From positions 1 to 40,895 of IMG/VR virus record IMGVR_UViG_3300009786_000025: a stretch of DNA of 40,895 bases; one strand, given 5' to 3'. Every line of letters starts with the position of its first letter. Position 1 is the first letter of the stretch. The notes beneath the pieces were generated by a model. It was not told where the DNA came from. It saw nothing but the letters and a program-made list of their open reading frames with translations, and did not search any database. The position numbers and the translations under genes were made by a program. Of this stretch, positions 1 through 40,895 are shown one piece after another. The stretch is from a virus.

Positions 1-1518
1 ATGCGGGCGTACATGCTGACGCTTGATGGGAAGGACCGCGAGTATTACCGCGAACTGGTCCGTCTTGGCGTCATGCTCGACACCCCGAACGCCGGTCAGC
101 TTAAAGACCTGATGGACAACGGCGGCAATGAGATGTGGGGCGCGATAGAGCATTCCCTGAAGAAGAACTTAGGCGAGAACGTCGATGTGCCTATTGAGAA
201 ACTCCGGACGTTCAAGACGATCATCGATAAACTATATCGTGCGGGCGATGAGTTCTGGAAGATCATCGGCTTTGAAAGCCAGTTGGCCGACTACATGGCT
301 GCTAAAAACATGACCCGCGCAGAAGCCGCGCCCATTGTGGCTGCAAGAGTTCGCCGGACAATGTTCACGTATTCCCAGACGGGTTCAGGGATGAAGTGGT
401 TGGGCCGGTGGCCCGTCGTGGGACCCTTTGTGTCGTTCTCCTCAGAGAGTGTTCGCTCGACAATAGAAGGCGTCAAGATGATCCAAGAGGACTATGCGGA
501 CCCGCAGTTGCGGCATCTAGCCAGACGACGTGCGGTGGGCATGGCCGTCGCGCACTCTTGGATGTTTGGTCTGGCGGCGGTGAGCGCATCGATGTACGGC
601 GTAGACGACGAAGAGTTAGAGGCGATCAGAATGCTGGGCAGCACATGGTCAGAGAACGCCAACCTCATGGTCGTCGGACGCGAAGAGGACGGCACGTTGA
701 TCACGTTGGATTTATCCTACTTGGATATGTTCAACATCTGGCACCGCCCGATCACCGCCATCATGCGCGACCAGCCTATAGAAGAAGGGCTGAAGGACGC
801 CGTGATGGAGACGCTCAAGCCGTTCTTCGGGCCGGACATAGCAATACAGAACGTCGGTGAACTTGCGCTGAACCAGAAGATCAGCGGCGGACGTGTTTAT
901 AACCCCGACGCGCCAGCAGGAGATATATCTAAGGATGTTGGCGATCACATATTCAAGGGGCTGGGGCCGGGCGTCGGGCAGAACATCCGGCGCATAATGA
1001 AGGCACTGGACGGCCAACGCTCTCCGTCCGGCAAAGTCTATGATCTCAAGACCGAACTCATGGCAACGGCTGGCTTCCGGGCCAGCGTGTTCGATCCGAA
1101 ACTGGCGCTTAACTTCCGGGTGAACGACTTCAAAGAGGGCTTGAGCAACGCCACGTCTTATCTTTATGGCGTGGCTGGGGATGTCAACCCAAGGGACGAG
1201 GATGAATTATTCTCAGCCTTCGAGAACGCAAACAAAATGCGGACGAGGGCCTACGAAGACTTCGCCAAGTTGGTCAACGCAGCGCGGAACGCAGGGGTCA
1301 GTGATCGGAATATCCGCCAAGTCCTACGCGCCGCCAACGTGGATAAGAAATACTCCGCCGCGCTGGCCCGTGGGAAAGAGATACCGAAGTGGAAGCTGGC
1401 GACTTCGTTCTTGAGAGGCAATATCAAACGCGCCAAGATACTCCTTGGCCGCGAAGTGTCGAGGGACCTACAGACCCGCAGACGTACCGTGAGGAAGATC
1501 GCACGGTCAAGCCAGTAG
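1..1518 (+). CDS. C-terminal part of very large phage internal virion/polyvalent protein (LPD38-like)
   Basis: The window opens inside this gene: the frame is open from base 1 with no ribosome binding site, so the first ATG is probably internal. The 505 visible residues have an alpha-helical, charged character. A central segment (about 190-345: FSSES, LDLSYLDMFNIWHRP, GDHIFKGLGPGVGQNIRR) resembles the large polyvalent protein-associated domain found near the C terminus of multi-thousand-residue phage proteins, which are ejected with the DNA or packaged in the head. The C terminus is rich in Arg/Lys. It ends 4 bases before the stop of a convergent gene, leaving no room for a separate terminator. 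The family assignment is from remembered sequence character, so moderate. Confidence 0.55.
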   Translation: MRAYMLTLDGKDREYYRELVRLGVMLDTPNAGQLKDLMDNGGNEMWGAIEHSLKKNLGENVDVPIEKLRTFKTIIDKLYRAGDEFWKIIGFESQLADYMAAKNMTRAEAAPIVAARVRRTMFTYSQTGSGMKWLGRWPVVGPFVSFSSESVRSTIEGVKMIQEDYADPQLRHLARRRAVGMAVAHSWMFGLAAVSASMYGVDDEELEAIRMLGSTWSENANLMVVGREEDGTLITLDLSYLDMFNIWHRPITAIMRDQPIEEGLKDAVMETLKPFFGPDIAIQNVGELALNQKISGGRVYNPDAPAGDISKDVGDHIFKGLGPGVGQNIRRIMKALDGQRSPSGKVYDLKTELMATAGFRASVFDPKLALNFRVNDFKEGLSNATSYLYGVAGDVNPRDEDELFSAFENANKMRTRAYEDFAKLVNAARNAGVSDRNIRQVLRAANVDKKYSAALARGKEIPKWKLATSFLRGNIKRAKILLGREVSRDLQTRRRTVRKIARSSQ

Positions 1519-1522
1519 GTCT

Positions 1523-2293
1523 TTAAGCGGCGGAAGCAGTTCGTTCGTTCATACGCGAGATCACAGTGACGAACTCTTCGGGTAAGTACGTCAGGGCCTT
1601 ATCCCGGATGTCAGCAGGTATTCCAAATATTGCTTGAGCAATACCCCCAGCGATAGCGGCGATTGTGTCGCTGTCCCCTCCAATTGAGATCGCATTGCGT
1701 ATGGCATCCTCAAAGTCCGTCGCCTCCAGCGCACACGTAATGGCTTGCGGTACGGTCTTTTGGCAAGTCTCGTTATGCTTATAGGTCTCACGGATTTCAT
1801 CGACACTCGGGGTCAGATCGTAGTCAAAATGCCACGAGATATAATCGCGGATTACCAGTGGGGTGTTCCCATGCCGTGCCAAATAGATCGCCATTGCGGT
1901 GGCTTGGGCACCTTTAATACCTTCCGGGTGATCGTGGGTGACTTCAGCGGAGGCTTGGGCAGTACCTAACACCTCGCCCTCATCCTCCAACCACCCAACG
2001 GCACTCACCCGCATGGCGGAACCGTTACCATAGCTGTTGTAAGGCTGGCGGTCCCAACTGTTGAGCCACTCAAGATACATGTTACCGTACCCGCGAGCGG
2101 AATACTTGTAGCTGTAGTGGGTTAGGCGTTCGGTAAGGTCACTGTCGCTGGTCAGCCAGTCGGCCACCGCAACGGTTAAGACCGTGTCATCTGTGAACTT
2201 GCAGTTTTCTCCAAAGAGCGGGAACTTCTTGGTCTTGATATTATCGAATTCGTAGATCGAACCAACAATATCCCCTGTGATTGCACCTATCAT
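1523..2293 (-). CDS. ADP-ribosylglycohydrolase (DraG-like)
   Basis: A 256-residue ADP-ribosylglycohydrolase, a family that hydrolyses ADP-ribose from modified proteins or small molecules using a binuclear metal centre. Visible hallmarks are MIGAITGDIVGS at the N terminus, the FTDDT metal-binding motif at residues 33-37 and the late GGDSDT motif that supplies the other acidic metal ligands. Length fits a single-domain member. The ATG at 2293 is chosen because the family typically starts MxGxxxGDxxG; no good SD is visible. The start overlaps the stop of a 15-codon mini-ORF (ATGA), so it may be translationally coupled. In a phage it might reverse host ADP-ribosylation, including defence-related modification; that role is inference. 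Confidence 0.9.
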   Translation of the reverse strand: MIGAITGDIVGSIYEFDNIKTKKFPLFGENCKFTDDTVLTVAVADWLTSDSDLTERLTHYSYKYSARGYGNMYLEWLNSWDRQPYNSYGNGSAMRVSAVGWLEDEGEVLGTAQASAEVTHDHPEGIKGAQATAMAIYLARHGNTPLVIRDYISWHFDYDLTPSVDEIRETYKHNETCQKTVPQAITCALEATDFEDAIRNAISIGGDSDTIAAIAGGIAQAIFGIPADIRDKALTYLPEEFVTVISRMNERTASAA

Positions 2294-2337
2294 TGGAGGA
2301 CCGTACTGCCGACGCTGCCCTTGCACCAAATATGCAT
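2290..2337 (-). CDS. Possible 15-aa coupling peptide before the glycohydrolase
   Basis: MHIWCKGSVGSTVLQ. Its ATG overlaps the stop of the upstream gene (TAATG) and its TGA overlaps the ATG of the glycohydrolase (ATGA). The glycohydrolase has no visible SD, so this short frame could carry ribosomes across the gap. Only the geometry supports it. Confidence 0.25.
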   Translation of the reverse strand: MHIWCKGSVGSTVLQ

Positions 2338-2696
2338 TACCGGGGTCCCAACAGATGATTTCTGAGGTGGTTGGCGATGTCCTCGCCCATGGTGCCGCCG
2401 CTGGCCATCTTCACAGCCAGCCGTGGGTTCTTAACCAATCGCGCACATACATCCTCCACACCATCAGCGTAACCTTTAGATACAGGCGCTTCGCTCTCCA
2501 CCGGCGCTTCAACTGCCGGGGGTGCAGAGGACACCGATAGGGCTTCGGCAACAGCCCCCCTGACGAAGTCGGCGGGGGAGATTTTAAGACCATCTGCGAA
2601 CCTCTTTAATGCGTTGAGTGTATCAACAGGGAAGACGACGTTATACGTCTGGGTTTCCCCGTGCAGCTTCGACGGGCGATATTTGGACGGGGGCAT
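2337..2696 (-). CDS. Hypothetical protein, ribbon-helix-helix-like start
   Basis: 119 aa. Residues 18-50 (YNVVFPVDTLNALKRFADG followed by a helix) have the strand-helix-helix pattern of small DNA-binding RHH proteins. A Pro/Ala/Glu/Val-rich linker follows (about 55-75), then a helical C terminus. The ATG at 2696 is supported by a strong AAGAGGAG about 8 bases upstream, even though it overlaps the preceding gene by 56 bases. Function unknown; a DNA-binding role is inference from pattern only. Confidence 0.65.
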   Translation of the reverse strand: MPPSKYRPSKLHGETQTYNVVFPVDTLNALKRFADGLKISPADFVRGAVAEALSVSSAPPAVEAPVESEAPVSKGYADGVEDVCARLVKNPRLAVKMASGGTMGEDIANHLRNHLLGPR

Positions 2697-2886
2697 TGGC
2701 GATCAACTCCTCTTGGCGGCGCAGGTGATAGACCAGTTCGATGACCATCCCGTAGGCCATTTCCCGGTCAATACTGAAACGGGTGAACTTGCCGTCAGGC
2801 AACGTAAGCTGTGCGTGGACCGTATCATCGACGCTGTCCGACTTCTGGAACACCATGGTGGGTTTGAGGGGGACGTGATCACTCAT
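2641..2886 (-). CDS. Small hypothetical protein
   Basis: 81 aa, soluble and mixed in composition, with no motif I recognise. It lies in a tightly packed leftward run: its start overlaps the upstream gene by 8 bases and its end overlaps the next gene by 56 bases. The long overlap is unusual, but both frames look protein-like and the downstream start has a good SD, so I keep both. Confidence 0.6.
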   Translation of the reverse strand: MSDHVPLKPTMVFQKSDSVDDTVHAQLTLPDGKFTRFSIDREMAYGMVIELVYHLRRQEELIANAPVQISPVEAARGNPDV

Positions 2887-3214
2887 CGGCGGGCACCCGT
2901 GATTTCATCTTGTCGATGAACGGCTGAGTGAAGCCCTGATACGGCACGTTCTCCGGAATGGCCTTGCCACCCTTGCCCTTCTCTTTGACCCCGGCCTTGT
3001 CGCGGCACATGGAGTTGTAGATTTCCACCAGCGCCAGACCACGGTCATTGACCTCGCCGTTGGCCGGTAAGAACAACTGGACCGATCCTTCTTCGGTCAC
3101 GATCAGGGCCACGTCATTGGGGTCGAGGCTGGTGTGGGTGGTGCCGGGGGCGACTTCCTTGAGTATTACATAAGCGTCACGGAAATCTCCGAACAGCGCG
3201 TCGATATGCTTCAT
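2879..3214 (-). CDS. Small hypothetical protein
   Basis: 111 aa, starting MKHIDALFGDF. The middle (VALIVTEEGSVQLFLP) reads like a small beta domain, followed by a Lys/Gly-rich loop near residues 78-84. The start codon overlaps the stop of the preceding gene by one base (TAATG), typical of coupled phage genes. No recognised family. Confidence 0.65.
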   Translation of the reverse strand: MKHIDALFGDFRDAYVILKEVAPGTTHTSLDPNDVALIVTEEGSVQLFLPANGEVNDRGLALVEIYNSMCRDKAGVKEKGKGGKAIPENVPYQGFTQPFIDKMKSRVPADE

Positions 3215-3444
3215 TAGTTTAATCTTCCATTTTCGGGTTTATGTGTTGTTGCAGCAGCGAGGATGGTCTGCTTTATGGACCGCACGTCAGCGGCCATTGC
3301 GTCCTGCCAACCAAACATCCAGTACCACATGCCACCATCGGGGTCACTCAGGTACGGGTTGCTGGTCAAGGCCGCACCACGTTCGTAGGCCATGGCCCCT
3401 TCGTGATACTCCTTGGTGACATATTTAGTTTCCTTCTCCACCAT
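3214..3444 (-). CDS. Small hypothetical protein
   Basis: 76 aa from the ATG at 3444 (MVEKETKYVTKEYHEG). The longer reading from 3516 adds a Ser/Arg-rich stretch that is only an out-of-frame shadow of the upstream small gene, so I reject it. A Gly/Trp-rich centre (DGGMWYWMFGWQDAM) suggests a compact domain. The start lies inside the upstream gene, whose last codons supply a GGAG-like SD. Function unknown. Confidence 0.65.
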   Translation of the reverse strand: MVEKETKYVTKEYHEGAMAYERGAALTSNPYLSDPDGGMWYWMFGWQDAMAADVRSIKQTILAAATTHKPENGRLN

Positions 3445-3592
3445 CCAACGCCTTCTCTGCCAGCATGGCGTAAAACTCGACGCCCTCAGAGACCTTCGCG
3501 ATGTCGCGTATCTCAATCAGCGCGTCCCTGAACCGGTCCCGCTCCGTCATGGTCTCTGCGAGAAGACCAAGGCCCTCTTTGAGGTCATTCAT
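3425..3592 (-). CDS. Small helical protein, 55 aa
   Basis: A short gene, MNDLKEGLGLLAETMTERDR..., predicted to be almost entirely alpha-helical (Leu/Glu/Arg/Ala-rich, amphipathic). Its ATG overlaps the TGA of the GIY-YIG gene (ATGA), and its end overlaps the next gene by 20 bases. The upstream sequence CGAGAATAAAC is nearly the same as that before the 64-aa gene at 4438, so the two junctions look related. Function unknown. Confidence 0.6.
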   Translation of the reverse strand: MNDLKEGLGLLAETMTERDRFRDALIEIRDIAKVSEGVEFYAMLAEKALDGGEGN

Positions 3593-4251
3593 TGTTTATT
3601 CTCGTTTTGTGTGGGGGTTAAATCTAATTGGTCTAATGTATAACTATCGGGGGTCAATTCAGCAGGGGCAGTAACTTTACCCCCGGCTTTTACCCGCCCG
3701 TTAAGGGGTGGCTCAAAGAAACGGATTAGCGCACCCTCTATTCGGTCTAGTTCACACGCGGGGACAGGTAAGAAAAACGCCGCATTGAACTCTTTTTCTC
3801 GACTATGATTGATCAGTCTACTGGCTGTGTGAACACTTTGCCCGATGTAGGCTATTTCCTGATTTTGGACAAGAAAATATACCCCGCAAGTCGGCCCCAC
3901 CCAATGAGAGACATCAAGCAACCCTTCAAGGCTACTAAGTTCTACAGGTATCTTAGTGACATCGATCATGGGTGACATACTTGTTCTGTGTAAGAACAGA
4001 CGTGGCGGGACGTGTGCGCCTTCGTTCTCTTGTAGTATATTATTCGCCGCCCAAGCCTTAACATCTTGTAGTCGAAACAGCGGCTCTCCGTCATCAACCC
4101 GGTAGTGCGGCATAAAACCCCCCGCCGCCAAGCTATTCACTCGTTCAACAGATAAACCCAATGCCTCCGCAACATCCGTGGCCGGTTTAAATGAAGAGGG
4201 CCACCTGTTTGGCCCCCACGTCTCCAGCTTACTTGCTGGTAGCTTATCCAT
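3589..4251 (-). CDS. GIY-YIG nuclease with N-terminal DNA-binding (MerR-like) region
   Basis: 220 aa. Residues 20-70 resemble a helix-turn-helix specificity region (ATDVAEALGLSVERVNSLA, then RVDDGEPLFRLQDVKAW). Residues 120-185 form a GIY-YIG endonuclease core: GVYFLV (123-128), AYIGQS (134-139), Arg145 in SRLINH, Glu172 in DRIEGALIRFFEP and an Asn near 184. These match the GIY, YIG, catalytic Arg and metal-binding Glu positions of the family. It may be a free-standing homing endonuclease or a phage-encoded nuclease targeting a specific site. It lies in a coupled leftward operon. Confidence 0.85.
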   Translation of the reverse strand: MDKLPASKLETWGPNRWPSSFKPATDVAEALGLSVERVNSLAAGGFMPHYRVDDGEPLFRLQDVKAWAANNILQENEGAHVPPRLFLHRTSMSPMIDVTKIPVELSSLEGLLDVSHWVGPTCGVYFLVQNQEIAYIGQSVHTASRLINHSREKEFNAAFFLPVPACELDRIEGALIRFFEPPLNGRVKAGGKVTAPAELTPDSYTLDQLDLTPTQNENKQ

Positions 4252-4438
4252 TATCGTTTTTCTCCAATGCTGTCATAAACCCGCCGGTGTAAAGGACCAG
4301 TACGTGCGCCTGAACACTGAGGGGGTGCCGGTTACAATATATGTCCGGGTCATATGCAACCCACCCTTGACCGCCGTCGAGAAGACCGTCCTCGAACACC
4401 TCTTTAGCTTCCTTGGCGGATAGCCACTTGGTGGTCAT
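4244..4438 (-). CDS. Small hypothetical protein, 64 aa
   Basis: MTTKWLSAKEAKEVFEDG then a Tyr/Asp-rich middle. ATGA overlap with the upstream gene and an 8-base overlap with the GIY-YIG gene show tight coupling. No recognised domain. Confidence 0.6.
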   Translation of the reverse strand: MTTKWLSAKEAKEVFEDGLLDGGQGWVAYDPDIYCNRHPLSVQAHVLVLYTGGFMTALEKNDNG

Positions 4439-4695
4439 CGTTTATTCTCGTCCAATTTGTGATCGCCGCACCAGTCGTTCCCGAACACGGCGGGGTAGCC
4501 CTGCATGGTCGGCGCGTGACGGCGGCAGCGTCCGAAGATTGTCACCACTTCCGGGTTGTGCTGGTCGTCTGTATCCAGCACCGATGCCGGTTTAACTTTC
4601 TCCGCGAACCACATACAGGTGGTGCAGGTCATTCCGGCGCTACGGTGTTTCCATGGGTCGGTGTTAATGTTTCCCGGTCTGTCTAATGCAGTCAT
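4435..4695 (-). CDS. Small cysteine-rich (zinc-binding-like) protein
   Basis: 86 aa with MTCTTCMWF (CxxC), then GRCRRHAP and a final NDWCGDHK: four Cys spaced as in small phage zinc-binding proteins. The AAGGAAG SD lies 7 bases before the ATG. Preceding and following genes overlap or abut, so it is co-transcribed. Probable structural zinc site; function unknown. Confidence 0.7.
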   Translation of the reverse strand: MTALDRPGNINTDPWKHRSAGMTCTTCMWFAEKVKPASVLDTDDQHNPEVVTIFGRCRRHAPTMQGYPAVFGNDWCGDHKLDENKR

Positions 4696-4714
4696 TATTT
4701 ATCTTCCTTTCTTA

Positions 4715-4843
4715 CTATGTGGAGGACACCGGAGTGGAAGCCACGCCCTTGTTGTAACGGGCCGACACCCCGGTCCCCACTAACCCGACAGGCCAAACTG
4801 AGCAGAAGGGATCGTCGGGTTGTTCATGTTTCGGAGTTCTCAT
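4715..4843 (-). CDS. Possible 42-aa protein in a gap with two open frames
   Basis: Between the DUF6378-like gene and the Cys-rich gene, 130 bases are open in two minus-strand frames. One has an ATG at 4843 and reads MRTPKHEQPDDPFCSVWPVG, continuing to a stop at 4715. The other lacks an ATG but reads GDRGVGPLQQGRGFHSGVLH and stops with a TAA overlapping the next ATG. I cannot tell which, if either, is translated; no SD is obvious for either. Confidence 0.3.
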   Translation of the reverse strand: MRTPKHEQPDDPFCSVWPVGLVGTGVSARYNKGVASTPVSST

Positions 4844-5105
4844 CTAAGATCATTGCAATGGTCCGGGCGTACCCGGCGATGTCGATGACACTGTCCATGT
4901 GGTCCGGTGTCTCTGCCAGCCGCACGATCTTGACGATGATCATGTTGAGCGCGTGGCGCACGGCGGCGTTACGACAGTGGTTGATCATGGACTGCATATG
5001 GCCAATAGTGGTGAACCCCGGACCCGGAGGGCCGTAGTCCTCACCCCGATCTTGGGTGACTGACTGGATGGCGATATCGAAGGCGTCTGTTTTTGGAGTT
5101 TCCAT
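4824..5105 (-). CDS. DUF6378-like phage protein
   Basis: 93 aa from the ATG at 5105. The pattern QSVTQDRGEDYGPPGPGF, then an all-helical stretch HALNMIIVKIVRLAETPDHM and DSVIDIAGYA, is characteristic of the small DUF6378 family common in phages. The family often lies near nucleotide metabolism or replication genes; its biochemical role is not known to me. First gene of the leftward operon, immediately left of the divergent promoter region. The longer reading from 5321 is antisense to the next gene and is rejected. Confidence 0.75.
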   Translation of the reverse strand: METPKTDAFDIAIQSVTQDRGEDYGPPGPGFTTIGHMQSMINHCRNAAVRHALNMIIVKIVRLAETPDHMDSVIDIAGYARTIAMILDENSET

Positions 5106-5134
5106 TTGACTAGTCTTAAACTTAAGAATATAAA
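5106..5134 (+). promoter_or_regulatory. Rightward sigma70-type promoter in the divergent junction
   Basis: TTGACT (5106-5111), a 17-base spacer and TATAAA (5129-5134) match the sigma70 consensus well and lie about 30 bases before the first rightward gene. A second TTGAC on the minus strand (5137-5141) is arranged as an inverted repeat with the first and could be the -35 of an opposing leftward promoter (weak -10 near 5115-5120). The two would overlap face to face. Confidence 0.6.
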
Positions 5135-5163
5135 AGGTCAACTCTAATTTCAAAGAGGCCCCC

Positions 5164-5379
5164 ATGCACTCCAAGAAAGAAGCCCTCAAGGAACTTGAAG
5201 CGGTCATCAAAGAATTCAAGCTGAACAAGACCGACGTGGGGGTAGCCATCTCCGGGAACAAGTCGTTCATGGACCTCATGCGCGATCCGAAAAAATCTAT
5301 TACAACAACTACGCTAGACAAATGCTATCGGTATGTATTAGAACTAAGAGGTCAGGGAAAACTTAAACTTGAAAACTGA
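5164..5379 (+). CDS. Small putative regulator (Cro/CI-like size and position)
   Basis: 71 aa, helical: KELEAVIKEFKLNKTDVGVA, then GNKSFMDLMRDPKKSI and TTTTLDKCYRYVLEL. This pattern, with a helix-turn-helix-like centre followed by a threonine-rich helix cap, resembles small phage DNA-binding regulators. It is the first gene of the rightward replication operon, directly beside the divergent promoters, where such regulators usually sit. AGAGG lies 5 bases before the ATG. The regulator role is inference. Confidence 0.6.
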   Translation: MHSKKEALKELEAVIKEFKLNKTDVGVAISGNKSFMDLMRDPKKSITTTTLDKCYRYVLELRGQGKLKLEN

Positions 5380-5656
5380 GGGGGCGCTCCAAAGATACTT
5401 CAAAAGCCAAGCTGCCAGCCACGGGATAATGTGGCGCAAGATTAAGTTCGAAGGCCAGAGTGGTTGCCCCGATATCCTGATCGCCCATAAAGGAAGAATT
5501 ATATTTGTCGAACTAAAAAGTCCCACCAAGAAAGGCCGCTTATCCGAAATCCAAAAACGTCAAATCAAGCATTTCAAGAACGCCGGTATAAAGGTCCACG
5601 TAGTGGACGATAAGGAACAAGTAGATAATGTCATCAGCGAGATCACTGACCCCTAA
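5369..5656 (+). CDS. VRR-NUC domain nuclease
   Basis: 95 aa. A stand-alone VRR-NUC (PD-(D/E)XK) nuclease: TEGALQRYFK at the start, GCPDILIAHKGRIIFVELKS carrying the catalytic PD...ExK residues, then LSEIQKRQIKHFKNAGIKV. Such proteins resolve or cleave branched DNA in phages and often sit beside an SNF2/DEAD helicase, as here. The start is TTG at 5369, overlapping the previous gene by 11 bases; no in-frame ATG lies before the conserved domain. Confidence 0.9.
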   Translation: MKTEGALQRYFKSQAASHGIMWRKIKFEGQSGCPDILIAHKGRIIFVELKSPTKKGRLSEIQKRQIKHFKNAGIKVHVVDDKEQVDNVISEITDP

Positions 5657-6935
5657 ACAGCTTTCCGCCATCGACAGACTAAGTACCCGCCGCTCAACCA
5701 TCTTGGTTGCGCCCACAGGCGCTGGGAAAACAGTGATAGCATTAAGTGCTATCACCAAAGCAATCGCCGCAGGTAAGCTACACAAGATTATTGTCGCCTG
5801 TCCGGCCAAGGTTCTGGCGACGATGATCTGGCCGAACGAAGCGGCGAAGTGGGATCACCTAAGAAAAATCCGTATCGTCCAGCTTGAGGGCGACAGCGCC
5901 AAGCGCACACGCGGCCTGATGAGGACCAATGGCGTGGTACACATCATCATGGTCAGCCTCAACAACCTTGATTGGCTCTTGAACCAAGATCATGAGTGCG
6001 ATGGAATTATTATCGATGAACTATCGAAGGCCGCTGGTAAACAATCCAAGGGCCTCAAGTCCAAACGCAAAGGAGATTGCTTTAAGTGGCGCGTCGGCAT
6101 GACGGCGACACCCGTGAGCCAAGACTTCGAGAAGCTATTCCCCATGGCCCGGATCATCGACAAGGGCAAAGCCCTTGGGACCAACCGATATAATTATCTG
6201 AGCCGGTATTTCTATTCAGATTACATGGGCTACAACTGGACGCTCAAAGACGACGGCGCGACACGGATTACGGACAAGGTCAAGAAACTCATCTATCTGG
6301 TCGAAGACACCAAGAAAGAAGACCTGCCGCGACTGACCGAACGCACCATCCGGTTCCACATGCACCCCGGCACCCGCGAGGTCTACCAACAGATGAAGAA
6401 GCATATGGTGACCGACGATGTCGAAGCCGCCAACGCCGCCGTGGCCAGCGGAAAACTTCGTCAGCTTGGGAGCGGATTTATCTACAACGATCAAAAAGAA
6501 GTCACGGTCTACGACAGCAACCGGCGCGATAAGGCGGTGGACTGGTGGCTGGCGTTGGACAAACGCCCGGTGGTTATTTTCTATGAATTCGTTGAGCAGG
6601 GCGAGACCCTAGAGCGGGTATTTAATAAGTATTTATCGGCCAGTGTTGAGGAGTTCATAGCGGGTGAGGGCTGCGTGTTGCTGGCCCAGATCAATTCTAT
6701 GAGCCACGGCGTGGATGGCCTCCAGCACGTCTGTAGCGACGCTCTCATGTATCATCCTATGTGGTCGAGGGACGCAACCGAGCAAGCGCAGGGAAGGCTC
6801 TGGAGAACCGGGGCCACCAAAGAAGTGACTATCACGACGCTGGTGTGCGTGGACACGCTGGATGATCTGGTGATGGCGCGGGTCGAGGATCGCACCGAAT
6901 GGATGAAACTATTCACTGAACATTTAGGAGAATGA
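5628..6935 (+). CDS. SF2 DEAD/SNF2-like helicase
   Basis: 435 aa. Walker A APTGAGKT (28-35), Walker B IIIDELS (127-133), motif III TATP (159-162) and motif VI QAQGRLWRTG (386-395) identify a superfamily 2 ATPase of the SNF2 type common in phage replication modules. It presumably remodels DNA or protein-DNA complexes for replication or recombination. It overlaps the VRR-NUC gene by 29 bases, and the pair probably acts together. The motif II variant DELS rather than DEAH is normal for the phage group. Confidence 0.92.
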   Translation: MSSARSLTPKQLSAIDRLSTRRSTILVAPTGAGKTVIALSAITKAIAAGKLHKIIVACPAKVLATMIWPNEAAKWDHLRKIRIVQLEGDSAKRTRGLMRTNGVVHIIMVSLNNLDWLLNQDHECDGIIIDELSKAAGKQSKGLKSKRKGDCFKWRVGMTATPVSQDFEKLFPMARIIDKGKALGTNRYNYLSRYFYSDYMGYNWTLKDDGATRITDKVKKLIYLVEDTKKEDLPRLTERTIRFHMHPGTREVYQQMKKHMVTDDVEAANAAVASGKLRQLGSGFIYNDQKEVTVYDSNRRDKAVDWWLALDKRPVVIFYEFVEQGETLERVFNKYLSASVEEFIAGEGCVLLAQINSMSHGVDGLQHVCSDALMYHPMWSRDATEQAQGRLWRTGATKEVTITTLVCVDTLDDLVMARVEDRTEWMKLFTEHLGE

Positions 6936-6936
6936 T

Positions 6937-8445
6937 GTGTCCGAACGTATGAAAAACGCGATAGCGTTGGCCGACAAATGTTGGGAAAAAGCAGTCGCCG
7001 TCGCTCCTGATTTTGTCGAGCGGTACTTCGAGATCAATGAACAGTATCTAATGTCGAGGTCCATCGTAAACGGGGATGAGTTCACCAAGGCTTGCCGCCG
7101 CAAAGGACTACAGGCACCGAAAGGTGTACACAGCAACGTCTGGGTGTCGGGCGTTAGGGCTTTAACGTCCGTAGGGTGGATAACCAAGATAGATAAAGTG
7201 GTTCCGCTCGAAGCGCACAACCATATGCCCAGCGTCACACGCTACCGAAGCAACTTAGTAGAGGACACAAACGATATGCCTAAACACAGCAGACTTGGCC
7301 CATCGGGGGCCGCAGGGTGGATGGGGTGCGCCGGTAAGGTCAACGCCGAAAAGGCCTACCCCCGCGAAGAGAACATCTACGCCGCCGAAGGCACCGCCGC
7401 GCATGAGGTCGGTGAGAGGTGCCTCAAGAAAGGCTGGGACGCCGAGAAGTTTCTAGGCAAGGTCATCAAGGTGGCCGACTGGGAATTCAAGGTTGATCGG
7501 GAAATGGTCAACGGCGTCCAGATGTATCTCGACGTGGTGCGTGGTGACTACAAAGACATGGGCCTTCCTACCCCGATCCTCCACATAGAGAAGCGGCTGG
7601 ATATGTCCGCCATCCATCCGGATATCTTCGGCACGTCGGACGCAGTCCTGCACACCACAAAACTTCTCAAGGTCCACGATCTGAAGTATGGCCGTGGTGT
7701 GGTTGAGGTGCGCGAGAACCCGCAGCCGTTGCTGTATGGCGTCGGCGCGATGCTGGAGTTCGACAAGAACAAAGAGATCGAAGAGATCGAAATGGTCATC
7801 ATCCAGCCGCGCACGGCCAACCCGATCCGCCGCTGGACCGTGACCCGCAAATACATGAACGACTTCGCCAAGGAGGCCCGGAAGGCCGCATACGCCACAG
7901 AAGACCCCGACGCGCCGCGCACCCCCGGCGAGAAACAATGTCAGTGGTGCCAGCACAAACCGCACTGCCCAGAGGCCGAGGCGTTCGCGCTGGAAAAAGC
8001 CATGATTGAGTTTGACGATGAGGGTGATTTGATCATCCCGGAGGTCGAGGATATGGGTGATAACTCCCTATCTGAGGTTCTACGGTGGTCGGGCTATGTT
8101 CAGAGTTACCTCAAGGCCGTCGAGGCCAAGGCGCTCCAGATGCTGGAGCGGGGCGAGACGGTTGACGGTTTTAAGCTGGTCGATAAAAGACCTGTGCGTA
8201 GGTGGCTGGACGACAATAAAGCAGTCAAGGCGCTCAAGCGTAAGTACGGCCTACGCGCCGACGATATTTACCATCCCGGCGCGATGCTCTCGCCAGCCCA
8301 GATGGAGAAGCTATTAACCAAGGACCAACGTGACGACATGGATAAGTTGGTTTCGAGGGAGAGTTCAGGCACCAAGATGGTGCCCGAAGACGATCCCGCG
8401 CAAGAGGTTAGCGCGGGTGTAGCCAGCGATTTCGCTGACGATTAA
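6937..8445 (+). CDS. Fusion: N-terminal wHTH-like domain plus DUF2800 PD-(D/E)XK nuclease
   Basis: 502 aa. GTG start at 6937 with AGGAG 6 bases upstream. Residues 1-110 (GDEFTKACRRKGLQAP, NVWVSGVRALTSVGW, VTRYRS) look like the winged helix-turn-helix that many phages encode as a separate small protein. From MPKHSRLGPSGAAGWMGCAG (about 114) onward it is a DUF2800 protein: EGTAAHEVGERCL, GTSDAVLHT, VHDLKYGRGVVEV and the cysteine cluster CQWCQHKPHCPEA, as in Cas4/RecB-like nucleases with an iron-sulfur cluster. The internal ATG at 7276 has AGAGGA upstream and could also be used. It precedes DUF2815, its usual neighbour. Confidence 0.85.
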   Translation: MSERMKNAIALADKCWEKAVAVAPDFVERYFEINEQYLMSRSIVNGDEFTKACRRKGLQAPKGVHSNVWVSGVRALTSVGWITKIDKVVPLEAHNHMPSVTRYRSNLVEDTNDMPKHSRLGPSGAAGWMGCAGKVNAEKAYPREENIYAAEGTAAHEVGERCLKKGWDAEKFLGKVIKVADWEFKVDREMVNGVQMYLDVVRGDYKDMGLPTPILHIEKRLDMSAIHPDIFGTSDAVLHTTKLLKVHDLKYGRGVVEVRENPQPLLYGVGAMLEFDKNKEIEEIEMVIIQPRTANPIRRWTVTRKYMNDFAKEARKAAYATEDPDAPRTPGEKQCQWCQHKPHCPEAEAFALEKAMIEFDDEGDLIIPEVEDMGDNSLSEVLRWSGYVQSYLKAVEAKALQMLERGETVDGFKLVDKRPVRRWLDDNKAVKALKRKYGLRADDIYHPGAMLSPAQMEKLLTKDQRDDMDKLVSRESSGTKMVPEDDPAQEVSAGVASDFADD

Positions 8446-8467
8446 CCAAGGCAACAAGGAGGGCAAG

Positions 8468-9058
8468 ATGCCCACAAAGACACCACTAGCCAGACTTAGT
8501 TACGCAAAACTCCACACGCCGGAACAGGCTCAGAACGGCAAGGATAAGTATTCTTGCATGTTGATTTTTGATCCCGGTACGGACCTTGAGGCGCTCGAAG
8601 ACGCCGCATGGGAAGCCGCCATCGAACATTATGGCAGCGAAAAGAAACTGCCGTCTGGCATCAAGAAGAAGAAGCTGGAAAAAGGTTCCGGTTGGCCCTT
8701 CAGGGATGGCGAAGATCAAGACGGTAAAGATGGCCACGAAGAAGGCGGCATCTACATCAACGTATCCACCTACGGTACGGCCCCCAAGGTCGTCCGCAAG
8801 GAAGGCGGCGTGATGCACAAGGTCGAAGCGGACGAGATCAAGTCCGGTGATTATGTGAAAGCCATGATTACGGCCAAGGGTTTCAAGGTCGATGGCAACT
8901 CCGGGGTTACGTTCTATCTGGGGAATGTTCTCTACGTCAAGGCGGGTGATCCGCTGGGCGGCGGCGGGACTGACCCGAACGACGACTTCGATGAAGATGC
9001 GGACAGCGAGGAAGCTGAAGACATCGACGTTGACGACGATGAAGATGACATACTATAA
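8468..9058 (+). CDS. DUF2815 single-stranded DNA-binding protein
   Basis: 196 aa. The DUF2815 family is thought to be an OB-fold ssDNA-binding protein like T7 gp2.5. Visible features: PLARLSYAKLHTPEQAQNGK and KYSCMLIFDP at the start, a Lys-rich loop near 62-72, GGIYINVSTYGTAPKVV, SGDYVKAMITAKGF, and a long acidic tail of Asp/Glu repeats ending in EDDIL, typical of ssDNA-binding proteins that recruit partners. AAGGAGG lies before the ATG. Placement after the DUF2800 nuclease and before the polymerase matches the usual phage order. Confidence 0.88.
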   Translation: MPTKTPLARLSYAKLHTPEQAQNGKDKYSCMLIFDPGTDLEALEDAAWEAAIEHYGSEKKLPSGIKKKKLEKGSGWPFRDGEDQDGKDGHEEGGIYINVSTYGTAPKVVRKEGGVMHKVEADEIKSGDYVKAMITAKGFKVDGNSGVTFYLGNVLYVKAGDPLGGGGTDPNDDFDEDADSEEAEDIDVDDDEDDIL

Positions 9059-9076
9059 CAACTGATAAGCCTACAC

Positions 9077-9102
9077 GGGGGGAGGCGTCTTTGTCTCCCC
9101 CC
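9077..9102 (+). terminator. Strong hairpin after the ssDNA-binding protein gene
   Basis: GGGGGGAG pairs with CTCCCCCC around a 10-base loop. It lies 18 bases after the stop codon and 21 bases before the HNH gene. No U tract follows, so it may act as an attenuator or RNA-processing/stability element rather than a full terminator. Confidence 0.5.
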
Positions 9103-9123
9103 TTACCTTTCAGGAGATTTAAT

Positions 9124-9678
9124 ATGTCTAAGCGGTTCCGACACGGCATGTGTAAAACCACTGTCTATAAGGCGTGGCTCAACATGAAGGCACGTTGTAA
9201 TAATTCAAACAACCCGCAGTACCACAGTTATGGTGGGAGAGGGGTATCAGTCTGCAAAAGATGGCATGATTTTAAGAACTTCTTTGAGGACATGGGTGCC
9301 CCACCAAAGGGAACATCTATAGACCGGATAAATAACAACAAAAACTACACCCCCAAAAACTGTAGGTGGGCAGATGTAAGCACACAGAACAACAACCGAC
9401 GAGATAACAAGTGGATAACTTGGAGGGGTAAGACCCAAACACTGGCCCAGTGGTGCAGACAGACGGGGGTCAACTACCAACTAGCGTCGCAGCGTTTATT
9501 GGACGGCTGGCTTATAGAGAAGGCGCTGTCTCCTAAGTTATACCTCGCAAAGGAACTGACCTTTGAAGGAAGAACACAAAGTATGTCGGCTTGGTCTAGA
9601 GAATTAGGCTTAAACAGTGGGGCAGTATCCATCCGGTTACAAAGAGGCTGGTCAATAGAGAGAGCCTTAACAAAATGA
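9124..9678 (+). CDS. HNH homing endonuclease with C-terminal NUMOD-like repeats
   Basis: 184 aa from the ATG at 9124 (AGGAG upstream; the longer frame from 9091 is not supported). The first part has KAWLNMKARCNNSNNPQYH, YGGRGVSVCKRWHDFKNF and IDRINNNKNYTPKNCRWAD, the signature of a common phage HNH nuclease family. Two repeats follow, WRGKTQTLAQWCRQTGVN and FEGRTQSMSAWSRELGLN, each ending like GWxIExAL. They resemble the modular DNA-recognition repeats of intron-encoded nucleases. A free-standing mobile gene inserted between the ssDNA-binding protein and the polymerase. Its codon usage looks more AT-rich than its neighbours. Confidence 0.88.
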   Translation: MSKRFRHGMCKTTVYKAWLNMKARCNNSNNPQYHSYGGRGVSVCKRWHDFKNFFEDMGAPPKGTSIDRINNNKNYTPKNCRWADVSTQNNNRRDNKWITWRGKTQTLAQWCRQTGVNYQLASQRLLDGWLIEKALSPKLYLAKELTFEGRTQSMSAWSRELGLNSGAVSIRLQRGWSIERALTK

Positions 9679-9866
9679 CTGACACGATATTATTCAGCTT
9701 TGTAAACGTCGGCACCGGTTTCGTTATTAGCTGGCTGCTGGCCTATTACGTCATCCCTATTGTGTTCAAGGTCGAGCGGCAAGTGCGTTCCGCCACCAAG
9801 ATCACGTTGATATACACGGTGGCCGCGATTGCGCGGAACATCATTGTGTTTGGGATGTGGGTATGA
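9675..9866 (+). CDS. Small two-helix membrane protein (DUF7220-like)
   Basis: 63 aa. Two hydrophobic helices: FVISWLLAYYVIPIVF (about 16-31) and ITLIYTVAAIARNIIVFGMWV (43-63), joined by a short basic loop. This matches the small phage membrane family annotated DUF7220 (inference from pattern). ATGA overlap with the HNH gene and with the polymerase start shows coupling to the polymerase. Confidence 0.7.
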   Translation: MTDTILFSFVNVGTGFVISWLLAYYVIPIVFKVERQVRSATKITLIYTVAAIARNIIVFGMWV

Positions 9867-12688
9867 CTGACATATTAAGAGCCGACTTCGAGACACGGTC
9901 TATCATTGATCTGCCGAAGACCGGCGTGAACATCTACGCCGATCACCCGTACACTGATGCGTGGTGCATGGCGTATGCGTTTAACGATGAGCCGGTGAAA
10001 ATATGGATCAAGGGTGAGCCGCTACCAGCGCGGATTGAAGCGCACATCATTGACGGTGGTTTGTTTGGCGCGTGGAACGCGCACTTTGAACTGGCCATCT
10101 GGAACAAGATCATGGTGGTGCGCTATGGCTGGCCCCCGCTGGATGTGCGGCAGTGCCGCTGTTCAATGATGATGTCGGCGGCGATGAGTTTACCGCTGGG
10201 GCTGGATAAATCTACCCAAGCCCTCAACCTGAAGATCACCAAAGACATGGCCGGGCATCGGCTGATGATGCAGATGTCGAGACCGCGCAGGATCAACGAA
10301 GACGGCACCCCTGTTTGGTGGGATGACGATGGCCGCAAGAACCGCCTTTATGAATATTGCAAGACAGATGTCGAGGCGGAACGCGCCGCAGCATCAAAAC
10401 TGCGTCCGCTTAGAGCCTCTGAGGCCGATCTCTACGTACTGGACTACGAAATAAATCAGCGCGGTGTCCCTGTGGACCTGTTAAATACCCGCAAATTGAT
10501 CAAATGGTGCGGAAACCAGCGCAATGACCTCGACAAGCAAATGCGTAAAGTCACCAAGTCCAAGGTCAATTCGTGTTCCGATCTGGTCGGCCTCAAGGCA
10601 TTCGCCGGGGTGTCCAGCGTGGCCAAGGCGTCCCTAGAAAAAGCCATAGCGTCCAACAAGGGCCGCATCCAAGAGGCCCTGATGTTGAGGCGCGACTACG
10701 CCAAGACTTCCACCAAGAAGCTAGAGGCGTTTGATCGCGGCACCATGGACGATGGGTTCATGCGCGGCATCCTCCAGTTCTACGGCGCAGAAAGCACAGG
10801 CCGCTGGTCTGGCCGACGTGTCCAGCCCCAGAACTTTCCACGGCCAGAGTGTGATCAAGATGAGATCGAACGCCGCATCAATGAGTTCGATTTCAAGTCA
10901 CTGGCCGAGGTCTCTGACTGCTTAAGGGGCATGATCGCCGCACCAGAGGGTGAGGAATTGGTTTGCAGCGATTTTAATTCCGTTGAGGCGCGTGGGCTGG
11001 CGTGGATGGCTGGTCAGCAGAACGTCCTGAAGGCGTTCATTGATGGGAAGGATTTATACAAGGTCGCCGCCATGGATATTTACGGCGCGGATTACGACGA
11101 CGTGACCAAGGACCAGCGTCAGGTCGGCAAGGTCGCCTGTATAGCGGAAGGGGAGTTGGTCCTCACAGATCACGGGCTTTGCCCTATTGAGAAAGTCCGT
11201 AGTTGCGCTAGGGTATGGGACGGCGTAGAGTGGGTGAAACATGACGGGCCAATATTCAAAGGAGTGCGTGATGTCATCACCTACCAAAATCTCACCGCGA
11301 CAAAGGACCATGCCGTCTGGACAGCCAGTGGACGGCAAGCCTTATTTGACGAATGCGCCCGGAACGAAATCCCCCTTGCAGAGACCGGAAATGGTGGGCT
11401 TGCAATTCGGTTGGGTGAAAGTGATATCCCCATCAGTGATGAAGAAAAACGGGTCCCGGCATCTACGTGTCCGGTGTGTGGGTTGTTGCGTGGAGAAATG
11501 GATAAATTTATACAACCTGTTGAAGAACAAAACCAACGGGTGCCAGAGTTGCTCCCAGCCGAGGCGCATCCCCAAATGGTTGGATCGCCGTCTAACGGCG
11601 GCGAAGAGGCGATGCACCAACCAAGGGGACCCTTCGTGGAAGAATTACGGGGCGCGGGGGATCAAGTTCAGGTTCTCGTCGGTGTTGGAAGCGGGGCTGT
11701 GGATACAGGAGAACCTTGGCCTTCACCGGGATTGGGAGATAGACAGGATCAACAACAACAGGCACTACGAGCCGGGGAACCTGCGTTGGGCGACACGCGG
11801 ACAGCAAATGCGGAACACCCGAAGATCAACATTACCGAGCAATTGGGAGTTCAAACAGAGCGAGTGGCCTTACGCGAGAAACACCGTTCAGCGGAAGTTG
11901 AGAAGCGGGTTGACCCGCAAGCAAATACTCGCCCAAGCAGAACTGGCAGTGGTGGAAAAGCGCAAAAAGTGGCGGGTCATCCAAGAACGTCTCGCGTCTA
12001 TGACCTCTTAAACTGCGGCCCCCGGCACCGGTTTACTGTGTCTGGGGTGCTTGTCCATAATTGCTTGGCACTGGGCTATCAGGGGGCCAAGGGCGCGTTC
12101 AACGCCATGGCCGTTGGATATGGGGTGCAGTTGAAGGACGATCAGGTCGAGAAGATCGTGGAGAACTGGCGCAAGGCCAACACCCACATAGTCAATTGGT
12201 GGTACGACTTGGAGCGAGGGGCCACCAAGGCCATCAACAATCCGGGTACAAAGGTGAGTGTTGACCGGACAATACTCACGCATAAGCGTGGGCATCTGTG
12301 GCTCAAGTTGCCATCAGGTCGGCTGTTGTGTTTCCCCAGATGCAAGATGGCACCGGTCACCAAACCGTGGGGCGGCAGACAAATGAGTATCACCTACATG
12401 GGCGAAAACTCATTCACCCATAAAGTCGAGAGGCTGTCCACATACGGCGGCAAGATCGCGGAGAACATTGTCCAAGCATTGTGCAGAGATTTACTCGCTG
12501 AAGCGTTAATAAGGGTTGAGGCGGCTGGGTATCGCGTGGTGATGCATATCCATGATGAGATCGTCGCGTATCTGCATGACGGAGGATCGCTGGAAGAGTT
12601 CGAGAACATCATGGCTGAGGTGCCTGAGTGGGCTGAAGGTATGCCAATAGCCGCAGAGGGCTGGACCGGACGCCGATATCGAAAATAA
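9863..12688 (+). CDS. Family A DNA polymerase interrupted by an intein
   Basis: 941-residue precursor from the ATG at 9863 (ATGA overlap; a GTG two codons upstream is the alternative). N-terminal 3'-5' exonuclease: DFET (8-11), NAHFE (72-76), YCKTDVEAE (165-173). Polymerase motif A CSDFNSVEARG (catalytic Asp370), motif B RQVGKVA/CLALGYQG, motif C HIHDE with Asp898. An intein spans residues 426-733 between Ala425 and Cys734, inside motif B, where an unspliced enzyme could not work. Splicing would give a polymerase of about 633 residues, normal for phage Pol I. This is the replicative enzyme, next to the ssDNA-binding protein and primase/helicase genes. Confidence 0.93.
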   Translation: MTDILRADFETRSIIDLPKTGVNIYADHPYTDAWCMAYAFNDEPVKIWIKGEPLPARIEAHIIDGGLFGAWNAHFELAIWNKIMVVRYGWPPLDVRQCRCSMMMSAAMSLPLGLDKSTQALNLKITKDMAGHRLMMQMSRPRRINEDGTPVWWDDDGRKNRLYEYCKTDVEAERAAASKLRPLRASEADLYVLDYEINQRGVPVDLLNTRKLIKWCGNQRNDLDKQMRKVTKSKVNSCSDLVGLKAFAGVSSVAKASLEKAIASNKGRIQEALMLRRDYAKTSTKKLEAFDRGTMDDGFMRGILQFYGAESTGRWSGRRVQPQNFPRPECDQDEIERRINEFDFKSLAEVSDCLRGMIAAPEGEELVCSDFNSVEARGLAWMAGQQNVLKAFIDGKDLYKVAAMDIYGADYDDVTKDQRQVGKVACIAEGELVLTDHGLCPIEKVRSCARVWDGVEWVKHDGPIFKGVRDVITYQNLTATKDHAVWTASGRQALFDECARNEIPLAETGNGGLAIRLGESDIPISDEEKRVPASTCPVCGLLRGEMDKFIQPVEEQNQRVPELLPAEAHPQMVGSPSNGGEEAMHQPRGPFVEELRGAGDQVQVLVGVGSGAVDTGEPWPSPGLGDRQDQQQQALRAGEPALGDTRTANAEHPKINITEQLGVQTERVALREKHRSAEVEKRVDPQANTRPSRTGSGGKAQKVAGHPRTSRVYDLLNCGPRHRFTVSGVLVHNCLALGYQGAKGAFNAMAVGYGVQLKDDQVEKIVENWRKANTHIVNWWYDLERGATKAINNPGTKVSVDRTILTHKRGHLWLKLPSGRLLCFPRCKMAPVTKPWGGRQMSITYMGENSFTHKVERLSTYGGKIAENIVQALCRDLLAEALIRVEAAGYRVVMHIHDEIVAYLHDGGSLEEFENIMAEVPEWAEGMPIAAEGWTGRRYRK
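11138..12061 (+). mobile_element. Intein in polymerase motif B, with an out-of-frame HNH gene nested inside
   Basis: 308 residues, Cys1 (11138) to Asn308 (12059-12061), followed by extein Cys+1. Block A: CIAEGELVLTDHGLCPIEKV. Block B: LTATKDHAVW (Thr55, His58). Blocks F and G: RVYDLLN, RHRFTVSGVLVHN with penultimate His307. These are all the residues expected for protein splicing. Between blocks B and F the frame stays open for about 200 codons but reads as low-complexity, Glu/Gln/Gly/Pro-rich sequence with no recognisable domain. That same DNA encodes an HNH endonuclease in the +1 frame. The insertion site is a catalytic motif, typical for inteins. Confidence 0.92.
11271..12011 (+). CDS. HNH homing endonuclease overlapping the intein in the +1 frame
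   Basis: 246 aa if it starts at the ATG at 11271, which has AAAGGAG 6 bases upstream. The conserved part begins at MVGLQFGWVKVIS (ATG 11391), so the first 40 residues may be only an alternate reading of intein block-B DNA. The protein shows a CxxC...CxxC zinc-finger-like region (RVRCVGCCVEK, GCQSCSQ), RRLTAAKRRCTNQGDPSWKN, YGARGIKF and the HNH signature EIDRINNNRHYEPGNLRWAT. It is the same family as the HNH gene at 9124. Its TAA (12009-12011) lies inside intein block F. It presumably drives homing of the intein, but is translated separately. Confidence 0.88.
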   Translation: MSSPTKISPRQRTMPSGQPVDGKPYLTNAPGTKSPLQRPEMVGLQFGWVKVISPSVMKKNGSRHLRVRCVGCCVEKWINLYNLLKNKTNGCQSCSQPRRIPKWLDRRLTAAKRRCTNQGDPSWKNYGARGIKFRFSSVLEAGLWIQENLGLHRDWEIDRINNNRHYEPGNLRWATRGQQMRNTRRSTLPSNWEFKQSEWPYARNTVQRKLRSGLTRKQILAQAELAVVEKRKKWRVIQERLASMTS

Positions 12689-12689
12689 T

Positions 12690-12727
12690 TTGCTATAACT
12701 GGCACTAACCATCTATAGTAAATAGAT
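12690..12727 (+). promoter_or_regulatory. Possible promoter and small hairpin before the NUMOD4-HNH gene
   Basis: TTGCTA (12690-12695), 18 bases, TATAGT (12714-12719): a plausible sigma70-type promoter in a 64-base AT-rich gap. ATCTAT/ATAGAT (12711-12716 and 12722-12727) form a 6-bp inverted repeat over the -10. It would give the following HNH gene its own transcript. Confidence 0.35.
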
Positions 12728-12752
12728 ATCAAAATATACGGAGTATTTAAGT

Positions 12753-13298
12753 ATGAAATGGCTAGATATATCTGGGTGGGAGGGCGCGTACCAAGTCAGT
12801 GATGGAGGGCGGGTTCGCTCTCTTGACCGTATGATAGTGGCAGGACAACCCCACGGTGGGCGGGGTGAACGTAGCTATAAAGGAAGGATGCTGACCGCTT
12901 ACGTTTCTGGCTCAGGATATCCTATTGTTTCATTTACCGGCCCCGGTAAGAAAAGAGAGTATCACAACGTACATCGGTTAGTTCTTGAAGCCTTCGTTGG
13001 CCCATGCCCCCCAACGATGGAGTGTTGCCATTATGATGGCAACCGCACCAACAATAAGCTGACTAACCTCCGGTGGGATACCCGCTCAAACAACGCGCTG
13101 GATGCAAACAGACATGGGACCCGAAACGCAGCAAAAGGTGAAGACGCCCACTGGGCAAAACTCACTGAGAAGAACGTCAAGTATATACGCGCCAACGTAG
13201 ATAAGTTGGGCCAGCGGGAAATGGGCCGAATGTTTGGCGTCACACACGGCACGATAGGGTTGGTCTTAAAAGGCCAAACATGGAAGCACGTTAAATGA
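12753..13298 (+). CDS. NUMOD4-HNH homing endonuclease with C-terminal HTH
   Basis: 181 aa. NUMOD4 at residues 3-26 (WLDISGWEGAYQVSDGGRVR). HNH_3 core from NVHRLVLEAFVG through CHYDGNRTNNKLTNLRW to TRSNNALDA. C-terminal helix-turn-helix region LTEKNVKYIRANVDKLGQRE then FGVTHGTIGLVLKGQTW, a DNA-binding repeat typical of these nucleases. Upstream GGAG. A free-standing mobile gene just after the polymerase, of a different HNH subfamily from the other two. Composition is slightly more AT-rich than neighbouring core genes. Confidence 0.9.
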   Translation: MKWLDISGWEGAYQVSDGGRVRSLDRMIVAGQPHGGRGERSYKGRMLTAYVSGSGYPIVSFTGPGKKREYHNVHRLVLEAFVGPCPPTMECCHYDGNRTNNKLTNLRWDTRSNNALDANRHGTRNAAKGEDAHWAKLTEKNVKYIRANVDKLGQREMGRMFGVTHGTIGLVLKGQTWKHVK

Positions 13299-13546
13299 CC
13301 CCAGAAAAACTAGCAGAGAAACACCTATTCAAAACCCGCGCCTACAAAGATAACCACGGTGGCGATATAGGGGCGTGTGCCAAAGCCATCGTTGAAGGCA
13401 AGGCAGCATCCTTCGAGGCTGGCATCGGGGTAGGCCGCATTGAGGAGCGTGATGACATAATTACCTATATCGAAAGCACAGACCTTGCTGACCTTTGGAA
13501 AGAAATGTTTGTCAAAGCTATCAGGGCGCGGGGGGAGGATAAATAA
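13295..13546 (+). CDS. Small hypothetical protein
   Basis: 83 aa, MTPEKLAEKHLFKTRAYKD with an Ala/Gly middle and a helical, charged C terminus. ATGA overlap with the HNH gene; the next ATG begins directly after its stop. No recognised family. Confidence 0.6.
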   Translation: MTPEKLAEKHLFKTRAYKDNHGGDIGACAKAIVEGKAASFEAGIGVGRIEERDDIITYIESTDLADLWKEMFVKAIRARGEDK

Positions 13547-13810
13547 ATGACCACGAACTACAGCACAAACTGGGTCGAGAAGATGGCGCGGTATAACCAA
13601 TCCAATAAGGACGTGGATTTAAGCCGGGCGCGGATCGACGCGCATAACGCCTTCGATATCTTCTGGCAATTCGGGGACATGACGCGCAGTCAGGCGTATG
13701 GCTGGTTGGCCAGCAAGATGTCCTTGGCCAAGGTGGATTGCCACATCGGTGAATTCGATAAGCGCGAGTGCGCTTGGGTGATAGAAATCTGTGAAGGAGA
13801 GATGGGATGA
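13547..13810 (+). CDS. DUF3268-like protein lacking the zinc finger
   Basis: 87 aa. SRARIDAHNAFDIFW, MTRSQAYGWLASKM and CHIGEFDKRECAWVIEI match the C-terminal half of the phage DUF3268 proteins as I remember them (AHxxFDxxW, SRxxAYxWLA, CHIGxFD). The usual N-terminal CPxC zinc finger is absent, so this is a short version. The following gene overlaps by 4 bases. Family identity is inferred from the motif order. Confidence 0.6.
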   Translation: MTTNYSTNWVEKMARYNQSNKDVDLSRARIDAHNAFDIFWQFGDMTRSQAYGWLASKMSLAKVDCHIGEFDKRECAWVIEICEGEMG

Positions 13811-14049
13811 CCCACCAAGATTTGAAAGAACATAAATCAGTAACGCTCAGAATGCCGCAAGAGTTAATAGACCGTATCAAAAACAGTGCAGGGTTCAGTG
13901 GCCGCACTGTTAGCAGAGAAATCGTATACCGAATGAAGCACAGCTTAGACCGATTTGATCAGTTGGAAGTTAAGACTGAGTGCGTAATAACAGAACGTAT
14001 GCCAAGCAAAGAATGTCAGGCAAAATTTAAACGTATGGGGACACGGTGA
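13807..14049 (+). CDS. Arc-type ribbon-helix-helix DNA-binding protein
   Basis: 80 aa. SVTLRMPQELIDRIKNSAGF, SGRTVSREIVYRMKHSL: the beta strand (VTLRMP), helix A and helix B of an Arc/MetJ-type repressor, which binds DNA as a dimer through the strand. The C-terminal tail of about 30 residues is basic. Lies inside the replication operon with 4-base overlap upstream. Likely a transcription regulator; targets unknown. Confidence 0.75.
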   Translation: MTHQDLKEHKSVTLRMPQELIDRIKNSAGFSGRTVSREIVYRMKHSLDRFDQLEVKTECVITERMPSKECQAKFKRMGTR

Positions 14050-14519
14050 TGACCATTGAAGCAATCGAGACCGAATACAAAGGCTATAAGTTCAGATCGC
14101 GCTTGGAGGCAAAATGGGCTGTGTTCTTCGACGCCATGGATTGGGTGTGGGAGTATGAACCTGAAGGCTACAAGATGGAGTACAAGGGCGAGATCATCCG
14201 CTACCTGCCAGACTTCAGACTACCCGACAAAGGTGCCTATGTTGAAGTCAAAGGCCCTGCGCTGAACGCCGCTGATCGGCTGAAGATAGAGGCGCTCACG
14301 CATGAGACCAACGCGCCTGTTTATCTATTGAGCGACATCCCAGAGGAAGGGGTGCTGAAGCCGTGGGATATATGCATATGCCCGGATGAAAACCATGACC
14401 TCGACGGGTTTGTATTGTGGATGGAGTACGAGCCATATGAAAACGATATGGTAGCGGAATATGTGGCCGCGTTGAAGAAGGCGCGTCAGGCGCGTTTTGA
14501 ACACGGTGAAAAAGGCTGA
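14049..14519 (+). CDS. PD-(D/E)XK endonuclease-like protein
   Basis: 156 aa from the ATG at 14049 (a GTG one codon earlier is possible). YKFRSRLEAKWAVFFDAM, WEYEPEGYKM, IIRYLPDFRLPDKGAYVEVKG: the E, PDF and ExK residues of a compact PD-(D/E)XK nuclease, related to a group commonly annotated as phage endonucleases. The C terminus carries a second acidic domain (WMEYEPYENDMVAEYVAAL). Probably acts in DNA processing. The stop overlaps the next start. Confidence 0.75.
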   Translation: MTIEAIETEYKGYKFRSRLEAKWAVFFDAMDWVWEYEPEGYKMEYKGEIIRYLPDFRLPDKGAYVEVKGPALNAADRLKIEALTHETNAPVYLLSDIPEEGVLKPWDICICPDENHDLDGFVLWMEYEPYENDMVAEYVAALKKARQARFEHGEKG

Positions 14520-14749
14520 TGTTAAAAGCAGACGGATTAGATGAGGCCATCATCGGTGTCGGGCGGCGATGTTCGCAGCCAGACGTGCTGGTCTATGACA
14601 CCAAGCGGGTGCTGAGAATTTTAGTCGGGCGCGATGGTATGTCGTGGGAAGAAGCCGAAGAGTTTTTTGAGTTCAATATTGTTGGGGCATGGGTGGGGGA
14701 TGAGACGCCTTTATTCATGGTGCCATACGAAGAGGGAGAAGAAGAATGA
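14519..14749 (+). CDS. Conserved phage hypothetical protein
   Basis: 76 aa, MLKADGLDEAIIGVGRRC with GMSWEEAEEFFEFNIVGAWV and an acidic tail. The GxGRRC...EEAxEFFxFNIxGAWxG pattern recurs as a small phage protein I have seen near replication genes, with no known function. Overlaps both neighbours by 1-4 bases. Confidence 0.65.
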   Translation: MLKADGLDEAIIGVGRRCSQPDVLVYDTKRVLRILVGRDGMSWEEAEEFFEFNIVGAWVGDETPLFMVPYEEGEEE

Positions 14750-16911
14750 CAAGGAAGAAATTTGCAGGGGCGTTGGCCAAGAAGGGCTTCAAGATATTCA
14801 GGCTCAAGTCAGGCAAGAAAACTCCCGTCGCTACAGGGTGGCAAGACGAGGCTGGGCCAGACGGTGCGCCGTGGGCCAACGGGCGGGATTATAACATCGG
14901 TGTGATGTGTGGTGGTCGGCTGTTGGTGGTGGACATCGACATGAAAGGCGGCATCGATGGTGAGGCCAATTGGCTGGCGTTGACGATTGAGGAGAGTTTG
15001 TTTCAGGTGGCGACGCCTACGGGTGGTCGGCACCTTTATTACATAGTCCCTGATGGCGTGGAGATAAGTAATTCCGCGTCGCGTATCGCTGATGGCGTGG
15101 ATATCCGTGGCGTCGGTGGCTACGTCGTTGGACCCGGATCGATCATTGATGATGTTGAATATACAGTGATCAATACTGGTGCGAAGATGCTTGAGGCCCC
15201 GCAGAAGCTGCTTGATATGTGTACCAAACCTAAACCCCGTGACGATAAGCGTGATCAGGCCGTGGGCGAATTAGATTTGGCCGAGAACCTAGATCGCGCT
15301 GATGAATATCTCAAGGTCGCCCGCGAGAGCATCGAAGGTGCGGGCGGTGACGCGAATGCTTTTGCGGTGGCCTGTAAGGTGCGCGACATGGGTGTATCTG
15401 AAGGAGAATGTCTGGACCGGATGCTGGGGGATTGGAACTCAAGATGCTCACCGCCGTGGTCCGGCGATGAACTCGCCGTCAAGGTCAAGAACGCTTACGC
15501 CTACGCCGGATCGCGCATCGGCGCAGACACACCGGACGCGCAGTTCGCAGACGAGCCGGATAGCGAAGAGGTGGAGAAGCGGCCCATGTCGGCCATAGAT
15601 TTGATGTTCCATAGTCACTCGCTGATAACTTTAGGGAACAGCTATCTGGTGCTGGAGGAATACACAGACGAAACAGGCCGCGCAAAAATAGAGACCTATG
15701 GGGAGAAGGCGTTTCATATGGCCAACGTCGATAAGTTTTATATTGATGACGATACAGGCAAGAAGATATTTCTGTCGCGTGTCTGGATCATGAACGAAAA
15801 GCGTCGCACGTATCATGGGTTCACTTTTAACCCCAAGACGATTGGGCCGGTGGGCAGATGTTATAATCAATGGCGGGGGTTTGAGTATTCCCCGGCCAAT
15901 ATTGACATGAAGGCGGCTAAAAAGGGCTGCGATAAATACTTGCGGCACATACGCGATGTGGTCTGCGGCGGCAACGTGTCGGATTATAAATGGATCATGA
16001 ATTACTTTGCTCAGATGGTCCAAACACCGTGGAAGAAACCCGAAACGGCTATTGTTATTACAGGCCGCAAAGGCGCAGGAAAATCATTGACGTTTGATGT
16101 GATGGGACACTTGGCCAAGGATTATTATATACTAACCGCTGACAAGCGCATGATGCTGGGGAACTTCAACTCGCACATGGAAAACGTCATCGTGTTCCAA
16201 TTCGAGGAAGCCTTCTGGGCTGGGGACAAAGCCGCAGAGGGTAAACTCAAACTGTTGATCTCCGGCAACCACCACATCATTGAGCGCAAGGGCTACGAGC
16301 CATATATGGTCGGGAACTTTGCACGGGTGCTTATCACTTCCAACAGTGACTGGGCAATACCTGCAACATTTGATGAACGCCGGTTTGCGGTATTCGCTTG
16401 TCTGGGGTTACGCATCGGCGATAAAGCATACTTCAACGCTATATATGGCCAGCTTCAGGCCAATGGCGGCGCAGGATATAAAGCCCTGATGACCGTATTG
16501 ATGGGCTGGGATGTTGACCAAACGCTGGTCCACGTCCCGCCAAAGACCCAAGCCTTGGCTGACCAGAAGCAAGAGACCTTGTCGCATGTAGGCAGTTGGG
16601 TCTACGCCTCGCTGGAGAGCGGGGCGCAAATAGGCGCAGATGGGGGGTTCGATGAGGGGGAAGGTTGGCTGCAATTGGTGCCGGGAAATGAACTACATTC
16701 GGGCTACAAAATGCACCTAAAGGAGGGGGGATTTCGCTATCCGAAACCTTTGAACGGTTTTGGTAGGGAACTTATTTCGATCTTAGGCGAGGCGTGTTGG
16801 CGAGATCAGAAGCATTTAGACGGTAAAACACGTCGGGTTTTTAGATTTGCGCGGCTCGAAGATTGCCGAAAAGCCTATGAAAAATGGTTTGGGCACGAGA
16901 TTGACTGGTGA
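14746..16911 (+). CDS. Primase-polymerase fused to SF3-type (DUF5906/D5-like) helicase
   Basis: 721 aa. N-terminal prim-pol domain: LLVVDIDMKGG (catalytic Asp63, Asp65) and PTGGRHLYYIVP (His96), then VDIRGVGGYVVGPGS. Middle: a helical linker with acidic residues. C-terminal helicase: Walker A GRKGAGKS (about 439-446), VIVFQFEEAFWAG as Walker B, RVLITSNSD as sensor, and FDERRFAVF as the arginine region, which is the DUF5906 phage/plasmid primase pattern. It makes primers and unwinds DNA at the fork. Last gene of the rightward replication operon, 4-base overlap with the gene before. Confidence 0.92.
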   Translation: MTRKKFAGALAKKGFKIFRLKSGKKTPVATGWQDEAGPDGAPWANGRDYNIGVMCGGRLLVVDIDMKGGIDGEANWLALTIEESLFQVATPTGGRHLYYIVPDGVEISNSASRIADGVDIRGVGGYVVGPGSIIDDVEYTVINTGAKMLEAPQKLLDMCTKPKPRDDKRDQAVGELDLAENLDRADEYLKVARESIEGAGGDANAFAVACKVRDMGVSEGECLDRMLGDWNSRCSPPWSGDELAVKVKNAYAYAGSRIGADTPDAQFADEPDSEEVEKRPMSAIDLMFHSHSLITLGNSYLVLEEYTDETGRAKIETYGEKAFHMANVDKFYIDDDTGKKIFLSRVWIMNEKRRTYHGFTFNPKTIGPVGRCYNQWRGFEYSPANIDMKAAKKGCDKYLRHIRDVVCGGNVSDYKWIMNYFAQMVQTPWKKPETAIVITGRKGAGKSLTFDVMGHLAKDYYILTADKRMMLGNFNSHMENVIVFQFEEAFWAGDKAAEGKLKLLISGNHHIIERKGYEPYMVGNFARVLITSNSDWAIPATFDERRFAVFACLGLRIGDKAYFNAIYGQLQANGGAGYKALMTVLMGWDVDQTLVHVPPKTQALADQKQETLSHVGSWVYASLESGAQIGADGGFDEGEGWLQLVPGNELHSGYKMHLKEGGFRYPKPLNGFGRELISILGEACWRDQKHLDGKTRRVFRFARLEDCRKAYEKWFGHEIDW

Positions 16912-17207
16912 AAACGTGATGCGGGATTAAGTGTAATGCGAATAGTGCTTAAGTACCAATGACTTACAGATTATCCCGGAAATACAGTTTTTTGGCGCAA
17001 CTTCTCTGGGGAAGTGTGTGGGTGTATACATCCCTGTTTATATACCCCCTAACTTAAAATAAAAAGATATAAAGGGATAACCGCGAACACCCTTGGTCAG
17101 CTTGAGGTGTAGAGATCGCATTTACGAAAAGCTGCTGGGATGCAGTGGGATGGAGAAACAGGGCGGAACCACATAATGGCTCCGCCCTGTTGGGGTTAGT
17201 TATCCAT
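16912..17207 (+). other. Convergent intergenic region
   Basis: About 300 bases between the rightward replication operon and the leftward operon. I see no gene. It has an imperfect inverted repeat around 17011-17046 (GGGTGTATA / TATATACCC), an AT-rich tract (17041-17080) and the strong hairpin at 17158-17190. It could hold replication or transcription-stop signals. Confidence 0.5.
17158..17190. terminator. Bidirectional terminator-like hairpin
   Basis: ACAGGGCGGA pairs perfectly with TCCGCCCTGT around a 13-base loop, between two convergent operons. No clear U tract on either side. Position and stem strength favour a transcription stop for both directions. Confidence 0.6.
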
Positions 17208-17342
17208 CTACTTGTTAAACCATTCGTCATGTTTAGCCCACGCATTACAAACCCAACACGCTGGCTCAAACTCATCACAGCGCGGCCCCCATATCCGGTG
17301 GGTGTAAAGCCACGAGATGATGTGGTTTATGAAGTCAGTCAT
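17208..17342 (-). CDS. Small Cys/Trp-rich protein, 44 aa
   Basis: MTDFINHIISWLYTHRIWGP then CDEFEPACWVCNAWAKHDEW. Cys at 22, 29 and 32 with acidic and Trp residues resembles small phage proteins carrying a CxxC motif. Its ATG overlaps the stop of the preceding gene (ATGA), a strong sign of real coupling. Last gene of the leftward operon before the hairpin. Function unknown. Confidence 0.65.
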   Translation of the reverse strand: MTDFINHIISWLYTHRIWGPRCDEFEPACWVCNAWAKHDEWFNK

Positions 17343-17599
17343 CGTTCGTCTCCCTGTTTGTTGTACCAGTCTAGGAAGGCTTCAGATCGCGCAGGGAGGG
17401 CCTTCTTTAGTTTTGGGGGCACCCGGACCCCTATTTCATCAAGGATGCGCTCTAGCGTGGCTCCTGTGGAGCCAACGAAGTGATTAGAGTGCCACTTGGC
17501 GGTGACGGCCTTCCGGGTCTGGACCATCCACTGGTTAGCATCATAAGTGATGCGGCACTGAGGGGATAAGGTCGCGACGACTTTTTCAGGTGCTGGCAT
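17339..17599 (-). CDS. Small hypothetical protein
   Basis: 86 aa, MPAPEKVVATLSPQCRITYD, then QTRKAVTAKWHSNHF and a basic helical end. Tightly overlapping with its neighbours on both sides in the leftward run. No recognised domain. Confidence 0.6.
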   Translation of the reverse strand: MPAPEKVVATLSPQCRITYDANQWMVQTRKAVTAKWHSNHFVGSTGATLERILDEIGVRVPPKLKKALPARSEAFLDWYNKQGDER

Positions 17600-17759
17600 C
17601 TTGGGCCAATCCTTTCTTGATCAGATGGATGATTTGTTTGGAGACTGAGCGTTCTTGGGCGGCGGCTTGCTTGTCAATCAGATCGCGCAGGTCTTTGGGT
17701 AGGCCAACGCTGGTGAGGACGGTGACGCTGGCGGTGGCTGGTTTAGATTGCTTGGGCAT
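17586..17759 (-). CDS. Small ribbon-helix-helix-like protein
   Basis: 57 aa from the ATG at 17759 (MPKQSKPATASVTVLTSVGL). The segment VLTSVGLPKDLRDLIDKQAA, then ERSVSKQIIHLIKKGL, has the strand-helix-helix pattern of CopG/Arc regulators. GGAA lies upstream. The extra 10 residues of the longer frame overlap the previous gene and are unlikely to be used. Confidence 0.6.
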   Translation of the reverse strand: MPKQSKPATASVTVLTSVGLPKDLRDLIDKQAAAQERSVSKQIIHLIKKGLAQDAST

Positions 17760-17904
17760 TGGATTGTTCCTTATCGCGGCGCACGACATCGTCGCGCTTG
17801 AGTTTCCAGATATAGCGCATGTCTACGTCGTCGCAGTTGGTCATGGCTTCGGTGAAGGCTTGGTATTGCCGGGCCAGTTCCGGGTTCTTGATGGCGCGGG
17901 TCAT
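17743..17904 (-). CDS. Small hypothetical protein, 53 aa
   Basis: MTRAIKNPELARQYQAFTEA, then CDDVDMRYIWKLKRDDVV: highly charged and helical. ATGA overlap with the upstream 136-aa gene and 17-base overlap with the RHH gene. Coding is supported by the overlap structure only. Confidence 0.6.
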   Translation of the reverse strand: MTRAIKNPELARQYQAFTEAMTNCDDVDMRYIWKLKRDDVVRRDKEQSNAQAI

Positions 17905-18311
17905 GATGCTGACCTTAACCGTTGGCGGTCCAAGGCGATTCTGACGGCGTATTCGACGGTGCCCACTTTGGTGTGCATGGCTATTAGCTGATCTTCGGTG
18001 AGGCCAAGGCTGATCAGCGACTGATCAATATCGATGCGGCCATTGGTGTCATCCCAAGCGAGGCGGGGATCGGTGTACTTCTCCGGACGTTGGAGGATAC
18101 CGTTGACCCTTTTGTTTGTGCCCTTTCTGGATGAACGGGCGTTGCCCTTGGCGCGGGGGGTTGGTGCGGGTGCGGGTGCGGCGTCGCCGTTGGGGATAGG
18201 TGAGTGTTCTATCCGCATGACAACAGGTGCGAGGAGGTCCAGTGCGGCGGAGACTTCGCCATAGCTGCGGGTGGTGGTGAAGGTAGCGGTGACTTGGTTT
18301 AGCTTAGACAT
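17901..18311 (-). CDS. Hypothetical protein with Pro/Ala linker
   Basis: 136 aa. A beta/helical start (QVTATFTTTRSYGEVSAALD), a Pro/Ala-rich linker at 45-52 (APAPAPTP), a basic patch (RAKGNARSSRKGTNKRVNG), then an alpha-helical end (LISLGLTEDQLIAMHTKVG). It overlaps the gene upstream by 8 bases. No family recognised. Confidence 0.6.
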   Translation of the reverse strand: MSKLNQVTATFTTTRSYGEVSAALDLLAPVVMRIEHSPIPNGDAAPAPAPTPRAKGNARSSRKGTNKRVNGILQRPEKYTDPRLAWDDTNGRIDIDQSLISLGLTEDQLIAMHTKVGTVEYAVRIALDRQRLRSAS

Positions 18312-18450
18312 TGGATTGGGTGTCCTTCTTCTTAGGGGTTAAGGCTTTCTTGAGGCCGTCCTTGAGGGCGGTCTCTACGCCGTCACGCTTGATGGCGTCG
18401 GTGATGTCGATGGGCTTTCTGCCCGGCATGTCGATGATGAAGGTTGGCAT
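18304..18450 (-). CDS. Small basic protein, 48 aa
   Basis: From the ATG at 18450: MPTFIIDMPGRKPIDITDAI, then VETALKDGLKKALTPKKK. AAAGGA lies upstream. The longer frame is antisense noise. Short and basic; function unknown. Confidence 0.6.
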   Translation of the reverse strand: MPTFIIDMPGRKPIDITDAIKRDGVETALKDGLKKALTPKKKDTQSNV

Positions 18451-18451
18451 T

Positions 18452-18577
18452 TCACATAGTCCTTTCGATCTTGGGTTGGCGTTTGCGGTCATACTTGACC
18501 TTGGACGCGACGATGCGCTTGCGGTACTTGGGTGTTCGCAAGTCACGGGCGATGGGGTTGTGCTTGGGCGGGGTCAT
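18452..18577 (-). CDS. Small basic phage protein (MTPPKHNPIARDL family)
   Basis: 41 aa, MTPPKHNPIARDLRTPKYRK then VASKVKYDRKRQPK. This N-terminal pattern, NPxARDLRTPKYRxR, is a widespread short phage protein that I recognise by sequence but whose function is unknown. AAAAGGA SD upstream. Its stop sits directly before the next gene, and the junction carries the CTATGTGA motif found repeatedly in this operon. Confidence 0.75.
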   Translation of the reverse strand: MTPPKHNPIARDLRTPKYRKRIVASKVKYDRKRQPKIERTM

Positions 18578-18581
18578 GGCG

Positions 18582-18767
18582 TTATTCCTTTTCTTTGATC
18601 CACAGTCCGCCGTCTTCGGGATCGAATTTCATTTCGATCTTTCCTTTGGCGGCTTGAACCATGGTGTAAAATTGAAAGCCACATTCTTTGTGGAGGTCTC
18701 TGATCACATAATGCTGGTACAGGATCAGGGCGATGGCGGCGGTGAGGGCGGCGATGGTGATTTCCAT
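18582..18767 (-). CDS. Single-pass membrane protein, 61 aa
   Basis: From the ATG at 18767: MEITIAALTAAIALILYQHY is one hydrophobic transmembrane helix at the N terminus; the rest (KGKIEMKFDPEDGGLW) is soluble. AAAGGA SD. It could be a small inner-membrane or holin-like protein, but no charge pattern proves that. Confidence 0.65.
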   Translation of the reverse strand: MEITIAALTAAIALILYQHYVIRDLHKECGFQFYTMVQAAKGKIEMKFDPEDGGLWIKEKE

Positions 18768-18835
18768 GCTAAGTCCTTTCAACTAAGGGTTAATTCAATA
18801 TTCGTTAGTCAATACACAAATGAATGAAATATTCT

Positions 18836-18871
18836 GTAGGCGGCGACGAAGTTTTCGAAAACTTCGCCTAC
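18836..18871. other. Perfect 20-base palindrome in a hairpin
   Basis: CGAAGTTTTCGAAAACTTCG is fully self-complementary, flanked by GTAGG and CCTAC with a 6-base bulge. It lies in the 206-base gap between leftward genes and could be a terminator for the upstream gene or a protein-binding palindrome. Confidence 0.5.
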
Positions 18872-18927
18872 CCCATAGGGTGACCAATTAAGGCACGTCC
18901 CGAAATATTATCTTGTGACTAAATTCA

Positions 18928-18955
18928 CCGGGGTATACGTTTACGTATCCCCCGG
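18928..18955. other. Hairpin just after the 143-aa gene
   Basis: CCGGGG/CCCCGG outer stem and ATACG/CGTAT inner stem with one mismatch and a TTTA loop. It lies 19 bases beyond the stop of the leftward 143-aa gene, so it is positioned like a transcription stop or attenuator. Confidence 0.5.
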
Positions 18956-18973
18956 CGAGAATAGATTATATCC

Positions 18974-19405
18974 CTACAGAACAGCGTGTTTGTTCCCCAA
19001 GATAAGCTTGGCGCGTTCAAGGCTGCGCTGGGTGTTGAGGGCGTCGAGTTCGGCCCGTTCAACATCAGTCAGGACGTTGTCGGGGTCGGGGTGAGGGTTG
19101 ATGATCTCCCCGGTGCATAGGGCGACGGGGCACCTGACCACAGCCCACACATCGTGATACACGTCTGTTTTGCTGTGGCAGACGGGGCACTGGACTTCGT
19201 AGGCCATTGCCGCATCGATGGCGGCGTTGGCCAAGGCGTGACCATCGGCGGGGGCGTCAGGGGTTATGTCACCTCGCGCCATAGCCAAGGCGACGGCAAT
19301 TTCCTGCATGTGATCGCCATCGGGGTCTTTGATCATGTCGAATTCGATCAGGTTCTGGAGGGCGGTGACGAGGGTGTCGATGATCTCTTGTTGTTGGTCG
19401 GTCAT
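18974..19405 (-). CDS. Hypothetical protein with zinc-ribbon-like cysteines
   Basis: 143 aa. Helical, acidic N terminus (MTDQQQEIIDTLVTALQNLI), Ala-rich middle, then CPVCHSKTDVYHDVW and VVRCPVALCTGEI: a CxxC...CxxxxC arrangement like a degenerate zinc ribbon. The helical end is charged (ERAELDALNTQRSLE). Overlaps the preceding gene by 4 bases. Confidence 0.65.
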   Translation of the reverse strand: MTDQQQEIIDTLVTALQNLIEFDMIKDPDGDHMQEIAVALAMARGDITPDAPADGHALANAAIDAAMAYEVQCPVCHSKTDVYHDVWAVVRCPVALCTGEIINPHPDPDNVLTDVERAELDALNTQRSLERAKLILGNKHAVL

Positions 19406-19530
19406 GCTTTGGCTTCCTTCTTTCCTGCCTTGCGGAGGCGTTTGTTGAAGTTACGTTTGGCGTATTTGCGGAGGTGTTTCCACCAGTTCGCGCCATCGTT
19501 TATGCGAACGCCTTCAATGGGTTTAGCCAT
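19402..19530 (-). CDS. Short basic protein, 42 aa
   Basis: MAKPIEGVRINDGANWWKHL, then KYAKRNFNKRLRKAGKK: strongly basic, possibly nucleic-acid binding. GAAAGG SD. I reject the longer reading because its N terminus is an out-of-frame copy of the neighbouring gene. Confidence 0.6.
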   Translation of the reverse strand: MAKPIEGVRINDGANWWKHLRKYAKRNFNKRLRKAGKKEAKA

Positions 19531-19543
19531 GGGGCTGGGCCTT

Positions 19544-19750
19544 TCAAAAGGGGTGATTGACGCTGACGGTGTTGTCGAACGGCACGTTGCGGGTGTGGGT
19601 GCCATCCAGTGAGGTGATGGATAGGCCAAGCTGGCCGTTGAAGCACGGCATGAGCCACGGCCCTGCCGGGTCGCTCCACCAAACGGTGCCGTGGTCATGG
19701 CATAGCTGGCGAAGCCGGTTGGTGTTTGGGTTGATGGTGACTTGGGTCAT
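19544..19750 (-). CDS. Small hypothetical protein starting MTQVTI
   Basis: 68 aa: MTQVTINPNTNRLRQLCHDH, then WWSDPAGPWLMPCFNGQLG. Shares its first six residues (MTQVTI) and the upstream leader with the 95-aa gene at 20077. GAAAGG SD. Function unknown. Confidence 0.65.
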   Translation of the reverse strand: MTQVTINPNTNRLRQLCHDHGTVWWSDPAGPWLMPCFNGQLGLSITSLDGTHTRNVPFDNTVSVNHPF

Positions 19751-19789
19751 GGGGTTGGCCTTTCGTGTCTGATTGATGATCGGATGGGG

Positions 19790-20077
19790 TTAGGCTGAAA
19801 CATACGCAAGACGATAGTCTCCAAGGTCTGCTATCGTCGCTGTGCTGAACCCCTTGGTCAGGGTCACGATCCCGGCGGCGTTGAATTTACCGTTGCGGAA
19901 ATCGCTCCATCCGGCATTGATAAAATCCGCAATTGTCTCTGATGTTTTTGTGACGGGCAGAGTGCTATCGGGATTTCCAATTTCCGAAATAGCAGATTGA
20001 ATATCATCTTCATCTAGCACTTGACCGCTAAAGTCTGCGAAGAATTCTACGGCGGCTCTTATGGTTACTTGGGTCAT
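19790..20077 (-). CDS. Hypothetical protein starting MTQVTI, 95 aa
   Basis: MTQVTIRAAVEFFADFSGQV, then an acidic helix and FINAGWSDFRNGKFNAAGIV. Its start duplicates that of the gene at 19750. The two bodies are not obviously related, suggesting swapping of a start module. Leader AAAGGAAC upstream. Function unknown. Confidence 0.65.
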   Translation of the reverse strand: MTQVTIRAAVEFFADFSGQVLDEDDIQSAISEIGNPDSTLPVTKTSETIADFINAGWSDFRNGKFNAAGIVTLTKGFSTATIADLGDYRLAYVSA

Positions 20078-20110
20078 GGCGTGGGTTCCTTTTCACATAG
20101 TGAATGATGG

Positions 20111-20130
20111 CCCCCGGCTTGCGCCGGGGG
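20111..20130 (-). terminator. Intercistronic GC hairpin after the metallopeptidase/VWA gene
   Basis: CCCCCGGC pairs with GCCGGGGG around TTGC, 8 bases after the stop codon of the leftward gene. No U tract. A CACATAGT motif (20094-20101) lies just beyond it. Confidence 0.6.
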
Positions 20131-20137
20131 GTTGAGG

Positions 20138-21514
20138 TTAGTCGAACTTAACTTGAACAATCCGCCCGAAGGGAGGATCGCCTTGGTAGAAAGCCCCGGT
20201 GGTCGCCCAGATTACTGAGCAGTCAGGCTCGTCGGGATAGTGGTTATCGCCGCCATCGGTGAAGACGATGATCAGGTCGAGGTCATCCATCAGATCGTTA
20301 TCAGTCAGATAATCGAACCCGGCCCGAAAGTCTGTGCCCCCGGCGCGTTCCCGCTTAAGGGTTAGCTCGTCGCCGGGTTCGATGAACTCATGGCTGTTGG
20401 CCTTGGTGTCGAATTGAACGCTTACGATGCTCTCCGGTTGGATATCTTCGGCGATGTTCAAGAGGTCGCCCATGAACTGGGAGAATTCTTTGGTATTCAC
20501 CGAGCCGGAGGCATCAGTCAGGACCGCCATCGGCCCCATGCCTTCCTTGGTCCTTCCCGGCGTCACGAGGCGGCTTCCCGGTGTCCGCCTGTTTTGCTTT
20601 GAAAAGCAGTGATCGGAGATGATGGTATCGTTCATCTCTTCTTCGATCTCATCCTTCCAGTCGCGGGAAGGCTGGGTTGATGCGGTCACGGCTTGGCCCA
20701 AGATACCGGGCATCTGGCCCCGGCGTTTGGCGATGTTGGCGGCGGTTGCCAAGGTCTGCGTGAGTTCTTTCACCGCCTCCCCGACTTCCTTGGCGGACAT
20801 GGCCTCTCCCTCTTCGTTTGTCGGCTCTTCCAGTATTCCCCAAGGGCATGGCTTATTGCCATCGTCGCCGTTGTTGCCATCGTCGCCGTTATTGTCATCG
20901 TCGCCATCGTCGCCGTTATTGTCATCGTCGCCATCGTCGCCGTTATTGTCATCGTCGCCATCGTCGCCGTTATTGTCATCGTCTTTTTCGCTGTCCTCCT
21001 CACGTTTCAGCAGATTATAGACGGTTTCAAAATCCATCCCGGCGAACTTCGGGTCCATGATGGCGTCCTTTGGCATCCGGTAAGCGTCATGCTTAAAGTT
21101 GCCGTATTCGATCAACCAGTCCTTGGATAGCTGGCGGAACTTGGCGTCAGTGATTGCCTTATGCATACCCATCCGGGTGATCAGGATGTTGACGACATGA
21201 TCGGCGGCGATGTTCGAGATGCGGTGGTCCCGGCCCTTGAGGCGGAAATTGTGCATCAGGATTTTGTGCAGGACTTCGTGTATCAGAACGAAGGTTGTTT
21301 CCGGGCGGGTCAGTTCCTGATCGACAAACAAGGGGTTGATGAACAGCGATGCGCCGTCCGTTGCCATCGTGCCGCTGTCGGTCCATTTGACGCTCATGCT
21401 GTGCATGGGTGTCGCGATGAAGCACTCGTTTTTGATGATGAATTGACGGCCTTTTGATACCTTCTTTTCGGCACGTTGCTGGACGGCGGTGTCGGTGTTT
21501 GTTTGGTCTAACAT
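20138..21514 (-). CDS. Putative metallopeptidase with VWA-like C-terminal domain (DUF2201-like)
   Basis: 458 aa from the ATG at 21514. HEVLHKILMH (residues 79-88) gives an HExxH zinc motif. The N-terminal half (TFVLIHEVLHKILMHNFRLK, NIAADHVVNILIT) fits the DUF2201 putative metallopeptidase domain. An acidic repeat (NNGDDGDDD) forms a spacer. The C-terminal half has a VWA-like fold with a MIDAS (VLTDASGSV) and IVFTDGGDN. Such proteins pair with MoxR-type AAA+ ATPases, which lie two genes upstream here. In cells these pairs often handle protein complex assembly or metal insertion. The role in a phage is unknown. Confidence 0.82.
   Translation of the reverse strand: MLDQTNTDTAVQQRAEKKVSKGRQFIIKNECFIATPMHSMSVKWTDSGTMATDGASLFINPLFVDQELTRPETTFVLIHEVLHKILMHNFRLKGRDHRISNIAADHVVNILITRMGMHKAITDAKFRQLSKDWLIEYGNFKHDAYRMPKDAIMDPKFAGMDFETVYNLLKREEDSEKDDDNNGDDGDDDNNGDDGDDDNNGDDGDDDNNGDDGNNGDDGNKPCPWGILEEPTNEEGEAMSAKEVGEAVKELTQTLATAANIAKRRGQMPGILGQAVTASTQPSRDWKDEIEEEMNDTIISDHCFSKQNRRTPGSRLVTPGRTKEGMGPMAVLTDASGSVNTKEFSQFMGDLLNIAEDIQPESIVSVQFDTKANSHEFIEPGDELTLKRERAGGTDFRAGFDYLTDNDLMDDLDLIIVFTDGGDNHYPDEPDCSVIWATTGAFYQGDPPFGRIVQVKFD
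20894..20974 (-). repeat. Three tandem 27-bp repeats inside the VWA gene
   Basis: Three perfect direct copies of a 27-bp unit, with partial copies at both ends, encode the acidic NNGDDGDDD linker. Copy number is likely to vary between relatives by slippage. This is a coding repeat, not a CRISPR. Confidence 0.9.
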
Positions 21515-21553
21515 GATGTTGCCTTTCAATATTGGCTGGTGAATAACTAAAGC

Positions 21554-21583
21554 GGGGCCGGGAAATCACATAGTCCCGGCCCC
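21554..21583 (-). terminator. Intercistronic hairpin with CTATGTGATT loop
   Basis: GGGGCCGGGA pairs perfectly with TCCCGGCCCC around a 10-base loop, read on the minus strand as CTATGTGATT. It sits between the 329-aa gene and the VWA gene. A near-identical hairpin occurs at 22608-22635. No U tract. Confidence 0.7.
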
Positions 21584-21588
21584 TAATA

Positions 21589-22578
21589 TCAGGCGGCGTC
21601 CCGATCAGCGTCTCCAAAGACGTTGTCGAGATCAGCAATAATTTGCTCTGTTTTATCCGCCGTTTCTTCCCGTACCTTGGCGGCGTCTGCTTCGCGCCGT
21701 GCATCAGTCCGGTTATCGCCCGGCTTTTTGTTGCCGCGCAGATCGTCTGCACTGGTTTGGGTCAAGTGCTTGGCAATATCCTGCGCCAGTTTAGCCAGAC
21801 GCTGATCCCCGGTGATGTTCAAGGCGGGGAGCAGATCGCAAAGCCCTTTCATGTGATCGATCTGCGTATCCTTGAAGGACCGTTTGCGTTTGGTGCCCTT
21901 GATGCTGTCGCCATATTCGCGAAGGTTAACGAGCATCTCGCCCAGTTTTTCGCGGACGGTCTCTTCGACGTGATCCAACACGCCCTTGAACCGTGCCGCT
22001 TCCTTGGCCTTGGCCTCGTTGCCGATATCGTCCCGCATCTTTTTGCTCAGATTAAGGACGGCGTTGTCCTCGCCCCGTGCCAGAACTTCTCGCTCAAGGT
22101 TGAACTGGAACTTGGCCCGGATTTCTTCGGGTGAGGGTATCAGGCTGGCGTCATACGTGGTGCCGCCCTTCGCTTCAGCATCTGCCAAAATGCCGGGCAG
22201 GGCTTGGATGAATTCCCCAACCAGTTTATCGTGCTTTTCTTCCAAGTTATCCATGACCGTTTCGAGTTGAGGTAAGCCTTTAGTCGTAATGATCCAGTAA
22301 CCGCCCTTGGCCTTATCCCAAGGCCCAGCCATTGACCGAAAAATGTTGGAGGCCACACCCTGATTTTTGGTGATGGCCTTGAACTGCGGCTGGCCCGGAT
22401 CGATCAGTTTTTTATACACACCTAACATGCTGGCCTTGGCCCCGGTTTCCTGCACTAGTTTGGCGGACGCCTCTTTGTCCTTTTTGGTGATGCCCCAAGC
22501 GGATTTGGTGAAGCGCACCAATAATGCGTGATTGTTGAGGCCATATTTGTCAGAGAGAGAATGTACTGTATTTGTCAT
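21589..22578 (-). CDS. Hypothetical partner protein of the MoxR/VWA pair (DUF3150-like size)
   Basis: 329 aa. The N terminus (SDKYGLNNHALLVRFTKSAW) is followed by helical stretches with LPQLETVMDNLEEKHDKLVG, then VREKLGEMLVNLREYGDSI, and a charged, disordered C terminus (GNKKPGDNRTDARREADAA). Genes of this size lie between MoxR-like ATPases and VWA proteins in several phages and are often called DUF3150, but I cannot confirm the family. SD AAAGGA upstream. Likely a structural or adaptor part of the same system. Confidence 0.65.
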   Translation of the reverse strand: MTNTVHSLSDKYGLNNHALLVRFTKSAWGITKKDKEASAKLVQETGAKASMLGVYKKLIDPGQPQFKAITKNQGVASNIFRSMAGPWDKAKGGYWIITTKGLPQLETVMDNLEEKHDKLVGEFIQALPGILADAEAKGGTTYDASLIPSPEEIRAKFQFNLEREVLARGEDNAVLNLSKKMRDDIGNEAKAKEAARFKGVLDHVEETVREKLGEMLVNLREYGDSIKGTKRKRSFKDTQIDHMKGLCDLLPALNITGDQRLAKLAQDIAKHLTQTSADDLRGNKKPGDNRTDARREADAAKVREETADKTEQIIADLDNVFGDADRDAA

Positions 22579-22607
22579 GATGATAGTCCTTTCAGGTTGA
22601 ATAAGTT

Positions 22608-22635
22608 GGGCCGGGAGATCACATAGTCCCGGCCC
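22608..22635 (-). terminator. Intercistronic hairpin with CTATGTGATC loop
   Basis: GGGCCGGGA pairs perfectly with TCCCGGCCC around a 10-base loop, minus strand CTATGTGATC. It matches the hairpin at 21554-21583 in stem and loop and lies between the AAA+ ATPase gene and the 329-aa gene. Confidence 0.7.
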
Positions 22636-22641
22636 GTTTGA

Positions 22642-23751
22642 TTACTTGCCCAAAATTACGTCCGGGTTGTCTGCTCTCCATTGGGTTGCCGCTTCGCAGT
22701 CAAACAGGTCTGCATTTTGACCGAAGAGATCGTGCATACAGGTGGTTTCCACGTCCTTGTGGATGCGGCCCAGATATTGGATGACCGCTGGCATCTCTTC
22801 CACCTTGCTGGTGTTGTATGAGATGATGCCAATCACCGCATACGACAACGCCAGCTCTTGGCTTGCCCCACTGGTGGGTGCCGGGGCTTCCAGCGGATCG
22901 GTGATGATCTGGTTCCAAGTTGGGATTTCTTGGCCGCTTGCGATTAGCTTGCGGTATCCTTCCAGTTCGTTGGCGATTGTTGTGCCAACAAAGCCAGCAA
23001 CCAGTTTTTCCCTGAATACTGGATCATCAACCTTGGTCCCGACATCACTTGCGGCGGACAGGGAACGCATGGAGCAGTGAGCAACATCTCCGCGATTAAA
23101 AATGTTAATCACTTCAGGCCGTGCCCGGACGTAGCCGACAGTGACACGGTCACCGCCATTAGCCAGTTCATACGCTGACCAATCTTTGATTGAGGGCACC
23201 ATCTCAATATGGAAGCAACGGTTCAATAATTGGTTGCCAACACGCTTCGCTGATCCCCGATCTGAGACCCTGTTCCCGGCGAGGATTATCTGCCATCCTT
23301 TGGGGAACTGGTAGTTGCCAATGTGACCGTCCAAGATCAACTGGCTATATCCGGCTTGAACGAGGTCCGGGCCGTCCGGGAATTCATCTAATAACATGAT
23401 GCCTTGATGCCCGTCCCGCTCCGCCTTGGGCAGACGATCCGGTGTCAGGAAAGTGGTTGTCATGGTCTCAGTATCGAGATGCCCGAAGCCTTTCACATCA
23501 GATGCATCATCCATCGATACCCGGTTATCGATCAGGCCGAAAGTGTTGGCCGGATCGGTCACCTCGATGGGGCTGGTGTCGCTGTTGAACTGCCAGTCGT
23601 TGTTGTCTGCGATAGCGGCGGCGGCTTGCTGGATGGTGCTGGACTTGGCGCAGCCCGGCGGTCCCCAAACAAACAGGACGTGATTATTGTCCCGGCAATA
23701 GTTAACAAAAGACGGGACTTCGGAGGGGGTCACTGTTGGGATATTAGACAT
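22642..23751 (-). CDS. MoxR-like AAA+ ATPase
   Basis: 369 aa. Walker A GPPGCAKSS (30-38), Walker B GIMLLDEF (117-124), sensor ILAGNRVSD (Asn160) and an arginine-finger region GNQLLNRCFHIEM (Arg178). A glycine loop HIGNYQFPKGW precedes sensor 1, as in MoxR/RavA-type ATPases. These act as chaperone-like motors, usually with VWA-domain partners; the VWA protein lies two genes downstream. The C-terminal helical domain ends near residue 365. SD GAAAGG. Phage role unknown. Confidence 0.88.
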   Translation of the reverse strand: MSNIPTVTPSEVPSFVNYCRDNNHVLFVWGPPGCAKSSTIQQAAAAIADNNDWQFNSDTSPIEVTDPANTFGLIDNRVSMDDASDVKGFGHLDTETMTTTFLTPDRLPKAERDGHQGIMLLDEFPDGPDLVQAGYSQLILDGHIGNYQFPKGWQIILAGNRVSDRGSAKRVGNQLLNRCFHIEMVPSIKDWSAYELANGGDRVTVGYVRARPEVINIFNRGDVAHCSMRSLSAASDVGTKVDDPVFREKLVAGFVGTTIANELEGYRKLIASGQEIPTWNQIITDPLEAPAPTSGASQELALSYAVIGIISYNTSKVEEMPAVIQYLGRIHKDVETTCMHDLFGQNADLFDCEAATQWRADNPDVILGK

Positions 23752-23778
23752 GATATTGTGCCTTTCAGGTTGTTGGAT

Positions 23779-23964
23779 TTAATAGCCAAAGACGTGAGCG
23801 AGATCGTCGTTTGGGATCAGGATGTCGGTGCCGCAATCAATGTAGCGGTGTTCGCCGGTTGCCGGGTTCCAAAGGTATTGGACCTTGACGCCAGTCCGGG
23901 TCTTAAAGGGCATCTCAGTGCCGCCACATGCTGGCACCCAGTTATCAGTGTTTTTTATTGTCAT
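23779..23964 (-). CDS. Small hypothetical protein, 61 aa
   Basis: From the ATG at 23964: MTIKNTDNWVPACGGTEMPF, then KVQYLWNPATGEHRYIDCG: a compact beta-like domain with two Cys. GAAAGG SD. First protein gene of the leftward operon, after a structured leader. Function unknown. Confidence 0.65.
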   Translation of the reverse strand: MTIKNTDNWVPACGGTEMPFKTRTGVKVQYLWNPATGEHRYIDCGTDILIPNDDLAHVFGY

Positions 23965-24004
23965 AATATGACCTTTCAGGGTTGGTGGATTAAATGGATA
24001 AAAA

Positions 24005-24026
24005 GCCGGGGAATTTCTCACCCGGC
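24005..24026 (-). terminator. Hairpin at the end of the leader
   Basis: GCCGGG pairs with CCCGGC around a 10-base loop. It lies about 40 bases before the first gene of the leftward operon. It could stop most leader transcripts and limit expression of the downstream genes. Confidence 0.5.
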
Positions 24027-24302
24027 TAATCGGTGCTGATTTACCGTCTCAGCATATGTTTCGACGGCCCCAATTTTGTTGGCGTTACCATGGCCCGGAG
24101 CAACTTGCTATTGTTGCCACCCAGCCCTTGGGGGTTCTGGTGCCGTGCGGATCGATTTATTTCCCGGAGGCGTTACCGATCATGAGGCCATTTCTAAAGC
24201 GGCGAAACGGGGCATGTACCGTATTTTGGTTTTCCACTGCATCCCGGAGGGAAGGGGGAGAGCGGGGAATTCCGCCCACGGCTGTCGCCAACCGCACCAC
24301 CA
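24027..24302 (-). ncRNA. Structured leader RNA, candidate C4/P4 CI-type antisense RNA region
   Basis: About 275 bases downstream of a good leftward promoter, with no convincing gene. Three adjacent stem-loops: CCAG...CTGG with a CCC/GGG inner stem (24121-24140), GCAAC...GTTGC (24100-24117) and CCAA...TTGG (24070-24082). Minus-strand readings are broken by stops but contain PKGWVATIA and GHGNANKIGAV, the kind of peptide that the Ash/C4 region of P1/P4-type phages gives when translated. A 48-codon frame (24157-24303, MVVRLATAVGG...) also exists, but its ATG lies on the promoter -10. I recall the resemblance and could not check it. Confidence 0.35.
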
Positions 24303-24331
24303 TCTATAAAGATGTGTTTTACATAAGTCAA
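24303..24331 (-). promoter_or_regulatory. Leftward sigma70-type promoter
   Basis: On the minus strand: TTGACT (24331-24326), 17-base spacer, TATAGA (24308-24303). Same -35 and spacing as the rightward promoter at 5106. It would transcribe the leader and the whole leftward operon down to 17208. Confidence 0.65.
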
Positions 24332-24705
24332 CATTATAATTCATTGCCTTACATTTAATTACTTTGTTCCACTTTTGTTTGATACCTTTCTATATACACC
24401 GTTTTTCTGGCATCGATCACCGGCGCACCGCCAGATCAGCGCATATCACTAACCCATTGATATCATTGACTTATCTCAATAGGCCCTGTGAGGCTCTAGG
24501 ATGGCCATACAGCAACATCTGTTTTCTAGGCACCTACGCCCTATCCCGATACCGACCTCGCGTTTGTTCCTACATTGTTCTCACTCGTAACCCCTTGATA
24601 TCAAAGGACTATTTCTGATGCCTCCCGGTATTTACCAGCCAATGTTGAGATCGGCGGGATAATCGGCTATCTTTAAACACTGGCCCGGCAATAGTGGAGG
24701 ACGAC
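24332..24705 (+). other. Intergenic region before the small terminase gene
   Basis: About 370 AT-rich bases between the leftward promoter and the first late gene. I find no gene and no promoter of clear quality; TTGATATC occurs twice (24458 and 24596 areas) and may mark weak rightward signals or binding sites. Confidence 0.4.
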
Positions 24706-25203
24706 ATGGACGACGACAAAGTGGTGGAGTTGAGACCAAAGAAAAAGGAACAACCCCTCACGGCCAAACAATTAGGTTTCATTAAATCTATTCTCTCAGA
24801 TGAAAACTTGTCGCAAGCGGAAGCCTACCGCCGAAACTACAGCACCGCCAACATGTCAGACAGCACCGTTTGGGAGGCGGCGTCCCGGTTGTTCGCTAAT
24901 AGCAAGGTGTCAACAAGGATCAAGGCGGGAAGGGCTAAACAAGCGGACATGGCAACGCATTCCGGGGCCTCTCTTCGAGGGACGCTGGAAAAAGAATTGA
25001 TGAAGATCGTGATGGCAGCGGACGAGGACGGCAACCCGGCGGAACCTCAAGCCATCAGGTTGAAGGCAATGGATATGATCGGACGGTCTGCCAAGTCGGC
25101 CTTCTTCTTAGAACGATCAACCGATATCCCCGCCGATAGCCTGACCGAAGAAGAGATCACCGCCCAGCTACAAGCCAAGCTGGATAAGGCTTTCGGCACA
25201 TGA
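24706..25203 (+). CDS. Putative terminase small subunit
   Basis: 165 aa from the ATG at 24706 (GGAGG 5 bases upstream; a GTG four codons earlier is less likely). LTAKQLGFIKSILSDENLSQ, then AEAYRRNYSTANMSDSTVWE, RLFANSKVSTRIKAGRAKQ: the helix-turn-helix recognition region typical of small terminase subunits, followed by helices likely to form the oligomerisation core and a C-terminal acidic segment. It recognises the packaging site. The large subunit lies 5.6 kb downstream, unusually far. Confidence 0.75.
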   Translation: MDDDKVVELRPKKKEQPLTAKQLGFIKSILSDENLSQAEAYRRNYSTANMSDSTVWEAASRLFANSKVSTRIKAGRAKQADMATHSGASLRGTLEKELMKIVMAADEDGNPAEPQAIRLKAMDMIGRSAKSAFFLERSTDIPADSLTEEEITAQLQAKLDKAFGT

Positions 25204-25566
25204 TGCACACAATGGTATGCACTCATTTTCCATAATAGCGATTATGCGACAAGTAGGTGAATAGTCTAACGATATCAATGCGTTAGCAGTAGGGTGCTGA
25301 TGCCCTTGATCACGGGGTGAGTGCTACTGTATGCAGACCAAGTGATCAGCAGTATAAGAGAGACGGCCAACAAGTGCGCCGCTGGCCAGCCCACATAGTG
25401 CGGCGGGGGGCGGCGGGTCCCCTCCCCGGCCCGGCCCCGGCGGACCCCCCACCCCCCGGTATGGCATGGATGGGACCCATGCTTCTATTACATTGGGTTT
25501 TTGAGGGTTTCTGAGCAAAATTTGAAATATATTTGACTGATATGCACAAAAATAGTACAAAAATAT
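25204..25566 (+). other. Intergenic region after the small terminase gene, candidate packaging site
   Basis: About 360 bases without a supported gene. The centre (25377-25460) is extremely GC-rich: CGCCGC/GCGGCG (25377-25382 and 25400-25405) and GGGTCC/GGACCC (25415-25420 and 25442-25447) form inverted repeats around runs of C and G. It lies directly after the small terminase gene, where cos or pac sites often lie. The flanks are AT-rich. Confidence 0.4.
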
Positions 25567-25755
25567 ATGGAGAAATTGCAGAAAATCTCTGATCTGGATA
25601 AGTCAGACCCGCTCTGCGCTAATTGCGACGGCGAGGGTTGGGTTTGTGAGAACCACCCTGACGTGCCGTGGGGCGATGGCGATGGTTGTTGTGGGGGCGC
25701 GGGAGCGCCCTGCACCTGCAACCCGCTCCACCACGCCGGGCAAACGAAACACTGA
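25567..25755 (+). CDS. Small Cys-rich zinc-binding protein, 62 aa
   Basis: MEKLQKISDLDKSDPLCANC, then GEGWVCENHPDVPWGDGDG, CCGGAGAPCTCNP. The pattern CxxCxGxGWVCENHPDxPW...CxCGAPC is a common short phage zinc-binding protein. No strong SD is visible. Function unknown. Confidence 0.75.
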   Translation: MEKLQKISDLDKSDPLCANCDGEGWVCENHPDVPWGDGDGCCGGAGAPCTCNPLHHAGQTKH

Positions 25756-25839
25756 CGAGCCAACATGACCAAACCCCAAAATAATAATAATATATTTATT
25801 TATAGACATGTGCGCTCTTTGTGCTAGTGTTGTACTAAT

Positions 25840-25986
25840 ATGACAGTTTCCCTGCCGGTGGGTTGGCGTCCCACGCCTGAAGACCGGACGTGGATTAGAC
25901 GGTGAGTGCCACGCATGACCAAAACCCCGTCAGCCAGTGGGTGGCGCAATCCGACACCTTTCAGGCAACCGCGACTGGCACTTTAA
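25840..25986 (+). other. Two tiny frames with a shared GWRxPTP-like core
   Basis: 25840-25905 encodes a 21-residue frame containing VGWRPTPEDRTW, and 25915-25986 a 23-residue frame containing SGWRNPTPFRQPR. Their DNA is partly similar, so they may be a duplicated leader peptide or a non-coding repeat. The 80 bases before them are AT-rich. Neither has a convincing SD. Confidence 0.25.
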
Positions 25987-26004
25987 TCTAGAAAGGAACA
26001 TGAC

Positions 26005-26058
26005 ATGGAAATACTTATCGCGATCATCGAAGTCCTCGAAGCACTGCTGCCGCTATGA
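26005..26058 (+). CDS. 17-aa hydrophobic peptide, possible leader
   Basis: MEILIAIIEVLEALLPL, preceded by GAAAGGA and ending in a TGA that overlaps the ATG of the zinc-finger gene (ATGA). It looks like a small membrane-active peptide or a coupling ORF. Strong SD and exact overlap are the only evidence. Confidence 0.45.
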   Translation: MEILIAIIEVLEALLPL

Positions 26059-26276
26059 CCAAAAAACATTGCACCACATGCACGATGGGTTTCAACATTG
26101 GCCGACCAGCAGGGTGGAAGGGCGGCGAGAAGTCCCGCTGCCCGACCAAGGGCTGCGGCCTCGTCTTCACCCACGGCTCCAAAGATGACAATACCGTCCA
26201 CGCCTACGTCGAGGCCGATCAGGCCGACAAACTGGCCCCCGGCGCGTTCAAGCCTCCTTTACGAGGGGCCGAGTGA
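26055..26276 (+). CDS. Small zinc-finger-like protein
   Basis: 73 aa. MTKKHCTTCTMGFNIG has CxxC; CPTKGCGLVFTHGS has CxxxxC; the rest is Asp/Ala-rich. Likely a four-Cys zinc site, as in many small phage proteins that bind nucleic acids or act as adaptors. Translationally coupled to the 17-aa peptide and to the next gene (GTGA overlap). Confidence 0.65.
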   Translation: MTKKHCTTCTMGFNIGRPAGWKGGEKSRCPTKGCGLVFTHGSKDDNTVHAYVEADQADKLAPGAFKPPLRGAE

Positions 26277-26464
26277 ACACGGTCTACGTCCTGATGCTGC
26301 TATCCCCCACGATGGGTTGGATCATGGCCCCCGTCGATGGCAACCCCTACCCGACAGCCAAGGCATGTGCCATCGTGGAGAGCCTCATCATTAAACGCAA
26401 CATGCACTGGATCGATGGCCACTATATTGAGCGGCCCCAGTGCGAACCAAGGAAGGTTAAATAA
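26273..26464 (+). CDS. Small hypothetical protein, 63 aa
   Basis: GTG start overlapping the stop of the gene before. MNTVYVLMLLSPTMGWIMAP, then a soluble C terminus (IIKRNMHWIDGHYIERPQCE). The hydrophobic N terminus is too weak to be a firm membrane helix. The next gene starts at its stop (TAATG). Function unknown. Confidence 0.6.
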   Translation: MNTVYVLMLLSPTMGWIMAPVDGNPYPTAKACAIVESLIIKRNMHWIDGHYIERPQCEPRKVK

Positions 26465-27099
26465 TGGCCGAGGAACATACACGCGAGGTGCGCCACTACG
26501 CCTTTGGGCCGCTGATCACCCAACAGGACTTGCAGCCTGACATCGTCACCGAGATGAAAGCCATGGCCAGCCGCGCCCAAGCCGCCAAGGTCGAGCATAA
26601 TGAGTATTTGGCCGGGATGATCGCACAGGAGTGGCGGTTCACCCCAGAGGATAACGCCAAACTGCCGTCGATGCTTGGCCCCCATATAGAAGAGTACATC
26701 AAGCAGGGGATGTCTTACACCAGCGGCGACTACACCGCACTGATCCGAGACGGCGTCCCCGTGCTTCAACAGACGTGGGTCAACTTCATGAAGGCTGGGG
26801 AGTTCAACCCTCCGCACACTCACGGTGGCCTGATCTCGACAATCATCTATCTGGACATCCCCAACCGGATCAAGCGCGAGATGAAGAAGAACAAGGGCAA
26901 CTCCCTGCCCGGCGCGGTATCGTTCAGGTGGGGCGAGAGCCAGCCGCTGAGTATCAACTTGGCGGCAGCGGCTCCGCAGCCCGGCGAGATGTATATCTTC
27001 CCGGCGCACGTCGAACACAGCGTCAATCCGTTCTACTCCAAGGGCACCCGGATATCGGTGTCATCAAACTGGCAGATTGGACCGAAGAACCATGGCTAA
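26464..27099 (+). CDS. 2OG-Fe(II) oxygenase
   Basis: 211 aa. Double-stranded beta-helix fold of the 2-oxoglutarate/iron dioxygenases: PPHTHGG (His118, His120) after TWVNFMKAGEFN, STIIYLDIPNR, then GEMYIFPAHVEHSVNP (His185), and TRISVSSNW where Arg196 would hold 2-oxoglutarate. This matches the type seen in T4-like and marine phages (2OG-FeII_Oxy_5 in older schemes). It hydroxylates a substrate that cannot be read from sequence; candidates are phage proteins, nucleotides or host surface glycans. Just before a sulfotransferase, so the two might act on one product. Confidence 0.82.
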   Translation: MAEEHTREVRHYAFGPLITQQDLQPDIVTEMKAMASRAQAAKVEHNEYLAGMIAQEWRFTPEDNAKLPSMLGPHIEEYIKQGMSYTSGDYTALIRDGVPVLQQTWVNFMKAGEFNPPHTHGGLISTIIYLDIPNRIKREMKKNKGNSLPGAVSFRWGESQPLSINLAAAAPQPGEMYIFPAHVEHSVNPFYSKGTRISVSSNWQIGPKNHG

Positions 27100-27214
27100 G
27101 AAAACCACCACCCAACTACAACGCGCCAAAGCCTTGGCCAAAGAAGACCTACTGCTGTGGGCCTTGGTCAAGCCGGTGGCACGGGCGAGATACATGGAGA
27201 GGGCAAAACGATGA
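27092..27214 (+). CDS. Short basic protein, 40 aa
   Basis: MAKKTTTQLQRAKALAKEDL then LLWALVKPVARARYMERAK. Starts within the end of the oxygenase gene and ends 4 bases into the next frame (ATGA). Helical and basic; function unknown. Confidence 0.55.
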   Translation: MAKKTTTQLQRAKALAKEDLLLWALVKPVARARYMERAKR

Positions 27215-27241
27215 AAACACCAACAGAAATGTGGATCAGAT

Positions 27242-27940
27242 ATGATGACGGAAGCCTTGAGTATTCCAAGTATACCCAGCGAAATTCCAAGCCGCGATCA
27301 CGTCCGTTGGCTGGCATCATTTCCAAAGTCAGGGAATACGTGGGTTCGTATATTCCTCGCAAATCTGATGATATCCAAAGGGCGACCCTTAACACTGGAA
27401 GAGATTTCTTCTCTGCCCTTCTACACCGACACGCGGAAGCCGATGAAGGCCAAACGGGAATATTTCGGCAAAGCCCACCATCCGTACAGTCTGGAGAGAC
27501 ACGGTGCAAATAAGAGCATATATATTGTTCGGGACCCCGTCGATGTGGTCGTTTCATGCGCCGCCTTCTTCGGGGTGTCGGTTACTCGCATGGCGGATGA
27601 AGTTGCCAGAGATTGGCCCCGACACGTCGCCAGTTGGTGGCCCCACTGTGGCCTCTGCCTGAAGTATGAGAATATGCCAAACAATTTTCACACTCTTGCT
27701 CAACATCTTCGGATGCCTGATGACTTTGAGAGTGTGGCGACGGCGATCAGCCACGCCAACTTTCACACCCTCAAGAAAGATGAGGCAGCGCATGGCTGGG
27801 ATGAAGCCAGTGAGAAAGGCGGTGCCTTCTTCCGTAAGGGAAAGGTCGGACAGGGACGCGAGGTCATGACCGACGCGCAGGTGGCCAAGATCGTCCGCGG
27901 CGCGGGCGAGTGGTATGAGCGGTTAGGATATTCCCAATGA
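27242..27940 (+). CDS. Sulfotransferase, family 1
   Basis: 232 aa. PAPS-dependent sulfotransferase with all main landmarks: 5'-phosphosulfate loop SFPKSGNTWVR (26-36), a base-like His in FGKAHHPYS (79-80), YIVRDPVDVVVS (Arg97 and Ser105, 3'-phosphate binding), a YEN motif in CLKYENMP, and FFRKGKVGQGREVMT (196-210). Transfers sulfate from PAPS to a hydroxyl or amine. The start lacks an SD. A good SD precedes an ATG at 27211 in another frame, which runs open to 27513 across this start; expression may rely on coupling, or a frameshift may be present. Substrate unknown. Confidence 0.88.
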   Translation: MMTEALSIPSIPSEIPSRDHVRWLASFPKSGNTWVRIFLANLMISKGRPLTLEEISSLPFYTDTRKPMKAKREYFGKAHHPYSLERHGANKSIYIVRDPVDVVVSCAAFFGVSVTRMADEVARDWPRHVASWWPHCGLCLKYENMPNNFHTLAQHLRMPDDFESVATAISHANFHTLKKDEAAHGWDEASEKGGAFFRKGKVGQGREVMTDAQVAKIVRGAGEWYERLGYSQ

Positions 27941-28037
27941 CCCGGCTGACCTTCTGCCCAGATAAATAGCCGGTGATTGGGGCGTCGGGGCGGGGTCTTC
28001 TCTCGGGGGCTACCGTCCCGGCTGTCTCAACCTATAT

Positions 28038-28077
28038 GGAGCAACGACGATGCGTGAACAAATAGCACAATCAATCG
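28038..28077 (+). repeat. 40-bp direct repeat, copy 1
   Basis: Identical to 28373-28412. It carries the SD (GGAG), spacer and first nine codons of the 88-aa gene (MREQIAQSI). Similarity continues for about 15 more bases. Confidence 0.9.
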
Positions 28078-28316
28078 CGGCCTTTAACATCAGGACTACG
28101 GCCCAAGATTGGTCTGAGGTGATGGAGTATGATCTTTTGACTGCTGATGCCGTCCTGCAAGACCTAAGAAACGCTGGCTTTGTCATTGTACTGAGAGAGC
28201 CGCCTAAGAACGTCCTACAGGTAGGTCGAGGCGCTGTTGAGGAGAGTGGTGGCTTAATAAGCCAAGACGATCTTAAAGCAGCTTGGAAAGCGATGTGGAT
28301 AGCTATGCTTACATAA
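28050..28316 (+). CDS. Hypothetical protein with duplicated start, 88 aa
   Basis: MREQIAQSIAAFNIRTTAQD then a helical body (DAVLQDLRNAGFVIVLREPP, SQDDLKAAWKAMWIAML). The first 14 residues and SD are nearly identical to those of the following gene. The bodies differ. No recognised domain. Confidence 0.65.
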   Translation: MREQIAQSIAAFNIRTTAQDWSEVMEYDLLTADAVLQDLRNAGFVIVLREPPKNVLQVGRGAVEESGGLISQDDLKAAWKAMWIAMLT

Positions 28317-28372
28317 AGCAACCATCACGTTGCGCTATTGCCAATTAACGCAATACGAAGGTGACTTAGACA

Positions 28373-28412
28373 GGAGCAACGACGATGCGTGAACAAATAG
28401 CACAATCAATCG
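28373..28412 (+). repeat. 40-bp direct repeat, copy 2
   Basis: Second copy of the start module (SD plus nine codons), upstream of the 120-aa gene. Likely the product of a duplication followed by divergence or recombination between gene starts. Confidence 0.9.
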
Positions 28413-28747
28413 TGGATTTTAACATCATGACCCCAAAAGAACGAGTCAAATGGGTACAGTCTCAGGACTACCCACACACAGCGTTGTATATCCAAGCCAT
28501 TGAAGAAGCCGTAGCCGCTGAGACAGAACGGTGCGTTCAGGCAATGCGTAGTGTAGGACTGACCAAGATGCAAGCCGTGGTCGATGCGGCGAGTGGTATT
28601 CTCATAGGTGGGGCGATATTGACAGCCCTTGAAGATTGTCGGTGTTTCGGGAAAGATATAACCGCGCTTTTAGCCATCCGCAAAGCCTTAGAAGATTTGG
28701 ACGATCAACCACCCTTGAATAAGGATTTAGACGATGAGCTGGTTTAG
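28385..28747 (+). CDS. Hypothetical protein with duplicated start, 120 aa
   Basis: MREQIAQSIVDFNIMTPKER, then KWVQSQDYPHTALYIQAIEE, a small cysteine pair (CVQAMR, CRCFG) and a Gly/Ala-rich hydrophobic patch (GILIGGAILTALEDC). The acidic C terminus overlaps the next gene. Function unknown. Confidence 0.65.
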   Translation: MREQIAQSIVDFNIMTPKERVKWVQSQDYPHTALYIQAIEEAVAAETERCVQAMRSVGLTKMQAVVDAASGILIGGAILTALEDCRCFGKDITALLAIRKALEDLDDQPPLNKDLDDELV

Positions 28748-28847
28748 CAGATTCTATGATTTTATGACGGAGCCGTGGTTCGAGGAAATGTATTCCGAAT
28801 ACTGCCGCTTCAAGATTTATGGGAACCGTGACGATGCATCAAGATAA
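28734..28847 (+). CDS. Short hypothetical protein, 37 aa
   Basis: MSWFSRFYDFMTEPWFEEMY then CRFKIYGNRDDASR: aromatic-rich, amphipathic. Overlaps both neighbours by 14 bases, in a compact run of small genes. Coding is supported only by layout. Confidence 0.5.
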   Translation: MSWFSRFYDFMTEPWFEEMYSEYCRFKIYGNRDDASR

Positions 28848-29124
28848 ATTCAGAACCGGACCCCCTAACAAAGCGTACAGCGAGGGCCACGCCCGTATCT
28901 TCGGCAAGCGCGTCGAGCGCCGTCCAGAGACCAAGGAAGAGACGAAGCGCCGTGAGGCCAACCGCCGCAACCAACACGCCATAGAGGCGCGGGACGGCAA
29001 GAAGGACGCGCAATATTATCTCCAGCACGAACAGCGCGTCGCGCAGGACCCCAACTTTAAGGCTTCCCCCGCGCCGTCGAAGGTCTACTGTGATGGCTAC
29101 AACAAGGTGTTTGGGGAGAAATAA
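28834..29124 (+). CDS. Basic hypothetical protein, 96 aa
   Basis: From the ATG at 28834: MHQDKFRTGPPNKAYSEGHA, then IFGKRVERRPETKEETKRRE: strongly basic, helical, repetitive in Arg/Glu. The ending KVYCDGYNKVFG echoes the start pattern NKAYSEGHARIFG, suggesting an internal duplication. Possibly nucleic-acid binding; unknown. Confidence 0.6.
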   Translation: MHQDKFRTGPPNKAYSEGHARIFGKRVERRPETKEETKRREANRRNQHAIEARDGKKDAQYYLQHEQRVAQDPNFKASPAPSKVYCDGYNKVFGEK

Positions 29125-29381
29125 TGCCAAACCATGAAGACGAGGACGATACCTGCCCCCACTGCGATCTGGTGCGGATATTCTTGGACTACCGAGCCAA
29201 GGACTGGGAGGGCGAGGCCATCATCGGCAGCTTCGTTCAGGGGCTGGCATCGATGATCGCGGCGTCCACACCGCTTCAACGGGAGTACATGCTGGACCTG
29301 ATCATCCACAACATGGATGACTTCGTGGATGAGGCCGGGGCGGGGCTGATACTGCACAACTTGAAGCATAGGGTACATTAG
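29124..29381 (+). CDS. Small hypothetical protein with N-terminal Cys pair, 85 aa
   Basis: MPNHEDEDDTCPHCDLVRIF: CPHC close to the N terminus, then helical stretches (SFVQGLASMIAAST, REYMLDLIIHNMDDFVDEA). TAATG overlap with the gene before. Could bind zinc; no family. Confidence 0.6.
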   Translation: MPNHEDEDDTCPHCDLVRIFLDYRAKDWEGEAIIGSFVQGLASMIAASTPLQREYMLDLIIHNMDDFVDEAGAGLILHNLKHRVH

Positions 29382-29382
29382 C

Positions 29383-29499
29383 ATGACGGTACGACGATAC
29401 ACGGGCTTCTGGCACACGTGGCCAATAGAGAAGCTGGAGAGCATCATCTCGCGGCTTAGTAGCTGGATTTGGAGCAAGCGGTGGCAACGAGGCGGGTGA
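29383..29499 (+). CDS. Short basic/aromatic protein, 38 aa
   Basis: MTVRRYTGFWHTWPIEKLES then IISRLSSWIWSKRWQRGG. An amphipathic, Trp-rich sequence, possibly membrane-interacting. Its end overlaps the start of the next gene by 19 bases. Confidence 0.5.
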   Translation: MTVRRYTGFWHTWPIEKLESIISRLSSWIWSKRWQRGG

Positions 29500-29666
29500 G
29501 GTTCTCCAAGACCCGGCCACGGCAGTGCCTGTGGATTGAGGGTAAGGCCAAGGGCGACCCCCTGACCTGTGCCCAACCAGTGTTCAAGCACACCTCGTGG
29601 TGCAAAGAGCATCACAAACGGGTGTTCACGAAAACTTGGCGACCCAAGGACCGGGTTAACTATTGA
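29481..29666 (+). CDS. GcrA-like zinc-ribbon protein
   Basis: 61 aa from the GTG at 29481, which has GGAG 6 bases upstream. RQCLWIEGKAKGDPLTCAQP, then TSWCKEHHKRVF: the Cys-Trp...Cys...Cys-x2-His pattern of the GcrA C-terminal region. GcrA is an alphaproteobacterial cell-cycle regulator that binds RNA polymerase with sigma70, and phages of these hosts carry homologues. This points to an alphaproteobacterial host and may redirect host transcription. The DNA-binding N-terminal half of GcrA is absent. Confidence 0.6.
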   Translation: MATRRVRFSKTRPRQCLWIEGKAKGDPLTCAQPVFKHTSWCKEHHKRVFTKTWRPKDRVNY

Positions 29667-29697
29667 CGTTTGGACTACATTTGGATAGGTTTTGTAT

Positions 29698-30306
29698 ATG
29701 TTCGGATTATTTAAGAAGAAATCGGCTGAAGACACCACCACCATGTTGGCTGTTGGCGCAGGGCTATATGACTGGGACAGGCCCGCAGGTCGGCGCGGGT
29801 ACGCCATGACCGCGTTCGATGACGACAGCAACACTATCGCGCCCGGTGTCGTCTCTCCGGTCCCCACCCTCACCACCGCCCAATCAGCCATGGCGAAGCG
29901 TATGGGCATCACCGACGCGCAATACTCTTTAGAACTGGCGCGGCAACACGCCCAAGCCCAGATGAACCAACAGGTACAGGAGATCGGTATGGGAGTCGGA
30001 AGAGGATTAGGCGGCGGTGGCGGCGTCGCCACGATGACATCATCACAGGCGCAAATGACCCCCGGCGGTGCTTCTAGCCAGATTATCCAGACCCCCACCA
30101 AAGTGGATATTGGCGGGGCAATAGCGAGAGATATAGAGAGCCAAGGCGAGGACGCAGACGCCTTCGACACCAACCGTCTCGCCCGCACCGCTATTCGGGA
30201 GGTCCGCGACATTGACGACAAAGTCTTTGAGGCGGCGGGCGTCAGCCCGAAGCACCACAAAGAGAACTTCTTGAAGGTGATTGACGAGATCATGAAGAGC
30301 CTATGA
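29698..30306 (+). CDS. Hypothetical protein, 202 aa, Gly-rich centre
   Basis: From the ATG at 29698 (GGATAGG upstream). MFGLFKKKSAEDTTTMLAVG, a low-complexity glycine stretch (GVGRGLGGGGGVA) near 100-115, and a helical C terminus (DIESQGEDADAFDTNRLART). Contains no domain I recognise. Last but two before the terminase large subunit, so possibly structural or packaging-related. Confidence 0.6.
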   Translation: MFGLFKKKSAEDTTTMLAVGAGLYDWDRPAGRRGYAMTAFDDDSNTIAPGVVSPVPTLTTAQSAMAKRMGITDAQYSLELARQHAQAQMNQQVQEIGMGVGRGLGGGGGVATMTSSQAQMTPGGASSQIIQTPTKVDIGGAIARDIESQGEDADAFDTNRLARTAIREVRDIDDKVFEAAGVSPKHHKENFLKVIDEIMKSL

Positions 30307-30578
30307 CCCCACGACAGAAAGAATGCTTGGACTTCATCGAAGCCTTCTGGGCCGAACACGGCTTCGCGCCGTCTTATGATGAAATCAGAATAGCCTTGGG
30401 AGCCAAGAGTAAGGCCAGTGTGACTGGCTGGGTTTCCAAGCTAGAGGCGCGGGGGTACATCCAACGGATACCTAACCTTGCCCGGTCAATCCGTTTGGTC
30501 GAGGGCGTTGCTCCCCCAGCGGCGTCCCCCGAACCGGATGTGCCCCCCGTACCTACACCCCACAACCCTTATACTTAG
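30303..30578 (+). CDS. LexA-type winged helix protein without the protease domain
   Basis: 91 aa. TPRQKECLDFIEAFWAEHGF, then PSYDEIRIALGAKSKASVTG, WVSKLEARGYIQRIPNLARS: the LexA N-terminal wHTH, with the loop and recognition helix. The C-terminal autocleavage domain is replaced by a short Pro-rich tail. Could bind host SOS-type operators or phage promoters; inference. Overlaps the upstream stop (ATGA). Confidence 0.8.
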   Translation: MTPRQKECLDFIEAFWAEHGFAPSYDEIRIALGAKSKASVTGWVSKLEARGYIQRIPNLARSIRLVEGVAPPAASPEPDVPPVPTPHNPYT

Positions 30579-30587
30579 GAGCGATGA

Positions 30588-30761
30588 ATGTCTGATACCG
30601 TTGAGAAGCTACACACCGTTTACCACAACTGGCTGGATGATGAGGCCAAGTTTGCTGACGGCAACAAGGCCGCTGGCACCCGCGCCCGCAAAGCCCTGAT
30701 GGAGATGACGAAGCTGGCCAAGTTGCGCCGCAAAGAAATCACTGATATAAAGAACGCTTGA
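30588..30761 (+). CDS. Histone H1-like small protein, 57 aa
   Basis: MSDTVEKLHTVYHNWLDDEA, then KFADGNKAAGTRARKALMEM and KLAKLRRKEITDIKNA. Lys/Ala-rich helical pattern GNKAAGTRARKAL...KEI..IKNA is the one annotated as histone H1-like (Hc1) in phages. AGGAG SD 6 bases before the ATG. It would bind phage DNA non-specifically. Confidence 0.75.
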   Translation: MSDTVEKLHTVYHNWLDDEAKFADGNKAAGTRARKALMEMTKLAKLRRKEITDIKNA

Positions 30762-30780
30762 CCCACCCCCTCGGGTCAAA

Positions 30781-30838
30781 CGTCACATGGATGTGACGAC
30801 CTCCCTGTTTTAACTTGCCCCGGAACCTAGTTCCGGGG
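30781..30838 (+). promoter_or_regulatory. Two hairpins just before the large terminase start
   Basis: CGTCACA/TGTGACG (30781-30798) and CCCCGGAAC/GTTCCGGGG (30818-30838, three-base loop), 13 bases before the ATG of the large terminase. The second, followed by TACTTTTCT, resembles an intrinsic terminator. It may stop the upstream transcript or mask the ribosome binding site. Confidence 0.55.
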
Positions 30839-30850
30839 TACTTTTCTGAA

Positions 30851-32374
30851 ATGGAACTAAGCAATCTTCAGGAACGCATTGCGCGTATCCCCGAATTGCC
30901 TATGGATGAACAGCGCGACCTCCTCGCTTTGGTGGATTTGCTGGACACCGCCAAGTCACGGGGTAACGCCACCGACAAGTTCATTCCTTTTGTAAAGAAG
31001 GTCTGGCCGGGGTTCATTGAGGGCTATCATCACAAGATCATGGCTGATGCGTTCGAGCGCGTCGTGGCCGGGACGCTGAAGCGGGTCATCATCAATATGG
31101 CCCCGCGCCACACCAAGAGCGAATTCGCGTCTCATATGTTCCCAGCGTGGTTCCTTGGGCACTTCCCACACAAATATGTCATTCAGGCGTCCAACACATC
31201 AGACCTCGCGGTGGACTTTGGGCGTAAGGTCCGTGACACCATCAGCGACGATCTCTATCACGAAGTGTTTCCAAATACTTCAATCCACGCAGACGTGGCG
31301 GCGGCGGGTAAATGGAAGACGACGGAGCGGGGAGAGTATTTCGCGGTTGGTGTGGGCGGCACCCTGACGGGCCGTGGCGGCGACCTGATCATCATCGATG
31401 ATCCACATAGTGAACAACAGGCCAAACAGGCCGAGACCAAACCAGAAATCTACGACAGCGTGTTTGAATGGTACACATCAGGCCCCCGGCAGCGCGTACA
31501 GCCCGGCGCGGCCATCGTCATCGTCATGACACGTTGGTCGAAGCGCGACTTGACCGGCAGGGTACTCAAGGCGGCGGCGGAGAACCAGACCGGCGAAGAG
31601 TGGGAGGTCATCGAACTTCCCGCGATCTTGCCGAGCGGCAAACCGATCTGGCCCGAATACTGGCCCGAAGCGGAAATCCTCGCCATCAAAGAGGAACTGC
31701 CGATCCCGAAGTGGATGGCGCAGTACCAGCAGACGCCAACAGCCGAAGAGGGCGCATTGGTCAAACGCGACTGGTGGAAACGGTGGGAACACCGCGAACC
31801 CCCGCAGGTAGAATTTATTATCCAATCATGGGATACGGCGTTCGAGAAGAACCAGCGGGCGGATTACAGCGCCTGTACGACGTGGGGTGTATTCAGCCAC
31901 GAACACCCCGAAACTGGTAAATTCATGCCCAACTTAATATTGCTCGACGCATATAGAAAGCGTATGGAGTTCCCTGAGTTGAAGAAGCTGGCCAAGGAGA
32001 TGTATCTCAAGTGGGAACCTGAAGCCCTCATCGTTGAGAAACGCGCCAGCGGATCGCCATTGATTTATGAGTTGCGCGAGATGGGTATACCCGTCTCGGA
32101 ATTTACGCCAAGCCGGGGCAACGACAAGATCGCTCGTGTCAACGCCGTGTCGGATTTATTCGCCAGTGGCGTTATTTGGGCACCGGAACACCGCTGGGCC
32201 GATGAGGTCATTGAGGAGTTTGCCGAGTTCCCGGCGGGCGAACACGACGATTACGTGGATAGTTCCACACAGGCGTTGCTGAGATACAGGCAAGGCGGGT
32301 TCATCCAGACAACACAGGACGAGGAGGAAGACGACATACAGGACCTTCCTCTGAAATCATATGAATATTATTAG
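30851..32374 (+). CDS. Terminase large subunit
   Basis: 507 aa from the ATG at 30851 (a TTG reading at 30815 crosses the hairpin and is unlikely). ATPase: an atypical Walker A PRHTKSEFASH (85-95), Walker B LIIIDDPH (179-186), coupling motif IVMTRWSKRD. Nuclease: FIIQSWDTAFEK (Asp328), then YSACTTWGV, LIVEKRASGSPL and HDDYVDSSTQAL near the C terminus. This is the motor that cuts and packages DNA into the head. Its small subunit is not adjacent but 5.6 kb upstream. Confidence 0.93.
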   Translation: MELSNLQERIARIPELPMDEQRDLLALVDLLDTAKSRGNATDKFIPFVKKVWPGFIEGYHHKIMADAFERVVAGTLKRVIINMAPRHTKSEFASHMFPAWFLGHFPHKYVIQASNTSDLAVDFGRKVRDTISDDLYHEVFPNTSIHADVAAAGKWKTTERGEYFAVGVGGTLTGRGGDLIIIDDPHSEQQAKQAETKPEIYDSVFEWYTSGPRQRVQPGAAIVIVMTRWSKRDLTGRVLKAAAENQTGEEWEVIELPAILPSGKPIWPEYWPEAEILAIKEELPIPKWMAQYQQTPTAEEGALVKRDWWKRWEHREPPQVEFIIQSWDTAFEKNQRADYSACTTWGVFSHEHPETGKFMPNLILLDAYRKRMEFPELKKLAKEMYLKWEPEALIVEKRASGSPLIYELREMGIPVSEFTPSRGNDKIARVNAVSDLFASGVIWAPEHRWADEVIEEFAEFPAGEHDDYVDSSTQALLRYRQGGFIQTTQDEEEDDIQDLPLKSYEYY

Positions 32375-32382
32375 GGGGCGTC

Positions 32383-35103
32383 ATGGCCGTAGATAAAGCA
32401 CTCATCCCGTCTGATCTGGACGTTGAAGGTTCAGGCGACATTGAAGTTGAACTGGCGGCGGAGGAGATGGACCTCGAACTGGCCGAGGAGACCGAGGATG
32501 AAGACGGTGGCGTCGTCATTGACTTTGACCCAGAGGCCACCCAGCAGGAAGAGACCGCACACGGCGACAACTTGGCCGAACTGATCGATGACATGGTCCT
32601 GACCGGCATGGCCAGTGACCTCGTCCAAGCATACAAGGACGACAAGGAAACCAGAGAGCCGTGGGAGAAGGCGTATATTAAGGGTATTTCCCTACTGGGG
32701 CTGCAAATTGAGAGCCGCAGTCAGCCGTGGGCTGGCGCGAGTGGCGTCTTCCACCCGATCCTGACGGAGGCCGTGGTCAAGTTCCAAGCCGATGCCATGA
32801 CCGAGACCTTCCCGGCGGCGGGGCCGGTCTTGGCGCGGGTAATCGGTAAGGCTGACCGGGAACGCGACAAGCAGATGAAGCGTGTGCAGGATGATATGAA
32901 CTACCAATGCACCGAAATCATGACCGAGTACCGGGGTGAACACGAACAGGCGCTCTTCCATCTAGCTATTGCCGGGTCAATCTTCAAAAAGGTCTATCTC
33001 GACCCGAATTTTGGCCGTCAGACCTCCAAGTTCGTCATGGCGGACGATTTTGTCGTCGCCTACGGCACCACAGACCTTAATTCGTGCCCCCGTATGACCC
33101 ACGTCATGAAGATAACGCCCAACGACCTTAAAAAAGCCCAACGTGCGGGCCAATACCGTGAAATCGACGTGCCTGAACCCACCACCGAGTATACCGACGT
33201 GGAGGAGAAAGAGGCCAAAGCGTCAGGAGAGGCCCCGAAGGCCGAAAAAGATGACCGTAACACGCTCTTGGAGATGCACGTCGAGTATGATATTGAAGGC
33301 TTCGAGGACATGGACGAGAATGGCGAACCCACCGGGGTCGCCGTGCCATATATCGTGACAATCGATAAATCCAGCGACATCGTGCTGGGTGTTTATAGGA
33401 ACTGGGAAGAAAGTGATGAACTCAAGAAGAAGAACGAGTTCTTCATTCACTACCCTTACCTTCCGGGACTTGGGTTTTATGGTATTGGTCTGGTTCATCT
33501 TCTCGGTGGCATTGCCAAGTCTGCTACTTCTATTCTTCGTCAGTTGGTGGACGCAGGGACGCTTTCTAACCTTCCTGCTGGACTGAAATCCCGTGGATTG
33601 CGGATCAAGGGCGACGACAGCCCTTTGAGACCCGGCGAATTCCGCGATGTGGACGTACCGGGCGGCGCGATCAAGGACAACATCACCTTCGTGCCCTATA
33701 AAGAGCCGTCGAGCGTCCTCCACGCCCTTTTAGGCCAGATTGTCGAAGAGGGGCGCAATATCGCCTCCATTGCCGACCTCAAGATCAGCGATATGAACTC
33801 TCAAGCCCCAGTTGGCACCACGTTGGCCATTCTGGAGCGCGGTATGAAGGTCATGACCGGCGTCCACGCCCGAATTCACGCCGCCATGCGCCGTGAGTTT
33901 AAATTGATCGCCAATCTCGTCCGGGACCATGCCCCCGCCCAATATGAGTATGAAGTTGAGGAAGGGGCGACACGGGCGAAAGATTATGATGGCCGGATTG
34001 ACATTCTACCGGTATCCAACCCCAACGCCTCGACCATGGCGCACCGGATCATGCAGCACCAAGCTGTGATGCAGATGGCGCAGTCAGCGCCGCACATCTA
34101 CGACCAGAAGGAACTGCACCGGCAGATGATCGATGTCATGGGGATTGAGAACGCCGACAAGATCATCCCGATGGAAGACGAAATGAAGCCGATGGACCCG
34201 GTGGCCGAGAATATGGCGATTATGACCGGTAAACCGGTCAAGGCGCACCCCCATCAGGACCACACCAGCCACATCAAGGTACACATGGCGGCGTCTGAGG
34301 ACCCCAAAATACAAGCGGTCCTCAGTAAGTCTCCTGCGGTCAAAGCAATAGCGGCGGCGGGAGCGGCTCACCTTCAAGAGCATGTGGCGCACCAGTACCG
34401 TCGTGAGATTGAGAAACAGTTGGGCGTACCGATGCCAGAGTTCGATGCGGACCTTCCGGCGGATGCCGAGGTCCAGTTGTCCAAGCTGGTGGCTGACGCC
34501 GCTGACAAACTCCTCAAGAAGGATATTGCCGAGGCACAGGCCCAGAAGAACGCTCAAGCCCAGAACGATCCGGTCCTTCAGATACAGAAGGCCGAGATGG
34601 AGACCAAAGCCAACGAGGTCCAGCGCAAGAGCATGGCCGACAAACTGCGGGCGATGCTGGGCAAAGAGCAGATCGCCTCCAAAGAGAAGATCGCTGGTAT
34701 GGAGATGGGGATGAAGCAGCAACAGCAGCAGATCGACAATCTGATGGAAATCCAGAAGCTGATGACCGAAGAGGCACGGGTCAAGTCGCAGGAAGACCAA
34801 GCTGGAGCGCGTATGGGCGTCGATGTCGCCCTTGGCGTCGAGGACGACAAGATCGAACGCGAAAGGATCGCGTCGCAGGAGAAGATCGCTGGTCTGCGGG
34901 GTGGCATCGATATCGCCCGCGCCGACATGCAAGCCCAAACGTCCGAGCATCAGACCGATGCACAGGCCGAAACGTCCGGACATCAGACCGACACACAGGC
35001 GGAAACCTCCCGTTTTCAAGCCTTGGCCCAGTTGGCCGGGAAAGCGATGGACGGCCTACGTGGTAAATCCGGAAATGAACAAAAGACGCCCGAAGATAAA
35101 TAA
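32383..35103 (+). CDS. Portal protein with long coiled-coil C terminus
   Basis: 906 aa. Acidic N terminus, then a portal fold: PWEKAYIKGISLLGLQIESR, GVFHPILTEAVVKFQADAM, KVYLDPNFGRQ and the DNA-tunnel-like region near LPAGLKSRGLRIKGDDSP. Residues 650-880 are Lys/Glu/Gln-rich and heptad-like (coiled coil), with near-repeats AQTSEHQTD, AQAETSGHQTD, TQAETSRFQ at 846-877. A dodecameric ring joins head and tail. Very long compared with an average portal (about 500-600 aa). Downstream of the large terminase, the usual order. Confidence 0.85.
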   Translation: MAVDKALIPSDLDVEGSGDIEVELAAEEMDLELAEETEDEDGGVVIDFDPEATQQEETAHGDNLAELIDDMVLTGMASDLVQAYKDDKETREPWEKAYIKGISLLGLQIESRSQPWAGASGVFHPILTEAVVKFQADAMTETFPAAGPVLARVIGKADRERDKQMKRVQDDMNYQCTEIMTEYRGEHEQALFHLAIAGSIFKKVYLDPNFGRQTSKFVMADDFVVAYGTTDLNSCPRMTHVMKITPNDLKKAQRAGQYREIDVPEPTTEYTDVEEKEAKASGEAPKAEKDDRNTLLEMHVEYDIEGFEDMDENGEPTGVAVPYIVTIDKSSDIVLGVYRNWEESDELKKKNEFFIHYPYLPGLGFYGIGLVHLLGGIAKSATSILRQLVDAGTLSNLPAGLKSRGLRIKGDDSPLRPGEFRDVDVPGGAIKDNITFVPYKEPSSVLHALLGQIVEEGRNIASIADLKISDMNSQAPVGTTLAILERGMKVMTGVHARIHAAMRREFKLIANLVRDHAPAQYEYEVEEGATRAKDYDGRIDILPVSNPNASTMAHRIMQHQAVMQMAQSAPHIYDQKELHRQMIDVMGIENADKIIPMEDEMKPMDPVAENMAIMTGKPVKAHPHQDHTSHIKVHMAASEDPKIQAVLSKSPAVKAIAAAGAAHLQEHVAHQYRREIEKQLGVPMPEFDADLPADAEVQLSKLVADAADKLLKKDIAEAQAQKNAQAQNDPVLQIQKAEMETKANEVQRKSMADKLRAMLGKEQIASKEKIAGMEMGMKQQQQQIDNLMEIQKLMTEEARVKSQEDQAGARMGVDVALGVEDDKIERERIASQEKIAGLRGGIDIARADMQAQTSEHQTDAQAETSGHQTDTQAETSRFQALAQLAGKAMDGLRGKSGNEQKTPEDK

Positions 35104-35123
35104 AACTATTGAAAGTTTGAACA

Positions 35124-35348
35124 TTGACCGATAATATTCTAAACACAATCAAGGATCGCATTCGTCGTAGTATGAATGAGACTGCGGATCACATCGACAC
35201 CGGCGGGTGTTTAGCCGCTGGGGGTGCCACGGAAGTGGCGATGGAATACGCAAAGCAATGTGGCAAGGTTGAAGGTTTAGCGGTAGCCGAAAGGTGCATT
35301 TTAGATGTCCTTGAGGAGATCGAAGAGCAGGAGAAACTCGATAAATGA
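35124..35348 (+). CDS. Small hypothetical protein, 74 aa
   Basis: TTG start: MTDNILNTIKDRIRRSMNET, then CLAAGGATEVAMEYAKQCGK and a helical acidic C terminus. Its end overlaps the GroES-like gene. No family recognised; within a head operon, perhaps a head accessory. Confidence 0.6.
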   Translation: MTDNILNTIKDRIRRSMNETADHIDTGGCLAAGGATEVAMEYAKQCGKVEGLAVAERCILDVLEEIEEQEKLDK

Positions 35349-35758
35349 GTGGTTCAGCCGCCAAGATCAAAGAAATCAAGACCCCTGAGTTAGTTGGCTT
35401 CGACAAAGACGAAGCCACCGCAACTCAGCTACCCAGCCCCAAGGGCTGGCGTATGCTTATCGCCATACCGGATGTCGAGGATAGGACTTCCGGGGGTATC
35501 CTTAAAGCAGACAGCACTATGGACATTGAACGGACCTCCACTGTTATTGGACTGGTCTTGGAGATGGGCGACAGGTGCTACCAAGATAATGACCGGTTTG
35601 GCCCAGACGCCGAGCCGTGGTGCCAAAAGGGCGATTTCGTCCTAATCGGTGCCTACAAGGGGGTTCGGTTTACCGTCCATGGCAAGGAATTCCGCATTAT
35701 TAACGACGACACGGTTCAGGCCGTTGTCCTCGACCCACGGGGGTACAGTAGAGCATAA
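35345..35758 (+). CDS. GroES-like (Cpn10) co-chaperonin
   Basis: 137 aa. SPKGWRMLIAIPDVEDRTSG then GGILKAD, GLVLEMGDRCY, WCQKGDFVLIGAYKGVRFTV and VHGKEFRIINDDTVQAVV: the beta-barrel of GroES with a mobile-loop region around residues 50-62. Phage Cpn10 proteins (T4 gp31 is the model) adapt host GroEL to fold the major capsid protein; the capsid gene lies 2 kb downstream. About 30 extra residues at the N terminus. Confidence 0.82.
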   Translation: MSGSAAKIKEIKTPELVGFDKDEATATQLPSPKGWRMLIAIPDVEDRTSGGILKADSTMDIERTSTVIGLVLEMGDRCYQDNDRFGPDAEPWCQKGDFVLIGAYKGVRFTVHGKEFRIINDDTVQAVVLDPRGYSRA

Positions 35759-36735
35759 TGGCACCAGAACCAGCAGCGAAATTTGAAGAGCCTGACAATC
35801 TCCCTGAACCCGATGAGGGTGATGATGGCGGCGACGAGATTGAGATTGAAGTTCTTGATGACACCCCGGAAGAAGATATCCGGGATGCCGCCCGCCCCGC
35901 CGGGGATCGTGTTGATGTTGATAGCGATGAATTCGAGCAGGAAGTTCAAAATTACTCGGAGAATGCTCAGAAGCGCATCAAAGCGGTCAAGTTTGAGTTC
36001 CACGAAGAGCGCCGGGCCAAAGAGGCCGCAGTGCGCCAAACTGAAGAGGCGGTTCGATACGCCGAACAGGTGGCTGGAGATAACCAGAACCTCAAGCAGA
36101 GCCTTGAAAGCTCCAACGCAGTATTGCTTGAGCAATACGGAGAGCGGACGGACGCCCAGCTTGAGGTAGCCCGCGCCGAATTCAAAGAAGCCTACGAGGG
36201 TGGCGACACCGATAAACTCCTTGAGGCTCAAGAGAAACTCACCAAGGTGCAAGCCGAGCAGTTCGCCCGCCCCCGCGCACCGGCGAAACAACCGGTATCA
36301 GGTCAAGCGCCAGCGGCCCCACGACAGCCGCAGAACGCCCCGCCTGATAGCCGCGCCATGGAGTGGATACGGAAGAACCCGTGGTTCCAGCGGTCAGGTG
36401 ATGAAGACATGACTGGGTACGCCGTTGGCGTACACCAGCAACTGGTAGCGAGTGGCTTGGACCCTCGCGTCCATGAAGATTATTACGCCAAGATCGACGC
36501 ATCTATGCGTAACGTGTTTCCAGACAAGTTTACTTCTGACGGGGATTTAGGAGGTGACGGGGGTTCCCCCGCTGCGACCCGAAAGAAGAAGCCGCCGGTT
36601 GGTGGGCCGTCACGGGGCGGTAAATCCCCGCGCAAAGTGCAGCTAACCTCCACTCAAGTCTCTCTCGCAAAGAGACTTGGGTTGACGAACAAGCAATACG
36701 CCGCTCAAGTAGCAAAGGAACAGTTGAATGGCTAA
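35758..36735 (+). CDS. Scaffolding protein
   Basis: 325 aa. Acidic, disordered N terminus (EPDNLPEPDEGDDGGDE), a long helical/coiled-coil region (AQKRIKAVKFEFHEERRAKE, KLLEAQEKLTKVQAEQFA), a Pro/Ala linker and a basic C terminus (KKKPPVGGPSRGGKSPRKV) that would bind the capsid protein. Typical of tailed-phage scaffolds, located before the capsid gene. TAATG junction with the GroES-like gene. Confidence 0.82.
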   Translation: MAPEPAAKFEEPDNLPEPDEGDDGGDEIEIEVLDDTPEEDIRDAARPAGDRVDVDSDEFEQEVQNYSENAQKRIKAVKFEFHEERRAKEAAVRQTEEAVRYAEQVAGDNQNLKQSLESSNAVLLEQYGERTDAQLEVARAEFKEAYEGGDTDKLLEAQEKLTKVQAEQFARPRAPAKQPVSGQAPAAPRQPQNAPPDSRAMEWIRKNPWFQRSGDEDMTGYAVGVHQQLVASGLDPRVHEDYYAKIDASMRNVFPDKFTSDGDLGGDGGSPAATRKKKPPVGGPSRGGKSPRKVQLTSTQVSLAKRLGLTNKQYAAQVAKEQLNG

Positions 36736-37195
36736 AACGCGCACCGCTCCAGCAGAGCGAGATACTGAGACACGCGAAACAGAAGCGCGGGTGACCCACT
36801 ATACGCCACCCGCAAACCTGCCGAACCCCACCCCGCAAGACGGATATGCTTTCCGTTGGATACGAACCGATATGTTGGGTAAGACCGACAACCGGAATGT
36901 CTCCATGCGGTATCGTGAAGGTTGGGAGCCTTGTCTAGCAGAGGATCATCCTGAGTTGATGATCATGTCCGATGAAGACACGAAGTTTGAAGACAACGTC
37001 GTCATCGGTGGTCTTATGTTGTGTAAGTGTTCTGAAGAGTTGATGCGTCAACGAGATGAATATTACCAAGGTATGGCTAAAGATCAGGCTGAAAGCGTGG
37101 ATCAAAACTTTATGCGCGAAAGCGATCCACGGATGCCCCTTCTGGAAACAGAACGGAAATCCTCAACGTCGTTTGGCGCTGGTCGTAGGCGGTAA
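36728..37195 (+). CDS. Head-region protein, 155 aa
   Basis: MAKTRTAPAERDTETRETEA, then GYAFRWIRTDMLGKTDNRNV and KCSEELMRQRDEYYQGMAKD. I recognise this as a gene often placed between scaffold and capsid in podovirus-like phages; its role is unknown. Start overlaps the scaffold end by 8 bases. Confidence 0.65.
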   Translation: MAKTRTAPAERDTETRETEARVTHYTPPANLPNPTPQDGYAFRWIRTDMLGKTDNRNVSMRYREGWEPCLAEDHPELMIMSDEDTKFEDNVVIGGLMLCKCSEELMRQRDEYYQGMAKDQAESVDQNFMRESDPRMPLLETERKSSTSFGAGRRR

Positions 37196-37236
37196 CACCC
37201 GTCTGCATTAGTGTAACTTTGTAAAGGAGCAGTAAG

Positions 37237-37815
37237 ATGGCAGCTACCGCAGCCCCTTACGGATTTGTTCCGGTAAACCGACTTGGTGGAATTGAAAACG
37301 GTTCATTCCGCCAACTCAAGATGACGAATTCCTATGGCACCTCCATGTTTTTTGGTGATGTCGCGGAACTCGTTGCCGCCGGTACAATCGAACTCGACGT
37401 TGCCGCATCCTCGTCACGTCCCATTGGGATTTTTCAAGGGTGTAGCTTCACCGATCCGAGCCTGAATTATAAGTTGTTCTCTCAGATGTGGACTGCGTCC
37501 ACGTCCGCGACGGACATCTTGGCTCATGTTGCTGACGATCCCCGGCAGATTTTCCAAGTTCAGGGTGAAGGTTCTTTCACCCAAGCTATGCTTGGTCTCA
37601 ACGCTGAAGTCAGCACCTACGTCGCCGGGAACTCGAACATTGGTAAGTCAGTGTTGTCGCTCGAAGCGACGACCCCGGCCACCACTGGGACGTTCCCTTT
37701 CCGCACCATCGACTTTGTCGATGGCGTTGATAGTTCTGTGGCTGACGCTTTCACTGACATGCTTGTCATGTGGAATGCCGACATCCATCAGTACAATCTC
37801 GCTCTTGGCACATAA
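37237..37815 (+). CDS. Putative capsid accessory/decoration protein
   Basis: 192 aa. MAATAAPYGFVPVNRLGGIE, beta-rich sequence (SMFFGDVAELVAAGTIELDV, GIFQGCSFTDP, FTQAMLGLNAEVSTYVAGN). Such proteins occur just before the major capsid gene and may be head decoration or minor capsid proteins. AAAGGAG SD. Identity is inferred from position and beta-rich pattern. Confidence 0.6.
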   Translation: MAATAAPYGFVPVNRLGGIENGSFRQLKMTNSYGTSMFFGDVAELVAAGTIELDVAASSSRPIGIFQGCSFTDPSLNYKLFSQMWTASTSATDILAHVADDPRQIFQVQGEGSFTQAMLGLNAEVSTYVAGNSNIGKSVLSLEATTPATTGTFPFRTIDFVDGVDSSVADAFTDMLVMWNADIHQYNLALGT

Positions 37816-37828
37816 GGAGTATTGAGCA

Positions 37829-38749
37829 ATGGCTGCAATATCACGCGCACAATTACTCAAGGAACTCCTGCCGGGTCTTAATGCCCTGTTTGGCCTTGAG
37901 TACGATAAGTACACCGACGAACACACGGAATGCTATGACACCGAGACTTCCGAGCGTTCGTTTGAAGAAGAAACTAAACTGAGCGGCTTCGGCGCTGCCC
38001 CCGTCAAGAAAGAAGGCGGCGGCATCTCCTACGACACCGCACAGGAGAGTTTCACCCAACGGTTCGACCATGAAACGATTGCCATGGGTTTCTCCATCAC
38101 CGAAGAAGCGATGGAAGATAACCTGTATGACAGTCTGTCTTCACGGTACACCAAGGCTCTGGCCCGTGCCATGAACTACACCAAGCAAGTCAAAGCCATG
38201 GTGCCGTTCAACACGGGGTTCACCGCCACCACAGGCTATCTGTCTGGTGACGGCGACCAGTTGTTCTCGACCTCGCACTCAATCGTGCAGGGCGCGAACC
38301 TCTCCAACCGGCCCGCTACCGCTACCGATCTGAATGAAACGTCTCTCGAAGACGCCACCATTCAGATTTCTAACTGGACTGACGAACGCGCTCTGAAGAT
38401 CGCGGCACAACCCGTCAAGTTGATCATCCCGACCAACTTACAGTTTGTCGCTACGCGCATTCTGAACTCCCAGTACAAGACTGGTGTTGCTGATAACGAC
38501 GTGAACGCAATCGTCCACAACAGCACGATCAGTGGTGGTTATGCGGTCAACCATTATCTGACTGATACCAACGCTTGGTTCATCAAAACCGATGTTCCGA
38601 ACGGCTTGAAGTATTTCAACCGTGTCGGCATGTCCACTTCGATGGACGGCGACTTTGATAGCGGAAACGTCCGTTACAAAGCCCGTGAGCGTTACAGCTT
38701 CGGCGTCTCGGATTATCTGGGGGTCTTCGGATCACCGGGTTCTTCGTAA
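37829..38749 (+). CDS. Major capsid protein
   Basis: 306 aa. MAAISRAQLLKELLPGLNAL then YDTAQESFTQRFDHETIAMG, FSITEEAMEDNLYDSLS, a Ser/Thr-rich middle, and ALKIAAQPVKLIIPTNLQFV, HYLTDTNAWFIKTDVPN, ARERYSFGVSDYLGVFG. These resemble the HK97-fold major capsid proteins of the Mu gpT-type group. Strong SD (AAGGAG). Terminator hairpin 20 bases after the stop. Confidence 0.85.
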   Translation: MAAISRAQLLKELLPGLNALFGLEYDKYTDEHTECYDTETSERSFEEETKLSGFGAAPVKKEGGGISYDTAQESFTQRFDHETIAMGFSITEEAMEDNLYDSLSSRYTKALARAMNYTKQVKAMVPFNTGFTATTGYLSGDGDQLFSTSHSIVQGANLSNRPATATDLNETSLEDATIQISNWTDERALKIAAQPVKLIIPTNLQFVATRILNSQYKTGVADNDVNAIVHNSTISGGYAVNHYLTDTNAWFIKTDVPNGLKYFNRVGMSTSMDGDFDSGNVRYKARERYSFGVSDYLGVFGSPGSS

Positions 38750-38759
38750 ACCGGGTTTG

Positions 38760-39071
38760 CTAAGAGGGAGGGGGGTCAAGAAATTGATCCCCCTTTCCTT
38801 TGAGCAACAGGTATGGCCGTAACACGATGAGGGCCGCTCTGGCTTTTTTGTGGGATACCCGCCAATGCCAACTGTCTTTTTTACCAAGCCCTTGCGGTGA
38901 TCTATGACGCACAGAACCACCAAACATACTCTGCAACAATTCGATTATTACTCTGTCGGTCATGTTCGCTTCAATAGTCAGCCGCCGCCCCCGACCCTTC
39001 CCTTCGGAATAGAAGCCGATGGACCCTTCGCCGTCAATAATACCGGCTAGGTATGACAATAATTCCCCCAT
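38760..39071 (-). CDS. LAGLIDADG homing endonuclease, antisense to the head operon
   Basis: 103 aa from the ATG at 39071. LSYLAGIIDGEGSIGFYSEG has the single LAGLIDADG helix (residues 6-18) with catalytic acid; RRLTIEANMTDRVIIELLQS and LRPYLLLKGKGDQFL are typical of the compact single-motif family, which acts as a dimer. It lies opposite to the surrounding genes, with its 3' end inside the capsid-gene terminator. No SD visible; a TTG reading from 39119 is possible. Probable mobile gene inserted after the capsid gene. Confidence 0.85.
   Translation of the reverse strand: MGELLSYLAGIIDGEGSIGFYSEGKGRGRRLTIEANMTDRVIIELLQSMFGGSVRHRSPQGLGKKDSWHWRVSHKKARAALIVLRPYLLLKGKGDQFLDPPPS
38770..38793 (+). 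terminator. Terminator after the major capsid gene
   Basis: GGGGGGTCA pairs with TGATCCCCC (one G-T) around agaaat, followed by TTTCCTTT. It lies 20 bases after the capsid stop and inside the 3' end of the antisense LAGLIDADG gene. Confidence 0.65.
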
Positions 39072-39099
39072 TAACAACAGTTTAGCATAGTTATCCACA

Positions 39100-39711
39100 A
39101 TGACCAAATTCGTATTCAAAGCCCCTCACGCCTTCATCATGATACCCAAGCTGGCTTCATCGACAGTGAGCGCGGCCCTACAGCACCATTTAAGGTGGGG
39201 CGAGACCTCAAGCCGGGTTCTTCTGGACGATCCGGTATGGATCAAGGACCTGTACCCGCACCTCACGACCCCTGCTGCCCCGTGGTCGTTCTGCACGTTG
39301 GTGCGTCACCCCCTTGAGCGGTGGCCGTCAGGGATGGCGCAACACTATGTGGGGGCGCTCACCGAGAAGGACGTGTCGGAGGAGAACAGGCCGCACGTCG
39401 AAGCCTTGACGGATGAGCAGCGGCTGTCTGAGTATTTACAGGACCCACATCACGACCCCCACACCGAACGGCAGTCCGCCCACTGGGGCGACATGTCGGG
39501 GGTGAAGATGTTCAAGCTGGAGCATATCGACAAGCTGTGGGACTGGTTGGGTGTCGAGCCACCGGCGGATGGCCACATCCGGAAGGCGGCGGGGCATCAG
39601 GCAAGGGTGAGTAAACGCATCACTGAGATCATCGGTAACAAACCAAAATACCGGGAACGCCTCCTCCATTACTATCACAGGGACTACGCAGCGTGGCAAA
39701 AAGCAGAATAG
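39100..39711 (+). CDS. Second sulfotransferase-like protein (Sulfotransfer_2-type)
   Basis: 203 aa. FIMIPKLASSTVSAALQHHL (13-32) corresponds to the IPKTGSTS loop of the second sulfotransferase group that binds the 5'-phosphosulfate, and FCTLVRHPLERWPSGMAQHY (64-83; Arg69, Ser77) to the RNPxxRxxS 3'-phosphate motif. C-terminal KLEHIDKLWDWLGVE is common in that group. The sequence differs from the enzyme at 27242 in both motif spacing and family. It sits between the capsid gene and a beta-rich structural gene, so its substrate might be a virion or cell-surface glycan; unproven. Confidence 0.75.
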   Translation: MTKFVFKAPHAFIMIPKLASSTVSAALQHHLRWGETSSRVLLDDPVWIKDLYPHLTTPAAPWSFCTLVRHPLERWPSGMAQHYVGALTEKDVSEENRPHVEALTDEQRLSEYLQDPHHDPHTERQSAHWGDMSGVKMFKLEHIDKLWDWLGVEPPADGHIRKAAGHQARVSKRITEIIGNKPKYRERLLHYYHRDYAAWQKAE

Positions 39712-39850
39712 TCTAGTACAGGATTAGTACAAACATTGCTCGGTCAATATTTAGTCTGGCACTCCCAAAATAACCCCTTTACACTGGACCAGCATTTGAT
39801 TGTGGCCCGCCTAATGCGTGTCATGGTTTAACCAATAGGAGAACTGATCA
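39712..39850 (+). other. Short intergenic region before the next structural gene
   Basis: 139 bases with no gene. ATTAGTACAA-like sequence at 39733-39742 and an SD (AGGAG) at the end; a transcription start is possible but not clear. Confidence 0.35.
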
Positions 39851-40540
39851 ATGCCTACACATTTCAACGGAGGCGTTTCCAACGTCGCGCCCGGTAACCC
39901 CCTATATGAATATGGAATGCTTGACCCCACGAAGTGGCACATCTTCTTTGACGATTTTGATACCACTCCGATTGCGGCCCAGTGGACCTTGACGGCGACT
40001 TCGGTTGGTACTGGCACCTCCGCCATCACCGTCCCAGACGCTGACGGCGGTCTGGCCCGCATCACCACCGCTGCCAACGAGAACGACGGCATCTTCGCGG
40101 AGTGGATTTCCGAGACTTTCAAGCTGGTTGACGGCAAAAAGGCTTTCTTGAAGACCCGCGTGAGTATTGGTAACGCCATTCAGAGCGACTGGATCGTTGG
40201 TCTGCATTCAACCGACACCACCCCGCAGGACGCCACCACGCGCTTTCAGTTCGAGAGCGTTGACGGTGCCGCCGCTGTTTACTTTAACAACGACGACAAC
40301 ACCACCGACACCGATAGCGCGACTATCGCCACCGTGGCGGATAACACGTTCATCACCTTGGCCGCGTACTGGGATGGCGTTGACGCCATCAAGTGTTATG
40401 CCAATGACGTGTTGGTTGACACCATGTCCAGCATTGATGTCCCAGCCAACGAACTGGCTGTTGGTTTCGGTCTGCTTAACGGCTCTGCCGCTGCCGACAC
40501 TTCGGACTTCGATTACATCTTCGTTGCGAACGAGAGATAA
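39851..40540 (+). CDS. Virion structural protein, beta-sandwich-like
   Basis: 229 aa. MPTHFNGGVSNVAPGNPLYE then WHIFFDDFDTTPIAAQWTLT, ADGGLARITTAANENDGIFA, FLKTRVSIGNAIQSDWIVGL, TFITLAAYWDGVDAIKCYA, ending DFDYIFVANER. This is a lectin/concanavalin-like all-beta pattern common to capsid-decoration or tail-associated phage proteins. Strong SD. Position after the capsid gene supports a structural role. Confidence 0.7.
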   Translation: MPTHFNGGVSNVAPGNPLYEYGMLDPTKWHIFFDDFDTTPIAAQWTLTATSVGTGTSAITVPDADGGLARITTAANENDGIFAEWISETFKLVDGKKAFLKTRVSIGNAIQSDWIVGLHSTDTTPQDATTRFQFESVDGAAAVYFNNDDNTTDTDSATIATVADNTFITLAAYWDGVDAIKCYANDVLVDTMSSIDVPANELAVGFGLLNGSAAADTSDFDYIFVANER

Positions 40541-40545
40541 TCATC

Positions 40546-40761
40546 ATGCAAACCAACTTAACCAAACAAGGCAACAAGTGGGCCGTTGAGGTTATCGGTG
40601 GGCCTGACGAGGAGAATTTCGTCAAAACCTTTGAAGGTCGTGAACACGCGACCAATTGGATCAGAAGCGTGGGTCTCGGTAAATCCGAGGCCCCCGTCCT
40701 GAAGCCAAAGAAGGCAGCTAAATCAAAACCCACAACGAAGGCGAAATCGAAGAACAAGTAG
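40546..40761 (+). CDS. Small hypothetical protein, 71 aa
   Basis: MQTNLTKQGNKWAVEVIGGP, a short beta/helix core (FVKTFEGREHATNWIRSV) then a Lys/Ala/Pro-rich tail (KPKKAAKSKPTTKAKSKN). The basic tail suggests DNA or RNA binding, or simply a disordered end. Function unknown. Confidence 0.6.
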   Translation: MQTNLTKQGNKWAVEVIGGPDEENFVKTFEGREHATNWIRSVGLGKSEAPVLKPKKAAKSKPTTKAKSKNK

Positions 40762-40788
40762 CACCCATATACTGAAGAGGATATAAAG

Positions 40789-40895
40789 ATGTCCCAACCA
40801 AAGGTCATCACTCTTAGCCCCGACGCGCTAGACCGCAACGGGATTTCCACAACCGAGACACTTCTAGCCACACGGCTTGATTTTCTGATCAACGG
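40789..40895 (+). CDS. Start of a gene cut by the window end
   Basis: MSQPKVITLSPDALDRNGIS then TTETLLATRLDFLIN. GAAGAGG lies 8 bases upstream of the ATG. Too little is visible to identify it; it likely belongs to the head/structural set. Confidence 0.6.
   Translation, partial: MSQPKVITLSPDALDRNGISTTETLLATRLDFLIN

What the first reader, a model, noticed from the sequence alone, without database searches (positions are those of the whole stretch)
11138..12061. Polymerase intein whose homing endonuclease is encoded in an overlapping, out-of-frame ORF
Seen directly: in the polymerase frame, motif B is interrupted by an intein with blocks A, B, F and G, terminal HN and C+1. Between blocks B and F the intein frame reads as low-complexity sequence, while the +1 frame of the same DNA (11271-12011) encodes a full HNH nuclease. 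The nuclease stop (TAA at 12009) lies inside block F (RVYDLLN). The intein frame has no stop across about 206 codons of the nuclease gene. With equal bases the chance of that is roughly (61/64)^206, about 5 in 100,000 (back of envelope). Known inteins carry the nuclease in frame, lack it, or are split with the nuclease gene lying between the halves. One contiguous intein with an overprinted nuclease would be a new architecture.
Basis: partly seen in the sequence, partly recalled or inferred. Interest (0 to 1): 0.96.

Follow-up and report, generated by a model that had tools for sequence, protein, structure and literature searches.

The report
Inteins with an overprinted HNH nuclease
In this phage a self-splicing protein insert (intein) in the DNA polymerase gene carries its mobility enzyme in the same DNA read in a different frame, and the same double-coding design turns up in more than 200 other distinct phage and prophage inteins.

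Summary
Window 11138-12061 is a contiguous 308-aa intein in motif B of a family A phage DNA polymerase. Its ends form a Hint (protein-splicing) domain. Its middle, 11271-12011, encodes a 246-aa HNH-family nuclease in the +1 frame, with a Shine-Dalgarno (AAAGGAG) six bases before its ATG. A second assembly covers 11138-11841 without indels. Relatives from IMG/VR, GTDB prophages and named phages (Gardnerella, Streptococcus, APSE-1, Caulobacter) gave 242 distinct inteins at 90% DNA identity: nuclease in +1 in 177, +2 in 53, absent in 12, in frame in none. Across 51,789 nuclease codons the intein frame has 0 stops against 1,624 expected. Substitutions follow the intein frame at the ends and the nuclease frame in the middle. 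Streptococcus phages show empty sites and inteins more alike than their host genes, the mark of homing. Splicing, nuclease expression and cleavage are inferred, not shown. An out-of-frame HNH insertion without an intein is published (ShiLan domain, 2025). A 2025 preprint on 'non-canonical' actinobacteriophage inteins could not be read and may describe this design.

The parts
9857..12688 (+). Family A DNA polymerase gene including the intein (N-extein 9857-11137, C-extein 12062-12685)
   Evidence: One ORF of 943 aa; Pfam DNA_pol_A 1.2e-15, PHROG DNA polymerase 1.8e-90
11138..12061 (+). Intein, polymerase frame, 308 aa, C1 ... HN/C+1, inserted in motif B (QVGKVA | CLALGYQG)
   Evidence: intein-free homologues read through the site in one piece
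11138..11392 (+). N-terminal Hint half (blocks A and B; invariant C1, T55, H58)
   Evidence: AlphaFold pLDDT about 96 for residues 1-80; invariant columns in 50 inteins; profile match to Mtu RecA intein E 5e-4
11978..12061 (+). C-terminal Hint half (block F RVYDLLN...HRFTVSG, block G LVHN)
   Evidence: AlphaFold pLDDT 92-95 for residues 281-308; conserved in relatives
11405..11977 (+). Intein-frame linker, predicted disordered, the by-product of the overprinted gene
   Evidence: AlphaFold pLDDT about 40-55, no secondary structure; evolves fast in this frame but never carries a stop
11258..11264 (+). Shine-Dalgarno AAAGGAG, six bases before ATG 11271
   Evidence: Sequence; SD of 5 or more bases before the homologous ATG in 54 of 64 distinct relatives against 34.8 expected from codon recoding
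11271..12011 (+). HNH-family endonuclease ORF, +1 frame relative to the intein, 246 aa plus TAA
   Evidence: PHROG HNH endonuclease 1.3e-23; AlphaFold mean pLDDT 84; synonymous substitutions dominate in this frame
11475..11552 (+). Cys4 zinc-ribbon-like motif of the nuclease (C69, C72, C91, C94)
   Evidence: C69 and C91 invariant, C72 and C94 at least 90% in 50 nucleases
11736..11816 (+). Nuclease core motif E-x-DR ... Y ... N ... N
   Evidence: E156, D158, R159, Y166, N170, N182 invariant in 50 nucleases; weak profile match to PacI, E 0.05

Best explanation
This is a mobile intein in which one stretch of DNA serves two proteins. Ribosomes translating the polymerase read straight through 11138-12061. 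The two ends fold into a Hint domain that excises itself and joins the polymerase halves, and the middle is only a disordered linker. Other ribosomes start inside the same mRNA at the Shine-Dalgarno/ATG at 11258/11271 and make a separate 246-aa HNH-family nuclease from the +1 frame. The nuclease cuts intein-free polymerase alleles in co-infecting phages or prophages, and repair copies the whole intein in. Selection keeps the nuclease frame for homing and keeps the intein frame free of stops so the essential polymerase can be made. Shown here by sequence: both frames, the conserved Hint residues, selection on both frames, the family-wide conservation, and the homing pattern in relatives. Inferred: splicing, separate translation, cleavage and homing.
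For: Intein frame: C1, block B T/H, block F, HN and C+1 conserved in relatives; AlphaFold gives two confident ends and a disordered middle, and Foldseek's top PDB match is the Npu DnaE intein, with nearly all leading matches Hint/intein entries. Nuclease frame: PHROG HNH families, confident fold, zinc and DR/Y/N motifs invariant or nearly so. Both frames under selection: 0 intein-frame stops against 1,624 expected in 228 distinct inteins, while the third frame has 3,156 against 3,043 expected. Window against L059: Hint-N differences per codon position .16/.11/.43, middle .48/.30/.28, Hint-C .11/.07/.39; six independent pairs agree, with nuclease-frame syn/nonsyn 252/60 in the middle. SD excess 54 against 34.8. 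Ascertainment control: searches with the nuclease alone gave 92 open and 3 broken intein frames. Mobility: Streptococcus phages with extein DNA 82.5% and 89.0% identical share inteins 94.6% and 99.6% identical, with an empty site in Javan181. Independence: the nuclease decays while the intein stays open in L008 and L009, and mini-inteins without it exist, L010 and L011. Group I intron excluded as far as Rfam can tell.
Against: No experiment shows splicing, the nuclease or homing. The nuclease lacks a convincing solved relative (Foldseek found none; PacI only E 0.05), so 'HNH' rests on PHROG families and motifs. The SD overlaps codons that the intein needs anyway, so its excess is moderate. No empty allele close to the window's own polymerase was found; homing is inferred from relatives. 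A few relatives have an intact nuclease but a broken intein frame (L413, L417, L230, L275).
Confidence: 0.86

Rival explanations
1. The nuclease is not started independently but made by programmed frameshifting, as an N-extein/Hint-N/HNH fusion.
For: The +1 frame is open a little upstream of the ATG in some relatives.
Against: In the window the +1 frame opens only at 11238, 33 bases before the ATG; the ATG sits at one of two fixed places (intein +133 or +145) in 64 distinct inteins, with an SD excess. The offset is +2 in 53 others, so no single frameshift direction would serve.
Confidence: 0.06
2. A dead or non-splicing insertion like the ShiLan domain: the polymerase keeps the in-frame peptide and the HNH is the only functional part.
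For: Published precedent for an out-of-frame HNH insertion without detectable Hint (PMC11855218).
Against: A complete Hint domain is conserved with catalytic residues; Hint ends evolve under intein-frame purifying selection; the insertion sits in motif B of an essential polymerase; Hint-only mini-inteins persist without the HNH (L010, L011).
Confidence: 0.04
3. RNA-level splicing (group I intron) that happens to be open in the host frame.
For: Group I introns in phage polymerases often carry HNH genes (general knowledge).
Against: No Rfam match in 9500-13500 even at E 1; intein blocks at exact C1/HN/C+1 borders; open frame in nearly all compared relatives.
Confidence: 0.01
4. Sequencing or assembly artefact: compensating indels hide an ordinary in-frame HNH intein.
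For: Metagenomic source.
Against: Second assembly without gaps; same layout in isolate phages and in complete genomes such as Peptoniphilus genitalis NZ_CP097885 (L139).
Confidence: 0.005

Closest known systems
Canonical large inteins with an in-frame homing endonuclease domain (LAGLIDADG, rarely HNH)
   Same: Hint splicing domain with a mobility nuclease encoded between blocks B and F
   Different: Here the nuclease is in another frame, has its own start and stop, and is predicted to be a separate protein; the intein-frame middle encodes no domain
ShiLan domain and Pacc40 gp60 insertion (Arsenault et al. 2025, PMC11855218)
   Same: Out-of-frame HNH nuclease inside an open-frame insertion in a phage gene, with a disjunct distribution
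   Different: The authors found no Hint domain or splicing motif there and propose the peptide is retained in the methylase; here a complete Hint domain is present, in polymerases and helicases
Gosselin, Arsenault and Gogarten 2025 preprint on actinobacteriophage inteins with 'non-canonical architecture' (doi 10.1101/2025.01.02.630785)
   Same: Cited by the ShiLan paper for overlapping reading frames in actinobacteriophages; may describe the same design
   Different: Could not be read here, so the overlap is unknown; the relatives found here lie largely outside actinobacteriophages
Fractured genes: split inteins with a homing endonuclease gene between the halves (Dassa et al. 2009, known from memory and citations)
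   Same: A separate nuclease ORF associated with Hint halves
   Different: The window intein is contiguous. Rare relatives with a broken intein frame and intact nuclease (L413, L417, L230, L275) may be that arrangement
APSE-1 P45 polymerase intein
   Same: Same layout: deposited P46 (L013 3431-3853) is part of the overlapping HNH ORF
   Different: Different insertion site (near motif C); I found no paper held here that names the overlap

Membership tests
Intein (class 1, Hint superfamily) | Cys1, block B T..H, block F, terminal HN and nucleophilic C+1 | tested here: met
Intein (class 1, Hint superfamily) | Hint fold | tested here: met
   AlphaFold ends pLDDT above 90, Foldseek hits to Npu DnaE and other inteins, best E 7e-4
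Intein (class 1, Hint superfamily) | Self-excision with extein ligation | not testable with these tools
   Needs expression
Canonical HEN-containing intein | Endonuclease domain translated in frame with the Hint domain | tested here: not met
   Nuclease in +1; no in-frame nuclease in any of 242 relatives
HNH endonuclease | Match to HNH families and conserved metal-site motif | tested here: met
   phrog_374 1.3e-23 and others; D158 R159 Y166 N170 invariant
HNH endonuclease | Fold match to a solved HNH enzyme | tested here: inconclusive
   Foldseek PDB none significant; PacI by profile E 0.05
Homing element | Disjunct distribution, empty sites, element more alike than its host gene | tested here: met
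   Shown for Streptococcus phage relatives, not for the window itself
ShiLan-type insertion | No Hint domain or splicing motif | tested here: not met
   Hint domain present
Fractured (split) intein with intervening nuclease gene | N and C halves in separate ORFs | tested here: not met
   One ORF 9857-12688
Group I intron | Conserved ribozyme core | tested here: not met
   No Rfam match at E 1

The most novel reading that the evidence does not exclude
A widespread, undescribed third kind of large intein: the homing nuclease gene is overprinted in +1 or +2 on the linker of a contiguous Hint domain, in phage polymerases, helicases and a resolvase. An essential host gene thereby forbids frameshifts in the selfish nuclease, and the nuclease can only decay by point mutation or in-frame deletion.
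Probability: 0.5. Interest if true: 0.86.

Novelty: new variant of a known kind. Interest (0 to 1): 0.74.

Why it matters
Intein biology takes it that the homing nuclease is an in-frame domain; the Felix O1 genome paper used 'not in the same reading frame' to rule inteins out (PMC3185647). Here a large family breaks that rule, so nuclease-bearing inteins have been annotated as plain polymerase or nuclease-free inteins. It is also a natural, repeatedly conserved case of two genes sharing the same bases where one product is only a linker, which makes it a clean model for overlapping-gene evolution and for 'entangled' genetic designs. It shows how a selfish gene can be tied to an essential one: indels in the nuclease break the polymerase, while nonsense mutations in it do not (L008).

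Tried and rejected
Assembly indels: rejected. Group I intron: no Rfam match. Full Pfam and NCBIfam scans of the intein and nuclease frames alone gave nothing. A test for codon choice favouring a more soluble intein linker gave only a slight effect (GRAVY z -0.36). L382 looked like a stop-recoded phage but has mixed TGA and TAG and is probably a pseudogene. HNH fold search in PDB gave no usable match. Literature: three sources that could bear on priority (Gosselin preprint, Gorbalenya 1998, Dassa 2009) are not held.

Full report
What is in the window. The window is a whole IMG/VR virus record. The polymerase ORF 9857-12688 runs without a stop through an insertion at 11138-12061. The insertion begins with Cys, ends His-Asn and is followed by Cys. 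It interrupts motif B of a family A polymerase (QVGKVA | CLALGYQG). The +1 frame of the same DNA holds an ORF open from 11238 to 12008. From ATG 11271, which has AAAGGAG six bases upstream, it encodes 246 aa matching HNH endonuclease families (phrog_374, 1.3e-23). Its TAA (12009-12011) lies inside block F. A separate assembly of nearly the same virus agrees at 99.97% with no gaps up to 11841, so compensating indels are not the explanation.

The two products. An alignment of 50 inteins gave an AlphaFold model with residues 1-80 at pLDDT about 96 and 281-308 at 92-95, joined by a middle at about 40-55 with no secondary structure. The model's best PDB match is the Npu DnaE intein, and nearly all the leading matches are Hint/intein entries. 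The nuclease frame folds with mean pLDDT 84. It has a Cys4 motif and an invariant DR...Y...N core, reminiscent of PacI (E 0.05), but no significant fold match in the PDB. So the intein identity is firm, and the nuclease identity rests on sequence families and motifs.

It is a family. tblastn found the same nuclease inside polymerases of Gardnerella phage vB_Gva_AB1 and several Streptococcus phages. Per-locus analysis showed it out of frame every time, also in APSE-1 (deposited P46 within P45), Shewanella, Caulobacter, EBPR and Pseudomonas phages, with +2 instead of +1 in some. Scans of IMG/VR and GTDB genomes and a profile pipeline gave 361 contiguous inteins in 242 clusters at 90% identity: nuclease +1 in 177, +2 in 53, none in 12, in frame in none. 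The exteins are family A polymerases at several sites, SNF2 and ResIII helicases, and a Holliday junction resolvase. Two metagenome contigs, which share identical intein lengths and scores, carry two such inteins in one polymerase gene (L090, L091).

Both frames are under selection. Holding the nuclease protein and its codon usage fixed, 228 distinct inteins (51,789 codons) should have 1,624 stops in the intein frame; they have none. The third frame has 3,156 against 3,043 expected. The window alone has p = 0.0011. That pipeline required an open intein frame, so the fair check is the set found with the nuclease alone: 92 open intein frames, 3 broken; one of the three (L440) contains an ambiguous base. 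Substitution patterns switch frame where expected. Between the window and L059, Hint-N differs at intein codon positions .16/.11/.43, the middle at .48/.30/.28 (position 1 is the wobble base of the nuclease), and Hint-C at .11/.07/.39. Six independent pairs of relatives agree. The nuclease's Shine-Dalgarno is in excess (54 of 64 against 34.8), although the intein's own codons supply part of it.

Mobility and life cycle. Javan113 and PhiSdyV1524 share inteins 99.6% identical while their polymerases are 89.0% identical in DNA. Javan113 and Javan255 share 94.6% against 82.5%. Javan181, 92.6% identical to Javan113 in protein, has an empty site. In PhiSdyV1524 a stop has broken the nuclease while the intein frame is intact. 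In Javan422 an in-frame deletion left a nuclease remnant, and the Ruminococcus phages have mini-inteins. This is the expected invasion, decay and loss cycle. Rare loci with an intact nuclease but a broken intein frame (L230, L275, L320, L413, L417) may be split inteins or dead copies.

What is inferred. Protein splicing, internal initiation, cleavage of empty alleles and homing of this particular element are inferences from established intein biology and from the relatives. No empty allele close to the window's own polymerase was found; the nearest intein-free relative found is about 42% identical.

Novelty. In the papers I could read, the nearest precedent is the ShiLan domain: an out-of-frame HNH in a phage methylase that its authors could not link to any splicing domain. 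That paper cites a preprint whose title speaks of non-canonical intein architecture and which is cited for overlapping frames; it is not held. I therefore file this as a new variant of a known kind, with about an even chance that the architecture is undescribed.

Noticed in passing
window 9091-9678 (+): A free-standing HNH endonuclease gene (phrog_3377 2.5e-61) directly upstream of the polymerase, related to the overprinted nuclease (37% over 85 aa).
   Followed up: partly
window 12753-13298 (+): A NUMOD4-HNH_3 homing endonuclease gene directly downstream of the polymerase, so three HNH genes cluster around or in one polymerase.
   Followed up: partly
L090 861-1802 and 2181-3086 (also L091): A polymerase gene with two inteins, each with its own out-of-frame nuclease.
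   Followed up: no
L230 2544-3470, L275 4001-5010, L320 136-1160, L413 2735-3716, L417 2742-3704: Intact nuclease ORF but several stops in the intein frame: candidate natural split inteins or dying copies.
   Followed up: partly
L382 971-3953: An APSE-like polymerase with mixed TGA and TAG stops and a broken nuclease, probably a pseudogene that still carries its intein.
   Followed up: yes
L013 3431-3853: APSE-1 P46, deposited as an overlapping gene of unknown function inside P45, is part of the overprinted nuclease.
   Followed up: yes
L015, L017, L018 and 53 clusters in all: The same layout exists in the other shifted frame (+2), which suggests separate origins of the overlap or separate invasions of mini-inteins.
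   Followed up: partly
L134 5001-5546 and 5922-6326: Two nuclease-free Hint inteins close together in one polymerase gene.
   Followed up: no
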